From: an uncultured Pseudomonadota bacterium
GTDB taxonomy: Bacteria > Pseudomonadota > Gammaproteobacteria > Steroidobacterales > Steroidobacteraceae
Reading direction: 5' to 3'
Assembly (NCBI GenBank): GCA_903908265.1
Contig: CAIVRI010000088.1
Location: forward strand, 1 to 64,000
DNA length: 64,000 bases
The translations under genes and the position numbers were made by a program. A model generated the notes under the pieces. That model had not been told where the DNA came from and ran no database searches. It saw only the letters and a list, made by a program, of their open reading frames with translations. Within the stretch, counting starts at the first letter, position 1; each line of letters opens with the position of its first letter. This document shows positions 1 to 64,000 of this stretch, one piece after another.

Positions 1-114
1 ATTATTTGAGTCAAACACTTACAGCTGTTTTCTAGACCGACCTGCATTAATTGATCCGCTTCCCGTAGTCGGTACCGCAACGCCTCACAGTTGTGCTGTA
101 CCGCCACCAATGGA

Positions 115-423
115 TCACACTGCGGCGCGAATGTCGTGCAGTACTTTACCGCGCTTCGCTGTCAGCCGAGCCTGCCAGAGATCGTAAGCCAACTGGTGCG
201 ATAGCCAGCGCTCCGCGGAACCACCACGGTCCGCCCCCAACCACCGTTCGATCCGCAGCACCATCATCGGACCGATACCTGATCAACCATTCAGGACCTT
301 CGACAGGGTCGTCCGATCTACTCCTAGCGCAAGGGCCGCGGCTGCAACGGTTAATCCCAGTGCCAGCAAAACGTCATCCCGGAGCGACTCACCAGGATGC
401 GGTGGGTCAAACATTCGCATCAT
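115..423 (-). pseudogene. higA: HigA-type antitoxin broken by an in-frame TGA
   Basis: Not in the ORF track because it is interrupted. Reading the minus strand from 423 gives 46 codons starting MMRMFDPPHPGESLRDD, then TGA at 285-283. The same frame then continues SGIGPMMVLRIERWLG to a natural stop at 115. HigA-family HTH antitoxins normally read LNGR(A/S)GISPEMALRLE here, so the stop most simply reflects CGA (Arg) changed to TGA inside the DNA-binding region. The first ATG overlaps the 3' end of the HigB remnant by 17 nt, the usual toxin-before-antitoxin arrangement of higBA. The family forms a complex with HigB and represses its own promoter; the truncated product should do neither. A sequencing error at one base would restore it. 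Confidence 0.75.
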
Positions 424-654
424 CAATTCCGCAGTGATAATCCTGATAATCAACAAGGACGGCGTCGCCGTCTTCCAACGAAAAAGTCAGCCGCCAGTTT
501 CCGTTGACAGTCACAGTCCAGTGACCGGCTAATTGGCCTTTCAAGGCACTCAGATCACCAGCATCCAACCGCATCGCGGATCTGTTGCCCGCGCTCCCCA
601 TCCAAGCTGAGCAGTCTGCTTGGCAAGCTCGTTAGAAATGCGGCTGATCCCATT
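407..654 (-). pseudogene. higB: HigB-type RelE-fold toxin remnant, frameshifted
   Basis: The 64-codon ORF at 407-601 ends with the C-terminal half of a HigB/RelE-fold mRNA endonuclease: ALKGQLAGHWTVTVNGNWRL, then DGDAVLVDYQDYH. A full HigB has about 90-95 residues, and the N-terminal half is missing from this frame. In the +1 frame just upstream, overlapping the end of the hydrolase gene, NGISRISNELAKQTAQL resembles the family's usual ...GI....A.KLA.QLA.L segment. A frameshift near 575-590 therefore looks more likely than a clean truncation. No convincing start codon or RBS serves either frame. With the nonsense codon in higA, the pair looks dead. The C-terminal identity is firm; the upstream fragment is a weaker inference. 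Confidence 0.65.
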
Positions 655-1705
655 GGTTGCCCAACTGCTCGTGTTGCGTCTTCTCGAACGCTTGCTGTTC
701 AGCTGCTTTTTCAGCCTCTTCTACTGGCTTCGGCCAGATCGTAAAATCAGCTAGCGCAACTTTTGCAGGCTGATCATGCAATTGTAGCAGCGCCACCTCG
801 AGTTCCAGTAAAGCTCCCCGAGACAGCGCCAAACCATGCTCATTCGGCTGATAAATCGTCCCGGTCGCATAATCTTGGTACGGCGTCCGGGTTTGCTCAA
901 TATGATTACCCAGTATATGCGCCACCGGTTTACCCTCGGTAAAGCGGACTAACCGCTCGGTGCTGGCCCGAAAGGCCGGTAAGTCACGGACATAGAGTCG
1001 GCCCGGGTACAAACTATCGCCCGTGAACAGCAAGGCGGTCTGTCGATCGTAGAACGCGAGGCTCGTGTCGGCGTGACCGGGAATCGAAAGGACGTCGAGG
1101 AGGCGATCACCCAGATCGACTCGACCCACCTCTTCGGGCCATTGGCTAATGCCCAAAAATTCTTTTTCTACCGCCACGTCGGCCGCAATCAATGTCACCG
1201 GCATCACCGGGTCGTGCAGCGCCAACAGTCCGGCATCACCTGCCACATGGTCACCATGGCCATGCGTATGCAGCACGAGCAGCGGGATACTGGTCCGCCC
1301 CATGCGCGTCAGCCAACGGTGCACCGTGCGCTGCAGCGTCGGCGCAAGGTTGCCCTGACGAGATCCCGTATCCAGCAGCAGCGCCCTGTCGGTCCCGAAG
1401 AGGAGGTACAGAAAAGGCTTCTCGAAATCCGTGCAGCCTGACTGACGCAGGATATACAGCGTGGGATTGTATTCGTGCACCTGCCATTCGGGCATCTCCA
1501 TGCAGCGCGGCCCGCCCGTTAGCCACCGTTCGGGCAGTGCACCCGCCTGAAATGCTGCTGCGTCGACTAAGACCGCCTGTGCCGCAACGGATGGCGGCGC
1601 CAGACAGCCCAGCGCCGCGCTGATCGTCAGGATCACCGCTGCAAGCCGAGCGCCGAGGTGGGCACCGGTTGTCGCGTCGCGGACAGACACCCCAGTGGTG
1701 TTCAT
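632..1705 (-). CDS. Secreted metallo-beta-lactamase-fold hydrolase
   Basis: Zinc-dependent hydrolase of the metallo-beta-lactamase superfamily. The HxHxDH metal motif appears as HTHGHGDHVAGD. It is followed by SIPGHADTSLAFYD, the metal-bridging Asp region LLFTGDSLYPG and a late His in HILGNHIEQ. The ORF opens at 1855, but its first 50 residues are Arg-rich and unlike a protein start. The ATG at 1705 (MNTTGVSV) leads into a hydrophobic signal segment ending near PPSVAAQA, so I place the start there (357 residues). The product is probably periplasmic or secreted. It lies 97 nt downstream of the amidohydrolase gene on the same strand, so co-transcription is likely. The substrate cannot be told from sequence; glyoxalase-II-like and beta-lactamase-like activities both occur in this fold. 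Confidence 0.8.
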   Translation of the reverse strand: MNTTGVSVRDATTGAHLGARLAAVILTISAALGCLAPPSVAAQAVLVDAAAFQAGALPERWLTGGPRCMEMPEWQVHEYNPTLYILRQSGCTDFEKPFLYLLFGTDRALLLDTGSRQGNLAPTLQRTVHRWLTRMGRTSIPLLVLHTHGHGDHVAGDAGLLALHDPVMPVTLIAADVAVEKEFLGISQWPEEVGRVDLGDRLLDVLSIPGHADTSLAFYDRQTALLFTGDSLYPGRLYVRDLPAFRASTERLVRFTEGKPVAHILGNHIEQTRTPYQDYATGTIYQPNEHGLALSRGALLELEVALLQLHDQPAKVALADFTIWPKPVEEAEKAAEQQAFEKTQHEQLGNQWDQPHF

Positions 1706-1802
1706 TACGGTCCTATGGCGTGGTACCGCCGTGGCGGGGCGCGCAGTCTGCGCCCTAAAAGAGAGGGTTTCCTGGTGCTTTATCGCCACCCCTGGGCCAC
1801 GA

Positions 1803-3119
1803 TTAATAAGTGCCTTGCGACTGGCGGACGCCAGCCTTGAGCACAAAATCGACATGCTCCAATCGCGTGACGTCCTCCAATGGGTTCCCCTTCACGGCCA
1901 CGATGTCCGCCACTTTTCCCGCCTCCAAGGTGCCGACCCGGTCCGAGACGCCGAGCAACTCGGCAGCGACCACCGTTGCCGAACGCAGCGCCTGCTCGGG
2001 CGTCATGCCAAAGCGCACCATGTGCGCGAACTCGATGGCAGGATTGGTGCCCCAATCAAACCCGCCAATGTCGGTGCCAAACGCGATCTTCACGCCCGCT
2101 TTGAGCGCACGCCGAAAGGTTTCCTCATGAATTTTGACCATGTCCAGCCACACGGGCGCACCGGCCTTAGCGCGCCCCTCGGCGACATACTGGCCAACAT
2201 AAATGGTTGGCACATAGTAAATGCCCTTCGCAACCATCATCGCGAGGTCTGCATCCGCGATGTAATTACCATGCTCAATGCTGTCCACGCCCGCTTCGAC
2301 GGAGTTATGGACTCCTTGTAGTCCCATCGCATGAGAGGCAATGCGATGGCGTTGGCGGTGCGTCTCATCAACGATCGCCCGCAACTCTTCGAGCGTAAAG
2401 GTCGGGATATCGTCGAGCACACCGCCTTCAACCACGCGGTACGAACGATCGGAATAGACTTTGATCCAATCAACACCGTGCGACAGTTGCTCGCGCACGG
2501 CCCGCCGACCGCCGTCCGCGCCATCCACTTCCTGCACCCCTTTGGGCATAACCAAAGCAGGCGCATAGCCGAGCAATGGATAGGCACCCGTCACATCCAT
2601 CGACCGGCCGGCCACCTGCATGCGCGGACCGGGAATCACGCCCCGTTCGATCGCGGTCCGTACATCCACATCGGCATAACCTGCCCCTTCGGTTTCGACG
2701 TCACGAATCGAGGTAAAGCCCCAACCGAGGATGCGCTTAGCGTTGGTCGTCGCCAGGATGGTCCGGTACTCTGGCGACTGTTTGAGCAACTGCTCATCGT
2801 AATCTGCTGCGGTAATGTCCCCCTGCAGCAACACATGCGTATGGGTATCGATGAGACCAGGCAAACATGTCTCGCTACTGAGATCGGTCAACGTACCCGC
2901 CGGGTGCCCTGCGCTGGCGGCCCGCACGCTAACAATGAGCCCATTGCGTACCTCGACATAAGACTCGCCCCGCAAACCAGCCGAAGTCCCGTCCCACAAG
3001 TGTCCGCAATGCAGCCACTGACCGCCAGTCACCGCGTCTGCGGGCGTTACCGACCACGCCGCAGCGCCGACGCATACCGACACCAACACGAAAAGGACCT
3101 TTACCAGACAATTAAACAT
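1803..3119 (-). CDS. Exported metal-dependent amidohydrolase (imidazolonepropionase/prolidase-like)
   Basis: Amidohydrolase-superfamily TIM-barrel enzyme. The metal-binding HxH lies in PGLIDTHTHVLL, a probable carboxylated Lys in WIKVYSD, later His ligands in IASHAMGLQG and IEHGNYI, and the catalytic Asp in IAFGTDIGGFDWG. The start is taken at the second Met (3119, MFNCLVKVLFVLVS) because it begins a clean signal peptide ending around the Ala-rich segment near residue 20, preceded by GGCGG-type purines. The product is about 438 residues, normal for the family. Characterised relatives hydrolyse Xaa-Pro, Xaa-Arg or Xaa-Lys dipeptides or related amides; the exact substrate here is unknown. It is a paralogue of the gene at 49501-50790, with the same architecture and the same ending style (GNPLEDV.RLE.V.FV.K.G). 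Confidence 0.85.
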   Translation of the reverse strand: MFNCLVKVLFVLVSVCVGAAAWSVTPADAVTGGQWLHCGHLWDGTSAGLRGESYVEVRNGLIVSVRAASAGHPAGTLTDLSSETCLPGLIDTHTHVLLQGDITAADYDEQLLKQSPEYRTILATTNAKRILGWGFTSIRDVETEGAGYADVDVRTAIERGVIPGPRMQVAGRSMDVTGAYPLLGYAPALVMPKGVQEVDGADGGRRAVREQLSHGVDWIKVYSDRSYRVVEGGVLDDIPTFTLEELRAIVDETHRQRHRIASHAMGLQGVHNSVEAGVDSIEHGNYIADADLAMMVAKGIYYVPTIYVGQYVAEGRAKAGAPVWLDMVKIHEETFRRALKAGVKIAFGTDIGGFDWGTNPAIEFAHMVRFGMTPEQALRSATVVAAELLGVSDRVGTLEAGKVADIVAVKGNPLEDVTRLEHVDFVLKAGVRQSQGTY

Positions 3120-3717
3120 GGCCGCCTCGCAATTACTCAATGCCAAACTGTAGCTAACCCGTAAACACGGGCCGTGCGTGCGGACAATAGATCCGGCGTA
3201 CCAGCATCGTCAACCACCAATCCACCGGAGCAACGAACGGATTGCATCCGGACATGATGAAGAACGATGTCTCTACCGACACCGACTCTAAACCGAACCC
3301 ACGCTGAAGACGAGCTCCGCAACTAGACAGAAACACTAACCTCTATAGTCCGCTAGCCCAAACCGACCGCGGCGAAAAAATCCGCAAGTGATTCTTCGAA
3401 CAAACCTCTTCAGCCCACGGGTTTAGCAATACCTAAATAGAAACGTCCGAACGCTCCCAGATCAAGAAAAAACGCTAACTTCTATTGAATACCACTGAGC
3501 GTTGTATGCGAGAATTAAGACGTTTTGCACTCTTTACCTTCGAGCTCTCGACCCGCAATAGTACGCAGCGGAACCATATCGTGAGGGCTGCTCTGCCTCA
3601 ATAAACCCTGCCGAAGGAGCGATCTGTTAGAACTGCTGGATGACCGCGTAGGCACTCGCGCGAGCATCGTGACCAATCAGTTGCCAAGTCCGTCTGGCAA
3701 CTCCTCCATCCGCAGCT

Positions 3718-3736
3718 TCTGCCGCTGCGCGGCAGA
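3718..3736. repeat. Perfect 8-bp inverted repeat (TCTGCCGC-tgc-GCGGCAGA)
   Basis: A perfect 8-bp stem with a 3-nt loop lies about 20 bp upstream of the putative -35 of the stressosome operon. It could be a hairpin in a transcript from further upstream or an operator half-site pair. No T-run follows on either strand, so it is not a typical intrinsic terminator. Confidence 0.4.
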
Positions 3737-3757
3737 CTGTGTCTGGGGCCCGGATAG

Positions 3758-3788
3758 TTGACTGCATGTGACGATCCGAGAATATAAA
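3758..3788 (+). promoter_or_regulatory. Putative sigma70 promoter of the stressosome operon
   Basis: TTGACT (3758-3763) matches the -35 consensus in 5 of 6 positions. It is followed by GAATATAAAG; reading AATATA gives a 17-bp spacer and TATAAA gives 19 bp. It sits about 70 bp upstream of the rsbR-like start and is the best promoter match in this gap. Seen by eye only. Confidence 0.45.
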
Positions 3789-3858
3789 GTTACAGCACTG
3801 ACGAGAAACAGTCAGTCACGTTCCGCCGGAATGGGCGGTCACAATCGTCGGAATACGC

Positions 3859-4761
3859 ATGGAAAGCACACGCATGTTAGAAAAATTCCAGATAACCCAG
3901 ACCGACATACTGGCCTTACGTGAGGTTGGAGGCCTGCTAGAAAGTACAATTGAGCAGGTCGTCGCTGACTTTTATACGTGGCTGGAAGGACACGCGGAGT
4001 ATGGGCATTTTTTCGCTGGCAACCCAAAAATGCGTGCTCGCGTGCAGGCCTCGCAAGTCGAAAACTGGCGCACTTTTTTCGCAGCGTCACTCGACGATAC
4101 CTACTTCGCCAGCCGTCGTAACATCGCCACCGTTCATGCCAGAATCGATTTACCGAATGATATTTACCACGCTGGCATGCTTGTTTCTCTGCAAGGAATT
4201 ATCAAACGTTTACGCGAAATGATGCCGCGCTCAGCAGAACGCGAGCAACTAGAATCTTCAGTCATTAAGATGGTGTTCTTCGACACCTTCCTAGTCACTG
4301 AAGAAATATCGCGCGTGCAGAAAGAGAAGGTGATTCTGACTAGCAACGCGATGCAACAAATATCGACACCCGTTTTGCCGGTATGGGAAGGCGTATTGCT
4401 GTTGCCGTTAATGGGTGCAATCGACTCGGTGCGCGCGCAGGACATCATGAATAAAACGCTGAACAAAATAAGCGAAACCAGTGCGCGCATCTTTGTCCTC
4501 GATATCAGCGGCGTCACAATTGTCGATACGGCGGTAGCGAACCAGCTGATTCGGGTCACGAAAGCCACTGGACTGATGGGCTGCCAGTCTATTATCTCTG
4601 GCATATCCCCTTCGATTGCACGCACCTTGGTCGAGCTAGGCGCCCAACTCGGCGGCGTCAAAACCACAGCCACGCTGCGCGATGCCCTCGATCTGGCACT
4701 CAAGGAAATCGGGCCGGGTGATCCACGAAACACTACCAACCGAATTTCGCCGTTAGTTTAA
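3859..4761 (+). CDS. rsbR: RsbR-like stressosome sensor: globin domain plus STAS
   Basis: 300-residue stressosome scaffold/sensor. Residues about 8-160 match the protoglobin/globin-coupled-sensor domain. The proximal haem ligand is predicted as His93 in ATVHARIDLPNDIYHAGM, the same VH.RI.L context as in HemAT-type sensors. Residues about 170-285 are a C-terminal STAS domain with DISGVTIVDTAVAN. Thr224 in VDT corresponds to the phosphorylated Thr of RsbR proteins. A haem-bound gas, most likely oxygen, is the expected signal (inference from family). It is the first gene of a four-gene operon; rsbS follows after 31 nt, with a short T/A-rich gap. Gram-negative stressosomes with haemoglobin-like RsbR are known from Vibrio, so the architecture is precedented. 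Confidence 0.88.
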   Translation: MESTRMLEKFQITQTDILALREVGGLLESTIEQVVADFYTWLEGHAEYGHFFAGNPKMRARVQASQVENWRTFFAASLDDTYFASRRNIATVHARIDLPNDIYHAGMLVSLQGIIKRLREMMPRSAEREQLESSVIKMVFFDTFLVTEEISRVQKEKVILTSNAMQQISTPVLPVWEGVLLLPLMGAIDSVRAQDIMNKTLNKISETSARIFVLDISGVTIVDTAVANQLIRVTKATGLMGCQSIISGISPSIARTLVELGAQLGGVKTTATLRDALDLALKEIGPGDPRNTTNRISPLV

Positions 4762-4792
4762 GCGCTGCTGATACTACGCACCAACTTTCAGC

Positions 4793-5173
4793 ATGCGAGA
4801 TACATTCACCCGTAGCGCCGGCGAATCAGCCACCTCGACATTGGTCAATGGTTGTCTCGTGGTCACTCTTTCAGGTGAAATAGCCACTAGCCTCTCAACA
4901 TTGCAAGAGTATGTACTACGCCGCACCCAAGACTCGCAGGCACGTGCCGTATTAATTGAAATGGCCACAGTGCGATTTATAGACCGCTCGGAATTCGAGG
5001 GGCTCCGAGCAATGGTAGAAATGCTGCGTTTCCTCGGCACCCCTGCAGTCTTTATTAGTCTGCATGCGGGAATCGTTGCCTATCTGGTAGAAAATAACAT
5101 TGACACCTCGGGGCTGACGTTCAAAGCCCATCTGGAAGACGCGCTGCGCGATGGATTCGAGATCATCCGTTGA
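4793..5173 (+). CDS. rsbS: RsbS-like single STAS-domain stressosome protein
   Basis: 126-residue stand-alone STAS protein, the right length and position for RsbS, the partner that builds the stressosome core with RsbR and is phosphorylated by RsbT to release it. The STAS core is visible as CLVVTLSGEI (strand), RAVLIEMATVRFIDRSEFEG (phosphorylation loop) and AVFISLHAGIVAYLVENNID. The loop is unusual. Canonical RsbS reads ...(I/V)VDSF with the phospho-Ser directly after Asp, whereas this protein reads FIDRSEF. Arg65 therefore occupies the usual Ser position and Ser66 is displaced by one. Either Ser66 is used or the switch works differently. The stop codon overlaps the TTG start of the next gene, implying translational coupling. 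Confidence 0.8.
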   Translation: MRDTFTRSAGESATSTLVNGCLVVTLSGEIATSLSTLQEYVLRRTQDSQARAVLIEMATVRFIDRSEFEGLRAMVEMLRFLGTPAVFISLHAGIVAYLVENNIDTSGLTFKAHLEDALRDGFEIIR

Positions 5174-6261
5174 GCAGTAATTTTCGAGACCAAGTTGACT
5201 ATTCTATTAGCACCGAAGCAGACGTCATGCGGACGATCGCGCACATCTCTCAACTTCCCATGTTGTCTGATGCTACAAAAATTGACCAAGCTCTCGTCGC
5301 GACCATGGCAGCCGAACTGTCCTCCAATATCGTAAAGTACGCCGGTCATGGCCGACTGACAATCACGCGAACCGAACGTATAGGTACGGTCGACATCGAT
5401 ATCAGCGCGACCGATAACGGCCCAGGCATTAAGGATATTGATCGCGCGATGACAGACCACTTCAGTACGGGCACCTCACTGGGTCTCGGCTTGCCGAGTG
5501 TGCGGCGCATGGCTGACCATTTTTGGCTGCAGTCCTCGCCGCAAGGCGGAACTAGAATCTGTGCACGCAAGCGTATTGTCGGGACGCGACAACGTGTCGG
5601 CCAGGCAACGCCACCAGCGGGCTTTGCTACCCCTATTCACGTCACACCCACAGCGGCACCGCCAGCCGGATTCGCGGCGTCCAGCTGGGAGTTGGGCCTG
5701 AGTATGCGTCCCTGCCCGGGCTACTCGGTCTCCGGAGATCGCGCTCTCTCGTTACGCAGCGAGCGCGGTCTTCTACTGGGCATTCTCGATGCCTCAGGAC
5801 ATGGCCCACGGGCTGATGAAGTTGTTAATCGTTGTTGCGAAATTTTTTCATCGGCAACGCACGCCAACTTACCGCGACTGTTGGCTGAGATGGATTCTGC
5901 GTTACTCGGCAGTCTCGGCGCTGCGGCCGGTCTAGTCCATCTCGATACGGAAGATGGCTCATTCACCTATCTGGCTTTAGGTAATACACGGATCGGCCAT
6001 ATCGGCATCGCGCCCTGGACGGGATTCTCGAATGAAGGGGTCCTCGGTGGCGGAATTCGTCGCGCCGCCGTGCAAACTGGACAGTTACGCCGCGATGATC
6101 TGCTTTTGCTATGGACCGACGGCCTACCGGAATCGGGGTGCACTGCACTCGCCACTTCGCTGTCGTTCCGGCCCGCACAAGACATCGCTAGCGCACTTCT
6201 AAGGACACTTGCAAAACCTTATGACGATGCGGCTTGTTTGGTATTGCGGTGGCTCGGGTGA
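5170..6261 (+). CDS. Fused RsbT-like switch kinase and RsbX/SpoIIE-type phosphatase
   Basis: 363-residue two-domain protein. Residues about 1-135 form an RsbT/SpoIIAB-type GHKL ATPase: the N box [13 protein letters not shown] has Glu49 and Asn53, followed by DNGPGI (82-87) and GTSLGLGLP (102-109). Residues about 136-175 are a Pro/Ala-rich linker with a repeated PPAGFA. Residues about 180-363 form a PP2C/SpoIIE phosphatase with SGDRAL (Asp190), ILDASGHGP (206-213) and [12 protein letters not shown] near the C-terminus. In other stressosomes RsbT (kinase) and RsbX (phosphatase) are separate proteins with opposite effects on RsbR/RsbS; here one chain carries both. The start is a TTG inside the rsbS stop (TTGA overlap). 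The 3' end overlaps the downstream GTG, so the operon is translationally coupled throughout. Confidence 0.87.
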
Positions 6262-7871
6262 GCATTCTTGGCACGCTACCGCTTCCGCATATCCACGCGG
6301 TCTTTCAAACACGCCGCCGCGCCTACGAATTGGCGAAGGAATTGGGCGTAAGCGAATTCACGGCAAGAGGCTTTGCCGCGCGGGTGTCCGACATGGGCCG
6401 TTTGTGCTTAACAAGCCTCAGGATTCCCACCGTCCGAGTCAATTTGAATCGGGAAACTTACACCAGTGAGCTAGTATTCGAGTTCCATGACAACGCGCCC
6501 GTTGAACCACCAGCAGCTCCAATAGAGTCGGCCGCCGGATTCCAACTTTCTGCTGCCTGTCCAATTCCAGCAGCGTCGTGGACGGCAGCAAAACAAGAAG
6601 CCCTACGCGCATTACTGAACAAGCAAACGCGCGAGGAACTGACGGATAGCCTGCAGCAAAAGAACGCAGCATTGGCGGAAGCTGCGAAGCAGCTTGAAGA
6701 TGCATCACGCGCTAAGGGTGAATTTTTCGCCACCATGAGCCATGAGATACGCACGCCAATGAACGCTATCATTGGCCTATCAGGACTCTGTCTAGATACC
6801 GGGTTAACTGACCAACAAAAAAAATACATTTTAGGAGTGCACAGCTCTGCGAGAAGCCTGCTTTCAGTGATCAATGACATCCTCGACTTCTCTAAGTTCG
6901 AAGCCGGAAAATTATCTTTAGCCGATGCCGATTTTGAACTGCAGTCAGTCATGGATTTACTGGAGTCGATCGCAGGGCACCTCGCTTCTGAAAAAGGCAT
7001 CCAATTCAGTCTGTCAATTTCAGCAGAAGTACCGAGAAATTTACGCGGTGACGCCGCCCGTCTGGGTCAAGTTCTGCTTAATCTGGCAGCAAACGCGGTC
7101 AAGTTCACAAACAGCGGGTGGATCAATATCGCCGTATTACTCAAGCGAACGGGAGACGATTATAGCGAGCTTGAGTTCAGAGTCAGCGACAGCGGTATCG
7201 GCATCAGCATCTCTCAGCGCTCAAACTTGTTCATCGCCTTCAGCCAAATCAAAAAGTCAACGTCTCACGGTTTACACGGCACCGGTCTTGGGCTAGCGCT
7301 CAGCAAACGAATTGTCGAAATGATGGCTGGTCGCATATGGGTTGAGAGCGAACCAGGAGTCGGCAGCTGTTTTCATTTCACAGCCCGCTTCGGCCACAGT
7401 CAATATCGCTCCATTAGGCAACATAACTTAGACTGTAATCGACTAGATTTGGTAACAGAAGCAAGAGCCTGCCTCACTGGTGCCCGCGTATTAGTTGCAG
7501 AAGACAACTCTTTCAATCAATTGGTCATAGAGGAACTTTTGAAGCAAGCGGGTATCATCGTAAGACTCTGTAGCAATGGGCGCGAGGCGATAGAACGGTT
7601 AGCGGAAGAATCTTTTGACATCGTACTCATGGATTGCCAGATGCCGGAAGTCAATGGCTATGAGGCTACGAGGCTGATCAAGGCAGACTCTCTTCTTGCG
7701 AATCAGTGCGTGATTGCAATGACAGCGAATGCGGCGCAGGAGGATCGTGAGCGCTGTGTCGCCGCTGGCATGAACGATTTTCTAGCTAAACCGATCGATC
7801 CAGAAACCCTATATTTGCTACTGGCGAAATGGATACGCGCATCGGGACGCAGCCCTGAAACTACCCCGTAG
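6258..7871 (+). CDS. Hybrid histidine kinase, predicted stressosome output
   Basis: About 537 residues. The ORF opens at a TTG (6234), but the GTG at 6258 overlaps the upstream TGA as GTGA and is preferred. Residues about 10-90 resemble a degenerate GHKL-like helix ([20 protein letters not shown]) without a clear ATP site. A coiled coil (about 115-150) follows. Next is HisKA with the phospho-His in [16 protein letters not shown] (about residue 162), then HATPase with [19 protein letters not shown] and [18 protein letters not shown]-terminal receiver has VLVAEDN, the phospho-Asp in [15 protein letters not shown] and a conserved Lys in FLAKPI. There is no transmembrane segment. In Gram-negative stressosomes released RsbT is thought to act on a downstream kinase module; the tight overlap suggests this protein plays that role. 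No separate output regulator lies nearby. Confidence 0.87.
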
Positions 7872-7929
7872 AGCCACCACACTCGACTGCGTTTAGCACA
7901 ATCCTGTGCATTGCAAGCCCACTTTATTT

Positions 7930-8475
7930 TCACCCTAATGCGTACCTAACGACAGCACCATTCAAACTATGGCCTGCAACGGTCAAGTAAATCTGACGAT
8001 CGCTGATTGTAATATCTAACCGCATGCGACGATCTAGCAGTTCGACGAACGAAGCCAAAAACACTGGATCGATCTCATAGATTTCGATCAATGCGGATCG
8101 ATGAATGGGCGGCTCTGCGGCCAGACGACTTAGGAGCAAGCGGATGTCCTTGTGCGGATAGATCACGAGACGCGGCGCAGCTTTGGCAGCCTTATGCAAA
8201 CGGGCAGCTTCTGGCAGACCCACCTCGATCCAAGCCTGTAGCGTGCCGGTCAGATCACGAATAGAGAGCGCTGGCAGCTCGGGATCGGATAAGCCACCTT
8301 TGGAAAATGCAAGGCCCTCGGTGTGCTCTAGGCAGTAGGCAAGAACACGTGTGGCGAGGTACTCCTCACTTTCCGAAGGGTGACGAGCAGCACGAAAGGA
8401 CAGTGACTCATACACGCCACGGTCTGCATCGTTTAGCGTGACCTCAAGGGTATAGATAGTCGCACTTAAAGCCAC
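7930..8475 (-). CDS. yaeQ: YaeQ family protein
   Basis: 181 residues, full length for YaeQ. Recognisable family features are the opening MALSATIYTLEVTLNDADRG, the RHPSESEEYLATRVLAYCLE segment and IEVGLPEAARLHKAAK, matching E. coli YaeQ's WIELGLPDERRIKKA. YaeQ has a PD-(D/E)xK nuclease-like fold in solved structures and has been linked to transcription-elongation phenotypes, but its biochemical role is unsettled. It is convergent with the stressosome operon, with 58 nt between stops holding only a weak GCACA-ATCC-TGTGC hairpin at 7896-7909. It has a lone position with no operon partner. Confidence 0.9.
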   Translation of the reverse strand: MALSATIYTLEVTLNDADRGVYESLSFRAARHPSESEEYLATRVLAYCLEHTEGLAFSKGGLSDPELPALSIRDLTGTLQAWIEVGLPEAARLHKAAKAAPRLVIYPHKDIRLLLSRLAAEPPIHRSALIEIYEIDPVFLASFVELLDRRMRLDITISDRQIYLTVAGHSLNGAVVRYALG

Positions 8476-8983
8476 GCGGCCCCCTGCACACCTAGCGAAC
8501 CGTTAGGAGCGCTGGCGCAGCTCCGTACACAGGGGTCGGTTCCCCTAGTTACGCGATGCACAATGTGCGCACGCGGACAAAAGCGAACAAAAACCCCTGC
8601 TGCACTGCACAACGTAATCCCTGCTGCCCGTATTCCAACCATGCTACTGACCTCCCGATCGTTTTAACTTGGTGCGCACAGCCATTTCCTTGTTCCGCAA
8701 ATAGGAACGGGACGCGCCGGCAGTCCAGTTCGAAAGCACCCCTCGGAGCACGTTCGGCACACTCGCCTAACCGAAGGACCCCATTCAAGCGTCGCGCGGC
8801 ATCCATCGCACACCGGTTGCGGCGCGAAATCGCGGAGTCACGCACGAAGTGGGCGCTGAAAAGGCGCCTGCGGGCGACTCGTAGCCGCCACTACGGCAAC
8901 GGCCGACCATATCAATCGGACAACGCTTGTCTTCGTCGCGATCGACGCTCACCATCTTGCTATAGGATTAGGGGAGTTCAGCG
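8476..8983. other. 508-bp intergenic region
   Basis: This lies between the divergent yaeQ and S9 peptidase starts. ORFs here (8556-9005 and the minus ORF at 8549-8845) are Arg/Cys/Pro-rich and look non-coding. A small hairpin AGGGG-TCGGTT-CCCCT lies near 8533-8548. The peptidase RBS (GGGGAG) is at the right edge. I see no RNA gene. Confidence 0.5.
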
Positions 8984-11140
8984 ATGTGCAACTGCAACAA
9001 TGTAAGAGTGGTCAGTTTAAAGTGTGCGGAGGCGCTCGTCGCAATTTTATTGACTACCAGCGTTTGTGCTGCCGTCAGCGTCGAGCAGCCCGGATTCACT
9101 CTGGAACAGGCCACCGCCTACCCCTTTGTCGACCACCTGGTCAGCGCAGCAGCGATTGACCGCGTCGCCTGGGTCCGCATGGTCGGCGGTGTCCGCAACA
9201 TCTTCGTTGCAGACGTGGCCACAGCCAACCCACGACAGGTGACGCAATTCACTGCGGATGATGGGCAAGAACTCACGCAATTGACCTTCTCGGCCAACGG
9301 TGAACAATTAGTCTTCGTCCGCGGGGGTGATCACGATTCCAATTGGCCGGCCCCCGGCGGGCTCCAGCCGAACCCAGCCTCATCCGCTGCAGAGCCAAAA
9401 ATCGCGCTCTGGTTGGCCGACCCATTGGGCAACACGCCCGCTCGAAAACTCGTCGACGGCGATGCGCCCGCCCTCTCCGCTACCGGCCAGTTGGCCTACA
9501 TCCACGACCATCAGGTCTGGACGGCTCCTCTCGATGGCCAGCCAGGTGCACGTTTGTTCTTTGATCGCGGACAGGACGGGGCACTGTCGTGGTCACCCGA
9601 TGGCCAACAATTGGCGTTCGTCTCCCACCGCGGGGACCATGCGTTTATTGGCGTCTATACGGGGGAGGACCGACCTCTACACTGGCTCGTACCCTCCACA
9701 GGCTTTGACGGCCACCCTATCTGGTCAGAGGATGGCAAGAAGTTGGCCTTTATTCGCCTCCCAGGCGAGGGTGGTCCACCACCCGCCCTCCTTAAACGAT
9801 CGCCTGCGCCTTGGGCGATTTGGTCGGTAGACGTCGCTACGGGAGCGGGGCACGCGGTTTGGAATAGCCCGGAGACCTTGCGCGGTTCCTACCCAGATGT
9901 CGCGGGCGAAGCTAATCTGCACTGGGCGGGTAACGACCAATTGACCTTCTTGTCGGAGGTCGATAATTGGCCACACTTGTATGTCGTGGCTGAAAAAGGT
10001 GGTGAAGCCCACCTGCTTACCCCCGGCCCCTTCATGGTTGAACACGTTGCCGTCAGCAAAGATGGCCGATCACTCGTGTATTCCGCCAACACCGGCACCA
10101 CTGCAGATGACGACGATCGGCGCCACCTCTTCCGCGTCGGGATCTCCGGGGGGGCGCCGACGCCACTGACCCGCGGCGAGAGCTTGGAATGGTCACCGGT
10201 GACTTGGTCCGCTGGCGTGGCGTTCATTGGCGCCGATGCCCGCAATCCTGGAGCAGTGCATATTCTCCCTTACAAGGGCGCAACGCCCAAACCGTTGCCC
10301 GGCCAAGCGCCGCCGGCAACCTTTGCGGGCGCCCGTTTTATTACGCCCAAGCAGGTCACATGGACAGCACCCGATGGTCTGTTGATCCACGGCCAATTGT
10401 TCCAACAGCCCGACGGCGTGGCGGCCAAACCCGGCGTCATCTTTGTCCACGGTGGCCCGCCCCGGCAAATGCTGCTCGGCTGGTCCTATATGCGCTACTA
10501 CGCGAATGCCTATGCGGTAAACCAATACCTTGCAGCGCATGGATTCGTAGTGCTGTCGGTCAACTACCGATTAGGGATCGGCTATGGCTACGACTTTCAA
10601 CACCCCGCAAATGCGGGCTGGACCGGATCCTCGGAATACCAGGACGTCGCTGCCGGTGGACGCTACTTAGCCGGTCTTCCCGGCGTGGATCCCCAACGCA
10701 TCGGTATTTGGGGTGGATCCTACGGCGGACTGCTCACCGCTTTAGGGCTTGCACGGGACTCCGACCTGTTTAAAGCCGGCGTAGATATCCACGGCGTCCA
10801 TGATTGGTCTCGCGACATCGGTTTCGACGAGAGCAACGCACCCCGCCTGCGCTATGAGAAAAGCGATTTAGAGGAAGCGCTCGCTGTGGCCTTCAAGGCC
10901 TCACCCGTTGCCGACATCGACCGATGGACCTCACCGGTAATGCTGATTCACGGCGACGACGACCGCAATGTGCATATCGGCCAAACGATCGATTTGGCGC
11001 GGCGCCTACGCGACCATGGCATCACCCATGAAGAATTGATTATTCCAGACGATATCCACGACTTCTTGCGCGATGCCAATTGGGCCAAAGTGGATGCGGC
11101 AACCGTTGACTTTTTGACACGCAAACTAGGCGCACAATAA
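8984..11140 (+). CDS. S9-family prolyl oligopeptidase-like serine peptidase
   Basis: 718-residue exported peptidase. The N-terminus has a hydrophobic segment (ALVAILLTTSVCAAVS). Residues about 40-450 contain WD40-like beta-propeller repeats typical of DPP-IV/acylaminoacyl peptidases (GALSWSPDGQQLAFVSHRGD, HPIWSEDGKKLAFIR). Residues about 460-718 are an alpha/beta hydrolase domain: oxyanion-side HGGPPRQM, nucleophile elbow IWGGSYGGLLTALG with the catalytic Ser, acid in IHGDDDRNV, and catalytic His in IPDDIHDF. The ATG at 8984 follows GGGGAG at good spacing. S9 enzymes cleave short peptides, often after Pro or release acyl-amino acids; the exact specificity is unknown. It fits the peptide-utilisation theme of this window. 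Confidence 0.9.
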   Translation: MCNCNNVRVVSLKCAEALVAILLTTSVCAAVSVEQPGFTLEQATAYPFVDHLVSAAAIDRVAWVRMVGGVRNIFVADVATANPRQVTQFTADDGQELTQLTFSANGEQLVFVRGGDHDSNWPAPGGLQPNPASSAAEPKIALWLADPLGNTPARKLVDGDAPALSATGQLAYIHDHQVWTAPLDGQPGARLFFDRGQDGALSWSPDGQQLAFVSHRGDHAFIGVYTGEDRPLHWLVPSTGFDGHPIWSEDGKKLAFIRLPGEGGPPPALLKRSPAPWAIWSVDVATGAGHAVWNSPETLRGSYPDVAGEANLHWAGNDQLTFLSEVDNWPHLYVVAEKGGEAHLLTPGPFMVEHVAVSKDGRSLVYSANTGTTADDDDRRHLFRVGISGGAPTPLTRGESLEWSPVTWSAGVAFIGADARNPGAVHILPYKGATPKPLPGQAPPATFAGARFITPKQVTWTAPDGLLIHGQLFQQPDGVAAKPGVIFVHGGPPRQMLLGWSYMRYYANAYAVNQYLAAHGFVVLSVNYRLGIGYGYDFQHPANAGWTGSSEYQDVAAGGRYLAGLPGVDPQRIGIWGGSYGGLLTALGLARDSDLFKAGVDIHGVHDWSRDIGFDESNAPRLRYEKSDLEEALAVAFKASPVADIDRWTSPVMLIHGDDDRNVHIGQTIDLARRLRDHGITHEELIIPDDIHDFLRDANWAKVDAATVDFLTRKLGAQ

Positions 11141-11170
11141 GACCGGAGGAGCGAACCCGTCACTACCGCA

Positions 11171-11201
11171 GACTGCCCCGCAGAATCAGGCAGGGGCAGT
11201 C
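11171..11201 (+). terminator. Hairpin downstream of the S9 peptidase gene
   Basis: GACTGCCCC and GGGGCAGTC form a perfect 9-bp stem around a 13-nt loop, 30 nt after the peptidase stop. No U-run follows, so it may act as a transcript-stabilising or Rho-assisted end rather than a classic intrinsic terminator. The rest of 11141-11465 holds nothing else I can support. Confidence 0.45.
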
Positions 11202-11465
11202 GGCCGCCAAGGCGGACCCTACTCTCGCAGCAACAGGCCATCCAAGGCCCCGCATCGGCTCTTTGCCGCCTTCCAGCAGGTCAATCAGCACCAATGCCCA
11301 CATTAAGTCCAATACCGGCCCATAAACAGTAGGATTACTCCAACTTACGGCCCATGATGCCCTTACTCTTATAATGAAGGAGCGGACATTTTGCGGGCCA
11401 ATGGCTACTAACGCTCTCACTCCGTATCCCTGCTGGAAATTTGGCGGAACTAACGGTATAGATAT

Positions 11466-12947
11466 ATGGCAACTAGAATCCTTCCAGTCGCAACCCGCAT
11501 CTACCGTTTGGTCGGCGCATTCATGCTCGTCGCCATTCTAACCGGCGCCATTTCCCTACGCACACTGTCGCGACTGAAGGTCAATGGCCCGGTGTATAAC
11601 GGCATCGTCTTGCAGAAGGACCTCCTCGCCGATATTCAACCGCCACCGCTATACCTAATCGAAAGCTACATGACCGTGTTGGAAATGCTCGGAGAGACCA
11701 ATCCCGCTACCCTGCGAGACCACATTTCCAAGCTCAAAACCTTGCATGATGATTTCACAGAACGCTCGAAAGTCTGGAGCATAAAATTAGCGGGCACACA
11801 CACCGGCGAACTGCTAACCGAACAGTCGCGCCGATACGCACTGCCAATGTTTGCCGCGATCGAAAGCGAATTTATCCCCGCCATACTGCGCCAAGACAAA
11901 GCGGCCGCATCCTCTCTAGCCTACGAAAAAATAAAAAATCAGTATCTCAGTCACCGCAAAGCCATCGACGAGCTAGTCGCTTTGGCATCCAAGAATAGCG
12001 AACAAGAAGAATTGTCCGCACGACGCGAATCGAACCAACAGACATTATTACTAATTGCCGCATTGACAGCAGGACTGCTGCTCATCGGCATCTATAGTTC
12101 TCTGATGGTACGTTCCTTGATGCAGATTTTGAAGGCAACGGCCAATCTACTTGGTTCGGGATGCCTAGAGGTTTCCAGTGCCGCAACACAAGTATCGGCG
12201 TCGAGCCAAAGTCTAGCGGCAGCATCGAATCAGCAAGCCGCGTCTGTTGAAGAGACCAGCGCATCGCTAGAAGAAGTGGCGAGCATGGTCCGGGTCACGG
12301 CAAACAATGCCGAAAAGGCAAAACTGCTGGCAGCGGAAACACGTTCTGCAGTGAACCACAGTTCCCAGAGCATGACAGAACTCAATAAAGCGATGGAAGA
12401 AATCGATGCGGCGAGCACACAGGTTGCTCGCATCGTGAAAAACATTGATGAAATCGCATTCCAGACCAACATACTCGCACTCAACGCCGCCGTGGAAGCT
12501 GCACGCGCTGGTGAATCCGGCGCTGGGTTTGCTGTAGTCGCAGACGAGGTCAGATCGTTAGCGCAACGCAGTGCGGCAGCGGCACGGGAAACCGCAGAGA
12601 AGATTGAGGTCGCACTCGAAAGTAGTCAAAAGGGCTTGCAGTGCACCATCAAAGTAGGTGACGCACTGCTAAGGATCACTGAGAAGGTAGGCTCCACCGA
12701 CATCATCGTTGGCGAGATAGCCACGGCGGCACGTGAGCAGGCGCAGGGCCTTGAACAGATCAATGAGGCAATCAGTCAGGTAGACCGTGTCTCGCAAGGC
12801 AACGCCAATAACGCCGAGCAAAGCGCTAATGCAGCGGCCAATCTCAGTGGGCATGCAGCCAGCCTGCAGGCTTTAGTGGCCCGATTGCGACTATTAGTCG
12901 GTGGGAAACCAGAAGCAAAGACGGCATCCACCTGGGGCATGAATTAG
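11466..12947 (+). CDS. Methyl-accepting chemotaxis protein
   Basis: 493 residues. TM1 is at about 13-33 ([17 protein letters not shown]). A periplasmic helical sensor domain spans about 35-195. TM2 is at about 200-220 ([21 protein letters not shown]). A long cytoplasmic signalling coiled coil follows, with the highly conserved hairpin tip [20 protein letters not shown] and [20 protein letters not shown]. The stretch between TM2 and the signalling domain is short, so a full HAMP domain is doubtful. Several Gln/Glu pairs ([20 protein letters not shown]) could be methylation sites. There is no CheB/R-docking pentapeptide at the C-terminus (it ends TWGMN). It is a monocistronic orphan receptor; the ligand is unknown. 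Confidence 0.92.
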
Positions 12948-13198
12948 GCGTTTACCCCTTGGATGAAGCGAGAGCATGTCGACCGTGATCGCGGCATTGC
13001 GATGACCAAAGCGCGCCGCTCAAAATGGGGAGCCGAGCGCAAGGACAGAAGCGCTGCACGCCGGCTAGGCTGCCTGTTATGTCAAAAAAAACCAACTCAC
13101 CACAGTGATCTGTGTACGCTCCGGCACGTCAAACAACCACGTAGTGGACCGAAATACACCGTCCGTTTGGCTATTCAAAGAGTGACAGGACAAACCTC

Positions 13199-13810
13199 AT
13201 GACCACCTTTGTTCCCACGCAATCGCTGGCCCACGCTACCCGCCGTCTTTGGCTGCCTGTTGCGATCACCGTCGCGCTACTCGTGATTGGCTCTTGGGGC
13301 GCTGCAGCAGCCCATGCAGAGGGCTGGAAGCAAACCATCCAAATCTTTCGCATCAACCATAGCTCCGTTGCGATGTCGCTGGTCACTGCGCCTCCAGCTG
13401 GGCATAGCCTTGGCGATCTGCGGGTCCTTCCCGCAACGCCGATCTACGACGTGAACGGCGTCGCCATTGGACGCCTCGACGCACAAATGGTAACGACGAG
13501 CATCGATTACCCAAGGATTGGTGATGAAATCCGCATGACCAATCTGAACTTTAACTTCGGGCAGCCCGCAGGCAATGCTGCAGGGTCGCCGCATACGCTG
13601 CTCGTTAGCGGCAGCGGAGTCTATGCCACGGTCCACAGCACCTTGCCGACGGGTGCGGTATTAGTCAGGGCCATCACCGGCGGTACAGGCGCCTTCACGG
13701 GCGCACAAGGCTACGCGGAAAGTGAGCATTTGCACGATGGCTCTTGGTGGCACACCTTCCATATCTCCGGGGTCTCCGTCCGTCTGGCGCCTGAGCTATT
13801 CCGACCGTAG
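13199..13810 (+). CDS. Allene-oxide-cyclase/dirigent-like barrel protein, exported
   Basis: 203 residues. An N-terminal membrane/signal segment (LPVAITVALLVIGSWGAAAAHA) is followed by a mature domain. Its end, GGTGAFTGAQGYAESEHLHD and WHTFHISG, matches the conserved end of the allene oxide cyclase-like barrel family, which includes plant AOC/dirigent proteins and many bacterial members of unknown role. It contains the family's repeated beta-strand pattern and no catalytic residue set I can assign. AGGAC precedes the ATG. Flanking gaps of 251 bp upstream and 161 bp downstream contain nothing supportable. It could bind or cyclise a small hydrophobic compound, but that is only inference. Confidence 0.7.
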   Translation: MTTFVPTQSLAHATRRLWLPVAITVALLVIGSWGAAAAHAEGWKQTIQIFRINHSSVAMSLVTAPPAGHSLGDLRVLPATPIYDVNGVAIGRLDAQMVTTSIDYPRIGDEIRMTNLNFNFGQPAGNAAGSPHTLLVSGSGVYATVHSTLPTGAVLVRAITGGTGAFTGAQGYAESEHLHDGSWWHTFHISGVSVRLAPELFRP

Positions 13811-13971
13811 CGACGCCCGCTAAGGCTCGGTTCCTCGGAGAGTGGGCGGAAGCACCCGGATTCACGCGACACCCGCACCGTGCAGTGACTCGCACCGCGG
13901 GCACTGCAGACAAAACGCCGACTCAATCAATCGGCGCTCTGTGTACACCACGCCGTGCCACTAAGGCAGCG

Positions 13972-14262
13972 TCATCCTGCCTTGGCGGTAAACAAGTTCA
14001 CAATTGGCGCCTCACGACTCACTACCGGATGCGGGAAGCCACCGACGACCGGTTGCGCAGGCAACAGCACGTCGTTGACGAACCGATCCTCGGCGTCCTT
14101 CGATTCCCAAACAGACACGATTAAATACCCCGCTTCGCCGGGGCCGGCCGCATGATAGGTCTGGCCTTTCGGCAGGCCACCGGGCGGATGAACGGCCGCG
14201 ATCTCCGCTTGGTAGTTCGCCTCGGTTGCACCGGGCCAGAAATGAACGAGCATATGAGCCAT
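13972..14262 (-). CDS. Small dimeric alpha/beta-barrel-like protein (ABM-like)
   Basis: 96 residues with the pattern MAHMLVHFWPGATEANYQAE ... GYLIVSVWESKDAEDRFVND, typical of small ferredoxin-like dimeric alpha/beta-barrel proteins related to antibiotic biosynthesis monooxygenases and EthD/NIPSNAP-like families. Similar uncharacterised proteins share HPPGGLPKGQT-type loops. No signal peptide. The role is unknown; such proteins often bind or oxidise small hydrophobic molecules. It is a single gene, and the 14263-14508 gap upstream holds no supported feature. Confidence 0.65.
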   Translation of the reverse strand: MAHMLVHFWPGATEANYQAEIAAVHPPGGLPKGQTYHAAGPGEAGYLIVSVWESKDAEDRFVNDVLLPAQPVVGGFPHPVVSREAPIVNLFTAKAG

Positions 14263-14508
14263 AAAAACTATCCTTGTATTTAACGGCAGCGTAACGCAAC
14301 TATTTCAGCCAGCGGACCGATCTGCAGTCCTGCGCTCCACTGCGACAAGCAAGCTCTTAGACAGCCAAAATAGCAATAGCAAGTGCATAGGACGCGCAAG
14401 AGAGCACAGGAACGTCCCCGAGCGCACTACCCGTCCGAACGACTACAATCTCGGGAACACGACGCCGCCCACTCCCTCCTAAAACAATGCGTTGGGTGTT
14501 GCACCCAT

Positions 14509-15459
14509 TCACCTAATCCGGAGCTTCGCCGCCAAAAATTCAGCTTTCAATTGGTCAATCAATGCCGCCGCGCTTTGCACGCGGTCAATGACACCAATAC
14601 CCTGCCCACAACCCCAAATCTCTTTCCACGCCTTCGGTTTATCACTAGCAAAGTCCATCTTAGTGGGGTCACTGACAGGCAGTTGCTCTGGGTCTAGGCC
14701 GGCATTGCGGATGGACGGCGCCAAATAATTGCCGTGCACACCAGTAAAATAATTGCTGTAGACGATATCGTCTGAGTTGCAGGCGACAATTCCCTGCTTA
14801 TATTCCACGGAAGCCCTAGCCTCCTCCGTCGCTATAAAAGCAGACCCGATATACGCGAAGTCAGCACCCATGGCCAGCGCTGCCAAAATGGCATTACCAC
14901 TCGCGATCGCACCACTCAGGGCGAGCGGACCCTGGAACCACTGCCTAATTTCTTGAACTAGCGCGAAAGGGCTTTTGAGGCCCGCATGACCACCAGCGCC
15001 GGTCGCCACCGCGATCAGTCCATCAGCGCCCTTTTCAATCGCCTTGTGTGCGAACTTATTATTAATCACATCGTGCATCACGACGCCGCCGTAACTATGC
15101 GCCGCCTGATTGATCTCCTCCCGCGCGCCGAGCGAAGTGATGATGAGCGGCACCTTGTACTTGACACAAAGGGCCATGTCCTCGAGCAAGCGAGGATTGC
15201 TCTTGTGCACGATCTGATTGATCGCGAACGGCGCAGCCGGACGGTCCGGATGCGCCCTGTTATGTGCGGCAAGACCTTCGTTGATTTCCGCCAACCATTC
15301 ATCAAGCTGTGATGCCGGTCGCGCATTCAGCGCCGGCATCGAACCGACCACGCCGTTAATACATTGGGCGATCACCAGCTTTGGTTGGCTGATGATGAAC
15401 AATGGAGCGCCAATAACGGGAAATTGCAGAGAAGCCAGCACAGTAGGAAGCTTTGACAC
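14509..15459 (-). CDS. Nitronate monooxygenase / 2-nitropropane dioxygenase-like FMN enzyme
   Basis: 316-residue FMN-dependent TIM-barrel enzyme of the nitronate monooxygenase/enoyl-reductase (FabK-like) family. Seen: N-terminal FPVIGAPLFIISQPKLVIAQ, the GADGLIAVATGAGGHAG phosphate/FMN loop with the conserved His, LSGAIASGNAILAALAMGAD, and AYIGSAFIATEEARAS. It starts with GTG (15459), 16 nt after the crotonase stop, so the two genes are probably co-transcribed. The family oxidises alkyl nitronates or acts on enoyl substrates. Pairing with an enoyl-CoA hydratase suggests a degradative acyl-CoA route, but the substrate is not evident. Confidence 0.85.
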   Translation of the reverse strand: MSKLPTVLASLQFPVIGAPLFIISQPKLVIAQCINGVVGSMPALNARPASQLDEWLAEINEGLAAHNRAHPDRPAAPFAINQIVHKSNPRLLEDMALCVKYKVPLIITSLGAREEINQAAHSYGGVVMHDVINNKFAHKAIEKGADGLIAVATGAGGHAGLKSPFALVQEIRQWFQGPLALSGAIASGNAILAALAMGADFAYIGSAFIATEEARASVEYKQGIVACNSDDIVYSNYFTGVHGNYLAPSIRNAGLDPEQLPVSDPTKMDFASDKPKAWKEIWGCGQGIGVIDRVQSAAALIDQLKAEFLAAKLRIR

Positions 15460-15475
15460 GTTCTAAGCCTTAAAT

Positions 15476-16360
15476 TTATTCGAAATCGGGTTCTTCCCAC
15501 CACGGGAAGAAATCGGGCATATCTGTAGAGACCTGATTCGGATACACGGGCTGACGCTTTTCCAAAAATGCGCTCACACCCTCTCGCGCATCCGCAGATT
15601 GGCCACGCGACTGTAGTGCCCGACTATCGACCCGATGGGCCTTCATGGGGTGATCCTGTCCCGACATATGCCAAAGCATTTGACGCGTTAAAGCTACCGA
15701 AACCGGCGCTGTGTGATCCGCGATTTCCCGCGCTAAGGCGCGCGCAGCCGGCAAGAGTTCCCCTGGCGCATGCACGCTGCGCACCAACCCATGATCCAAC
15801 GCCTCTTGGGCACCGAAGATGCGCCCAGTGAAGCACCATTCCAACGCCACTTGCATACCCACTAGACGGGACAAGAACCATGAGGAAGCTGCCTCCGGCG
15901 TAATACCCCGGCGCGCAAATACGAAGCCGAAACGCGCCTCCGTGCTGGCCATCCGGATATCCATGGGCAACTGGAGGGTCATACCGATCCCCACTGCCGC
16001 TCCATTGATCGCTCCAATCACCGGCTTGAGGCTCTTGAAAATACGCAACGTCACCAATCCGCCGCCATCCCGATAGTGATCGCCTACTTTAAAACGGGCG
16101 CGCGCCGCCTCATTGCGCGCGGCGTAGTCAAAAGTCGCCCCGCCAGCGGAGAGGTCCGCGCCCGCACAGAACGCTCGGCCGGCGCCAGTTATGATCACCA
16201 CTCGCACCGCGTCATCTGTATCCGTTGCCTCAAAGGCGCGCAACAAATCATCGCGCATTTGTGGCGTATAGGCATTTAACTTTTCAGGACGATTCAAGGT
16301 GATGGTCGCGATGTCATCCACCACATCGTAGAGCAGCGTTTCAAAACTAGGTAAGGTCAT
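15476..16360 (-). CDS. Enoyl-CoA hydratase/isomerase (crotonase family)
   Basis: 294 residues. Crotonase motifs: ATITLNRPEKLNAYTPQM, the CoA/oxyanion loop GRAFCAGADLS, the second oxyanion segment GAINGAAVGIGMTLQLPMDI, and RRGITPEAASSWFLSRLVG. Glu in GITPEAA aligns with one catalytic acid; the Glu in the AVGIGMTL region typical of dual-Glu hydratases is not obvious, so isomerase or another crotonase activity is possible. It is the first gene of a two-gene unit with the downstream nitronate monooxygenase-like enzyme. Confidence 0.88.
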   Translation of the reverse strand: MTLPSFETLLYDVVDDIATITLNRPEKLNAYTPQMRDDLLRAFEATDTDDAVRVVIITGAGRAFCAGADLSAGGATFDYAARNEAARARFKVGDHYRDGGGLVTLRIFKSLKPVIGAINGAAVGIGMTLQLPMDIRMASTEARFGFVFARRGITPEAASSWFLSRLVGMQVALEWCFTGRIFGAQEALDHGLVRSVHAPGELLPAARALAREIADHTAPVSVALTRQMLWHMSGQDHPMKAHRVDSRALQSRGQSADAREGVSAFLEKRQPVYPNQVSTDMPDFFPWWEEPDFE

Positions 16361-16934
16361 AACATTCCCGGCAAGGAATTAAACAAGTAGACGGCACCTC
16401 CAGCCCACGTGCGAAGACAACCAGTCGCGCTATCGGGAGCGATCGCGGAAGTAAAAAAACTTGACTGCGCCAACTGCTGACCGCTCACGAAAAAACGCAA
16501 CGAAAACCTAGTCGCATCAACCGAACACATGCATTCACTATCCCCGCACATGCCGCATGGCGCAAACTGGCAACCAATTTTCCTCCAATCAACACTGGTA
16601 TTACTCCCATATTATCCCGAGTTTGCCACCGCGTGAATCTCACTTCGCATCACAGGCGGTAGTTTTGCCACCGATCGACCCATGCCGCGCGCGAGTTTTC
16701 CAATAACCGGACTGTATTATCCGTTGAATTGGCTAAGACCATCGCCTTTCGAACCCACGGGACTACAGTCTCGTCGCGGATCGGCGTTGCCGGCCGCACA
16801 GTGCAAGTGCGTACGCCCGAATGCGCCTATTTGACGCCTCACCGCAGCACGGCGGCCGGGAGCAAGACCCAAGCGGATCGACAGCATGTGGTATGGTCGT
16901 TCGGCCGGCGCAACATTAATTAGCAGAAAGCCCT
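16361..16934. other. 574-bp intergenic region
   Basis: Divergent gap between the crotonase and PAS-protein genes. The ORFs here (for example 16729-16923) have no protein-like features. No clear repeat, RNA gene or strong promoter was identified by eye. Confidence 0.45.
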
Positions 16935-17333
16935 ATGAGTATGACCTGCGTTTCTGTCGAACTGATTGGATTACGCGCAGCCTTAGATCTCATGGAAAGC
17001 GCGGCCTATGTCAAAGACACGGAAGGGCGCTACCTGTTTGCAAATAAGTCGGTTTGCAACTTGTTTGGGCGAGCACTGGCGGACATTGTAGGCATGGATG
17101 ACAGTCATTTTTTCGATCTTCAACGGTCGCATGAACTGAAAGACAACGACGCGCACGTGATGAAAGGCGACGAAATCGTCGCACATGAGGAAAGAAATAT
17201 CATTAAAGCCACCGGTGCAGAGCGCATCTACTTAACCGTAAAGATGCCCCTACACGACGCACTCGGAAGCGTGGTCGGCATGTGCGGAGTTTCGACCGAT
17301 ATCACGAACCAACCCCCCCGTCCGAATAATTAA
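16935..17333 (+). CDS. Stand-alone PAS domain protein
   Basis: 132 residues, almost entirely one PAS domain: LRAALDLMESAAYVKDTEGRYLFANKSVCNLFG is the usual PAS core entry, followed by ALADIVGMDDSHFF and VVGMCGVSTDITNQ, the end that normally leads into a kinase or GGDEF domain. Here the protein simply stops, so it must signal by protein-protein interaction or act as a small-molecule sensor in trans. No partner gene is adjacent. A second stand-alone PAS gene, broken by an amber codon, lies at 61951-62352. Confidence 0.8.
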   Translation: MSMTCVSVELIGLRAALDLMESAAYVKDTEGRYLFANKSVCNLFGRALADIVGMDDSHFFDLQRSHELKDNDAHVMKGDEIVAHEERNIIKATGAERIYLTVKMPLHDALGSVVGMCGVSTDITNQPPRPNN

Positions 17334-17346
17334 AAAATGACTCGAA

Positions 17347-17369
17347 AAATAGACGGGGGCGCTCTATTT
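17347..17369 (+). terminator. Weak hairpin after the PAS gene
   Basis: AAATAGA/TCTATTT form a perfect 7-bp AT-rich stem around a G-rich loop, 13 nt after the stop and followed by ACTGACC. It is a possible weak terminator; the evidence is limited to the inverted repeat. Confidence 0.3.
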
Positions 17370-17497
17370 ACTGACCCTGCATCAGGCACTCTAATCCGCA
17401 AGAGAGCCCCAATCCAACTCAAAACAGTTATACGCTATGCTCTGCGGAGCCCCGCTGCAAGTGAACATCTGACGATTCTCTAATCGAGGAACCCCTC

Positions 17498-19267
17498 ATG
17501 CGCCTCACCACTCTGCTGGCCTTGGTAGCACTAACCATTGGTGTCAACCCAACCGGTCTCGCGCAGCGCAAGCAGGCGCCGGTCGCAAGGCCCCCTTCGG
17601 CTGATGCGCAATTTCGCGATATCTATACCGGCGAATGGAAATGGCGGCAATTGGATGATGGGGATTCGGAAAGTGACACACAGATTTCCGATCACTTACC
17701 GCATGTCAACCAGGCCGCACAGGACCAGCGGCTAATCCATTGGCATTCGACCCTCGCGGCACTGCAACACATCGAGCGTAGCCAACTATCGCCCGCTGAG
17801 CAGGTTAATTTCGACGTTTATCTTCCCCAAATTGAATCGCTCGCGCGCTTGCAGGAACTGCGCGAGTACGAAATGCCGGTCAATTCCGATTCTGCTTTCT
17901 GGACCGGACTGACCTACACCGCACGCAGCACGTTTCGATCTGACAGCGACTATCAGCGCTGGATCGCACAAATGAAGGACATTCCCCGCTACTTCGCGGA
18001 GGAAACCGAGCAGATGCGCGCCGGACTCGCCAGGGGCTTCACCCCACCGAAGGTCACGCTCGCTGGCAGAGACGGCTCGCTTTCGGCAATCGTGGATTCG
18101 ACGCCAGAAAGCACATTTTTTTTCGTGCCCTTCGAAAAAATGAACGGGGTTTCGCAAGCGCAGAGCAGCCGACTTCGCGCTGAGGCGCTGGCGGTCATTC
18201 GGGAATCAGTACAGCCGGCCTATCGCCAGTTGCTCGAGTTCTTCCGTGACGAATACATCGCCCACGCACGCACCACTACTGCAGCAGTGGACCTACCCAA
18301 TGGCGATGCCTATTACCGCGCACGCATCACGGAATTCACAACCTTAGATCTCAGCGCAGCTGAAATCCATGCGTTTGGTGTGGCAGAGGTGGCGCGGTTG
18401 CACGCAGAGATGGTGGAGGTCATGAAAGCGACCGGCTGGACCGGCAGCTTTGAAGACTTCCTCGCGATGCTACGCACAGACCCGCGTTTCACTGCAAAGA
18501 GCGCTGAAGAATTGCTGATGCGGGCAGCATGGATCTCCAAACGCTTTGACGCCGTTGCCAGCCAGTACTTTGGTCGCTTGCCACGCGCGCGCTTCGCCAT
18601 TCGACCGGTACCAGACGAACTCGCCCCTTTTTATACTGCGGGTCGTGGCGGCAATGGCGTGTATTTACTCAATACTTACAATCTACCCGCCAGGCCGCTT
18701 TACAATCTCCCTGCGCTGACATTGCATGAATCGGCGCCCGGTCATGCGTTACAGATGTCACTGGCGCTCGAACACAAAGCCCAACCGGAATTTCGACAAC
18801 ACACCTATATTTCAGCCTTTGGTGAGGGCTGGGCCCTCTACTGTGAACGTCTCGGCGATGAGATGGGCATCTATCAAACTCCGTATGAGCGCTTTGGGAT
18901 GCTGGGCTATCAGATCTGGCGCGCGTCCCGCCTCGTTGTCGATACCGGGATGCATACCCAGGGCTGGTCACGACAACAGGCAATCGATTACTTAATGCAA
19001 TACACGACGCTGCCGGCGCACGAGGTCGAGACGGAAGTCGACCGCTACATCGCCTGGCCCGCGCAGGCTCTCTCTTATTATCTCGGTGAAAGTGAAATTG
19101 TAAAAGCACGCAGCCGCTCGGCGTCAGTTCTAGGAGAAAAGTTCAACTTGCGCGCGTTTCACGACACGGTGCTGGAACTGGGCTCGGTTCCCATGCGCGT
19201 ATTAAATACACGAATTGATCAGTTTATCGCGAGCGGCGGGAAAGGACCTTATCCAGAGGAGGAGTAA
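17498..19267 (+). CDS. DUF885 family exported protein, probable metallopeptidase
   Basis: 589 residues with a signal peptide (MRLTTLLALVALTIGVNPTGLAQ). It has the DUF885 hallmark TLHESAPGHALQMSLALE, a zincin-like HExxPGH motif, then ISAFGEGWALYCERLGDEM supplying a further Glu, and the conserved C-terminal WPAQALSYYLGESEIVKAR. Relatives are often annotated as peptidase-like, and the motif supports a zinc metallopeptidase mechanism. The substrate is unknown. GAGGA precedes the ATG. It is convergent with the deformylase gene, 18 nt between stops. Confidence 0.88.
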   Translation: MRLTTLLALVALTIGVNPTGLAQRKQAPVARPPSADAQFRDIYTGEWKWRQLDDGDSESDTQISDHLPHVNQAAQDQRLIHWHSTLAALQHIERSQLSPAEQVNFDVYLPQIESLARLQELREYEMPVNSDSAFWTGLTYTARSTFRSDSDYQRWIAQMKDIPRYFAEETEQMRAGLARGFTPPKVTLAGRDGSLSAIVDSTPESTFFFVPFEKMNGVSQAQSSRLRAEALAVIRESVQPAYRQLLEFFRDEYIAHARTTTAAVDLPNGDAYYRARITEFTTLDLSAAEIHAFGVAEVARLHAEMVEVMKATGWTGSFEDFLAMLRTDPRFTAKSAEELLMRAAWISKRFDAVASQYFGRLPRARFAIRPVPDELAPFYTAGRGGNGVYLLNTYNLPARPLYNLPALTLHESAPGHALQMSLALEHKAQPEFRQHTYISAFGEGWALYCERLGDEMGIYQTPYERFGMLGYQIWRASRLVVDTGMHTQGWSRQQAIDYLMQYTTLPAHEVETEVDRYIAWPAQALSYYLGESEIVKARSRSASVLGEKFNLRAFHDTVLELGSVPMRVLNTRIDQFIASGGKGPYPEEE

Positions 19268-19285
19268 AAGCGCGTCGGGGCGCAG

Positions 19286-19822
19286 TCAATCGGCACTGAC
19301 GTCGGTGAGCTCCGGAAACAGTACCTGCGTATAACCGAATCGTGTGAGGTCGGTCATACGCGTCGGGTACAAACGACCGATCAAGTGGTCACACTCGTGC
19401 TGCACGAGGCGCGCATGAAAGCTCTCGGCGACCCGATCAATAGGCGCCCCATGCAGATCAAATCCACGATAACGGATCCGCTCATATCGTGGGACCACGC
19501 CACGCAGACCGGGCACCGACAAGCACCCTTCCCATCCCTCGCTCACCGCATCGTCTAGCGCCTCAATGACAGGATTGATGAGCACAGTGACTGGTACGGC
19601 AGCAGCATCGGGATAGCGTGCGATGTGTTCAAATCCGAACAGTACGACAGCCAAATCGATGCCGATTTGCGGAGCAGCGAGCCCCGCGCCCTTCGCCACT
19701 GCCAGCGTGTCGTGTAAATCACGTACAGCGTCGTGCAGCGCAAGCGACCCGAAATCAGTCACGCGCGCCGCAACCTTTAGCAATCGCGGATCGCCCATCC
19801 GCAAAATATCCCGCACGGCCAT
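19286..19822 (-). CDS. def: Peptide deformylase
   Basis: 178 residues with all three deformylase motifs intact: [10 protein letters not shown] (motif I), [11 protein letters not shown] with the metal Cys (motif II) and [13 protein letters not shown] with HExxH (motif III). It removes formyl groups from N-terminal Met. It is not next to fmt, where the housekeeping copy usually lies; instead it starts 9 nt after the STAS-kinase gene on the same strand and is probably co-transcribed with it. It may therefore be an additional deformylase, or one recruited to a peptide-processing function; the sequence alone cannot decide. Confidence 0.92.
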
Positions 19823-19831
19823 CGGTAGCCC

Positions 19832-20986
19832 TTAACCCGCCGCGGTCTCAGCTCGGATTAGCGGCAAGAAGAGATCGCGGATCTTGGCCACCAAATTGTC
19901 TTTTGCCAGCGGAAGAAAAGCTATCGCGTTAATCAAGCGCAACGACGCCAGAAACGCCTCGTTACGGCGGAAAAATTCAAAATCTTCGCTCGGCCGCGCG
20001 GCAAAGTATGCCGCAATGAAGTGTTCATAGAGGCGCCGACCGATGTCATTCGGGACCTTCGTGACAAACTCACAACTGCCTGACTCTTCGTAACCGTAAA
20101 CCATCGCGAGCAACCCGATGTCGAAAAGATAGTGCCCACGGGAAAGATCGCCCATATCAATGATCACCGCCTCGTCATTGCGAATCATGATGTTGCTGGT
20201 GTGCAGATCGAAGTGCACCAGATTATCAGCATCTGGGATCGCTTCGAGGCGCGCACCAAGCATCGCAACATCCTCGTCCGAAAAGGTGCCACGCAGATCC
20301 TCTATATTCATACGCAGTCGGTCTTTTAGATTCGGAAAAATAGCGGGATCCGCCATCTTGGAGTGGAACGTATGGGCAATTTCAGCGAGTCGGGCGCCGT
20401 GGAACTCGACAGAATCCGGCTCCTGGCGAATGAGCGCACTGAACAATTGCGCATCGAGCATTTCATAGATCACGCCGGTACGGTTTCCACAAGTAACCAC
20501 GCCGTAGGAGAGTGCTGTGGGAATGCCGGCAACAAAGGCGGCACGCGCGAACTCTTTTTCCTGCTCTGCGACGGCCGGTGCGACCCCTTCATTGTAGAGT
20601 TTGACGATTGTTTCGGCGTCGAGACGAAAGCACTGTCCGCAGACACCGGCGGACAGAAACTCTAGGCCTTCAATGGAGATCTCGCGCGCTTTGCGCCGCA
20701 CGCTAAAAATTTTCGTTAGTCCCGTCAAATCCAACACTTCGTGTACGACGGGACCGACATTCACGACCGTCAGGGTCGCCCCTTTAGCGGTCACTTCGCG
20801 CTGCAGGCGTAGGAAGATCCGTAGCCCGGCGCTGGAAACGTACTCGCACTGACCGAGGTCAACAACCAGATGACGCAAATCCGCTGACAACCATTCCCGG
20901 TCCAGTTCTTGGGCGTTCGTGCCATCTAGCCGGCCGGCCAAACACAGGACCAAAGTATCGCCTTCAATTCGACTAGAAATATTCAT
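19832..20986 (-). CDS. STAS domain fused to a phosphotransferase-like kinase domain
   Basis: 384 residues. Residues 1-100 are an anti-anti-sigma-type STAS domain: LAGRLDGTNAQELDREW, then CEYVSSAGLRIFLRLQRE, where Ser52 aligns with the phosphorylatable Ser of SpoIIAA/RsbV. Residues about 110-384 are a kinase-like/APH-type domain: ETIVKLYNEG (candidate ATP Lys129), HFDLHTSNIMI (258-268, catalytic loop HxDxxxxN) and IIDMGDLSRG (DxD-type metal motif, 275-283). Similar kinase-like domains occur in the TIGR02172 group of unknown function. The fusion suggests phosphorylation-controlled partner switching. Its place between the JmjC gene (76 nt upstream) and peptide deformylase (9 nt downstream) suggests co-transcription with both. 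The target is unknown. Confidence 0.82.
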   Translation of the reverse strand: MNISSRIEGDTLVLCLAGRLDGTNAQELDREWLSADLRHLVVDLGQCEYVSSAGLRIFLRLQREVTAKGATLTVVNVGPVVHEVLDLTGLTKIFSVRRKAREISIEGLEFLSAGVCGQCFRLDAETIVKLYNEGVAPAVAEQEKEFARAAFVAGIPTALSYGVVTCGNRTGVIYEMLDAQLFSALIRQEPDSVEFHGARLAEIAHTFHSKMADPAIFPNLKDRLRMNIEDLRGTFSDEDVAMLGARLEAIPDADNLVHFDLHTSNIMIRNDEAVIIDMGDLSRGHYLFDIGLLAMVYGYEESGSCEFVTKVPNDIGRRLYEHFIAAYFAARPSEDFEFFRRNEAFLASLRLINAIAFLPLAKDNLVAKIRDLFLPLIRAETAAG

Positions 20987-21062
20987 CGCTTAGGGACACC
21001 CTTTTTGACGGACTAGAACGGGGCACGCACGGCGGTCCCGGCGACAACCGGAGCAGACGCCC

Positions 21063-22196
21063 CTACAGGGGACGCACTATAGAGCCCGGCCAGCGATAGA
21101 GCATGCCATTCTGGATGAGCCCCTCTAGAGCCACCTCGACGCCGGCACCGACCGCTGTGCGGGCTTGGGCGACGGTGAATACGCTCGTATCGGACCCAAG
21201 CCAACGGAGCACCGCAGCCATCAATGGCGTTGCGGCAACCGGGCGGCGGGTGCCATCGTAGTGATCGATCAGGTGCGAAGGATCCTCCGGGTCTAGGGTG
21301 ACCGAGGGAACTCTCTGCAGGGCGGTCGTATCACACCAAGCCCAATCACCGGGCCCTTCAGCCAAATGTCGCACAAGGGCCGCAAAGCCTGTCGCGATCT
21401 GGGTCCGCTGGTCAACCGTGGGCGCGCCGTACAAGGGTTGACGCCAGCGGGCATCCTGGAGCGCTCCATGCCGGAGCATGCCGAGCGCCCAATCCATCCG
21501 CGTCGGGGGCGCCGTCACAATGGACAGCGACAACGACACCTCACTGCAGCGCGTGCGGTGCCAATGACCGCGAGGCAGGACAAGGACGGAGCCGGGTTCG
21601 AGCTCGAGCGACGTAAACCGGGCCGGCGTTGGGTCTGGAAATCCACCGGCGGCTTGTGGATAGAGGTCGGCCGCAGCGGGAATGCCAGGCCCGTACTGGA
21701 AACCCACGGGGAACGGCAGCGCGGCCGGTTCGGCCACTTCAAAGGTCTTGCGGCCCGACAACTGGACCGATATGACGTCCTCCGCATCAAGATGCAGCGC
21801 AGTCCCTTCGCCCGCCGGGGCAACCCAAGCGGTGACGCGTGCTGATCCCTTTGGAATACCGAGACATTTCTCGAAGTTAATAATCCAATCTATTGATTCA
21901 TAAATAATTTTATCTATATCTGGGAGATATAGAGCTTCCCCGGCCGCGAGCAGATCGGTCGCCGAGCCCCGCTCGATTAAGGTGGAGCGAGGCCCCCGAT
22001 CGCGACGCCCATGGAGGATGCGGCCGCTATAGGTTGCGCACAAAGCGGCAGCTGAGCGGAGGCTTTCATGGTGCATCCAATGCGGCAAACGGTCTCGCGC
22101 GCCGTGCACGACGACCGGCTCGCCACCGGAGAAGGCCTCACGAACCCCAGTTAATCCCGCCGCTCCAAACAGCGCGTCCCAGTGGTCAGCGTCCAT
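21063..22196 (-). CDS. JmjC/cupin-fold Fe(II) 2-oxoglutarate oxygenase with C-terminal wHTH-like region
   Basis: 377 residues, similar in length and layout to RoxA/YcfD-type ribosomal oxygenases. The iron facial triad is visible as GTALHLDAED (His135, Asp137) and LPRGHWHRTRC (His211 or His213), with a candidate 2-oxoglutarate Lys in SGRKTFEV (Lys150). The C-terminal third (VFTVAQARTAVGAGVEVALE.LIQNGMLYRWPG) looks like a winged-helix module. Known relatives hydroxylate proteins or peptides. It starts 32 nt after the small secreted repeat peptide gene and probably shares its transcript, so that peptide is a candidate substrate (inference). Codons for residues 89-113 (21858-21932) are strikingly AT-rich compared with the rest of the gene. 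Confidence 0.78.
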   Translation of the reverse strand: MDADHWDALFGAAGLTGVREAFSGGEPVVVHGARDRLPHWMHHESLRSAAALCATYSGRILHGRRDRGPRSTLIERGSATDLLAAGEALYLPDIDKIIYESIDWIINFEKCLGIPKGSARVTAWVAPAGEGTALHLDAEDVISVQLSGRKTFEVAEPAALPFPVGFQYGPGIPAAADLYPQAAGGFPDPTPARFTSLELEPGSVLVLPRGHWHRTRCSEVSLSLSIVTAPPTRMDWALGMLRHGALQDARWRQPLYGAPTVDQRTQIATGFAALVRHLAEGPGDWAWCDTTALQRVPSVTLDPEDPSHLIDHYDGTRRPVAATPLMAAVLRWLGSDTSVFTVAQARTAVGAGVEVALEGLIQNGMLYRWPGSIVRPL

Positions 22197-22228
22197 GGAT
22201 CGATCGGTCAGTTCGAGCGAACGCCGAC

Positions 22229-22528
22229 TCAGTGACCGTCGGACTCGCTCGAGGGCGGCGCTGGGTGTTCACCACCACCCGAACCGGGGTTAATGATGGT
22301 GCCGTGAAACGTTCCTGGGCCATTACTGGGCCAGTGGGGTGGCCTACCACCGGGGCTGCCGCCTGGATTGACCACGGTGCCCATGATCGGGCCCGGGACC
22401 ACAGTGCCCATCACAGGGCTCTGCGTTCGCGCGACCGGAGGCGGCACATGCGCCGCGGGCGGATGCCCTGCCTGCGCTACGATCGGCGTCGCCAGGGCTG
22501 CCAGCGCCGCTACATGGTAAATCTTCAT
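22229..22528 (-). CDS. Small secreted Gly/Pro-rich repeat peptide
   Basis: 99 residues from the ATG at 22528, preceded by CGGAG; the ORF-track start is a TTG two codons upstream. A signal peptide MKIYHVAALAALATPIVAQA is predicted to be cut after residue 20. The mature part is Gly/Pro/His-rich, lacks Cys, and carries three imperfect copies of a short unit: VMGTVVPG (39-46), IMGTVVNPGG (48-57) and FHGTIINPGS (74-83). I do not recognise a family. It is the first gene of a same-strand run with a JmjC-type oxygenase, a STAS-kinase fusion and peptide deformylase. It may be a periplasmic structural or metal-binding peptide, or a modified peptide precursor; nothing in the sequence proves either. Confidence 0.7.
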   Translation of the reverse strand: MKIYHVAALAALATPIVAQAGHPPAAHVPPPVARTQSPVMGTVVPGPIMGTVVNPGGSPGGRPPHWPSNGPGTFHGTIINPGSGGGEHPAPPSSESDGH

Positions 22529-22723
22529 GTCCAAACTCCGCTATTGATGTCGGTACCGATTAGTCCGACACAGATTACAACCTTAGCGCAGCAGTGCAAC
22601 TGGCAAAAGCGGCAACCACCGCGTGCAACGCCCGACCTTTTGGTATCGACCGTCGAGCCATGCGATAGTTGCAGGGTTCGGTAACCAACCGAAAACACCT
22701 AGAAGAGTTTGAGGGGACGCAGG

Positions 22724-24781
22724 ATGCTGAAGAAATTGCTCGGGTTGGGCCTGGCGGCCGGTGGTGCCCTCTCGGTGGGCGTGATCGCCCTAAACCGAGG
22801 GGAATCCATCAACGCCCTTTGGCTACTCGCCGCGGGCGCCTGCCTGTATACCCTGGGCTACCGCTTCTATGCGGCGTGGATCGCCGCCAGCGTACTGGCT
22901 TGCGACGCCACGCGGGCCACCCCAGCCGAGCGGTTAAACAATGGTCGGGACTTTCACCCCACCCCCCGTTGGGTCGTCTTTGGTCACCATTTTGCCGCTA
23001 TCGCCGGCCCTGGCCCTCTGGTGGGCCCCACCCTAGCAGCACAGTTCGGCTATCTGCCCGGCACCTTGTGGATTCTGATCGGATCGGTGCTGGGCGGTTG
23101 CGTACAGGATATGGTGGTGCTGTTTGCGTCGACCCGGCGCAACGGCCGAACCCTCGGACAGATGGCGCGCGAAGAGCTCGGCCCCTTCGGTGGCACCGCG
23201 GCCCTCATCGGCACACTCGCAATCATGGTGATTCTGATCGCGGTACTGGCGCTGGTCGTCGTCAATGCGATGAAGCACAGCCCGTGGGCCACCTCGACCG
23301 TATTCGCGACCATCCCCATCGCCGTCATCGTCGGTATTTACATGCGCCATCTGCGACCCGGGCAGGTAGCCGAGGGGTCGTTGCTCGGAGTGGGCCTGCT
23401 CTTCGCGGCCGTTATCGGTGGCGGCTGGATTGATCATCAGCCCGCCCTGCGCGGCTACTTCGACCACGAGGGCACGACCCTCGCGTGGTTCGTCATGGCC
23501 TATGGATTTGTGGCGGCCATTCTCCCCGTGTGGCTGCTCCTCGCGCCACGAGACTACCTGTCAACCTATCTAAAGCTCGGTGTGGTGGCGCTCCTGACCA
23601 TTGCGATCATCGTCATTCATCCGGATCTGCGTATGCCGGCATTGACCCGCTTTGTCGATGGCACGGGACCGATCTTCGCCGGCAAACTCTTCCCCTTTGT
23701 CTTCATCACGATCGCCTGTGGGGCCATCTCTGGCTTTCACGCGCTGATTTCCAGCGGTACAACCCCAAAACTGCTGCGCAACGAACGCGACATCCGCCTA
23801 GTCGGCTACGGTTCCATGGTGCTCGAATCTCTGGTCGCGATCATGGCGATGATCGCCGCAACGCTACTCGAGCCCGGCGTCTACTTCGCAATCAATAGTC
23901 CCTTAGCGGCATTAGGTGGAACGCCTGAAATCGCAGTGACCACCCTCTCACAGTGGGGATTCCCCGTCACGCTAGAGACGATGCAAACACTCGCACATGA
24001 AGTGGGAGAAAGCACCCTCTTCGCCCGCACTGGCGGTGCTCCCTCCCTGGCTGTCGGCATGGCTAGCATTCTCTCCGGCACGTTTGGTGGGTCGATGATT
24101 GCGATCTGGTACCACTTCGCCATCATGTTTGAAGCAGTATTTATTCTGACAACGCTTGACGCGGGAACCCGTGTCGGTCGATTCATGCTGCAAGACACGC
24201 TCAGCCATCTGTGGAAGCCGATGGGCCGCACTTCTTGGTATCCCTCGGTGGTGTTCACCAGCGCTCTGATTGTCGCTGCGTGGGGTTACTTCCTCTATGT
24301 GGGGGTCACCGATCCCAATGGAGGCATCAATATCTTGTGGCCCTTGTTTGGCATTTCCAATCAAATGCTGGCGGCGATCGCGCTGTCCGTAATGACCGCC
24401 ATTCTCGTCAAGGGCGCGCGGCCCTGGCATGCTCTGGTCACGGCGGCGCCGCTCGCTTGGCTGACGGTAGTGACGACGACCGCCGCTTGGCTGAAAATCA
24501 CCAGCGACAATCCGCGAATTGGCTTCCTCGCAGGCGCCCGGGATCTTGCGGCCAAGTTTGCAGCCGGCACCCTGCCACCGGAGAAGGCTGCTGCAGCCGG
24601 CAAGCTTATTTTCAATCAACGGCTTGACGCCGCTCTGACCGCACTATTTTTGCTGATTCTGTGGCTTGTCATCTTCGACGTCCTGATCATTGTGGTGCGT
24701 CGCGCACGCGGCGCCAACTTTGGTGCTTCGTTGGAGTCACCCTACGTACGCTCCGCGCTACCGGAGGCTGGAAATGTCTAA
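22724..24781 (+). CDS. cstA: Carbon starvation protein A, peptide/pyruvate transporter
   Basis: 685 residues from the ATG at 22724, which has GAGGGG at the right distance; the longer ORF uses a TTG inside the RBS. CstA family signature sequences are present: YRFYAAWIA, DFHPTPRWVVFGHHFAAIAGPGPLVGPTLAAQFGYLPG, and SGFHALISSGTTPKLL, with about 16-18 transmembrane helices. CstA proteins import peptides and, in some members, pyruvate. The gene overlaps ybdD by 8 nt, the conserved cstA-ybdD pairing. A transporter of nutrients under starvation fits the neighbouring MFS permease. Confidence 0.95.
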   Translation: MLKKLLGLGLAAGGALSVGVIALNRGESINALWLLAAGACLYTLGYRFYAAWIAASVLACDATRATPAERLNNGRDFHPTPRWVVFGHHFAAIAGPGPLVGPTLAAQFGYLPGTLWILIGSVLGGCVQDMVVLFASTRRNGRTLGQMAREELGPFGGTAALIGTLAIMVILIAVLALVVVNAMKHSPWATSTVFATIPIAVIVGIYMRHLRPGQVAEGSLLGVGLLFAAVIGGGWIDHQPALRGYFDHEGTTLAWFVMAYGFVAAILPVWLLLAPRDYLSTYLKLGVVALLTIAIIVIHPDLRMPALTRFVDGTGPIFAGKLFPFVFITIACGAISGFHALISSGTTPKLLRNERDIRLVGYGSMVLESLVAIMAMIAATLLEPGVYFAINSPLAALGGTPEIAVTTLSQWGFPVTLETMQTLAHEVGESTLFARTGGAPSLAVGMASILSGTFGGSMIAIWYHFAIMFEAVFILTTLDAGTRVGRFMLQDTLSHLWKPMGRTSWYPSVVFTSALIVAAWGYFLYVGVTDPNGGINILWPLFGISNQMLAAIALSVMTAILVKGARPWHALVTAAPLAWLTVVTTTAAWLKITSDNPRIGFLAGARDLAAKFAAGTLPPEKAAAAGKLIFNQRLDAALTALFLLILWLVIFDVLIIVVRRARGANFGASLESPYVRSALPEAGNV

Positions 24782-24962
24782 TCAGCCGAACTTCTATAAC
24801 GCAATGCGCGACTTTCTACGCGGCGCTACGGGTGAGGGCGCCTATGAACGATACTGCGAGCACATTGCAAAGGCGCATCCTGAAGTGACCTGCCCCACCC
24901 GCGCCGAGTTCTTTCGTGCTGGACAAACGGAGCGTTGGCACGGCGTGCAGCGCTGCTGCTGA
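24774..24962 (+). CDS. ybdD: YbdD/YjiX family small protein
   Basis: 62 residues; only the longer out-of-frame-start version is in the ORF track. The ATG at 24774 lies inside the end of cstA (ATGTCTAA overlap) behind GGAGG. The protein has the family core YERYCEHIAKAHPEVTCPTR-AEFFR and the invariant Cys-rich end HGVQRCC, matching E. coli YbdD. It always accompanies CstA-type transporters and is thought to be needed for their activity. Its stop overlaps the ATG of the MFS gene (TGATG), so all three genes are translationally coupled. Confidence 0.93.
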   Translation: MSNQPNFYNAMRDFLRGATGEGAYERYCEHIAKAHPEVTCPTRAEFFRAGQTERWHGVQRCC

Positions 24963-26317
24963 TGCCTACCCAACACGCTGCTAAGGACCTACCGCTGACC
25001 GCCGCGCAGTGGCGCGCAATCGCTGCGGTGTGGTTGGGCTGGGGCTTTGACGTATTCGACGCACTGCTCATTAATTTCGTTGCCCCCAATGCGATACCGA
25101 CGCTATTGGGGCTCACGATCGGATCTGCGGCCGCGAAAGCAGCGACGGCCCAGTGGACCGGCATTTTGACTGCTTTGCTGCTCGTGGGCTGGGCCTTCGG
25201 TGGGCTGTTATTTGGACACTTGGCTGACCGCATTGGCCGGCGACGGGCGCTGATTCTGACCATCGTGGTCTATGCGCTGGGGACCGGCGCCTCAGCCTTC
25301 TCGCCCAATATCTGGGTCCTGATCGTCTGCCGGCTCGTAGCCAGCCTCGGCATTGGGGGCGAATTCGCCACCGGCGCTACGCTCGTCGCGGAGACAGTAC
25401 CCGAATCGCGTCGGCTGATTTCGGGCGCCTTCCTGCAAACGGCTTCACCGCTGGGTCTAATTTTGGCCGGCACCACCACCTGGCTGATTGCGGGTGTGTG
25501 GATGCCGCAAGCACCACAACTCTCGTGGCGCTTCGTGCTAGCTGCGGGACTCGTACCCATCCTGATCGTTTTGCTGTTGCGCACTTATGGGAATGACGCT
25601 GCCGAACGACCGACCTCAACACGGCCCTTGCGTCAGGCCCTTACTAGTCTGTTCTCACCAGAACTACGCGCCTGCACGCTATCGGCAATCGTCATGTCGG
25701 TCCTCGGGCTATTCACCTGGTGGAGTTGCAACGCGTTTCTGCCGACGATTGGCGCGGGGCTCGGTGCACGTGCCGCCGCCGCCGCCGGTCTAACCGGTGC
25801 TGCAGCGGTCACTGTAGCGGAATCCTGGAAGGCCTCGATCACGCTATGGTTTAACCTCGGTGGCGTCGTCGGCGCGCTGCTGACCGTACCGGCCTCGCGC
25901 TACTTCGGACGTCGCGGCATGTTCGCGCTGTACTACGCGATGGGTGCACTATCGCTAGGAATTACTTTTGGCTTCTCATGGGATCCGGCCACCACGCTGC
26001 ATCTGGCGTTTCTCGTAGGCTTGGCCGTCTTCGGCTTGTTCGGTGCCTTCGCGTACTATTTACCGGAACTCTTCCCACCCCATGTGCGCGGAATCGGGGC
26101 GGGCTTCTCCTACAACATCGGCCGTCTGGGTGCTGCACTGGGCCCCTTTCTGGTCGGCGCCTACACCGCCCGCCAAGCCGACACGACCACTGGCGCCATG
26201 CATGCACTGACGATGTTGGTTGCGCTGCCGATCATCGCTATTCTCGCCACCCCCTTCATCGTCGAAACCCGGCATCAGTCACCCGCACGACGGGACCTCG
26301 TCGCACCCACACCCTAG
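24962..26317 (+). CDS. MFS transporter, probable organic-acid permease
   Basis: 451 residues from the ATG at 24962, which overlaps the ybdD stop; the longer ORF start at 24935 lies inside ybdD. It has twelve hydrophobic segments. The MFS signature between TM2 and TM3 is GHLADRIGRRRALILT, and a cytoplasmic loop has ASRYFGRRGMFAL. N-terminal WLGWGFDVFDALLINFVAP is characteristic of the aromatic/carboxylate symporter (AAHS/SHS) groups. Coupling to cstA-ybdD suggests co-regulated uptake of carboxylates or peptides, but the substrate is not determined. Confidence 0.87.
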   Translation: MPTQHAAKDLPLTAAQWRAIAAVWLGWGFDVFDALLINFVAPNAIPTLLGLTIGSAAAKAATAQWTGILTALLLVGWAFGGLLFGHLADRIGRRRALILTIVVYALGTGASAFSPNIWVLIVCRLVASLGIGGEFATGATLVAETVPESRRLISGAFLQTASPLGLILAGTTTWLIAGVWMPQAPQLSWRFVLAAGLVPILIVLLLRTYGNDAAERPTSTRPLRQALTSLFSPELRACTLSAIVMSVLGLFTWWSCNAFLPTIGAGLGARAAAAAGLTGAAAVTVAESWKASITLWFNLGGVVGALLTVPASRYFGRRGMFALYYAMGALSLGITFGFSWDPATTLHLAFLVGLAVFGLFGAFAYYLPELFPPHVRGIGAGFSYNIGRLGAALGPFLVGAYTARQADTTTGAMHALTMLVALPIIAILATPFIVETRHQSPARRDLVAPTP

Positions 26318-26346
26318 CATCGACATCCTCGCACTTCGGAGTCCGC

Positions 26347-27138
26347 ATGAGCGATACCCTCTCTGCCGTCGCACTTGGCCTAATCGAAGGTCTCACGGAA
26401 TTCTTACCGATCTCCTCAACCGGTCATATGATCATCGCCGGCGATCTGCTCGGGTTCACGAACAGCTTTTCAAAGCTGTTCGAGGTGGTAATTCAAATGG
26501 GCGCCATACTCGCCGTGTGTTGGCTCTATCGCGAGAAGCTTTGGCGGACCCTGACCGGACTGGGCACTCAGGGCGAGGCGCGCGTCTTTGCGCGCAACGT
26601 CACGCTGGCCTTTCTACCGGCCGTGTTCATTGGCCTCGCCGCACACGACTTCATCAAGCGCGTGTTGTTTACGCCCTCAGTGGTCGGCTGGGCTTTTATT
26701 CTGGGAGGCCTTGCAATCCTCGCAGCAGAACGCTGGCGCCCGGCGCCGAACTGCAGCAGTACCGAGTCGATGCCGGTCGCGACCGCCATCAAAATCGGTC
26801 TATTCCAGTGCCTTGCGATGATTCCCGGCACCTCCCGCTCAGGCGCGACGATCGTGGGGGCCTTACTACTCGGCGTCACCCGCGAAGCCGCCACAGAATT
26901 CTCCTTCTTTCTTGCAATACCGACGATGGCTGGCGCGACGGCACTCGACTTGTGGAAAGCACGACATGACCTTGGGGAGGCAGGCTGGGGCCTCATTGCC
27001 ATTGGCTTCGTCGTGGCCTTTATGGCCGCCCTTGTGGTCGTGCGCGGTCTCGTTGGCTTTGTCAGCCGTCGCGGGTTCGCCCCGTTCGCGTGGTACCGAA
27101 TTGCTGCTGGCCTTGTGATTCTCTACTCGGTGCGCTGA
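26347..27138 (+). CDS. uppP: Undecaprenyl-diphosphatase
   Basis: 263 residues; the ORF track extends it upstream to 25978, but MSDTLSAVALGLIEGLTEFLPISSTGHMI at 26347 is the canonical UppP/BacA start, with the catalytic Glu-rich EGLTEFLPISSTGH. The second signature PGTSRSGATIVGALLLGVTREAATEFSFFLAIP is intact, and about eight TM helices are visible. It recycles the undecaprenyl carrier for peptidoglycan and polysaccharide synthesis and gives bacitracin tolerance. Its stop overlaps the 3' end of the convergent small gene by 16 nt. It may help the nearby nucleotide-sugar genes, but is not in their operon. Confidence 0.96.
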   Translation: MSDTLSAVALGLIEGLTEFLPISSTGHMIIAGDLLGFTNSFSKLFEVVIQMGAILAVCWLYREKLWRTLTGLGTQGEARVFARNVTLAFLPAVFIGLAAHDFIKRVLFTPSVVGWAFILGGLAILAAERWRPAPNCSSTESMPVATAIKIGLFQCLAMIPGTSRSGATIVGALLLGVTREAATEFSFFLAIPTMAGATALDLWKARHDLGEAGWGLIAIGFVVAFMAALVVVRGLVGFVSRRGFAPFAWYRIAAGLVILYSVR

Positions 27139-27332
27139 CCGGACGGGGGTTTGACGCGGCCACCGCAAGCCTCACAGGCACTCTGGCCAGCAAACCAAAC
27201 GATTACGCGATCCGGTAAGCGCGGCTGCAGCCAACGTGCCACTGCCACGCGCGCTCGCAATGGCAATAGCGAGCGTAGCGCTTGCATCAGCGCAACCACG
27301 ACAACTAGGGTAACAATGAGGCGTTGCAGCAT
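27123..27332 (-). CDS. Small membrane protein with CxxC, coupled to feoB
   Basis: 69 residues from the ATG at 27332, which shares its A with the feoB TAA stop (TAATG). One TM helix (LQRLIVTLVVVVALMQALRSLLPL) is followed by a basic amphipathic part and CEAC near the C-terminus. Comparable short TM plus Cys-pair proteins follow feoB in some xanthomonad-like genomes. No FeoC homology is visible, although the position is FeoC's. The Cys pair could bind iron or an Fe-S cluster (inference). The tail overlaps uppP on the other strand by 16 nt. Confidence 0.65.
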   Translation of the reverse strand: MLQRLIVTLVVVVALMQALRSLLPLRARVAVARWLQPRLPDRVIVWFAGQSACEACGGRVKPPSGQRTE

Positions 27333-29215
27333 TAACCTGCGCCTAGCCACCAGCGAGCGACATGATAGGTCACGCCAGCAGCAATATAGGCGGCCAGGAA
27401 CATCGCACCAGCCACCAGCAGAGGGTGCCGCCACCCACCTGTTTCGCGACGAATCACGGCTAGCGTCGACAAGCATTGCGGGGCATACACATACCACGCC
27501 AGCAGCGACAGCGCGGTGGGCAAGCTCCATGCCTGCGCCACAATTGGTGTTAGCGCCCCGGCCACATCTTGGCCAGTTGCCGCAAGCGAATAGACCGTAC
27601 CCAACGCACCCACAGCCACCTCGCGCGCTGCCATGCCCGGCACCAGCGCAATAGAAATTTCCCAGTTGAACCCAATTGGCGCAAACACATGCGCAAGGAA
27701 GCTACCGAGCCGCCCCGCCAGGCTCCACTCGATCGCAGGCCCGGTAAACCCAGGCGGCGGTGCCGGGACGCTGGATAAGAACCAAAGCAGGATCATGAGC
27801 GCGAGTATGGTCGTGCCCACCCGACGGACGAACACCTCAATACGTTGCCACAGGCCGATACCTAGGTTGCGCAGACTCGGCCAGTGATAGGACGGGAGTT
27901 CCATCTGCAATGGCTGCAACGTGCGCTTGCCGGTCGCGAACTGTAGGCAGAACGCAGCTACAAAAGCACTCAAAAGACCCACGGCGTAGAGGACGAAGAG
28001 CACGAGACCCTGCAGGCCTACGCCCAGAGCCAACGTGCGATTGGGAATGAAGGCACCAATGAGCAGCGTATAAACCGGCAAGCGCGCCGAGCACGTCATC
28101 AAAGGCGCGATCAGGATCGTGACCAATCGATCCCGCGGATTGGGAATCGTTCGGGTGGCCATAATCCCCGGAATCGCGCAGGCAAAACTAGACAACAGCG
28201 GAATAAAAGAACGTCCCGACAAACCCACTCCGCCCATCAGACGATCCAATAAAAATGCCGCACGCGGCAGGTAGCCGGAATCCTCTAACACGAGAATGAA
28301 GGCAAACAACAAGACAATCTGCGGCAAAAACACCACTACGCTACCAGCACCAGCGAGGATGCCATCCACAAACAAGCTGCGCAGCAGTCCCGGCGCTATC
28401 GACGCGTTGATCCACCCGGCGACCATCGCAACAAGCGCAGTAAGCGCCTCCATGAACGGCCGCGCTCCAGCAAAGACCGCCTGGAACATTAAGAACAACG
28501 TTACCGCAAGAATCAGTGGGCCGAAAACCGGATGCAGGACGATGCCATCGATTCGGTCCGATGGCGTGTCGATGGGAGGATCAAGCCGTCCAACGGCCGC
28601 AAGAACCCGTTCGACTTCGCGTTGATCATTCGCCGTAGCGGCTACATCACCACGATCAGGCTCTGCCGGTTCGACGTGCTCCACAGCCACACGCACAATC
28701 GAAAAATGGGCATCTAACCATTCGACCAGCGAAGCCGCTCCATCGCGCCGCACGCCGACGGTCGATACAACCGGCACCCCAAGGGCTTCGGCCAGCGCTG
28801 CCGGTTCAACCGCCACGCCCCGACGTCGGGCCAGGTCACTCATGTTGAGCGCCACAACGAGCGGGTACCCCACCCGTTTCAGGGCAACCACCAGTCGCAG
28901 ATGACGGCTTAAATTCGTGGCATCGACCACCGCAACAATCAGATCCGGAGGCACCTCGCCGGGCAGTCGGCCTAAAATGTAGTCACAGGTCACCGCCTCG
29001 TCGGGGGTACGCGGATGCAGACTGTACGCACCGGGGAGATCCAGCACCTGCATCCGGCGACCCGCTGGGCTCGTCAACCGCCCCTCTTTGCGCTCCACCG
29101 TGACGCCGGCGTAATTGGCGATTTTTTGCCTACTTCCGGTCAATAGATTGAACAGCGCGGTCTTGCCACAATTGGGATTACCAACCAGCGCAATACAAGG
29201 CTCCAGCGGGCTCAT
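27332..29215 (-). CDS. feoB: Ferrous iron transporter FeoB
   Basis: 627 residues. The N-terminal G domain has GNPNCGKTALFN (G1), the switch Thr in ANYAGVTVE, DLPGAYSL (G3) and ALNMSDLA (G4). The membrane domain carries Gate motifs including SFACAIPGIMATRT, where the conserved Cys of the iron path is present, and a second FIP/Gate block (GMAAREVAVGALGTVYSL). It is on the short side for FeoB (typically 700-800), with a compact helical region between G domain and Gate1 (about residues 170-235). It overlaps feoA by 4 nt (ATGA). It imports Fe2+ across the inner membrane. Confidence 0.96.
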   Translation of the reverse strand: MSPLEPCIALVGNPNCGKTALFNLLTGSRQKIANYAGVTVERKEGRLTSPAGRRMQVLDLPGAYSLHPRTPDEAVTCDYILGRLPGEVPPDLIVAVVDATNLSRHLRLVVALKRVGYPLVVALNMSDLARRRGVAVEPAALAEALGVPVVSTVGVRRDGAASLVEWLDAHFSIVRVAVEHVEPAEPDRGDVAATANDQREVERVLAAVGRLDPPIDTPSDRIDGIVLHPVFGPLILAVTLFLMFQAVFAGARPFMEALTALVAMVAGWINASIAPGLLRSLFVDGILAGAGSVVVFLPQIVLLFAFILVLEDSGYLPRAAFLLDRLMGGVGLSGRSFIPLLSSFACAIPGIMATRTIPNPRDRLVTILIAPLMTCSARLPVYTLLIGAFIPNRTLALGVGLQGLVLFVLYAVGLLSAFVAAFCLQFATGKRTLQPLQMELPSYHWPSLRNLGIGLWQRIEVFVRRVGTTILALMILLWFLSSVPAPPPGFTGPAIEWSLAGRLGSFLAHVFAPIGFNWEISIALVPGMAAREVAVGALGTVYSLAATGQDVAGALTPIVAQAWSLPTALSLLAWYVYAPQCLSTLAVIRRETGGWRHPLLVAGAMFLAAYIAAGVTYHVARWWLGAG

Positions 29216-29511
29216 GTAGCCCCACAGACTGGCGGCGCGAGAACCTGCACGGTGATGCAGTCTGCTTCAAAACGCCGTAGCGCGAAGGTGCCACTGCCGA
29301 GTCGCACCGCAATAGGGTCGCCGAACAAGGCACGGGCCAGCACCCGAACACGGGCACCTGGCAGGAACCCGAGCTCCGCGAGCCGTTCGGGCAGATCCGC
29401 GCTGACCCGGTCCGACTGGACCGACAGGCCAAGGATTAGCCCCTCACCGAGCAACGGCAGTTCGGTAAGCGTCAGGCGCGCGGCGGGTCGAAGGGTAGAC
29501 GGAGCCTCCAT
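29212..29511 (-). CDS. feoA: FeoA, SH3-like accessory protein for FeoB
   Basis: 99 residues with the FeoA pattern VSADLPERLAELGFLPGARV-RVLARALFGDPIAVRLGSGTFALRRFEA. The approximately 20 extra N-terminal residues (MEAPSTLRPAARLTLTELPL) contain the usual TLTELPLG-like opening. It is the first gene of feoA-feoB-small protein and overlaps feoB by ATGA. A Fur-box-like sequence sits directly upstream. Confidence 0.93.
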   Translation of the reverse strand: MEAPSTLRPAARLTLTELPLLGEGLILGLSVQSDRVSADLPERLAELGFLPGARVRVLARALFGDPIAVRLGSGTFALRRFEADCITVQVLAPPVCGAT

Positions 29512-29522
29512 GCGCCTATCTT

Positions 29523-29543
29523 AAATGAGAATAGGTCGCATTT
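29523..29543 (-). promoter_or_regulatory. Candidate Fur box upstream of feoA
   Basis: AAATGAGAATAGGTCGCATTT, 11 bp upstream of the feoA ATG. The left half AATGAGAAT matches the classical Fur half-site well; the right half (AAATGCGAC on the other strand) matches moderately. Iron repression of feoAB by Fur is usual in this group. By-eye call. Confidence 0.5.
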
Positions 29544-29591
29544 ACATTAGGGAATACCGACAGAATTGCCGACGTCCCCACCAGCGACCGG

Positions 29592-30965
29592 TCAATGATC
29601 CGCCGCAACCCCTCCGAGAGACTTCAAAAGCGTCAGGATTTCGTCGGTTTTAGACTGCATGAGCGCCGCGTCGGCCCGACTTTCCACATTCAGGCGAAGC
29701 AAGGGCTCGGTATTGGACGAACGCAAGTTCAGACGCCAGTCAGCAAACTCGATCGAAACGCCATCGGTATAGTCGCTGCGCTTGGCCAACGGTAGGTACC
29801 GTGCCTCGATTGCTGCAATAGCCGCTTTGCTATCGGGAACGCGCAAATTGATCTCGCCGCTTGCAGGAAACGCCCGCATGCGTTCTCCCACCAACTGCGC
29901 CAATGACTTGCCCGATTCGCTGATGACCTGCGCAAGCACCAGCCACGGAATCATGCCGCTATCGCAATAGGCAAACTCACGAAAGTAATGATGGGCACTC
30001 ATCTCGCCGCCATAAGCGGCATCCACTTCGCGCATCGTAGCCTTGATGAAAGCATGACCGGACTTGCACTGCACGGCACGACCGCCGTGTTGCTCCACAA
30101 TCTCAATCGTGTTCCAAGTCAGCCGCGGGTCGTGCACGATCGCTGCGCCCTTTGACCGCGCCAAAAACACCGAGGCCAGCAGCCCCACGATGTAGTAACC
30201 CTCAATAAAGGTTCCTTCATGATCAAAGAAGAAGCAGCGGTCGTAATCACCATCCCAGGCGATACCCATATCCGCCCCTGCACGCACCACCGCCGCAGAT
30301 ACGGGCGCCCGATTCTGCTCGAGCATTGGATTCGGAACGCCTTGCGGGAACGTCCCGTCCGGCAAGTGGTTCATCTTAATGAACTGGAACGGCAGGTACT
30401 GTTCCAGTGTATCGACCACCAAACCCGCGCCGCCATTACCCGCATTGCAGACGATCTTCAGCGGCTTCAGCTTGGACCGATCAACGTAGGACAGCAGGTG
30501 CGCAATATAGGCAGGTCCGGTATCGGTGAGGGTGACGGAGCCTACTTGCGCCGGCGTCGGAAAAACGGCGGCCTCTGCAAAAGCGCGAATGTCCTTTAAC
30601 CCCGTATCAGCGGAAATGGGCCTTGAACCCTCACGGACAAATTTCATGCCATTGTAGTCAGGCGGGTTATGGCTCGCTGTAACCATAATGCCGCCATCGA
30701 GGCCGAGCGCGAACGTCGAGAAATAAACGCCCTCGGTGCCACACAAACCGATATCGACGACATCCACTCCGGAGTCCACCAATCCCTGAATGACTTGCCT
30801 CGCAAGCGTATCGCTCGATAGGCGAATATCCCGACCGACGCAAACACGCTTCGGCTGAAGGAACTGCGCATAACCTCGAGCCACTCGGTAGGCAATATCT
30901 TCATTCAACTCAGTAGGAATACGACCACGCAGGTCGTAGGCCTTGAAGGCGGTGATGGCGTTCAT
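29592..30965 (-). CDS. manB: Phosphomannomutase/phosphoglucomutase
   Basis: 457-residue alpha-D-phosphohexomutase. The active-site Ser loop is MVTASHNPPDYNGMKF, the metal loop AWDGDYDRCFFFD, the sugar-binding loop GGEMSAHHYFREFAYCDSG, and the phosphate loop near RSSNTEPLLRLNVE. It converts mannose-6-P to mannose-1-P and probably also the glucose pair, like XanA/AlgC. It is last in the ugd-manC-manB unit, with 36 nt after manC, and supplies the substrate for ManC. Confidence 0.93.
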   Translation of the reverse strand: MNAITAFKAYDLRGRIPTELNEDIAYRVARGYAQFLQPKRVCVGRDIRLSSDTLARQVIQGLVDSGVDVVDIGLCGTEGVYFSTFALGLDGGIMVTASHNPPDYNGMKFVREGSRPISADTGLKDIRAFAEAAVFPTPAQVGSVTLTDTGPAYIAHLLSYVDRSKLKPLKIVCNAGNGGAGLVVDTLEQYLPFQFIKMNHLPDGTFPQGVPNPMLEQNRAPVSAAVVRAGADMGIAWDGDYDRCFFFDHEGTFIEGYYIVGLLASVFLARSKGAAIVHDPRLTWNTIEIVEQHGGRAVQCKSGHAFIKATMREVDAAYGGEMSAHHYFREFAYCDSGMIPWLVLAQVISESGKSLAQLVGERMRAFPASGEINLRVPDSKAAIAAIEARYLPLAKRSDYTDGVSIEFADWRLNLRSSNTEPLLRLNVESRADAALMQSKTDEILTLLKSLGGVAADH

Positions 30966-31001
30966 AGTTTGCGGTCTCGTTGCCTTAACACGAAGAATCG
31001 A

Positions 31002-32423
31002 TCAAGTGTTGGTGCCCTGGCGACCATAATTATCCTCGAAGCGGACGATATCGTCCTCCCCAAGGTAGGAGCCCGACTGTACCTCAATGATGTGTAGCGG
31101 CACCCGACCCGGATTCTGGATGCGGTGCTTCGCGCCGACGGGAATGTACGTCGACTGATTTTCCGACAACAGAAACACTTTTTCATCGCAGGTAATCTGT
31201 GCGGTCCCCGACACCACAATCCAGTGCTCAGCACGATGGTGATGCATCTGCAACGACAAGATCGCACCTGGGTTAACGACCAAGCGCTTCACCTGAAAAC
31301 GCTCCCCTGTGTCGACACTGTCGTAGCTACCCCAAGGTCTCAAGACCTCCCGGTGCACGGAAGGCTCGGAACGCTGGGCCGCTTTCAACTTTGCGACGAG
31401 TATTTTAACGTCCTGAACCCGCGCCTTCGGGGCCACGAGGACCGCGTCCTTGGTCTCAACCACAACGTGATCAACTAGGCCCACCGTCGCGATCAAACGC
31501 CCCGAAGAGTACAAATAACAGCCCGACGTATCATCGGAAATGACATCTCCACGGGTGACATTGCCGCGCGCGTCCGCCGGCAGGCTCTCATGCAACGCCG
31601 ACCACGAACCCACGTCGCTCCAACCGGCTTCAAGTGGGACAACGACCGCCGCACGGGTTTTCTCCATAACAGCGTAATCGATCGAATCACTGGCACAGCG
31701 GCCAAAGGACTCAACCCCGAGCCTAAGGAAGTCAAGATCTCGATGCGCATCGGCAAAAGCCGCTACGCACGCGGAGAGCATCTCCGGATTGAATTTCGCC
31801 AATTCCTCGACATAACGTCGCGCCGAAAACAGAAACATGCCGCTGTTCCAGAGATACTCCCCGCAAGCAACGTACTCGAGTGCGCGATCCGCACTCGGTT
31901 TCTCCACAAACTGGGCGATCGGATACGCCGGCCCCTCGCCTGGCGCACGGCGGATATAGCCATAACCAACCTCTGGGGCCGTCGGCACGACGCCGAAGGT
32001 CACCAAATGGCCAGACATCGCAGCGCTTACGCCAATGTGCACGGCCTTTTGAAACGCGGGCACGTCGCGCAGCAAGTGATCGGCCGGCATGACGAGCAAT
32101 ACGGCATCTTCTCCCGCAGGCCCAGCCAATGCGGCCAGCGCAGCGATCGCCACGGCCGGCGCAGTATTGCGACCGACCGGCTCTAGAATAATCTCACCCA
32201 CCGGAGCGCCAATCGCCCGCAATTGCTCAGCTACCAAGAATCGGTGATGCGCATTGCAGATCACCATCGGTGGGGCCGCATGCAAACCGTCGAGCCGGCG
32301 CACTGTGTCTTGCAGCATCGTCTCCTCACCGACGAGCGGCAGGAACTGTTTTGGATGCAATTCACGCGACAGCGGCCATAGGCGCGTGCCGGAACCACCA
32401 GACAGAATCACGGGTACAAGCAC
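31002..32423 (-). CDS. manC: Mannose-1-phosphate guanylyltransferase / mannose-6-phosphate isomerase
   Basis: 473-residue bifunctional type II enzyme. The N-terminal nucleotidyltransferase has VILSGGSGTRLWPLSREL-HPKQFLPL and the FVEKPSADRA product motif. The C-terminal cupin isomerase has RPWGSYDSVDTGERFQVKRL and QMHHHRAEHWIVVSG, carrying metal-binding His. It makes GDP-mannose for exopolysaccharide, LPS or mannosylation. It starts 20 nt after the ugd stop. Confidence 0.95.
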   Translation of the reverse strand: MLVPVILSGGSGTRLWPLSRELHPKQFLPLVGEETMLQDTVRRLDGLHAAPPMVICNAHHRFLVAEQLRAIGAPVGEIILEPVGRNTAPAVAIAALAALAGPAGEDAVLLVMPADHLLRDVPAFQKAVHIGVSAAMSGHLVTFGVVPTAPEVGYGYIRRAPGEGPAYPIAQFVEKPSADRALEYVACGEYLWNSGMFLFSARRYVEELAKFNPEMLSACVAAFADAHRDLDFLRLGVESFGRCASDSIDYAVMEKTRAAVVVPLEAGWSDVGSWSALHESLPADARGNVTRGDVISDDTSGCYLYSSGRLIATVGLVDHVVVETKDAVLVAPKARVQDVKILVAKLKAAQRSEPSVHREVLRPWGSYDSVDTGERFQVKRLVVNPGAILSLQMHHHRAEHWIVVSGTAQITCDEKVFLLSENQSTYIPVGAKHRIQNPGRVPLHIIEVQSGSYLGEDDIVRFEDNYGRQGTNT

Positions 32424-32443
32424 GACGACTCCTCGAGTACTGT

Positions 32444-33787
32444 TCAGACTACATCGGGGACTTTATCCCCGCGGCCAATGCCATAATAAGTGAAGCCCAA
32501 CCGACGCATCAACGCCGGATCGTATAAATTACGACCATCGAAAATGACTGGTGCTGACAAAGCCGCCTTGAGCACATCGAAATCGGGACTGCGAAACTCA
32601 CGCCATTCGGTCACGATGGCGAGAGCATCGGCACCGTCTAACGCTGACTCCATGGACTTACAGAAAATCAGATCGGGCCGATCACCGTACAGTCGTCGGG
32701 TCTCCTCCATCGCAACCGGGTCATACGCGCGCACTGCTGCGCCAGCCGCCCAAAGCGCCTCGAGCAAAACCCGACTCGGCGCCTCTCGCATGTCGTCCGT
32801 ATTGGGCTTGAATGCAAGCCCCCACACAGCAATCGTCTTGCCGGCCACTACGCCACCGAAGTGCGCAACTATCTTTTGGAACAACACGGTCTTCTGACGC
32901 GCATTAACGCCTTCGACCGCGGTGAGGATTAGCGGTTCGTAGCCGGTGGCCCGAGCCGATCGCTCCAGCGCTTGTACATCCTTGGGGAAACACGATCCCC
33001 CATAGCCAACTCCAGGATAGATGAAGTGATAACCGATACGTGGATCGGATCCAATCCCGACTCTCACCTTCTCCACATCCGCACCGACACGCTCGGCCAA
33101 ATTTGCGATCTCATTCATGAACGAAATCTTGGTGGCGAGCAGCGCATTTGCTGCATATTTCGTCAATTCTGCGGATCGAATGTCCATCACGATCAAGCGC
33201 TCATGGTTGCGCGTAAACGGCTCGTAGAGCGCTCGCATGAGCTCCGTAACGTGCATATTCTCTGTGCCAACAACGATACGATCGGGCCGCATAAAGTCAG
33301 TGATCGCGTCACCTTCTTTAAGAAACTCCGGGTTCGAGACAACGTCGAATGGGTGCGTGACTGCGCGCTCAGCAAGCGCTCCGTCCAGAGCCGTTCGTAC
33401 TCGATCGGCCGTGCCTACCGGAACGGTAGACTTGGTCACGACGACCTTGTAGTCGGTCATGTGCAGACCGATGGTACGGGCCACCGCGAGAACATAAGAC
33501 AGGTCGGCCGACCCATCCTCATCCGGCGGCGTACCGACGGCGATCATCTGAAAAAGGCCATGCGCAACGCCTTCGGCGGCATTCGTGGTAAACCGCAGAC
33601 GTCCTTTCGCTCGATTGCGTTCAATCAGTTCGTCGAGGCCCGGTTCGTGAATGGGAACTTCACCTGCATTCAACCGCGCAATCTTGCGCGGATCGACGTC
33701 CACACAGACCACCGTATTACCGGCATCCGCCAAACAGGCACCGGTCACGAGACCCACGTAGCCGGAACCAAAGATGGTGATCTTCAT
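32444..33787 (-). CDS. ugd: UDP-glucose 6-dehydrogenase
   Basis: 447 residues from the ATG at 33787 behind TTAGGGAGC; the ORF track adds 39 unlikely residues. The NAD-binding loop is [21 protein letters not shown], followed by [18 protein letters not shown]. The catalytic Cys lies in [15 protein letters not shown], and the C-terminal UDP-binding domain contains [17 protein letters not shown]. It makes UDP-glucuronate. It heads the ugd-manC-manB unit, 156 nt downstream of truB, so read-through from the ribosome-factor operon is possible. Confidence 0.95.
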
Positions 33788-33943
33788 TGCTCGCTCCCTA
33801 AATTCCCGCCGCGCATGGCTCAAACTGGAGCCGTCCAGGCACCAACCTCTAGCCAATCCAGACAGACCTGACAGGATTCCGCGCAGCATCGACACGGAAA
33901 ACACCAGCCAGAGCCGCGCCTACCGTTCCAATTGTACTGCCTA

Positions 33944-34858
33944 TTAGTTAAAAAGCCGCTTTGGGGCAACGGAACCGGCCCGCAGTTGGCCCAGGCCCAG
34001 AAACCGGCCTGACCCACCGTAGACCTTCACCATGCCGTCAGCGGCATCAACGGCTATCTGCTGACCATGCATAAAACGGCCTTCATCGTCCGCGCCGAGC
34101 TGGATCGAGGGCCACTGGCCCAGCGCAACGTCAGCGGCAACTAGGAGACCGTCCAAGTCAGCCTCGCGGCCGGCCAACGCCTCTAGCGCATCCAGTGTGT
34201 GGACCGGGTAACGTGTAAACGCATCGCCAACATCCGTCCGACGAAGCGCCGACAGATGACCCACGGTCCCCAAAGCAAGCGCCAGGTCCTCGCCTAACGT
34301 GCGAACGTAGGTGCCCTTTGAACAGCGTACGTCAAAGATCACCTCTGCAGCGGACCAGCCTACTAGGTCGATCGCGGAAATTCGCACCGCGCGGGGCTCA
34401 CGCTCAACTGTCTCACCACGCCGGGCAATCTTATACAGTGCTTCGCCATCGCGCTTCAGTGCCGAATACATCGGCGGAATTTGGGAAGTTTCACCAAGAA
34501 AGCGGGACAAGGCGTCCACCAGTAGCGCGTGATTCAGTTCTGGCACCGGCGAGGACGCGATCACCTCGCCTTCACGATCGCCCGTATTCGTGCGCTGCCC
34601 AAGCGCCACAGTCGCAACATACCGTTTATCCGCATCGAGCAAAAAGCCAGCGACTTTGGTGGCCTCGCCGAAGCACAAAGGCAAAACACCCGTCGCCATC
34701 GGATCGAGACTGCCCGTATGACCTGCCTTCTCGGCGCGGAAGAGGCGCCGTACGATTTGTAGCGCCTGATTGGATGTCAGCCCAAGCGGCTTATCGAGGA
34801 GAAGAATACCATCGACTCGCCGCCAGACCGTCCGCACGCGGCCGGCAAAAACCGTCAT
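33944..34858 (-). CDS. truB: tRNA pseudouridine(55) synthase TruB
   Basis: 304 residues. TruB core: GILLLDKPLGLTSNQALQ, then KAGHTGSLDPMATGVLPLC, where the Asp of GSLDP is catalytic. RCSKGTYVRTLGEDLA follows, and a PUA-like C-terminal domain ends FLGLGQLRAGSVAPKRLFN. It modifies U55 of the tRNA T-loop. It overlaps rbfA by ATGA and is the last gene of the rimP-nusA-infB-rbfA-truB operon. The rpsO-pnp pair that often follows is absent here. Confidence 0.97.
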   Translation of the reverse strand: MTVFAGRVRTVWRRVDGILLLDKPLGLTSNQALQIVRRLFRAEKAGHTGSLDPMATGVLPLCFGEATKVAGFLLDADKRYVATVALGQRTNTGDREGEVIASSPVPELNHALLVDALSRFLGETSQIPPMYSALKRDGEALYKIARRGETVEREPRAVRISAIDLVGWSAAEVIFDVRCSKGTYVRTLGEDLALALGTVGHLSALRRTDVGDAFTRYPVHTLDALEALAGREADLDGLLVAADVALGQWPSIQLGADDEGRFMHGQQIAVDAADGMVKVYGGSGRFLGLGQLRAGSVAPKRLFN

Positions 34859-35289
34859 TCCGCCGGATCGCCCGGCAGCTCAGCCTCGGCCTCGGCCTCG
34901 GGCTCGCTTGGAAGCGGATGTTCCTCCGTCAGACGCGCATCACTCTCCATCGCCTTATTGATCAAGGTCGACAAGCGCGCCGCTTCGTCGAGACTGTGGT
35001 CCACCACAAAGCGCAGCTCCGGCACGTGTCGAACCTCCAACTGCTTCTTGAGATGAATACGCAGAAAGCCGGAGGCAGACGCAAGCGCAGCGCCCACTTC
35101 GGCCGCCGTTCTCTTGCCATCGAATGGCACAAAGTAAACCTTGGCGTGACTCAAATCGCGACTCAATTCCACCGTCGTGAAAGTAACGAGCCCGACGCGG
35201 GGGTCTTTAACTTCACGACGCACCAACTCAGAGATCAGACGTAGCATCTGCTCTTCGAGTCGGCGGCCTCGTTGAAAATCACGAGGCAC
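34855..35289 (-). CDS. rbfA: Ribosome-binding factor A
   Basis: 144 residues with the KH-like RbfA core: RRLEEQMLRLISELVRREVKDPRV, VELSRDLSHAKVYFVPF, RIHLKKQLEVRHVPELRF-VVDHS. The acidic, low-complexity tail (PSEPEAEAEAELPGDPAE) is longer than in E. coli. It assists late 30S maturation. It lies between infB (1 nt gap) and truB (4-nt overlap). Confidence 0.96.
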   Translation of the reverse strand: MPRDFQRGRRLEEQMLRLISELVRREVKDPRVGLVTFTTVELSRDLSHAKVYFVPFDGKRTAAEVGAALASASGFLRIHLKKQLEVRHVPELRFVVDHSLDEAARLSTLINKAMESDARLTEEHPLPSEPEAEAEAELPGDPAE

Positions 35290-35290
35290 T

Positions 35291-37840
35291 CTAGAGCGTC
35301 CTAATGATCGTCACGCGCTCGTAGCACTCAATCTGGTCACCGGCGCGAACGTCATTGTAGTTCTTCACCGCGATACCGCACTCCGTACCTGAGCGAACCT
35401 CGGCCACGTCGTCTTTGTAACGACGCAGCGATTCGAGCGCGCCTTCGAAAATTACAACGTTGTCACGAAGCACACGGATAGGGTTGTTACGCTTCACAAA
35501 TCCATCGATTACGAGGCAACCCGCCACTTGGCCGAACTTGCTCGAACGGAACACATCGCGCACCTGAGCGAGACCAACGATGCTATCGCGAATTTCGGGA
35601 TGCAGCATGCCTGACAAGGCAGCGCGCACATCATCGATCGCTTCGTAAATAATGCTGTAGTGCTGAATCGACACCCCGTGCTCTTTAAGCGCAGATCGAG
35701 CTGCCGCATCTGCCCGCACGTTGAACGCGATGATCCGCGCGTTCGATGCCGAGGCCAACATCACGTCTGATTCCGTTATGCCGCCCACGCCCGAGGAGAT
35801 CACTTTAACTGCGACCTCGCTGGTGGAAAGCTTCTGCAGAGAATCTCGCAATGCCTCAGCCGATCCCTGTACATCTGACTTGATGACAACCTGCACAGTC
35901 TGGGTCTTGCCCTCTTCCAACTGGGAAAAGACATCTTCGAACTTCGGTGCCCGCTGGGCCAGCTTCACATCGCGGAACTTACCCTGACGATGCATAGCCA
36001 CTTCGCGAGCTTTACGCTCGCTTTCGACGACCATAAAGTCATCACCCGCATGCGGCGCGCCTGAAAGGCCCAAAACCTGCACTGGGATCGAGGGACCCGC
36101 ACTCGCCGTGGGAGCGCCCGTCTCGTCGAACATTGCACGGACCCGACCATACTCTTGGCCAGCAATGATGGGATCGCCTTGCTTTAAGGTGCCGCGTTTG
36201 ACGAGGACAGTCGCGACAGCGCCACGACCTTTCTCGATGCTCGACTCCAGCACGACGCCAACAGCGGTACCCGCCGGCGACGCGCGCAGCTCAAGCACTT
36301 CAGCTTGCAGCAACAATGACTCGAGCAGTTGATCAACGCCGAGACCGGTTTTTGCCGACACCGGCACGAAAATTGCGTCGCCACCGTACTCTTCCGGCAC
36401 GATGCCATGTTGAAGCAGTTCGCTCTTGACGCGATCGGGCTCCGCTTCCGGCTTGTCCATTTTGTTTAGCGCGACGACGATCGGAACGCCTGCCGCCTTC
36501 GCGTGCTCGATCGCCTCAATCGTCTGTGGCATGACGCCGTCATCGGCTGCCACTACAAGCACTACGATATCGGTGATTTGCGCACCGCGCGCACGCATCG
36601 ACGAGAAGGCCGCGTGGCCTGGCGTATCGATGAATGTGATAATGCCTCGCGGCGTCGTCACATGGTAAGCACCAATGTGCTGAGTTATTCCGCCGGCTTC
36701 ACCGGCGGCAACTTTCGCGCGCCGGATGTAATCTAGCAAAGACGTCTTACCATGATCGACGTGACCCATAATGGTCACGACCGGCGGACGCGGCAACAGA
36801 TCACCCTGCAGCGTCGGATCGGTAACCAAGGAATCTTCCAGCGCATTTTCGCGTAGCGCCTTGGCGGTATGACCCAACTCCTCTACGACGAGAACAGCTG
36901 TGTCCTGATCGAGCGGCTGATTAATCGTCGCCATGACGCCCATATTCATGAGCGCTTTGATCAGTTCCGCGCCCTTAACAGCCATTTTCTGTGCCAACTC
37001 AGCGACCGTGATGGTCTCTGGAATCGACACTTCGCGCTTTACCGGCGTAGTCGGCATCTCAAAGCCATGACGCCCCTCAGCGGACGCGCCGCCACCACTG
37101 CCACCGCGCCGGAATGCCTTCGCTGGCTTTTTCTTCTTGAATCGATTGCTCGCATCAGAAGAAACGTGCAATTCCTGGCGACCGTAGCGCGTCTCGCGTG
37201 AGTCACGATTATCGACGACTGGCTGAACAAATCGCTCAGGCTTGGTTGGCAGTGGCGTTGCGCTGACATCGGGCACAGCAGCGGCCTTACGAGCGCGATC
37301 CGCTTCCTCACGCACCGCTTGCTCGGCCTGGCGCCGCACTTCTTCTTCGGCAGCGAGACGGGCGTTTTCGATGGCCTGGATGCGTTTCGCTTCGTCAGCG
37401 ATCTTTCGAGCTTCTTCATCAGCAATCCGCTGACGCTCGTCTTCAACGGCACGAATAGCGGCTTCTTCCGCCTCACGCACACGATCGATTTCATCCTGCG
37501 CTGCACGAGCTTGCTCTTCAAGCACGCCACGGTTTATGTAGGTACGCTTCGTGCGCACTTCGACGCTCACGGTCCGGGCGCGGCCCTGGGCCGCACTAAC
37601 CTTAATCTCGCTCTGCGTCTTGCGCTTCAACGTGATCTTACGCGGGCCAGCATTACTGCCGTCATCTTCCGCGTGTCCGTGGGAACGGCGCAGAAATGCT
37701 AGCAACTCACCCTTCTGCTCGTCGGTAATCGAGGCGTCAGAGCCGCCGACGGTAATACCGGCTTCTTCGAATTGCTTTAGCAGCTTCTCAACCGGGATCT
37801 TTAAGACCTCGGCGAATTGGACTACGGTAACATCAGACAT
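35291..37840 (-). CDS. infB: Translation initiation factor IF-2
   Basis: 849 residues. An IF2_N helical domain ([21 protein letters not shown]) is followed by a long charged helical region of E/A/R/Q repeats (about 115-200), then a second IF2_N module ([21 protein letters not shown]). The GTPase domain has [15 protein letters not shown] (near residue 355), DTPGHAAF and NKMDKPEA, followed by domains II-IV ending in [20 protein letters not shown]. It delivers initiator tRNA to the 30S subunit. It sits 12 nt after nusA. Confidence 0.98.
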
Positions 37841-37852
37841 TCAGAAACTCCC

Positions 37853-39364
37853 TCAGGCCGATGCCCCGTCGGTGAACCAATGGGCACGGGCAGCCATAAT
37901 CAGCTTGCCGGCTTCGGTCTGGTTAAGACCACCAACGCCATCGAGATCTTCTGTCGATTGCTCGGCGAGATCCTCGCGCGAACAGACACCGCGAGCAGCC
38001 AGCGCCTTAGCCAACTCATCGGTCATGCCATCCAAGGACAGTAAATCTTCGCTTGGCACGCCTTCCTGACCTTCTTCAGTTGCGATCGCCTGAGTCAACA
38101 ATACGTCCCGGGCACGATTGCGCAACTCACGTACGATTTCGTCGTCGAATTCCTCGATCGCGAGCAGCTCGTTGGTTGGCACGTAGGCAATTTCTTCGAT
38201 CGTCGAGAATCCTTCGCCGACTAGAATCGCAGCAACGTCCTCATCCACGTCGAGGGCTTTCTTAAATACGTCGAGAAGAATGCGCGTCTCCGCCTCGCTC
38301 TTCTCGTCGGCTTGCGCTTCGCTCATGATGTTGAGCTTCCAGCCAGTGAGTTCGGAAGCAAGCCGGATATTTTGGCCGCCGCGACCGATCGCTTGCGACA
38401 ACTTTTCTTCCGCCACCGCAATTTCCATGCTGTGCTGATCTTCGTCGACCACAATTGACGTCACTTCGGCCGGCTGCATCGCGTTAATCACAAACTGCGC
38501 CGGATTTTCCTCAAAAGGAATAATGTCTACGCGCTCACCGGCAATCTCATTAGAGACTGCCTGCACACGACTGCCGCGCATACCGACACAAGCGCCCACT
38601 GGATCGATGCGGTTATCGAGACTACGTACCGATATTTTTGCGCGAGCGCCTGGATCACGGGCTGCACCAAGGATCTGAATCAAGCCCTGACCTACTTCCG
38701 GCACTTCGAGTTTGAACAACTCAATCAGGAATTCCGGGGCGGTGCGCGAAAGAAAAATCTGTGGTCCGCGAATCTCGGAGCGCACCTCTTTCAGGTAAGC
38801 CTTAACGCGGTCTTGAGTGCGAATGGGCTCGCGAGGAATCATATGCTCGCGGGGAATAAATGCTTCTGCATTCTGTCCTAGATCCACGTAAGTACCGTTG
38901 CGATCAACGCGCTTAACGATACCGCTCACCAACGTTCCAACGCGTTCGAGATAAGCCTCGACAACCTGAGCACGCTCAGCTTCGCGCACTTTCTGCACGA
39001 TGACTTGCTTGGCAGTCTGCGCATCGATACGGCCGAAGCCCTCGCCTTCCAGCGGAACCTCAACGAAGTCACCGACAACGGCGCTCGCGTCCACGTCGAG
39101 CGCATCTTCCAGACGCAACTCACGGTCCGGCACTTCGAGTTCGCGAGAATCATCGGCAAACACTTTCCAGCGCTGGAAAACTTCGTAGTCACCGGACTTG
39201 CGGTTAATAGACACCCGCACATCCATTTCTTCGCCCAGACGCTTACGCGTCGCAGACGCGAGGGCAGCTTCGAGTGCCTCGAAGATGATTTCCTTGTCGA
39301 TGCTCTTTTCGTTGGCGACGCTTTCAACTGCGTCGACAATTTCCTTCAGCGTCGTCTTTGCCAT
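37853..39364 (-). CDS. nusA: Transcription termination/antitermination factor NusA
   Basis: 503 residues from the ATG at 39364 (MAKTTLKEIVDAVE), which has GGGAG at the right distance; the ORF-track start three codons upstream overlaps the rimP stop. N-terminal RNAP-binding domain; S1 domain (VSGIVKRVDRNGTYVDLGQ); KH1/KH2 (GACVGMRGSRVQAVSNEIAG, IGRGGQNIRLASELTGW); two C-terminal acidic repeats ending LDGVGGLNQTEAGKLI. The last repeats are the form seen in Gammaproteobacteria. Confidence 0.97.
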   Translation of the reverse strand: MAKTTLKEIVDAVESVANEKSIDKEIIFEALEAALASATRKRLGEEMDVRVSINRKSGDYEVFQRWKVFADDSRELEVPDRELRLEDALDVDASAVVGDFVEVPLEGEGFGRIDAQTAKQVIVQKVREAERAQVVEAYLERVGTLVSGIVKRVDRNGTYVDLGQNAEAFIPREHMIPREPIRTQDRVKAYLKEVRSEIRGPQIFLSRTAPEFLIELFKLEVPEVGQGLIQILGAARDPGARAKISVRSLDNRIDPVGACVGMRGSRVQAVSNEIAGERVDIIPFEENPAQFVINAMQPAEVTSIVVDEDQHSMEIAVAEEKLSQAIGRGGQNIRLASELTGWKLNIMSEAQADEKSEAETRILLDVFKKALDVDEDVAAILVGEGFSTIEEIAYVPTNELLAIEEFDDEIVRELRNRARDVLLTQAIATEEGQEGVPSEDLLSLDGMTDELAKALAARGVCSREDLAEQSTEDLDGVGGLNQTEAGKLIMAARAHWFTDGASA

Positions 39365-39369
39365 GCTTA

Positions 39370-39849
39370 TCACTCCCGTCGGGTGCCGTAATGAGGCACC
39401 AGCCGTGCTGTCTTGATCTCGTTGAAACCCAAAACCACTTCGTTACCATCCACTCGCAGCAAGACGCCCGAATCGGACGTAGAGACGAGATCACCCGTCC
39501 AACGCCGACGACCCTCTCGCGGCAAGTGGCTCTCCACATGCACGCGGCTACCGACGAAGCGCGCAAAATGCGCAGGCTTCACCAGCGGCCGATCAGAACC
39601 AGGCGAAGACACCTCTAGGGTGTATTCGCTACGAATCGGGTCGGAGGCGTCGAGCAACTCGCTGCTCATACGGCTCACTGCGGCACAGTCTTCGACCGTG
39701 ACGTAATGCCCCTCCGTCTCTCCGCCCGGGTGGTCTATATAGAGACGCAGTAGCCCACCACCATGGTGGGCATTGAATTCCAGCTCCACCAGTTCGTAGC
39801 CCAAGGCCACGATTCCCGGCTCCAGCATCGAAATCAGCGTCTCTCGCAT
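39370..39849 (-). CDS. rimP: Ribosome maturation factor RimP
   Basis: 159 residues from the ATG at 39849 (MRETLISMLEPGIVALGYELVELEF). The 31 extra residues in the track (WATGPFFWSIFCG...) are translated from the leader and are not protein-like. Family motifs are RLYIDHPGG, VTVEDCAAVSRMSSELLD and YTLEVSSPGSDRPL. First gene of the operon. An intrinsic-type hairpin lies about 120 bp upstream in the leader. Confidence 0.95.
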   Translation of the reverse strand: MRETLISMLEPGIVALGYELVELEFNAHHGGGLLRLYIDHPGGETEGHYVTVEDCAAVSRMSSELLDASDPIRSEYTLEVSSPGSDRPLVKPAHFARFVGSRVHVESHLPREGRRRWTGDLVSTSDSGVLLRVDGNEVVLGFNEIKTARLVPHYGTRRE

Positions 39850-40266
39850 CGACCCAGCACCCCGAGCCCCAAGGCCCGCTCCGCATGGTCCACAAAAAAT
39901 GGACCAAAAAAATGGGCCCGTGGCCCATAACCGGGGTCGCAAGGCGTATACGCCCCCGACCCAAACGAAAAAGCCCCCGGCGGGGCTTTCTCTCTGTCCG
40001 AAAAAGAACCGCTCAGCCAGAGACGATTCCCAAGGCGGCGGATTCTATCGGAAATCCCCCCCCGTCGAAAAGGATTTTATGCAGTCAACCGGCCGGCTGC
40101 CCATTCGTGGCATTTATGGGGTCCGTATACCCCCCCCACCCGGGCCGGGCCGGGCCAGCGACTGAGCAAGCTGCAATCCGAGCCAACCCCTAGCCCGCAC
40201 TGCACCATGCCGGTCTATACTCGGCGGGAGCACGGGTGCTCGGGCCTAAAATCCAATAGAGATACA
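39850..40266. other. 417-bp divergent intergenic region between rimP operon and oxidoreductase operon
   Basis: This contains the minus-strand leader of the rimP operon with its hairpin, C-runs at 40058-40065 and 40130-40137, and three tandem GGGCC units at 40142-40156. I searched for a tRNA-Leu/metY-like tRNA, common at this position in E. coli relatives, and did not see a cloverleaf or T-loop. Confidence 0.55.
39970..39989 (-). terminator. Intrinsic terminator/attenuator in the rimP-nusA leader
   Basis: On the minus strand AAAGCCCC-GCCG-GGGGCTTT forms a perfect 8-bp stem followed by TTCGTTT, so the stem's T-run continues into a U-rich tail. It lies 120 bp upstream of rimP and downstream of no other minus-strand gene, so it probably acts as a leader attenuator, a position where NusA feedback is known in E. 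coli. On the plus strand the tail is CTCTCT, so termination there is weaker. Confidence 0.65.
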
Positions 40267-42042
40267 ATGGATCCAACTGATATTGGGCAACCGGACTACT
40301 TCCACCGGGTAGTCGACTGCCAGTGGGCCTGCCCGGCCCATACTGACGTCCCGGAATACATCCGGCTTATCGCCCAAGGGCGATTTACGGACGCCTACCT
40401 CGTCAACCGCGAGTCCAACGTTTTTCCCGGCATTCTGGGGCGCGTCTGTGACCGCCCCTGCGAGCCGGCTTGCCGGCGTGGGCGGGTCGAAGAAAAGCCC
40501 GTCGCAATTTGCCGCCTGAAACGGGTCGCCGCGGATCACCGCGATGACATCCGCGACATACTGCCGACAGCAGGTGCTCCGAATGGGCGCCGGGTGGCCT
40601 GCATCGGAGCCGGCCCCGCCTCGCTGACAGTTGCGAATGACCTGCTGCCGTTGGGCTATGCCGTCACCATATTTGAACAATGGGCTGTTACCGGCGGCTT
40701 GATGCGTTCAAACATCCCGTCATTCCGCTTGCCAGCGGCTGTTCTGGACGAAGAGATCGGTTTTATTGTCGAGATGGGCGCAGACCTTCGCCTAGGTACA
40801 CGAGTCGACAGTCTGCAGGCCCTGATAGACGAGGGTTATGACGCAATCTTTATCGGTTCCGGCGCGCCGCGAGCAAAAGACCTCCGGATCGCTGGCCGCG
40901 ATGACTCCAATCGCATTCACTCCGGCATTGACTGGCTGCAATCGATCGCTTTCGGACATACCGAGGCCATCGGCGAGCGCGTCCTGATCATTGGCGTTGG
41001 CAATACCGCAATGGACTGCTGCCGATCAGCGCTGCGACTGGGCGCCAAAGACGTCAAGGTCATGGCACGAAAGCCTCGGCAGTTCTTCAAGGCCTCCCAG
41101 TGGGAACTCGAAGACGCCGAGTCAGAAGGTGTGCAAATCGTTATCAATCACGCCCCCAAATCGTTCGTGATCGAAAACGGTCAGTTAGTCGGCATGCTAT
41201 TCGAAGAAATCGAGTATGACCTCGATGGCACCCGCATCATCAGCGAACGCGTGATTGGGGAGAAGGTCATCCCCTGCGACGACGTGATCTTGGCCATCGG
41301 TCAGGAAAATCTGTTCCCTTACGTGGAACGCAACCTTGGCATCGAATTTGACCGATGGAACGTGCCGGTCGTCGACGCGAAGAGTTTTGAGTCGACGCGT
41401 CCAGGCGTTTTCTTTGGCGGCGACGCCGCTTTCGGCCCTAAGAACATCATCTGGGCCGTCGAACACGGCCATCAGGCAGCCCTATCGATCCATTTGCGCG
41501 CCCAAAACAAGACCGTGGCTGACCGCCCGGCGCGTGGCGTTACCCTATCGAGTCGGAAAATGGGCATCCACGAGTGGTCGTACAAGAATGACTACAACCC
41601 TTCTGAGCGGCGTCTTGTGCCCCATGTGGGATTGGCCGAGCGCTTCAAGAAACTAAAAATTGAGGTGGAACTGGGTTTTGACGCGGAACAAACCGCTTTA
41701 GAGGTCCAGCGCTGCCTGAACTGTGACGTGCAGACCGTCTTCTCAGCGCCGGCGTGTATTGAGTGTGACGCCTGCATCGATATCTGCCCGGTCGACTGTC
41801 TGACCATCACTCCGAATGGAACGGCAGAGGAACTGGAAAGCCGGACTAAAGTGCCGCGCTTGGACAAAACCAGCCCGCTGTACGTTTCAGCACCACTGAA
41901 GCCGACCGGCCGGGTCATGCTCAAGGACGAAGACTTGTGCGTACACTGCGGCCTGTGCGCAGAGCGCTGCCCAACCGCCGCTTGGGACATGCAGAAATCG
42001 ACCATCCACATCCCGCACGCTAGCCTCGGACAGGCCTCATGA
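40267..42042 (+). CDS. FAD/Fe-S NAD(P)H oxidoreductase subunit (GltD-like) with C-terminal ferredoxin domain
   Basis: 591 residues from the ATG at 40267; the 20 residues before it are unlikely. The N-terminal Fe-S helical domain, as in GltD/DPD, has CQWACPAHTDVPEYI and GRVCDRPCEPACRRG. An FAD Rossmann fold follows (RVACIGAGPASLTVANDL), then an NAD(P) Rossmann fold (VLIIGVGNTAMDCCRSA) and the FAD-closing PGVFFGGDAAFGPKNII. The C-terminus has two [4Fe-4S] sites: CIECDACIDICPVDC and CVHCGLCAERCPTAAW. It overlaps the next gene by ATGA. Predicted role: electron transfer between NAD(P)H and the 2-oxoacid oxidoreductase encoded downstream, directly via its built-in ferredoxin. Direction and nucleotide preference cannot be read from sequence. 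Confidence 0.87.
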   Translation: MDPTDIGQPDYFHRVVDCQWACPAHTDVPEYIRLIAQGRFTDAYLVNRESNVFPGILGRVCDRPCEPACRRGRVEEKPVAICRLKRVAADHRDDIRDILPTAGAPNGRRVACIGAGPASLTVANDLLPLGYAVTIFEQWAVTGGLMRSNIPSFRLPAAVLDEEIGFIVEMGADLRLGTRVDSLQALIDEGYDAIFIGSGAPRAKDLRIAGRDDSNRIHSGIDWLQSIAFGHTEAIGERVLIIGVGNTAMDCCRSALRLGAKDVKVMARKPRQFFKASQWELEDAESEGVQIVINHAPKSFVIENGQLVGMLFEEIEYDLDGTRIISERVIGEKVIPCDDVILAIGQENLFPYVERNLGIEFDRWNVPVVDAKSFESTRPGVFFGGDAAFGPKNIIWAVEHGHQAALSIHLRAQNKTVADRPARGVTLSSRKMGIHEWSYKNDYNPSERRLVPHVGLAERFKKLKIEVELGFDAEQTALEVQRCLNCDVQTVFSAPACIECDACIDICPVDCLTITPNGTAEELESRTKVPRLDKTSPLYVSAPLKPTGRVMLKDEDLCVHCGLCAERCPTAAWDMQKSTIHIPHASLGQAS

Positions 42043-43862
42043 CACCGCAAACGACGGCGACCGCACGCGTGAATGATCTAGTCATTCGCTTCGCCAACGT
42101 AAATGGGACGGGCTCCGCAAGCGCCAATAATCTGATCATGAAGTCCATCTTCCGGATGGGCGTCCCGGTGACTGGAAAGAACTACTTTCCTTCGAATATC
42201 CAAGGCTTGCCCACGTGGTATGAAATCCGTGTTTCCAAGGATGGGTATCTCGCACGCGGCGAACAAATCGACGTCTTAGTGGCTATGAATATCGAGACCT
42301 ACGCGCGCGATGTCAAGGATGTTGCTCCTGGTGGGTTTCTGGTCTATGACTCCACGTGGTCCCGCAGCGCGCTGCTGTCTCGCGATGACATCACGGTACT
42401 CGGCATACCCTTCGCGCGACTGTGCAATGAAAACTTTGACGGACTCCGCAATCGGACTCTGATGAAGAACATTTGCTATGCCGGCGCGATGGCCGCGTTG
42501 CTCAATATCGATTACGAAGTCATACGAAAACTAGTTACCGAACAATACGCTTCTAAGCCAAAGCTCGTTGATGCCAATATGAAGGCAATCGAGCTCGGCT
42601 ACCAATACGCGCAACAACATCTCTCCTGTCCACTGCCGTTCACCATTGCCCGCATGGACTCCACACAAGGACAAGTGCTCATCGATGGCAACACGGCAGC
42701 GGGCTTGGGCTGTGTGTACGCGGGTGCAACCGTCGGCGCTTGGTATCCCATTACCCCTTCCACGTCGCTAATGGACGCTTTCCGTGGCTTCTGCGAGCGC
42801 TACCGCGTCGATCCGGAAACCCACGAAAAAAAGTTCATCGTTCTGCAGGCAGAAGACGAACTCGCAGCAATCGGCATGGTGATCGGCGCCTCTTGGAACG
42901 GCGCCCGCGCCTTTACCCCGACCAGCGGACCAGGCATCTCTCTGATGAACGAATTCATCGGCCTCGCCTACTATGCAGAGGTGCCAGCGGTATTATTCGA
43001 CGTCCAGCGCGTGGGCCCTTCAACCGGCATGCCCACCCGGACGCAACAATGTGATGTCCTGCTTTGCGCGTATGCCTCCCATGGTGATACCCGGCACGTA
43101 TTGTTGTTCCCAGCCAATCCAAAAGAGTGTTTCGAACTGGCGCCGGTTGCGTTTGACCTCGCGGAACGGCTACAGACGCCCGTCTTCGTGCTGTCTGATC
43201 TCGACATCGGCATGAATGACTGGATGGTGCCAGCACTGCAGTGGAACAATGACTACACCCCGGATCGCGGCAAAGTCCTCTCTAAAGAACAGATCGACGA
43301 ACTACCGAAGTTCCAGCGTTATCTCGACCCTGATGGAGACGGCATCCCCTACCGCACGCTACCGGGAGTCTCGCCAAAGGGCGGGTACTTCACCCGTGGA
43401 TCGAGCCATAACAAGTTCGGTGGTTATACCGAGGACTCCGCGGAGTATCAGGAAGTTCTCGACCGGCTAGTCAGAAAATTTAACACCGCTAAAACCATCG
43501 TCCCTCCCGCAATCCTGCTCGGCCCGGGCAATCGCGCAATCGGAATTCTGTCGTATGGCAGTTGCGACGAGGCAATCAAAGAATCCCTGCATCAACTGTC
43601 AGCTGCAGGAGTCGAAGTCGACTACCTTCGAGTGAGAGCTTTCCCATTTGGTGCGGAGGTCGACACGTTCCTCGCGCAACACCAGATGATCTACGTCGTT
43701 GAACAGAATCGGGACGCACAATTGCGATCACTGCTCGTGCTTGAAACGGAGGTCGAGAAACGCAAGCTCGTCCCCGTCCTGCATTATGACGGAATGCCGA
43801 TGACGGCCCGATTTGTCACCGACGCGGTGCTCGCGCACACGCCTGTCGACGCGACACTCTAA
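42039..43862 (+). CDS. korA: 2-oxoacid:acceptor oxidoreductase, fused gamma-alpha subunit (KorA type)
   Basis: 607 residues. Residues about 1-195 are the gamma domain (RFANVNGTGSASANNLIMKS, KNYFPSNIQGLPTWYEIRVS). Residues about 215-600 are the alpha/pyrimidine-binding domain (AGATVGAWYPITPSTSLMDAF, EDELAAIGMVIGASWNGARAFTPTSGPGISLM). This is the gamma-alpha fusion seen in two-subunit 2-oxoglutarate (Kor) and related enzymes, which convert 2-oxoacid plus CoA to acyl-CoA and CO2 with low-potential electron carriers. The substrate is probably 2-oxoglutarate, but a branched-chain 2-oxoacid is possible. Confidence 0.9.
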   Translation: MTPQTTATARVNDLVIRFANVNGTGSASANNLIMKSIFRMGVPVTGKNYFPSNIQGLPTWYEIRVSKDGYLARGEQIDVLVAMNIETYARDVKDVAPGGFLVYDSTWSRSALLSRDDITVLGIPFARLCNENFDGLRNRTLMKNICYAGAMAALLNIDYEVIRKLVTEQYASKPKLVDANMKAIELGYQYAQQHLSCPLPFTIARMDSTQGQVLIDGNTAAGLGCVYAGATVGAWYPITPSTSLMDAFRGFCERYRVDPETHEKKFIVLQAEDELAAIGMVIGASWNGARAFTPTSGPGISLMNEFIGLAYYAEVPAVLFDVQRVGPSTGMPTRTQQCDVLLCAYASHGDTRHVLLFPANPKECFELAPVAFDLAERLQTPVFVLSDLDIGMNDWMVPALQWNNDYTPDRGKVLSKEQIDELPKFQRYLDPDGDGIPYRTLPGVSPKGGYFTRGSSHNKFGGYTEDSAEYQEVLDRLVRKFNTAKTIVPPAILLGPGNRAIGILSYGSCDEAIKESLHQLSAAGVEVDYLRVRAFPFGAEVDTFLAQHQMIYVVEQNRDAQLRSLLVLETEVEKRKLVPVLHYDGMPMTARFVTDAVLAHTPVDATL

Positions 43863-43877
43863 AGGAGCCCCGCCCCC

Positions 43878-44930
43878 GTGACCTCCATTACAAAACCAAA
43901 AGTCGCCCACCCCTCGCTACCGCGCAATGACTTGGGACTCACCCGTCGCGACTATGAGGGGAGCATGTCCACGCTGTGCGCCGGTTGCGGCCATGACTCC
44001 GTCACGGCTGCGATCGTCGAGGCGGTCTGGGGTCTATCTATGCGGCCGCAGGACCTGGTCAAGCTGTCGGGTATCGGTTGCTCCTCGAAGACGACTGCGT
44101 ACTTCGTCGGCGCCGCGCATGGGTTCAACTCAGTCCACGGGCGCATGCCCTCGGTCGCGTCGGGCGCCAATGCTGCGAACCGGACACTCAAGTACATCGG
44201 CATCTCCGGCGATGGAGACTCTCTATCGATTGGACTAGGCCAACTCTCGCACGCCATTCGTCGAAATCTAGACATGCTGTATGTGATCGAGAACAACGGC
44301 GTCTATGGACTTACCAAAGGACAGTTTTCGGCCTCTGCTGATCTTGGTACCAAGTCAAAGAAAGGCGAAGCGAACCTGCAAACTGCAATCGACCCAGTCC
44401 TTCTTGCACTGACACTGGGCGCCGGGTTCGTTGCACGCGGATTTTCAGGTGATAAAGCGCAGCTGATTCCGCTGATCCAAGCCGGACTACGGCATCCTGG
44501 GTTTGCGATCATTGATGTGCTTTCGCCGTGCGTCACCTTCAACGATCACGAAGGCTCGACAAAGAGCTACCAGTACACCCGTGACCACTATCACGCAGCA
44601 GTTGAGACCGACTTTGTACCAAGAGCCACGGCCATTGAAGTGAATTACGAGGCTAGCGCTGTAGTGCCACTACACGACGGCAGTCAACTGCGGTTACGCA
44701 AGTTAGACGGCGCATTTGACACTAGTAATCGAGCCGCGGCCTATGCGCACATCGCAGCAAAGTTGCAAGAGGGTGAGCACGTCACAGGGCTAATCCACGC
44801 CTCAGCGGCGGGCGAGCATGAAATGCATACCCAGAACCATACCGTCACGACCGCGTTGAACGCACTGCCCTATGCCGAACTGAATCCAGGACAGGCTGCG
44901 CTATCCAAGTTAATGGCACGCTATTGCTGA
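43878..44930 (+). CDS. korB: 2-oxoacid:acceptor oxidoreductase beta subunit, TPP-binding (KorB type)
   Basis: 350 residues, GTG start at 43878 behind AAAGGAG. TPP/Mg motif: ISGDGDSLSIGLGQLSHAIR-RNLDMLYVIENN. CAGCGHDSV and GIGCSSKT supply Cys ligands for the single [4Fe-4S] cluster. LSPCVTFNDHEGSTKSYQYT is typical of KorB. It completes the alpha-gamma/beta enzyme with the preceding gene. The three genes form a compact operon with 4-nt and 15-nt junctions. It converges on a small minus-strand gene. Confidence 0.92.
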   Translation: MTSITKPKVAHPSLPRNDLGLTRRDYEGSMSTLCAGCGHDSVTAAIVEAVWGLSMRPQDLVKLSGIGCSSKTTAYFVGAAHGFNSVHGRMPSVASGANAANRTLKYIGISGDGDSLSIGLGQLSHAIRRNLDMLYVIENNGVYGLTKGQFSASADLGTKSKKGEANLQTAIDPVLLALTLGAGFVARGFSGDKAQLIPLIQAGLRHPGFAIIDVLSPCVTFNDHEGSTKSYQYTRDHYHAAVETDFVPRATAIEVNYEASAVVPLHDGSQLRLRKLDGAFDTSNRAAAYAHIAAKLQEGEHVTGLIHASAAGEHEMHTQNHTVTTALNALPYAELNPGQAALSKLMARYC

Positions 44931-44947
44931 GCGCTTCGGCACTCTTT

Positions 44948-45163
44948 TTAAGTGCGCATGCTGCGCTGCCAATTGGCTAGCGCAGTCTTTCCCTGTGCAG
45001 TAACTACCGATGCAGTGCCTCTCGCGGCCTGCTCTACATAGCCCCGACGGGTCAGTTTCTCAAGCAGCAACTGCGGCAGCGGTGCGCCAGTGAGCCCCTT
45101 GGCGGCGGCCCCGCCCAACTTCGCAAAGGTGGCCCAGTCAGCATTGCTAAGGAAATCTTCCAT
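44948..45163 (-). CDS. Small hypothetical protein, possible winged-helix
   Basis: 71 residues from the ATG at 45163 (MEDFLSNADWATFAKLG); the ORF track adds 18 residues with no RBS. LPQLLLEKLTRRGYVEQAARGTASVVTAQGKTAL has the helix-turn-strand spacing of a small winged-helix C-terminal half (compare 'L.RRGYV......VVT..GK'). Family not recognised. It may be transcribed with the upstream fatty-acid-hydroxylase gene, 75 nt away. Confidence 0.5.
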   Translation of the reverse strand: MEDFLSNADWATFAKLGGAAAKGLTGAPLPQLLLEKLTRRGYVEQAARGTASVVTAQGKTALANWQRSMRT

Positions 45164-45238
45164 CTCGGATCCTTCGGGCGCGAAAGCGCCGCACGGGACT
45201 ATATTATGGTGAATCACGCCGAAGAACCACGTCCCGTG

Positions 45239-46147
45239 TCACGGTTCAGGCAGAGCGGGTACGTTTCGCGCGGACTGTTGCCAGCCCGCACGCACGCTTG
45301 CGGTGGTCTCTCCGGCCCCATCGGCGCGCCATCCTGGTGCCCGGAAGATAAGGCCAAAAACCTCGCGTAAGGATTTGGCGTGGCGCAGATCGCGCGCCAT
45401 CGCCGCCCACTCATGAAAGGCGATCACAAACGGGTTATAGCTGCTGACGTTGTGCAAGATCCCATAAGTCACCGGTTCCTCGTCATTTTCAGACTCGAAG
45501 GTGCCAAACCAGCGATCCCAAATAATCAGCGCGCCACCATAATTGCGGTCCAGATAGCGCGGATTTGAAGCGTGGTGTACCCGATGGTGCGAAGGCGTAT
45601 TGAAAATATACTCAAACCATGCTGGAAAACGCCGGACCGCCTCCGTGTGCAACCAGAACTGATAAAAGAGATTGATGCCCTGCATCGTCAAGATCATTGC
45701 AGGCGTAAAGCCGAGAAACGCCAACGGTATCCAGGGCATCCATGTACCCACCGCCACACCGGTCCAGGATTGCCTAGCGGCGGTCGACAGGTTGTACTCC
45801 CGCGAAGAATGGTGATTGACATGCGCCGCCCACCAAAACCGACACTCGTGACTGATTCGGTGGAATACGTAATAGGTGAAGTCATCCAATAGCGCGAGCA
45901 ACACCCAAGCGGCAACCGTGGAGCCCATGGTCAGGAATCGGTGCGCGTACGCAAACTGCAACCCGCCGAACATGAGTCCGGCCAAGGCAATATTGACGGC
46001 GACGTTACCGGCGCGCATCGCCAAGGATGCCCAAGTGTCGCGCCATGTGTAATGCGCACGAATCACGCCATAGGCGCCGAGCCACGCCTCCAGCCCAATG
46101 GCCGAAAGACGTCCTAGCAACAACCAATACGTGAGGGATAGATGCAC
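45239..46147 (-). CDS. Sterol desaturase/fatty acid hydroxylase family membrane protein
   Basis: 302 residues, GTG start at 46147 behind AGGAGC. It has four to five TM helices and the di-iron His clusters HRISHECRFWWAAHVNHHSS (HxxxH, HxxHH) and HHRVHHASNPRY (HxxHH), with another His in FYQFWLHTEAVR. These membrane di-iron enzymes hydroxylate or desaturate lipids (fatty acids, sterols, carotenoids); the substrate is unknown. It follows the DUF1345 gene by 12 nt, so the two are likely one unit. Confidence 0.9.
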   Translation of the reverse strand: MHLSLTYWLLLGRLSAIGLEAWLGAYGVIRAHYTWRDTWASLAMRAGNVAVNIALAGLMFGGLQFAYAHRFLTMGSTVAAWVLLALLDDFTYYVFHRISHECRFWWAAHVNHHSSREYNLSTAARQSWTGVAVGTWMPWIPLAFLGFTPAMILTMQGINLFYQFWLHTEAVRRFPAWFEYIFNTPSHHRVHHASNPRYLDRNYGGALIIWDRWFGTFESENDEEPVTYGILHNVSSYNPFVIAFHEWAAMARDLRHAKSLREVFGLIFRAPGWRADGAGETTASVRAGWQQSARNVPALPEP

Positions 46148-46159
46148 GGATAGCTCCTG

Positions 46160-46831
46160 TTAAAACAGGCTGGCACTGATATTGATCAATAGTGCCAATA
46201 CCGTCGTATTAAATAAGTACGCCAGCGCACAATGCAGCAAGCCAATTCGCCGCATCGGCCGAGAGGCAAAAGAAACATCAGCCGTCTGACCGGATGTGCC
46301 GATCACGACCGAAAAATAAAGGAAGTCAAAATAATCGGGCGCGGCCTCTTCTGGAAAGAGCAACCCACCTCGTCCACCCCGACAGATCGCAGCATAAAAC
46401 TCATGGGCATAGTGCAGCGCAAACATGGTCTGTATGAAGGCCCAAGAGACCAAAACCGTTGCCCCAGCTAAGCACGCATGCAACACCCGCAGTAGCCCGT
46501 GCGTCTCCCGCACATACGTTAGTTCCATCGCGATAGCTGCGAGGCTCGATACGCCCGCCACCGCCACTAGGCCAAGGATCACCAGTTGGCCAACGTCCTG
46601 CAAGTGCGCACGCGAGCGCATGTGATGTTCACTGGAGCGACACATCATTACGGCGGCCAATATAAGGTAAAACAGCGTTCCAATATTCCACGCAACTAGC
46701 CATCGAGTCACCAGATGCTCCGCTAGGGACGCTGGCAACAAAAGACCTGAGACCACGGTGATTGCCACGGCGATGAATAAGCGGGGCCGAGCTTGGACGG
46801 TGCGTATCAGTGGATGATGATGGGCTGGCAT
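46160..46831 (-). CDS. DUF1345 family membrane protein
   Basis: 223 residues with five to six TM helices and the DUF1345 signature DYFDFLYFSVVIGTSGQTADVSF near residue 165, plus HYAHEFYA. Function unknown; the motif DYxDFxYFSxxIG resembles a half pore-loop of two-TM ion channels, and a channel-like role has been proposed only by analogy. It is directly upstream of the fatty-acid-hydroxylase-family gene. Confidence 0.85.
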   Translation of the reverse strand: MPAHHHPLIRTVQARPRLFIAVAITVVSGLLLPASLAEHLVTRWLVAWNIGTLFYLILAAVMMCRSSEHHMRSRAHLQDVGQLVILGLVAVAGVSSLAAIAMELTYVRETHGLLRVLHACLAGATVLVSWAFIQTMFALHYAHEFYAAICRGGRGGLLFPEEAAPDYFDFLYFSVVIGTSGQTADVSFASRPMRRIGLLHCALAYLFNTTVLALLINISASLF

Positions 46832-46878
46832 AGATTTCCCTCAATCAACCGATGCTGCGAATAACGCAAGGGGCCGGC

Positions 46879-47964
46879 TCATGGACCGAGGAACGGTTGC
46901 ACATTGCTGAGTGCGCGAGCGCGCGCATCCAGATCCATCCGATTGCACAACACAATGGATGCGACGTGACGGTCTGGAAACCAATCGATTGCAGCGCGAA
47001 AGCCCTGCGTCGTGCCAAAGTGCCAACGGCGCGTCAATCCAAAGGCAGGATCAAGAAACCAACCGAAGCCGTACGCGACCGGGCCACCAGGGTCAAGGTT
47101 GTCCTCGTCCGCTTGCGTCGGCCAGGTCGTTGCCGATCCATCAGCGAGCCGAACGGCTTGGAAAGCGAGTTCGCTATCGCCAGGCAATGCCGCACCGCGA
47201 TCAAGGGCCCGCAGCCACCGGGTCAGATCTGCAACGGTCGAATAAATACCGCCATCACCGCCGGTCGCTGAGGTGGCGCTCTGGTCCGATACGCGAAATA
47301 CACCTGCAGAGATCTGTTCATGACCAAACGCGCGCTGCGCGATGCGATCCTTGCCCGGCACGTGCAAGTGGGTCGAGTGCATCCCAAGCGGCGCAAATAT
47401 TCGTCGCTCCAGATAGTGGCCGAAGGATTCCCCGCTAACGGCTGCGACAAGCAATCCAAGCACCACATAGCCTGAATTGCTATAGGCCCAGCGCGCACCG
47501 GATGGAAACACCGGTGCCGAGGTGGCGGCCAGCAAGCGCAACACCGCCTGGTCATCTATCTGATGGGTCGGCGTATAGACAGGCCCACCACGCGCGGCTG
47601 CCGCGTCCATCAATACCTCGTAATCCGGCAGGCCCGCGGTATGCGTCAGGAGATGGCGCACCGTGATCGCGCCCATATACGCAGGCAGTCCTGGCAAGAG
47701 ATCCGCGAGGCGGCCATCCAACGAAAGGCGCCCGTCAGCGACCAGCGCAAGGACGGCCGCGGCAGTGAACTGTTTAGAAACCGAAGCCAAGCGAAATGCG
47801 GTGTCCGGCCCTAACCGTGCGGTGCCACCCAGGCGTCGTACACCCTGCGCGCCATCAAATACCACGGCACCATCACGCAGAACGCGTTCGACACAGCCTG
47901 GCGCGGGTACCGCCATCGCGCCTCCAGCCATCAGCGCAGCGACAACCACAGCGGCAGTGCGCAT
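46879..47964 (-). CDS. Exported serine hydrolase, beta-lactamase/class C PBP fold
   Basis: 361 residues from the ATG at 47964, which overlaps the upstream stop (TGATG); the ORF-track start 42 codons earlier lies inside the upstream gene. A signal peptide MRTAAVVVAALMAGGAMA is present. SxxK motif FRLASVSKQFTAAAV with the nucleophile Ser; YxN motif WAYSNSGYVVLG; third motif approximated by RRWHFGTTQGFRA. Family members include esterases, DD-peptidases and D-aminopeptidases; none can be chosen. It is translationally coupled to the beta-barrel protein, suggesting a shared envelope function. Confidence 0.87.
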   Translation of the reverse strand: MRTAAVVVAALMAGGAMAVPAPGCVERVLRDGAVVFDGAQGVRRLGGTARLGPDTAFRLASVSKQFTAAAVLALVADGRLSLDGRLADLLPGLPAYMGAITVRHLLTHTAGLPDYEVLMDAAAARGGPVYTPTHQIDDQAVLRLLAATSAPVFPSGARWAYSNSGYVVLGLLVAAVSGESFGHYLERRIFAPLGMHSTHLHVPGKDRIAQRAFGHEQISAGVFRVSDQSATSATGGDGGIYSTVADLTRWLRALDRGAALPGDSELAFQAVRLADGSATTWPTQADEDNLDPGGPVAYGFGWFLDPAFGLTRRWHFGTTQGFRAAIDWFPDRHVASIVLCNRMDLDARARALSNVQPFLGP

Positions 47965-49490
47965 CAAGGCGCGCCGGAAAATAGGGTTGTCCGGTAGCTT
48001 GCCGAAAGACCAATGACATGGGCGCTGAACGAGCCCTGTAGCGAACGCAAACGCCCGAGGGAGGCATGTACGCCCAGCCCACCCGGCCACTCATGACCGA
48101 AGCCGATATTCGCTTGCGCAACCGCACCGGAGGCCACCGCCACGCCACCGCCGCCGGCTGCGCCGACCAAAGCCTCCGCCTCGAAGTCGATGCCGGCCAG
48201 CAGACCCTGACGAAAGCCAACGCCAATCAACCCGGTCATGTACGCACCGCTCTGACCACGATAAGCCGCAAGACCTTGGCCCGTCAGATACCATTGTGGG
48301 CTGAGCGCATAGTCTGCCTGCAAGCCGAGAACGCCGATATCAGGTATCGGCCGGGTCGACCACGACGCGCTGGCCGCTTGATAACGCTGTTCCGTCACGC
48401 GGATCCGTACTGGGTGTGCTTGAAGATCTGTGGACGCATGCGCGGCAACGGTCACCGGATGTGCGGGCCCAAAACGGTGCTGCAAACCGAGCGTGAGCCC
48501 GTCCGCGGCAAAATGCCCCCCGGGAGCCTTCAGGCGTTCGACGCCCAACCACAGCGCGTCCGTATCATCAAAGCGCCACTCTGCGCCCAGATGCGCTGCC
48601 CACAAGGCGCCACCACCCGTATCGACGGCGCCGCCACCGCCCGCACCCACCGAGACACCGCCATCGAGGGCCCAGCGCTCAGTGAGCGGCAACCGCAGAC
48701 CCAGACCGCCAAGGATCTCCATATAGCCGTTGCTGTGACCGTGTGCCGCGCCTGCGGCCTCGACCGAGTAGTACCACGGTCCTGTCAGAGTGCCACGCCA
48801 CTGCGCGCCGACGACTCCAAAATCAGTCTGCGTCGCACCTCCATCGGTAAGGCTGCCCGGACGGACCCGATACGGTCGGACATACACGCCCAGTTCAGTC
48901 GCTGAGAAGCGGTCGGCCTCCGGCAACTCATAACGGCCGCTTGGGGCGCCAATCGGCCCCGACAGCCCCTGAAAACGCCGCTCGAGGCCGGCGTACCACT
49001 GCGAACCGGTAATCGTGCCGCCGTTTGGAAAATCAACATGGCTTACGCCCGCGCGCAATCGCCAGTCCCCTAGCGCCCAACCCAAGCCGAGGGACTCGCG
49101 TACCAGTAAGCCGCCGCCAGACAGGCCGTACCCGCCTCGCCCGCCCCCCGCACTTAGGGACAAACCGGCCTCGAACGAGAGACTCCGACCCAGCGGGTAC
49201 AGGAACTCGCCGCCCACCCCGAGGGTAATAAAGCCGCCGCGCCGTCCCTGCACGGCAGCAAAACTATCGGCACCCCAACGCCAGTAGGCACCCAACTGCC
49301 GACGTAAATGTAAACCCGCAATCCCTGCTGTTTCATCTGCAGGCAACTGCCAGCGCTCGCCATCAATGCCAACACTCCAGCGCGTTTCAGTAGCGGTCAC
49401 CGCAACCGCCCCAGCAGTCGGCAGCGACAACAGCAAAACAGTCGCCAAACAAAGCATTAAGCACCGGTTCCGTCCGATCATAACGCGCAC
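47964..49490 (-). CDS. Predicted outer-membrane-like beta protein with three internal repeats
   Basis: 508 residues with a signal peptide (LMLCLATVLLLSLPTAGAVA). The mature protein alternates short Gly/aromatic beta strands, as in outer-membrane barrels. I see three repeats of about 120-150 residues, each with a Gly cluster followed by a strand/loop pattern: SLSAGGGRGGYGLSGGGLLV; SVGAGGGGAVDTGGGALWAA; ALVGAAGGGGVAVASGAVAQ. Each is preceded by 'G(L/V)G..(F/L)R..L' and followed by LG.(E/G)W ... G.F.A. I do not recognise a family. It does not end with a typical barrel C-terminal Phe (it ends TTLFSGAP). Coupled to the downstream serine hydrolase by TGATG. Confidence 0.75.
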   Translation of the reverse strand: MRVMIGRNRCLMLCLATVLLLSLPTAGAVAVTATETRWSVGIDGERWQLPADETAGIAGLHLRRQLGAYWRWGADSFAAVQGRRGGFITLGVGGEFLYPLGRSLSFEAGLSLSAGGGRGGYGLSGGGLLVRESLGLGWALGDWRLRAGVSHVDFPNGGTITGSQWYAGLERRFQGLSGPIGAPSGRYELPEADRFSATELGVYVRPYRVRPGSLTDGGATQTDFGVVGAQWRGTLTGPWYYSVEAAGAAHGHSNGYMEILGGLGLRLPLTERWALDGGVSVGAGGGGAVDTGGGALWAAHLGAEWRFDDTDALWLGVERLKAPGGHFAADGLTLGLQHRFGPAHPVTVAAHASTDLQAHPVRIRVTEQRYQAASASWSTRPIPDIGVLGLQADYALSPQWYLTGQGLAAYRGQSGAYMTGLIGVGFRQGLLAGIDFEAEALVGAAGGGGVAVASGAVAQANIGFGHEWPGGLGVHASLGRLRSLQGSFSAHVIGLSASYRTTLFSGAP

Positions 49491-49500
49491 CTAATCCTCG

Positions 49501-50790
49501 TTATTCATGCCGGTAAATCCGCCCTTCTTTCATGACAAATCGCACGTCCTCCAGGCGCCGCACATCCTCTAACGGATTGCCAAGTACCGCAATAATATCT
49601 GCAGACTTACCAACCGTGATCGACCCGAACAATTCCGCGTGCCCAATCAGATCGGCCGCATTCACTGTCGCAGACTGAATCGCCTGCATCGGCGTCATGC
49701 CATAGCGCACCATAAAAGCGAACTGGCGCGCGTTGATACCGTGCGGACAAACGCCCGCATCGGTTCCAAACGTCATCTTTACACCCGCCTTGACCGCCTT
49801 GCGAAAAGCCTGCCGCTGCAGTTCACCCAACTCTGCATCATGTTGCAAGAAATCTGCCGGCTCATCGCTGTTGCTCTGAATGCACTCTTCGTCATAGATA
49901 TCCATATCGAAATAGGTGCCTTTCGCCTTGGCTAGCGCGATGCTTTCGTCGTCGATATATTCGGCGTGCTCGACCGAAGCAACGCCGGCGCGAATAGCAT
50001 TTTTGATCCCCTCTAGGGCGTGCGCATGCGCCGCCACTTTGAGACCGAAACTCGCCGCTTCCTGTACTGCCGCTGACAGCTCCTCCGGCGTGAACTCGAT
50101 GCTCTTGGGGTTACTACCATGCGTCAGCACGGCACCGGTCGATAGCAGTTTAATGTGATCGGCGCCCTGATGGACGAGATCGCGCACCTTCGCACGCACC
50201 TCCCACGGACCGTTCGCCTCGCCGTAATGCAGCGAGGCTGGCATGGGAATGTCATTGGCAAGTCCCGTCATCGCTCCAGCACCACCCGTGATGGTCAGAT
50301 AGGCGCCTGCCACATACATGCGCGGACCCTCAACGTAACCCTTCGCGATCGCATCACGCAGCGCGATGTCATTGAGCGCGCGGTAGGAACCCACATCACG
50401 CACCGTGGTAAAACCGGCCTGCAGGGTCGCTTTGGCATTCGGGATGGCCGAATACGCAATTTCGACGGCCGAGTAGCGCAAGGTTTCATAAGGATCTGGC
50501 AGATTTGGCATGTCTGCCAAGTGCGTATGGCAGTCGATTAGGCCAGGCACGAGTGTTGAATCCCCGAGTTCAACCAGCGTCGCGCCGGCCGGCACAATGG
50601 AGCGGTCGCCGACCGCCATAATGCGGCCGGCACGCACGACCACCCAGGCATCTTGGACGAGTCGCGCGCCCACCACATCCACGAGGCGCGCCGCATGTAA
50701 CGCAGTCACAGCCGGATCAGGCAGCGTGGCCGCGTGCGCAGACACGAAGAAAAAAATGCTGCACGCTGCGATACAGATCGGTCGAGTCAT
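49501..50790 (-). CDS. Exported Xaa-Pro dipeptidase-like amidohydrolase
   Basis: 429 residues from the ATG at 50790 (MTRPICIAACSIFFFVSAHA, a signal peptide) behind GGGGT; the track start is four codons earlier. Metal motif VPGLIDCHTHLADM, carboxylated-Lys candidate DHIKLLSTGA, His ligands VAAHAHALEG and VEHAEYID, Asp in MTFGTDAGVCPHG. Characterised relatives (the Sgx9260/CC2672 type) hydrolyse Xaa-Pro, Xaa-Arg or Xaa-Lys dipeptides. It is paralogous to the gene at 1803-3119. It lies 10 nt after the barrel gene start boundary on the same strand, possibly co-transcribed with it and downstream of the ureohydrolase. Confidence 0.87.
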   Translation of the reverse strand: MTRPICIAACSIFFFVSAHAATLPDPAVTALHAARLVDVVGARLVQDAWVVVRAGRIMAVGDRSIVPAGATLVELGDSTLVPGLIDCHTHLADMPNLPDPYETLRYSAVEIAYSAIPNAKATLQAGFTTVRDVGSYRALNDIALRDAIAKGYVEGPRMYVAGAYLTITGGAGAMTGLANDIPMPASLHYGEANGPWEVRAKVRDLVHQGADHIKLLSTGAVLTHGSNPKSIEFTPEELSAAVQEAASFGLKVAAHAHALEGIKNAIRAGVASVEHAEYIDDESIALAKAKGTYFDMDIYDEECIQSNSDEPADFLQHDAELGELQRQAFRKAVKAGVKMTFGTDAGVCPHGINARQFAFMVRYGMTPMQAIQSATVNAADLIGHAELFGSITVGKSADIIAVLGNPLEDVRRLEDVRFVMKEGRIYRHE

Positions 50791-50954
50791 CGCATACCCC
50801 ATTTTTTCTGTCTTTGTTTTCTTAAGAGCACATCAACGCATCGCACTGCGAATTGGATGCACGTTCCGCGCACATCCGTAAGCCGCGCAACCGCCACGCC
50901 ATCGACTGAGCGCAGCGTCCACTTCGGCACCGCTGCGCCCGGCCAAGCCTCCGA

Positions 50955-51929
50955 TCAGCCGCCGCGACCAAAACGACTGTCAGCGACCAAGCAGAGAATC
51001 TCATACATCATGCTGGCACCAACGAGAGCGGTATTGCCGGAAGGATCGTAAGGAGGAGACACCTCCACTACGTCACCGCCAATGTAGTGCAATCCGCGCA
51101 GACCATACATCAAGCGCTGCGCCTCGATCGTGGTGATGCCACCGACCTCTGGCGTGCCTGTTCCCGGCGTGTAGACCGGATCCAAACCGTCGACATCGAA
51201 GGTAAAATAGACAGGCCCCGTGCCAACCACACGCCGCACCTCAGCGATCACCGCATCGACACCGATACGCGAAAACTCTTCCATGAAGACGACACGCATG
51301 CCGCTCTTCTCGGAATACTCGATGCCGTCCATAAAGTTCTGACCGCCACGAATACCGATCTGAATCGTCCGCTTCGGATCAATCAGTCCGTCTTCTACCG
51401 CGAGCCGGAATGGCGCCGCGTGCGTGAACTTGGAGCCAAATACTTCACCCCACGTGTCCGTGTGCGCATCGATATGAATGAGGCCCACAGGCCCATCCTG
51501 CACAATGCCTTTCAGAATTGGGTAGGTCACAAAGTGATCGCCGCCGGCAGAAACCGGAATCACGCCGGCCGCATGCACTTTGCGATAAAACGCAGTGATG
51601 TCCTCTATTTGCGAGGGCAAGTCGTAACGACTGGAGAAACGGACGTCCCCCAAATCGCCAATCCGGCACAGCTCATAGGGATTCAGACGCATACCGATAT
51701 TGAAGGCGCGCATAAAACTCGACTGATTGCGAATCTCGCGCGGACCATGTCGAGCCCCTGGACGGTTGGTCACGCCCAGATCAGTTGGCACCCCGATCAG
51801 TCCAATATCCACGTCTGCCAAAGAACCCACCAACGGCGCCCGCATAAAGGTCGCAATGTCCGTATAACGCGGCTCGCGCATGGGCTGGTATTCGACCCCA
51901 TCAACGGGGCCACGCTTCTCATAAGTCAT
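50955..51929 (-). CDS. Ureohydrolase (agmatinase/guanidino-acid hydrolase family)
   Basis: 324 residues from the ATG at 51929 (MTYEKRGPVDGVEYQP), 4 nt after the symporter stop. The ureohydrolase manganese motifs are complete: SAGGDHFVTYPIL, LIHIDAHTDTWGE and YFTFDVDGLDPVYTPGTGTPE. The sequence VEVSPPYDPSGNTALVGA resembles guanidinobutyrase/guanidinopropionase (GbuA/GpuA) more than biosynthetic SpeB. The adjacent sodium symporter supports a catabolic role on an imported guanidino compound releasing urea. Substrate remains to be shown. Confidence 0.9.
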   Translation of the reverse strand: MTYEKRGPVDGVEYQPMREPRYTDIATFMRAPLVGSLADVDIGLIGVPTDLGVTNRPGARHGPREIRNQSSFMRAFNIGMRLNPYELCRIGDLGDVRFSSRYDLPSQIEDITAFYRKVHAAGVIPVSAGGDHFVTYPILKGIVQDGPVGLIHIDAHTDTWGEVFGSKFTHAAPFRLAVEDGLIDPKRTIQIGIRGGQNFMDGIEYSEKSGMRVVFMEEFSRIGVDAVIAEVRRVVGTGPVYFTFDVDGLDPVYTPGTGTPEVGGITTIEAQRLMYGLRGLHYIGGDVVEVSPPYDPSGNTALVGASMMYEILCLVADSRFGRGG

Positions 51930-51933
51930 AGGA

Positions 51934-53325
51934 TCAGGCTTCCATAACGGCGTGATGAATCGACTCACGCGGACCAAACACGCTTAAAAGAACGAACACG
52001 ATCAAACTGGTTGCGGAACCGATATAGATGGGCCAGTCCGAATCTATACCCTCCACAACCAGCAAACCGACGACCACGACCGCGCTCACCGCGATCGATA
52101 CCATCGCGGCCAATTCGGTCCCTCGTCGCCACAACATGGCGCCAATGACCGGCACAAACAAGGAACCGACCAGGAAGTCATAGGCGATCGTAATCGCGGC
52201 AATCACATCCTTGGTCTGGGTTGCCACGATCGTCATCAGCACACCACACAGCATGGTGAGCACCCGACTCTGGAATACAGAACCACGTCCACTCTGGGCG
52301 CGCAACGGCAACATGACGTCCTCGAGCAGCACGGTCGAGGTGGCCAAGAGACAAGCTGAGGCGGTCGACATCATGGCGGCCAAAGCTGCCGCAAGCACGA
52401 GGCCACGTAGACCGACCGGCAGCACGGCATTGACCGCATACGCAAAGGCGGAATCAGGATCTGCCAAGGGGGGCAGGAAGACGTGGGCCGCTGCGCCAAT
52501 CAGTCCGCCGGCTGCCGCATACACGAAGCAATAAACGCCCACCAAGATACCGCCGGTGCGGGCGACTTTAAGATTCTTGGCAGTAAAGACGCGCTGCCAG
52601 ACGTCCTGCCCGATGATGATGCCGAAGAAATACAGGATAAAGAACGAAAAAATCTTTGCCTTACCGATGTGGCCAAAATCAAGAAAGCCCGTCGGCAACC
52701 GCGCCGCCATGCCGGCAAAGCCACCGGCGTGCAGAATGGAGGCCGGTAGCAGCACGAATAAGATCCCTATGGTCTTGATCACAAATTGCACGATGTCGGT
52801 AATGGTCAGCGACCACATTCCACCCATCACCGAGTAGGCCACCATGACCACGCTCGAGAGCAAGATTGCCTGGGTACGCGGAATTCCGACAATGACTTCC
52901 ATCACGGCGCCGACCGCAATCGTCGCGGTCACCGCGACCATGAAATCGTAGGCAGCCATCACCAGGCCACCCGCAATGCGGACCCGCTTAGAGAACCGCC
53001 GGCCGAGCAACTCCGGCACGGTCACCAGATTCATATTCAGAATTTTGGGGACGAAGAACACGCTCAAAACCAGAATACCGAGCCCATACATGAAGACGAG
53101 CCACATGCCTGAGAGGCCGTACTGGTAGCCGAGTTTCACGCCGCCTACCGTAGAGGCACCCCCGAGCACAATCGCCGCCAGAGTCCCGGCGTAGAGCAGC
53201 AGGCCGACGCTGCGGCCGGCCACCAAGAACTCCTCTTGGCTGGTGATTTTTCGCTTGGCCCAAAAGCCGGTCAGCAGGATGCCGAGCATGTAGACCGCCA
53301 TCACACAGAAATCGATCGTAACCAT
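51934..53325 (-). CDS. Sodium:solute symporter (SSS family)
   Basis: 463 residues, 12-13 TM helices. SSS hallmarks are FLVAGRSVGLLLYAGTLAAIVLGGASTVGG near the N-terminus and the conserved ALAAMMSTASACLLATSTVLLEDVM sodium-site helix. AGGTGGAG precedes the ATG. It is first in a unit with the ureohydrolase and probably imports its substrate (guanidino acid, polyamine-like or amino acid). Confidence 0.92.
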   Translation of the reverse strand: MVTIDFCVMAVYMLGILLTGFWAKRKITSQEEFLVAGRSVGLLLYAGTLAAIVLGGASTVGGVKLGYQYGLSGMWLVFMYGLGILVLSVFFVPKILNMNLVTVPELLGRRFSKRVRIAGGLVMAAYDFMVAVTATIAVGAVMEVIVGIPRTQAILLSSVVMVAYSVMGGMWSLTITDIVQFVIKTIGILFVLLPASILHAGGFAGMAARLPTGFLDFGHIGKAKIFSFFILYFFGIIIGQDVWQRVFTAKNLKVARTGGILVGVYCFVYAAAGGLIGAAAHVFLPPLADPDSAFAYAVNAVLPVGLRGLVLAAALAAMMSTASACLLATSTVLLEDVMLPLRAQSGRGSVFQSRVLTMLCGVLMTIVATQTKDVIAAITIAYDFLVGSLFVPVIGAMLWRRGTELAAMVSIAVSAVVVVGLLVVEGIDSDWPIYIGSATSLIVFVLLSVFGPRESIHHAVMEA

Positions 53326-53488
53326 CGAAACTCCACCTGTCGTCAGCCGGGCGTCGACACTATCCCGATCAGCGACGGACTACCACCCCCCGCAAACCCT
53401 TGGATCGGATGCGGGAGCGTGAGGCCTCGTCACGAAGTCGTAGCATCTCCGTGGCCTAATTGTCGTATTTGGCGCCCAGCGAGTGTAT

Positions 53489-54547
53489 ATGAGCGAGCCA
53501 CAGCAACCGACGCCGACCCCGCCCTATACGATGTCCGACCCGACCGTACCGGCGGCGCAACAGTGGCTGATCCGCGCCCTAGAGCGCGTCAGCGGCCAGC
53601 ATCACCTGCAGAAACTCTATGAAGCCTACCGCACGAGCGGGAAGGATTCGCAGAGTTTCTGGGACGACTGCATGGCTTTTATGGGCGTCAATTTGGATCT
53701 CGATGACAGCATTCTGTCGCAAATTCCGAAAACGGGCCCCCTGCTAGTCGTCGCCAACCACCCCTACGGGATTATCGACGGGCTGATCGCCTGCTGGCTC
53801 ATCAGCCAAGTCCGCTCAGACTTCAAAATATTACTGAACGAAGGTCGTTTTGTCCCGGAACTTGCAGCCGTAGCGATTCGACTGGACACCTCCGGCTCCC
53901 GCGAGGCCCAACGGGCGAATGCGAGCAGCCGCCTCCAAGCCCGTCGCCTACTAGACGACGGCGGCGTTTTGATCATGTTCCCAGCGGGTGGAATTTCCAC
54001 GTCACCGGACGCGTTTGGGGCGAGCCCGGCGGTCGACGCAACCTGGCACCCTTTCGCCGCGCAGTTAGCCGAACGGACAAATGCGCAGGTACTGCCCATG
54101 TGGTTTGAAGGACAGAATAGCCGCCTTTTCCAATTGGTCAGCCACTGGAGCCTCACGCTGCGCTGGGGCCTCCTGATCGGGGAGAACGTACGTCGCACGC
54201 GCCGCCCCATCCGTGTCGTACTAGGCGCCCCGATCACGACCGCGGAACTGCCCAACAACATCGACCGCACAGCGCTGGCGAAAGAACTCTGCCGGCGCAC
54301 CTACGCCTTGGGAGGCTGGCCCGACTCTTTCTTGGATGTCCAGGGGTCCTGGCCGGCACCGCTGCTGGCGAAGGCAGACCGACCCAAACCGCTCCAAGTA
54401 CTGACACAAAGTGCATCGATCCTACTGCGGCACCGGCACCGTCCCGCGTCACGCCGCTCGTTGCCAGCCCGTACCCGTCTCGCCGGCATACCAGCCAGGA
54501 ACCAAACCGTCGGGTCAGCCGGCAAGACTTCAGTTGCTCCCCGATAA
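53489..54547 (+). CDS. PlsC-like acyltransferase
   Basis: 352 residues from the ATG at 53489 (MSEPQQPTPT); the track uses a GTG two codons earlier. Residues about 75-240 are an acyltransferase domain: VVANHPYGIIDGLIACW (HX4D-type box I), KILLNEGRF, and VLIMFPAGGISTSP (box III, equivalent to FPEG). Similar proteins are annotated as lysophospholipid acyltransferase or haemolysin-like. The C-terminal 50 residues are Arg/Pro/Ser-rich and unlike the family, perhaps an unstructured tail or a shifted end. No operon partner precedes it; the phosphoesterase starts 42 nt downstream. Confidence 0.8.
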   Translation: MSEPQQPTPTPPYTMSDPTVPAAQQWLIRALERVSGQHHLQKLYEAYRTSGKDSQSFWDDCMAFMGVNLDLDDSILSQIPKTGPLLVVANHPYGIIDGLIACWLISQVRSDFKILLNEGRFVPELAAVAIRLDTSGSREAQRANASSRLQARRLLDDGGVLIMFPAGGISTSPDAFGASPAVDATWHPFAAQLAERTNAQVLPMWFEGQNSRLFQLVSHWSLTLRWGLLIGENVRRTRRPIRVVLGAPITTAELPNNIDRTALAKELCRRTYALGGWPDSFLDVQGSWPAPLLAKADRPKPLQVLTQSASILLRHRHRPASRRSLPARTRLAGIPARNQTVGSAGKTSVAPR

Positions 54548-54589
54548 GGCGCCCGGTAGCCTCGTCAACTCATCTGCCGAGGTCCTCTC

Positions 54590-55558
54590 ATGCTTCGATT
54601 CATTGCACGCGGCGCGCTGCTGTCGCTGCTGACCGTCACACCCTCCCTCGCCGCTGCGTCTGTAGAAACCTTTCAGGTCACCCCACGGGATCCGAGTGTG
54701 GTCCGAATCGTCGCCTATGGCGACCAACGGTTTACTGATACGTCCGAGAAAGACGCATCGCGGCCGCTCGCCCGCCAAGCACTAGTGCAGCGCATCGCTG
54801 AAGAACCGTCCGATGCCATTCTCATGACCGGCGACGTGCCCTGGCACGGCGGCACCAGCAACGACTACACCGTCTTCCAGCAAGAGACGTCCATCTGGAC
54901 TGAACGACATCTGCACGTATTCCCCACCCTTGGTAACCATGAATTCGCCGGTTGCAGTGAAGCGGAATGCCTGGCGCATTGGTGGCAGGCAAATCCGCGC
55001 TTCGCCGGATTACGTTGGTACGCGGTGGATATCGGCAGCCAAGTGCGCGCAATCGCGCTAGACACCATGCTGCCATTCACCTTCGGCAGCCCTCAACGAA
55101 TATGGCTCGAGGCGCAAATCAACTCCCTGCCCACGAGCACGCACTTTGTGGTGCTCTACCTGCACCACCCACCCGTCGCAGCCCACGAACTAGACCCCCT
55201 ACGTCACAACGTTCGACCAAGCGAAGTCATCCTCGCCGACTATCTGACCGAGCGTGCCAAAACATTGCACGCACGGATCATCGTCGTGGCCGGGCATATC
55301 CATAACTACGAACACCACGAGCGGGACGGTGTGGTCTATTTAGTGTCGGGCGGCGGCGGTGCGAAGCCCTACCCAGTCAGTCGCGCGGGCGACCTCTACC
55401 AGGGCACTGCGGAACCTAACTTTCACTTTTTGACTTTAAACGTAGCCGGCGAGCACATGCATATCGAGATGCATCGACTCGAGGACCACGACGGGCCCCA
55501 CCCGCACCAATTTGCGGTGCGGGATGCCTTTGACGTCCTGGCACCAACAAAGCACTAA
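54590..55558 (+). CDS. Exported metallophosphoesterase (calcineurin-like)
   Basis: 322 residues with a signal peptide ending around PSLAAAS. Calcineurin-like metal motifs: RIVAYGDQRF (the first motif has Gln where DxH normally has His), ILMTGDVPWHG, TLGNHEFAG, LYLHHPPV and VVAGHIHNYEHH. The altered first motif is seen in some secreted members but could change metal use. It is followed by the lipase gene after 86 nt on the same strand. Substrate unknown. Confidence 0.85.
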   Translation: MLRFIARGALLSLLTVTPSLAAASVETFQVTPRDPSVVRIVAYGDQRFTDTSEKDASRPLARQALVQRIAEEPSDAILMTGDVPWHGGTSNDYTVFQQETSIWTERHLHVFPTLGNHEFAGCSEAECLAHWWQANPRFAGLRWYAVDIGSQVRAIALDTMLPFTFGSPQRIWLEAQINSLPTSTHFVVLYLHHPPVAAHELDPLRHNVRPSEVILADYLTERAKTLHARIIVVAGHIHNYEHHERDGVVYLVSGGGGAKPYPVSRAGDLYQGTAEPNFHFLTLNVAGEHMHIEMHRLEDHDGPHPHQFAVRDAFDVLAPTKH

Positions 55559-55644
55559 AAGCCCGTCACCGGGGAGCTGGCGATGGCTGGACGCTACGCA
55601 TCCCCGAAGGCTACTCTTGACCCACATCCCCACCGGAGTGTGTC

Positions 55645-56877
55645 ATGACTCGAACCCTCAGCGCCTGGACGGCGATCCTGGCGCTCGTCGTGGCCACGCC
55701 GGACGTTCGCGCTGATGAATGGCCAATGCCGCACTCTCTGGCGGAAGCCATTCAAATGGAAAAGGCGACGGCGCTGCCGCTGACTCCGTTCTACAACCCA
55801 CCGTCGATGCAAGGCACCCAACCGGGCGACCTGTTACACAAAGCCGTCTTCAGCCGCTACAAACTGCCAAAGGGCGTCCGCGCCGTACGGATTCTCTATC
55901 ACTCACGCGACGCCCACGGGAAGGACGTGGCGACCTCCGGCGTCGTGCTGATCCCCGCAGGCAAACGACCGGCCAAGGGTTGGCCGGTAATTGCATGGGC
56001 CCACGGCACAACGGGTGTTGCGCGGGTTTGCGCACCGAGCCTAGATAAGAATCTCTCGTATGGCGAAGAAGGCCTGTTCCCGATGGTACGCGCGGGCTTC
56101 GCCGTCATCGCCACGGACTATCACGGTCTCGGCACACCCGGACCACACCAGTACTTAAACAAAGTTGCGCAAGCCAATGACGTCATCTATTCCGTGCCGG
56201 CGGCACACCAAGCAGTGGCGGGCCTAGATGCCCGCTGGGTAGCCGTCGGCCATTCGCAGGGTGGTTTCGCGGTATGGGGGGTTGACGAACTCGAGGCCGA
56301 CCGCGGCGACAAAACCTTTCTCGGCGCTATTGCCGTTGCCGCCGGCGGAAACCCCGGCGACTGGTTGGCAGCCATCTCGACTGCCGGACCGGAGGCAGCG
56401 ATGTACTTACCGTACGTCGCCTTCGCGCTGCATGCCGTGTCCCCGACGTTTACACCGGAGACTCTGTTGAGTGGAACCGCCCTCAAACTCTACCCGACGG
56501 TCACCACACAAGGTTGTTTTAACTATGCCTACGGCGCCACAGTGGATAACAAATCCGCCGAATCCTCAGTCCGCTCGAGCGGCTGGCAGAACGATCCGGC
56601 CGTCGTTGCGTTCACAACGGCGAATGCGCTGGGACAGGCGCACATCGCGCAACCACTGCTGCTGATCGCCGGCGATGCAGACCAAACGGTCCCCTACCCC
56701 GTGGTCGTGGCGTCCGTGAAGACCGCCTGCCAAGCGAAACTACCGATCCATTTCAGCACCTACAAGGGTCTGGATCACGACCCCACCATGGATCAAAGCA
56801 CGCCGGAGCAACTGGCGTGGGTACGCGCGCGGTATGCCGGGGAACCCGCGACGAGCAACTGCCCGAAGGACCCCTGA
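55645..56877 (+). CDS. Secreted lipase/esterase (LIP family, alpha/beta hydrolase)
   Basis: 410 residues with a signal peptide (MTRTLSAWTAILALVVATPDVRA). Alpha/beta hydrolase of the secretory lipase family: PVIAWAHGTTGVARVCAPS oxyanion region, nucleophile elbow VAVGHSQGGFAVWG, catalytic acid in LLIAGDADQTVPY, and His in KGLDHDPTMD. Cys pairs (VCAPS, QGCFNYAY, TACQAK) fit an exported, disulfide-containing enzyme. It hydrolyses acyl esters; specificity unknown. Confidence 0.9.
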   Translation: MTRTLSAWTAILALVVATPDVRADEWPMPHSLAEAIQMEKATALPLTPFYNPPSMQGTQPGDLLHKAVFSRYKLPKGVRAVRILYHSRDAHGKDVATSGVVLIPAGKRPAKGWPVIAWAHGTTGVARVCAPSLDKNLSYGEEGLFPMVRAGFAVIATDYHGLGTPGPHQYLNKVAQANDVIYSVPAAHQAVAGLDARWVAVGHSQGGFAVWGVDELEADRGDKTFLGAIAVAAGGNPGDWLAAISTAGPEAAMYLPYVAFALHAVSPTFTPETLLSGTALKLYPTVTTQGCFNYAYGATVDNKSAESSVRSSGWQNDPAVVAFTTANALGQAHIAQPLLLIAGDADQTVPYPVVVASVKTACQAKLPIHFSTYKGLDHDPTMDQSTPEQLAWVRARYAGEPATSNCPKDP

Positions 56878-57404
56878 ATGCAACGAGGGCGGGGTAATTT
56901 TTGGGCCGGCCACCTCGCATTTTATAAACCAACCCCGCCGCGAGCCTCGCAAGTGGTGGTCCCAATCTTTGGCTGATAGGAGATGGGCCTCGGTCAATGC
57001 CGCATTAATGCGGCGTCCGAACCGGCAACAAACACTCAGAAAGCAGGGATCCCGCATTGCCCTCTGCGCAGCCACGCGGGTGCCGCTATGCAACGATGCG
57101 GCGATCGATCGTGCAGTTTAAAATTCATAAAAAAAAACAACTTACATGGGTTTTCTAAACTTTTTTTTATTGCTGGCGCGTACGCCTTCATGCAACGACA
57201 GACGCCATCCGCTCACTCACCCGCATCATGGATCGAGCGCCCAACCTCCGCAAGAACGTAAGCGGCGCGGCAATCCTTTCGTTTCACATTCTTGACAGCT
57301 TGCTCAGAAAAGCCTATTCCATTGAGGGTCGATTCGGGGTAACCGAACTGGGCGCCCCGATGAGATGCAGACCATAAGAAACACATCGCTATTTGGGGGT
57401 AATG
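56878..57404. other. 527-bp intergenic region
   Basis: No convincing gene. It contains a perfect 16-bp palindrome (56999-57014) and an A/T-rich stretch with A9 and T8 runs at 57128-57173, unlike the GC-rich flanks. A long untranslated leader or small RNA for the following membrane-protein gene is possible; no RNA family was recognised. Confidence 0.5.
56999..57014. repeat. Perfect 16-bp palindrome GCCGCATTAATGCGGC
   Basis: The two halves are exactly self-complementary around AATT-like TTAA. It lies 120 bp after the lipase stop and 390 bp before the next gene. The size fits a dimeric regulator operator or chance; no T-run follows, so it is not a terminator. Confidence 0.5.
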
Positions 57405-57713
57405 ATGAATCCGAGTAAAATCGTGGGTTGGATCGGCTTGGCTGTGGCCATTGTCGGTGCGTTTGTGGCGATCCCGTATGCGGCGCTAATTCTCCTCTTG
57501 GCTGGCCTCTATGCAGGCACTAGCGTTTCAGGCGAACAGACCGTCGGTACCGTGATCGGCGCCGTCGCACTGACGACCATGTCAGGCAACTTCGATGCCA
57601 TCCCAGCTATCGGCAGCTACCTGCATGCGATCGCCGGTTCGATCGGTGCGGTTGCAGCGGGCGCGTCTCTGTCGAGCGTCCTCATGGGCGTGTGGAATCG
57701 CGCGAAGCCGTGA
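57405..57713 (+). CDS. Small two- to three-TM membrane protein
   Basis: 102 residues from ATG 57405 (an adjacent ATG lies at 57402), behind GGGGGT. Hydrophobic helices: IVGWIGLAVAIVGAFVAIPYAALILLLAGLYA, VIGAVALTTM and a Gly/Ala-rich helix IAGSIGAVAAGASLSSVLMGVW. Family not recognised. It has its own terminator and a long AT-rich leader, so it is an independent transcription unit. Confidence 0.6.
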   Translation: MNPSKIVGWIGLAVAIVGAFVAIPYAALILLLAGLYAGTSVSGEQTVGTVIGAVALTTMSGNFDAIPAIGSYLHAIAGSIGAVAAGASLSSVLMGVWNRAKP

Positions 57714-57719
57714 TTCGAT

Positions 57720-57750
57720 GGGTCCGGGGTCGCACCGCGACTCCGGACCC
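57720..57750 (+). terminator. Strong 14-bp terminator hairpin
   Basis: GGGTCCGGGGTCGC pairs with GCGACTCCGGACCC (one G-U) around a 3-nt loop, then CCTTATTTCTG. It lies 6 nt after the small membrane protein stop and probably ends that transcript. The 285 bp from here to madL hold nothing else supportable. Confidence 0.75.
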
Positions 57751-58036
57751 CTTATTTCTGTCTGGTCGATACGGGGCCACCTGAGCGCCCCACCCGACAA
57801 AGCCCATCAGCAGCAACTGACCTTGCGGCAACACACCACACGGATCTAGACCTCATGGGCTGTTGATAGGCTGTCCTGCCAGCTGGCATTTACCGGCGCG
57901 GCGACGGACTCTAGTGCAATCCTCTCCTTGCAATGGCCCCGCGCAGTTCGACGCCTTCGCGCTTTCTAATCAGACCCGGCACTCAGTGCATAGATTGTTC
58001 TATCCTGTGTCGCGTCGCCCTGCCGAGAGTATCTAG

Positions 58037-58411
58037 ATGATCTACGGAACTGCTCTACTCGCCGCCTGTTACCTCATCGGCGTCACGCTCGGAGAAGCCT
58101 TGGGCAACTGGATGGGCGTGAAGGCCAATATCGGCGGCGTGGGCATCGCCATGCTGCTGCTGCTGAGTGCCAAATTGATCGCGCAACGCCATGGTCGGGC
58201 ACAGCAATTGTTTAGCGGAACCCTCTATTGGGGCGGCATGTACATTCCGGTGGTGATCGCCATGGCACTACAACTGGATGTGCGTAAAGCCTTGGCTGCC
58301 GGCGGTATGGCGCTGGTCGCGGCGGTCTGTACCGTGCTGCTGTGCAGCGGATTGATTGCCTGTATCAATCGTCTGTTCAGCGACACCTCCGCAGACCCGT
58401 TTGCACACTAA
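58037..58411 (+). CDS. madL: Malonate transporter subunit MadL
   Basis: 124 residues with the MadL pattern MIYGTALLAACYLIGVTLGE-ALGNWMGVKANIGGVGIAMLLL and YWGGMYIPVVIAMALQLDV; four TM helices. MadL and MadM together form the sodium-dependent malonate importer. No malonate decarboxylase (mdc/mad) genes are nearby, so imported malonate or a related acid must be used by enzymes elsewhere. GAGAG precedes the ATG. Confidence 0.9.
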   Translation: MIYGTALLAACYLIGVTLGEALGNWMGVKANIGGVGIAMLLLLSAKLIAQRHGRAQQLFSGTLYWGGMYIPVVIAMALQLDVRKALAAGGMALVAAVCTVLLCSGLIACINRLFSDTSADPFAH

Positions 58412-58422
58412 GAAGCACTGAA

Positions 58423-59190
58423 ATGTGGGAACTATGCGCGAAGGCACTCGCCCAAAACGGTCTAATAACGGCGTTTGCACTGGTCGGCCTAATCACCCTA
58501 GTGGCTGAGTACTTGTCTAAGCGTTTAACCGGTGGACGGATCCATGCATCTGCCATCGCCATCTCGATTGGCCTCGTGTTTGCCTATGTCGGCGGCCACG
58601 TCACTGGCGGCTCCAAAGGACTCGCCGATGTTGCGACGCTCGGTGGCATCGGACTCATGGGTAGCGCCATGCTCCGGGACTTCAGCATCGTGGCGACCGC
58701 TTTTGAGGTGGACCCACGTCAGTTGCGCAGGGCCGGGTGGCTGGGCCTAAGCGCCCTGCTGCTGGGCGTCCTCGTTCCATTCACTGTAGGCGTTGTCACC
58801 GCCCGCTTGTTTGGCTATACCGACCCGGCGGTACTCACCACCATTGGAGCTGGGGCCGTCACCTACATTGTGGGACCGGTAACCGGTGCCGCATTGGGGG
58901 TCTCGTCTGACATCATGGCCCTCAGCGTATCGATTGGTCTGTTGAAGGCACTGATTGTCATGATCGGCACGCCCATGGCTGCCCGAGCACTGCGACTGAA
59001 TACGCCACGCGCTGCCCTTGTGTTCGGCGGCCTTGCAGGTACCGTTAGTGGAGTGACCGCGGGGCTCGCCGCGACCGACCGTAGACTAGTGCCCTATGGC
59101 GCGCTCGTGGCCACTTTTCATACCGGTGTGGGCTGTCTGTTATGTCCGTCTGTATTGTTTCTGACCGTGCAAGCGTTCACGCGCCCCTAA
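58423..59190 (+). CDS. madM: Malonate transporter subunit MadM
   Basis: 255 residues from the ATG at 58423 (MWELCAKALAQNGLITAFAL); the track extends it back into madL. MadM hallmarks include RIHASAIAISIGLVFAYVGG, GGIGLMGSAMLRDFSIVATAF and TYIVGPVTGAALGVSSDIMALS, with about eight TM helices. It lies 11 nt after madL. Downstream, an amidohydrolase begins 53 nt on, possibly in the same unit. Confidence 0.92.
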   Translation: MWELCAKALAQNGLITAFALVGLITLVAEYLSKRLTGGRIHASAIAISIGLVFAYVGGHVTGGSKGLADVATLGGIGLMGSAMLRDFSIVATAFEVDPRQLRRAGWLGLSALLLGVLVPFTVGVVTARLFGYTDPAVLTTIGAGAVTYIVGPVTGAALGVSSDIMALSVSIGLLKALIVMIGTPMAARALRLNTPRAALVFGGLAGTVSGVTAGLAATDRRLVPYGALVATFHTGVGCLLCPSVLFLTVQAFTRP

Positions 59191-59243
59191 AGGGTCTGCT
59201 AAATTTAGAACAACGATTGCGCTGCTGACCCTAGGAACTTCTG

Positions 59244-60956
59244 ATGCACCATTTAGCGACGTCTCTCCTCCGTCCGAGTGCACTTGCACTGTGCCTGACG
59301 CTCATTTTCTGCGGCGCCGCGGCGCCAGCAGCCGACCGCGTGCTCGTGAACGCAAAGGTGTTCACGTCCAATCCCCTGCAACCCTACGCCGAAGCCGTGG
59401 CGATCCACGACGGCCGTATTCTATCGGTCGGTAGCCGCGACGAGGTGCGCGCTACGGCCAGCGCTGACGCAGAAATCGTTGACCTGCAGGGGCACGCGCT
59501 GCTACCCGGCCTGATCGACAGCCACATACACGCGGTCTGGGGCGGCGTGGTGTCGTTGCTTGCAACGGATCTCAAGAACGAACTCGGATCGGTTGCGGAA
59601 CTCGCGCCGATTGCAACAGAAGCCCAGCGCAGCGGTCGCGGCATGAGTGGCGACGTACTGGTCATCTCCGGGATCCCGCTGCCCATCTGGTCACATAACG
59701 ATGCGCTTAGCGCCCTGTTCAATGGGCCGGCGTATGCGCATCAGCCTGTGTTTCTGCACGGTATGGATGGTCATACCGGCTGGGCGAATGTAGCGCTGCA
59801 ACAGCGCGCCGGACTGACCGCTGCCTATCTGCGTGGATTGGACGAGGGCCACCGCAAGTACTACGGCTACGATGCGCAGCTCACACCGAGCGGCTTCGCA
59901 GTCGACGAGGGGCTGCGCATCATCCAGGCGAAGATTCCAGCGCCGGATGCGCGCAAGCAATTGGCCGGCGCGGAAGCGGCCGTACACTACCTGCACAGCC
60001 TCGGCATCACCTCTTGGCTCGACCCGGGCGTGGATCGGGAGATGCTCACCGCTTATCGAGACTTGGCTGCCGCCGGCAAACTCACGGCACACGTAGCGGC
60101 GCTAGTCGTTGTGAAGCCCAACGATCCTGCGCCTTTGGCCGAGACGCTCGCATTACAGCGAGAGTTTAGTGGAATCCCCGGCGTCACCATGCCAGGGATC
60201 AAGGTCTATGCCGATGGCGTGGTCGAGTACCCCTCCCAAACGGCCGCCATGACCGCACCGTACGCAATCACCGGCAAGACGGGGGACCTGTTGTTCGATC
60301 CGGCGCGCTTTGCGGCACTTTGTATCGAGGCAGATCGTCGTGGCATGCTCGTGCATACGCATGCGATTGGCGATCGCGCCGTGCACGAGACGCTCAATGG
60401 GATCGAAGCGGCCCGCAAAGCCAACGGCCCCAACGCACTGCCGCATACGATCACGCATCTGCAGTTTATACAACCGGGTGATCTACCTCGTTTCAAGGCC
60501 CTTGGCGTCATTGCCTCCTACCAATTGCTTTGGGCAAGCGCCGACATCGACACGATTGATCTCGTGCAACCCTACGTGGATGCGGCAATTTACCCTTGGC
60601 AGTATCCGGCGCGATCGCTACTGAATGCGGGCGGCGTCATCGCTGGCGCGAGTGATTGGTTCGTGTCTTCGCCCAACCCATTCTTGGCCATCTATCAGGC
60701 GGAAACGCGGCGTGGCCAGAAAGGAGTGCTCGATGCCAATGAGGACCTGCCACGCGAGGCCATGCTGTACGCCTATACGCGCAATGCAGCCGTCGCGATG
60801 CACCAACTGGCCGCGATCGGCTCCATTGAACCTGGCAAGCAGGCAGATTTCGTCGTCTTAGATCGCGATGTCATGACGATCACGCCGGAAGCCCTGCGAG
60901 AAACCCAAGTACTGCGCACGATGGTCGCCGGCGACTGGGTGTACACCCGCCCTTAA
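59244..60956 (+). CDS. YtcJ-type amidohydrolase, exported
   Basis: 570 residues with a signal peptide (SALALCLTLIFCGAAAPAAD). Amidohydrolase_3 family: metal HxH in LLPGLIDSHIHAVWGG, VFLHGMDGHTGWANVALQ, GIKVYADGVVEYPSQT carrying the metal-bridging Lys/active-site segment, His in MLVHTHAIGDRAVHETL, and Asp in GVIAGASDWFVSSPNPF. Relatives hydrolyse N-substituted formamides and other amides. The late PGKQADFVVLDRDVMTI is typical. It follows madLM on the same strand, hinting that an amide-derived dicarboxylate could be processed and imported (speculative). Confidence 0.87.
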   Translation: MHHLATSLLRPSALALCLTLIFCGAAAPAADRVLVNAKVFTSNPLQPYAEAVAIHDGRILSVGSRDEVRATASADAEIVDLQGHALLPGLIDSHIHAVWGGVVSLLATDLKNELGSVAELAPIATEAQRSGRGMSGDVLVISGIPLPIWSHNDALSALFNGPAYAHQPVFLHGMDGHTGWANVALQQRAGLTAAYLRGLDEGHRKYYGYDAQLTPSGFAVDEGLRIIQAKIPAPDARKQLAGAEAAVHYLHSLGITSWLDPGVDREMLTAYRDLAAAGKLTAHVAALVVVKPNDPAPLAETLALQREFSGIPGVTMPGIKVYADGVVEYPSQTAAMTAPYAITGKTGDLLFDPARFAALCIEADRRGMLVHTHAIGDRAVHETLNGIEAARKANGPNALPHTITHLQFIQPGDLPRFKALGVIASYQLLWASADIDTIDLVQPYVDAAIYPWQYPARSLLNAGGVIAGASDWFVSSPNPFLAIYQAETRRGQKGVLDANEDLPREAMLYAYTRNAAVAMHQLAAIGSIEPGKQADFVVLDRDVMTITPEALRETQVLRTMVAGDWVYTRP

Positions 60957-60994
60957 CCCGGTGGGATGCACGAGCAACCTGGGCGCCGCTCGGA

Positions 60995-61702
60995 TCAAAC
61001 GGCGATGGCCGCGCCGTTGACAAGGTGCGCGTCCTGACTACAAAGGAACAAGATGACCCGAGCAATGTCCTCGGGCTGCGGCCAGGCGGCGTGGTTGGCC
61101 TTTGGCATCGCCGCCCGATTGGGCGCCGTATTGATAAGGCTGGGCAAAATCGAGTTGGCGCGTACACCGGTACCCTTTAGGTTCGCGGCCGCCGAATCGA
61201 TCATCGCTACCGCCGCGGCTTTAGAGGCGACATACTCAGCGGCAGACGCGATGTGCGCAATTGCCGCGACGGCCGCGACATTGACGATCGCACCCTGACC
61301 TTGCCGGAGCATGACGGGTACCACGCTGCGCAACACGCGATACCCAGCACGCACGTTCAGTGTGAGCATCTTATCGAGCGCATCCGGCGGCATCTCCCAG
61401 GGTGCGGCGCCCGCGGCGTATCCACCAACGGCATTGACGACGCTGTCCATTCGCCCATGCCGGGCGACAACGTCTGTGATGAATGCTGTCATTGCACCCT
61501 CATCCAGAACATCGACCACATGCCCCTCAAGACGACTCTGGTCTTCGCCCGCTGCGGTTTGCAGCGCCGCAAACTCCGCAGGTCCCCGATAGGTCACCAA
61601 CACTGTCGCGCCCTCGGCGAGGAAGGCAAGACTCACCGCCTGCCCTAACCCACCAGTACCGCCAGTCACAAGTACAATCTGACCATCGAATCGTTTCTGC
61701 AT
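60995..61702 (-). CDS. Short-chain dehydrogenase/reductase
   Basis: 235 residues. The Rossmann nucleotide loop is VLVTGGTGGLGQAVS (TGxxxGxG), NAxG motif SVVNAVGGYA, catalytic Ser in VAAVAAIAHIAS, and Tyr/Lys in YVASKAA. It ends LVNGAAIAV, slightly shorter than the usual '..GVDGG' ending. It is convergent with the amidohydrolase gene. Substrate unknown. Confidence 0.88.
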   Translation of the reverse strand: MQKRFDGQIVLVTGGTGGLGQAVSLAFLAEGATVLVTYRGPAEFAALQTAAGEDQSRLEGHVVDVLDEGAMTAFITDVVARHGRMDSVVNAVGGYAAGAAPWEMPPDALDKMLTLNVRAGYRVLRSVVPVMLRQGQGAIVNVAAVAAIAHIASAAEYVASKAAAVAMIDSAAANLKGTGVRANSILPSLINTAPNRAAMPKANHAAWPQPEDIARVILFLCSQDAHLVNGAAIAV

Positions 61703-61950
61703 GACGCTCTCCTCGTAGGGCCTATCCGGGCTGCTGGACTAGTCGACGCTTAGTTTCGCTTATTCTGGTCGGACCATGCACGTTAAAGCGGAAAAACGCT
61801 GCTAACCCCAGCCTATGGCCGTAAACAGAACGCACCGCCACTATCCGATCTTGTGCTCATGGCGAGGCTTTTGCGCTAGGGTCCTTTGTCGAATCCCGCG
61901 TTGCTCTCCGGTGTCCCCTGCGGATACGCAAACCGGATTAGGAGACTCCC

Positions 61951-62352
61951 TTGATCCACCTTCCCATCGATCCGCCAGGCATCGGACTGCAGATACTTAT
62001 CGACGCCATTCCAGACATTATTTTTTATAAAGATCTAGGCGGCGTTTACCGCGCCGGCAACCGGGCATGGGGTGCCTTAATCGGCCGAACGGTTTAGGCA
62101 ACGTGGGGAAAGACCGATTTCGATTTATTCCCAGAATCTCTGGCAAGCTTCTTTCGCGCCAAGGACCAGGAAATGCTGCCGAGTGGCAAAGAGCATCGCA
62201 ATGAGGAGTGGGTCCAGTACCCCGACGGGCACCGGGCCCTACTCGACACACTCAAGTCCCCACTGATCAATGCCGCAGGCCAAGTGGTCGGGTTAGTGGG
62301 CATTTGCCGCGACATCACGCATCGTGCTGCTGCAGACGCGGCCGCCGACTAA
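61951..62352 (+). pseudogene. Stand-alone PAS domain gene broken by an in-frame amber codon
   Basis: Missing from the ORF track. Starting at the TTG at 61951 (AGGAG upstream), the frame reads a PAS domain: IDAIPDIIFYKDLGGVYRAG, then GALIGRTV, TAG at 62095-62097, then ATWGKTDFDLFPESLASFFR and GQVVGLVGICRDITHRAAA to a TAA at 62352. Continuity of the PAS fold across the stop is clear; CAG (Gln) to TAG is the simplest explanation. Length (134 codons) matches the intact PAS protein at 16935-17333. Either a recent nonsense mutation, a sequencing error, or suppression. Confidence 0.8.
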
Positions 62353-62414
62353 TCCCCCACGCTTTCGCGCTGTAACGCGCACAAGCAATGGACTCTGCAC
62401 TTAGGAATCGGCCA

Positions 62415-63638
62415 CTACAGCGGCCTATAAGCCTCCGATAGCCCGAAATGCGCTGGCCCGAACACGCGCAGTCCGGCAGGCGTACGCCACAAGGCGGGCG
62501 CCGAGAAACCCAATACGGTCACCGATTGGCCAATTTCAAATTCTGGATTCGCAATAGCGATCGCCGTGGCCGAATCCACCACGGAGATTAGATCCGGCGG
62601 CAAAACACTGACCACATCGTCCTTCCATGACACAATATTCTCGTTCTTAAAGCGCACACGGTAATGACTCGCCGCATACGAGCCGTGGCCTGCGATCACT
62701 ACCTCGCCCACCAGAAAGCCCGCTTCGTCACGCCAGGGGCACTCGAGGACAGTGCCTTGAAATAAACGATGACCGGACCCGGCTGCCAGCAAGGCCGCCA
62801 CTGGGTCCGCGCCCACGGCGGCTGCCTGACGCACCGCCTGGCCCAAGGCACGGGCGTTGGAAATCGTGCCAAGGACCAGCGCTCCTGCGCGACGAATCGC
62901 GCGCCCGGACAATGCCGCATCGGTCACACCCAGATCACCCGCACTGGCAACGGACAAGGCCCGCAGCAAGTCCTCCACCCGAGAATCGGCACCCACACGT
63001 TCGAGAATCAGCGAATCTCCGAAAGTGCTTACAGCAGCTAGCGGCAGGTTCGAAAGCCCCGCCACCAAAACCGAATCTTGGGTGGCCTCCGGGGTCGCAC
63101 GCCCGACCCGATCGGCATCGAGCAGTGGTATACCTAGCCGCGCTGCCGTCGACAACGCCGCAGCGGTACTCCACGGCCCTAGTTCACCTGCCACCGCAGC
63201 CACAAAGGGCCGATGGAGAAAACCACTCAGCCGTCGGAACGCAGCTTCCACGTTGTCCTCTTTCGCCAGCGGCAAGCCTGCAAACCGAGCGCGATCCGCC
63301 ACACTCAGGGGCGCGAGGCTACCAATCCCATAGGGGGAGGCGACCCACTCGTCATCGCCAAGCGCAGCAACAGGCAACAAGCTAAACCGCAATCCTGCCC
63401 CTAGGTCTTCGGTTATTTTCGCCAGCCCCTCCGAAAGTTTGCCGCCCCCACCGCAGCCAAAAACCGCACAACCCACGAGGATATCTTCCAACGCCACGCG
63501 ATCTAGACGGTGTGCGCCGCGGTGACTCGATGTGGAACGCGTAGCGCCACGCGCATCCAGAGCCGGCGCTGCCGACGCACCCAAACCTAAAATCGCCGTA
63601 GCTTTCAAAAACCGTCGCCTGGAATTAAACAAGCTCAT
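62415..63638 (-). CDS. DUF917 family protein with Tat signal
   Basis: 407 residues. A Tat-type signal NSRRRFLKATAILGLGASAA is visible. The DUF917 core follows: LEDILVGCAVFGCGGGGKLSEGL, EDLGAGLRFSLL, GIPLLDADRVGRATPEATQ and GTISNARALGQAVRQA. One DUF917 member is an S-methyl-thiohydantoin desulfurase, and many occur with hydantoinase genes. An exported, Tat-dependent DUF917 protein is uncommon. The C-terminal part resembles hydantoinase/oxoprolinase regulator-like domains. No hydantoinase is adjacent here, but amidohydrolase and SDR genes are. Function unassigned. Confidence 0.85.
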   Translation of the reverse strand: MSLFNSRRRFLKATAILGLGASAAPALDARGATRSTSSHRGAHRLDRVALEDILVGCAVFGCGGGGKLSEGLAKITEDLGAGLRFSLLPVAALGDDEWVASPYGIGSLAPLSVADRARFAGLPLAKEDNVEAAFRRLSGFLHRPFVAAVAGELGPWSTAAALSTAARLGIPLLDADRVGRATPEATQDSVLVAGLSNLPLAAVSTFGDSLILERVGADSRVEDLLRALSVASAGDLGVTDAALSGRAIRRAGALVLGTISNARALGQAVRQAAAVGADPVAALLAAGSGHRLFQGTVLECPWRDEAGFLVGEVVIAGHGSYAASHYRVRFKNENIVSWKDDVVSVLPPDLISVVDSATAIAIANPEFEIGQSVTVLGFSAPALWRTPAGLRVFGPAHFGLSEAYRPL

Positions 63639-63891
63639 GCGCAGCCCACCTGATCAAGGCACAGAACCTAGGTTTTTCGCTACCGGCATGCTGCTGCGTA
63701 TACGTTCGCATCGAATCTACCCCCTGCACACCCGGCAGTATTCCGCGCGGGTCCTCCAAATGATGGGGCTGGTTTCTGCGCCCCCGGTGCTGGTGCATTT
63801 AGCCACAGCCCACTCGCCCGCGCATACGCCTGCTGATTACCGGCAAGCGCAGCGTGCGAACTGCCACCAGTTGCCAGGACAGCCCCTCGCG

Positions 63892-64000
63892 TCACCCGGC
63901 ACTCGCCGGATGGTCCATCCAGTTGCCGTGCACGGGCATGCGCGGGATGATGTGTGCCCGGATCGCCCGTTGGAGTGCCTGCATGCCTCGCTTCTCCCGA
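63892..64000 (-). other. Possible 3' end of a gene entering from the right edge
   Basis: On the minus strand a frame open to the window edge reads REKRGMQALQRAIRAHIIPR and PVHGNWMDHPASAG, then TGA at 63894-63892. The composition is protein-like but too short for a family call. It may be a true C-terminus or chance. Confidence 0.25.

Follow-up and report, generated by a model that had tools for sequence, protein, structure and literature searches.

A variant globin-type stressosome operon with an RsbT-RsbX fusion and a putative degenerate RsbT-like domain on its hybrid histidine kinase

Here we describe a four-gene operon in a 64,000-nucleotide stretch of DNA (the window) from an uncultured Steroidobacteraceae bacterium. 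We read it, with a probability of roughly 0.6, as a variant globin-type stressosome in which an RsbT-RsbX fusion would act as both switch and reset, while a degenerate domain of the downstream kinase would read the released RsbT half. The module is a variant rather than a plain rsbRSTX member because RsbX is fused to RsbT in one frame. Judged by profile comparison, the N-terminal domain of the kinase is a decayed homologue of RsbT. This putative new element on the output side, which the sequence-only reading had passed over, is more informative than the fusion itself.

Operon architecture

The four genes and their domains are arranged as follows.

3859..4761, + strand: rsbR, 300 aa; protoglobin sensor domain and STAS domain
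about 3874-4314, + strand: protoglobin sensor domain of RsbR (Pfam Protoglobin 8e-20)
about 4372-4647, + strand: STAS domain of RsbR (Pfam STAS 3e-15)
4793..5173, + strand: rsbS, 126 aa; single STAS domain (Pfam STAS 6.5e-6)
5170..6261, + strand: rsbT-rsbX fusion, 363 aa; TTG start overlaps the rsbS stop
5170..5589, + strand: RsbT kinase domain of the fusion (HATPase_c 3.3e-12; tree; AU test)
5590..5685, + strand: Pro/Ala-rich linker of the fusion, ~32 aa, poorly conserved (L028 alignment; low-confidence model region)
5686..6258, + strand: RsbX-type PP2C domain of the fusion (SpoIIE 3.2e-10; 3zt9 and 3w40 matches; tree)
6258..7871, + strand: hybrid histidine kinase, 537 aa; GTG start overlaps the rsbTX stop
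6258..6581, + strand: putative degenerate RsbT-like N-terminal domain of the kinase (hhalign with controls; whole-genome profile matches)
6585..6713, + strand: long signalling helix/coiled coil linking the N-terminal domain to HisKA (AF2 helix 110-152)
6711..7814, + strand: HisKA-HATPase_c-REC part of the kinase (Pfam)
about 6711-6908, + strand: HisKA (Pfam 4.6e-20)
about 7047-7388, + strand: HATPase_c (Pfam 5e-26)
about 7488-7814, + strand: REC (Pfam 3e-27)

The sequence-only reading had proposed four genes with overlapping ends, encoding a globin-STAS sensor, RsbS, a kinase-phosphatase fusion and a hybrid kinase. Gene content and coordinates hold, and the overlaps hold for two of the three junctions (TTGA at 5170-5173 between rsbS and rsbTX, GTGA at 6258-6261 between rsbTX and the kinase gene); rsbR and rsbS are separated by a gap of 31 bases. 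The kinase runs from the degenerate RsbT-like domain through the coiled coil to HisKA, HATPase_c and REC. Neither sigma-factor nor RsbUVW genes occur in the operon, which agrees with the earlier view that a sigma-factor partner-switch output is missing and that the signal probably enters a phosphorelay; the hybrid histidine kinase is the likely output. Scans for promoters and terminators gave matches at chance level only.

Predicted sensor and scaffold proteins

RsbR matches the V. vulnificus RsbR cryo-EM chain 7o0i_B over its full length (1.8e-76). H93 aligns with the conserved proximal His of 7o0i, 2w31, HemAT and DosC, and Y39, the Tyr of an FY(x)WL motif, is the candidate distal Tyr in the alignment. 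RsbR is of the globin type, has the motifs of a haem pocket and probably senses O2. A scan of genome contigs with RsbR returned one close relative only. The Bacillus sequence included in the comparison (L029) is an orphan RsbR and gave no RsbX or RsbU reference. In RsbS, the canonical phospho-Ser position is occupied by Arg, with a Ser one residue later (IDRSEF); in the alignment, the residue after the canonical position is Ser/Thr.

The RsbT-RsbX fusion

Gene 3 carries the HATPase_c and SpoIIE/PP2C domains in one open frame. The motifs of the RsbT half are intact (N-box E49/N53, D82 of DNGPG, and GLGLGL), and the RsbX half carries the metal Asp motifs SGDR, DASGHG, TDG and DDAA. A second RsbT is absent from the operon, and the genome holds one significant match to the fusion. 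As for an internal start that could yield a separate RsbX, an in-frame ATG near the start of the X half is present in the window only and is not conserved in the fusion of an independent genome, L028.

Could the fusion be an artefact of sequencing or assembly, with two overlapping genes merged by mistake? Relatives with separate rsbT and rsbX do exist (L030, L033, L034, L036 and L048), and in L030 and L036 the two genes overlap in different frames. However, L028 has the same four-gene order, and its fusion shows 53% full-length identity to that of the window; the domains are conserved and the long Pro/Ala-rich linker is divergent, so that the fusion is more than chance. The search for further RsbT-PP2C fusions also yielded five more genomes of the phylum (L075-L079), in which RsbT and RsbX are fused and a separate rsbT is lacking. 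On these grounds we reject an assembly error, which we consider vanishingly improbable. The fused protein is not unique to the window, a point absent from the sequence-only reading.

A further alternative is that gene 3 encodes one of the 'ATP-binding SpoIIE' phosphatases (HATPase-PP2C), a widespread family, instead of RsbT joined to RsbX. The two-domain order is identical, and such genes sit in other stressosome operons (Paraburkholderia, Variovorax, Halobaculum), where they are followed, as in the window, by a histidine kinase. These HATPase-PP2C fusions beside a separate RsbT are much commoner and must be distinguished from the fusion described here, a distinction that the sequence-only reading did not draw. 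Whereas those operons also encode a separate RsbT, the window operon does not; their HATPase is of a different clade, and some of their kinases bear a full N-terminal HATPase. In our tree, the RsbT half groups with stand-alone group-A RsbTs (support 96/86), and uniting it with the ATP-binding SpoIIE HATPases in one group is rejected by the AU test (p-AU 0.017). The RsbX half likewise falls apart from the ATP-binding SpoIIE phosphatases. Tree and AU test together reject membership of this family, which we regard as very unlikely.

The best PDB match of the RsbX half is 3zt9 (1.1e-10), followed by RsbX 3w40 (6e-5); it matches 3zt9 and RsbX, and not RsbU. 3zt9 is the RsbX-like phosphatase of the Moorella thermoacetica stressosome, whose output is an RsbU_N-GGDEF protein. 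Across genomes, RsbT-RsbX fusions probably arose in at least two events; a single origin of all fusions gives p-AU values of 0.15 for the T half, 0.11 for the X half and 0.052 for both joined, and appears disfavoured.

A degenerate RsbT-like domain heads the kinase

The N-terminal domain of the kinase aligns with the RsbT profile with an hhalign probability of 97.8 and a score of 76.7, a strength that depends on the wider family, as the window domain alone reaches a probability of 74 and together with L028 one of 88. Controls scored at most 23.8 in 60 column shuffles, 10.5 for reversed profiles and 14.0 for histidine kinase CA domains. Homology is strongest at about 6282-6509. The domain's own profile in turn recovers RsbT genes in six-frame whole-genome searches (for example in G551, E 9.6e-9). 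All members of the domain lack the N-box Asn, DxGPG and ATP-lid motifs; the first strand and helices of RsbT are retained, and only the ATP site is lost. In other genomes, GGDEF and PAS-GGDEF-EAL proteins encoded directly behind rsbX begin with this domain as well.

No Pfam model matches the kinase N-terminal domain, RsbU_N (PF08673) included, and RsbU_N was accordingly dropped as a candidate for this position; the positive control, L082, gives 3.9e-9. RsbU_N occupies the like position in other stressosomes, such as that of L082 (see also PMC9237108). AlphaFold2 predicts a helix-helix-strand-strand-strand arrangement at medium confidence from a two-sequence alignment (pLDDT 68); a second model, also with only two sequences per alignment, is of low confidence (pLDDT 54). 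A PDB profile search with the domain found nothing, and Foldseek with the medium-confidence model gave no significant PDB match, a result that says little at these model confidences. Helix 110-152, predicted at medium confidence from a shallow alignment, corresponds to the coiled-coil region, in which a stretch of 13 residues is conserved in L028.

Proposed mechanism and alternative output routes

In the mechanism we favour, RsbR and RsbS would form the STAS scaffold, and the T half would be the switch kinase, retained on the scaffold and freed once RsbR/RsbS are phosphorylated. The trigger of release would probably be a fall in O2, as in Vibrio brasiliensis. The X half would then strip the phosphates from RsbR/RsbS and reset the complex. 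As X is tethered to T, kinase and reset phosphatase would be present at 1:1 and travel together, and it is plausible that the fusion fixes the enzyme ratio and makes the switch self-resetting, as had been suggested. The hybrid histidine kinase, translated next, would read the released T domain; its decayed domain may pair with the RsbT half or compete with RsbT for the STAS surface, and the coiled coil would carry the change to HisKA and REC, which would feed an unlinked phosphorelay. In this view, released RsbT(-X) would dock on the degenerate domain and so control the output enzyme. Several findings speak against this mechanism: the canonical phospho-Ser of RsbS is not conserved in the alignment, the window domain taken alone matches RsbT only moderately, and the AlphaFold2 model of that domain is of medium confidence and has no significant Foldseek match in the PDB.

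RsbT is known to switch on RsbU by docking on the RsbU N-domain, whereupon a coiled-coil linker becomes ordered (PMC12143880). An RsbT-D1 interaction was tried in V. vulnificus and not demonstrated (PMC9237108), and for Vibrio D1 an alternative has been proposed (PMC9237108) that would here have the RsbT half phosphorylate the histidine kinase directly on Ser/Thr, with the RsbX half reversing the mark and the N-terminal domain serving only as substrate or passive dock. The kinase motifs of the RsbT half are intact, and a phosphatase on the same chain would be in keeping with a reversible mark. However, no conserved Ser/Thr is obvious as an acceptor in the domain across relatives, and the domain shares ancestry with RsbT and not with known RsbT substrates; we consider this route unlikely. 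Much the same standing is given to mimicry, in which the degenerate domain would dock the kinase on the STAS scaffold in place of RsbT, so that the kinase is captured and released. The retained first strand and helices and the loss of only the ATP site are as expected of a decoy.

Beyond the window, we tentatively suggest, though the idea is somewhat less probable than not, that many stressosomes without RsbU_N share one previously undescribed input module, a degenerate and non-catalytic RsbT-like domain on histidine kinases, diguanylate cyclases and c-di-GMP proteins, pairing with released RsbT; here RsbT would also bring the eraser phosphatase.

Comparison with known stressosomes

How stressosomes outside SigB systems hand over their signal is an open question, and according to the main survey a recognised RsbT-binding domain is missing from most of the proteins encoded downstream (PMC9237108). 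An RsbT-derived domain that recurs at the start of the gene following rsbX offers a concrete and testable candidate for signal output and, if the reading is true, such a docking piece could explain how these sensors hand on their signal. In the lineage of the window, the RsbT messenger that activates the output would then also carry its own eraser. The kinase-phosphatase fusion is a natural system with kinase and reset phosphatase at 1:1, useful for testing models of how stressosomes adapt and reset.

That a globin stressosome can feed a histidine kinase is already known from Vibrio (Heinz 2022), and the combination of globin RsbR with a two-component system has been described (PMC9237108, PMC4976288), which the sequence-only reading did not mention. 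The rsbRSTX + D1/D2 modules of V. vulnificus and V. brasiliensis (7o0i; PMC9237108, PMC4976288) resemble the window operon in several respects: their globin RsbR likewise has a proximal His and a distal Tyr, RsbS and the RsbT- and RsbX-type domains follow in the same order, a hybrid histidine kinase is encoded immediately downstream, and RsbUVW-SigB is absent. In contrast to the fused protein of the window, RsbX of such modules is described as a single-domain PP2C (PMC9237108). Unlike in Vibrio, the window kinase ends in a single REC, without an HPt domain or an adjacent response-regulator gene. The RsbT-like N-terminal domain is recognised in the window by sequence homology, whereas Vibrio D1 reaches an hhalign probability of only 12% against it; the kinase N-termini of D1 and L075 look alike to the domain by eye, a homology that hhalign does not support.

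The M. thermoacetica stressosome (PMC12143880) has an RsbX-type phosphatase and a non-sigma output in common with the window, but its proteins are separate, and RsbU_N takes the place of the degenerate RsbT-like domain on the output side. As in the window, the RsbT-RsbU_N linker switch (PMC12143880) combines an RsbT-type protein with effectors (PP2C, HK, GGDEF) that are interchangeable behind a modular N-terminal input domain and a coiled-coil linker. The input domain itself differs, being RsbT-like in the window and a four-helix bundle in RsbU_N.

Operon organisation, sensor and scaffold

Four genes on the forward strand make up the operon, at the positions given by the sequence-only reading. 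Its observation as a whole was confirmed, while its interpretation was supported in part.

Genes of the operon (Pfam E-values)
3859-4761, +, rsbR: Protoglobin (8e-20) and STAS (3e-15)
4793-5173, +, rsbS: one STAS domain (6.5e-6)
5170-6261, +, rsbT-rsbX fusion: HATPase_c (3.3e-12) and SpoIIE/PP2C (3.2e-10) in a single open frame
6258-7871, +, hybrid kinase: HisKA, HATPase_c and REC

The overlapping ends described earlier are present at two of the three junctions (TTGA at 5170, rsbS/fusion; GTGA at 6258, fusion/kinase), whereas 31 bases separate rsbR from rsbS.

Over its full length, RsbR aligns with 7o0i_B, the RsbR chain of the V. vulnificus stressosome (1.8e-76). Its H93 lies within a (V/I)HxR(I/V) motif common to 7o0i, AvGReg (2w31), HemAT and DosC, and in the alignment its Y39 lies within an FYxWL motif. 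RsbR thus has the side chains that haem and ligand binding would call for; a proximal His and a distal Tyr are marks of the globin RsbR class (PMC4976288). In the RsbS alignment, the window and L028, a counterpart locus, read IDR(S/T)EF and lack the canonical serine, in contrast to VDSF in Bacillus-type proteins. A similar non-conservation is described for Vibrio RsbS (PMC4976288). RsbS proteins of the window's relatives are frequently without this phospho-serine, with Arg, Gln, Tyr or other residues at the position.

The RsbT-RsbX fusion

The joining of RsbT and RsbX in one chain is real and is found beyond the window. In L028, from another genome, RsbR (69% identical), RsbS, a 370-aa RsbT-X fusion (53% identical) and a hybrid kinase follow in the same order; the fusion is conserved in both enzymatic halves, whereas its Pro/Ala-rich linker varies. 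The L028 metagenome bin is labelled Bordetella parapertussis, a doubtful label that should not be relied on. An assembly error would be suggested by relatives in which rsbT and rsbX are separate genes, and such relatives exist, the two genes overlapping (L030, L033, L034, L036, L048); yet the fusion recurs in L028 and, with no stand-alone rsbT, in five further genomes (L075-L079) among 399 sampled from the phylum. A term search of a limited literature returned no description of an RsbT-X fusion lacking a stand-alone RsbT.

A gene of the same HATPase-PP2C order, annotated "ATP-binding SpoIIE family protein phosphatase" or "ATP-binding protein", occurs in many stressosome operons, among them those of Paraburkholderia, Variovorax and Halobaculum. 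Those operons have a separate rsbT beside it, unlike the present operon, and the HATPases of these genes group in a clade apart. The T halves of the window and L028 fall among stand-alone RsbTs (group A, support 96/86), and forcing them into the look-alike family is rejected (p-AU 0.017). Among PDB entries, the X half matched 3zt9 and RsbX; RsbU was not among the matches.

The fused proteins form one group in none of 200 bootstrap trees, for the T half or the X half, and the fusion probably arose at least twice; a single origin falls short of strict rejection in an AU test (p = 0.15 for the T half, 0.11 for the X half, 0.052 joined).

Five operons (L039:3516-9972, L040:5235-10779, L043:3723-9836, L044:4514-7941 and L045:3442-7632) encode three RsbT-like HATPases consecutively: a stand-alone RsbT, then a HATPase-PP2C fusion, then a histidine kinase whose N-terminus is a full RsbT-like HATPase. 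This points to GHKL domains that pair with one another in a network. In L085, L087, L088 and L090, two stand-alone RsbT-like genes in succession precede RsbX; the HATPase-PP2C fusion family may derive from such an unfused arrangement.

A degenerate RsbT-like domain on the output kinase

The operon's most interesting lead is the input domain of its kinase. Residues 1-108 matched no Pfam family. A profile built from this region and its counterpart in the kinases behind rsbX in L028, L030, L033, L034, L036 and L083 aligned with RsbT at an hhalign probability of 97.8 (score 76.7), against control scores of at most 23.8 (column-shuffled), 10.5 (reversed), 14.0 (histidine-kinase CA domains) and 10.6 (RsbX profile). 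Six-frame whole-genome searches with the profile retrieved RsbT genes in G551 (9.6e-9), G474, G329, G419, G562 and G385. The homology covers the first strand of RsbT, two helices and then the next strands. Since no member retains the N-box Asn, DxGPG or the ATP lid, the domain is degenerate and presumably non-catalytic.

The same domain is N-terminal on GGDEF proteins (L134-L137) and PAS-GGDEF-EAL proteins (L078, L079), each encoded immediately downstream of rsbX. Its occurrence on varied enzymes directly behind rsbX thus resembles the behaviour of RsbU_N, a modular RsbT-binding domain on other stressosome outputs (PMC9237108, PMC12143880) and represented in the present set by L082. In L134-L137, where the output is the degenerate domain-GGDEF protein, RsbR, with open frames of 142-161 aa, comprises little beyond its STAS domain. 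The Vibrio two-component protein D1 looks similar by eye; its hhalign match was not significant (probability 12%). Kinases of another operon set begin with a complete RsbT-type HATPase, plausibly an intermediate stage.

Proposed signalling route

A globin stressosome with a two-component output is already known. In V. brasiliensis, Fe(II) RsbR at low O2 favours phosphorylation of RsbR and RsbS by RsbT (PMC4976288). By analogy, low O2 would yield Fe(II) RsbR here, the RsbT half would phosphorylate RsbR and RsbS, and RsbT would be freed. RsbU is activated when RsbT binds its N-domain and orders a coiled-coil linker (PMC12143880). Because the degenerate domain and a coiled coil replace RsbU_N and that linker, we propose that freed RsbT-X probably pairs with the degenerate domain and alters kinase activity. 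The X half would reset RsbR and RsbS from its tether, about 32 residues long, and a T half on one subunit could bring X within reach of neighbouring subunits. All HPt domains in the genome lie inside larger proteins.

Genomic context

The operon was not found in sampled members of its own genus, and its flanking genes are unlike those of L028. Its G+C content (53.0% against a window mean of 58.3%) is second lowest compared with 60 4-kb tiles, consistent with horizontal acquisition, which we consider likely.

A mostly unannotated stressosome operon on an Aeromonas dhakensis plasmid (L047, NZ_CP121799.1, 11.9-kb record) encodes PAS-RsbR, RsbS, RsbT, RsbX and a hybrid kinase, with frames interrupted at several points. 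Elsewhere in the window, 19832-20986 (-) encodes a 384-aa protein in which STAS is fused to a putative aminoglycoside/choline-kinase-type phosphotransferase, recognised by eye from HFDLHTSN ... DMGD motifs.
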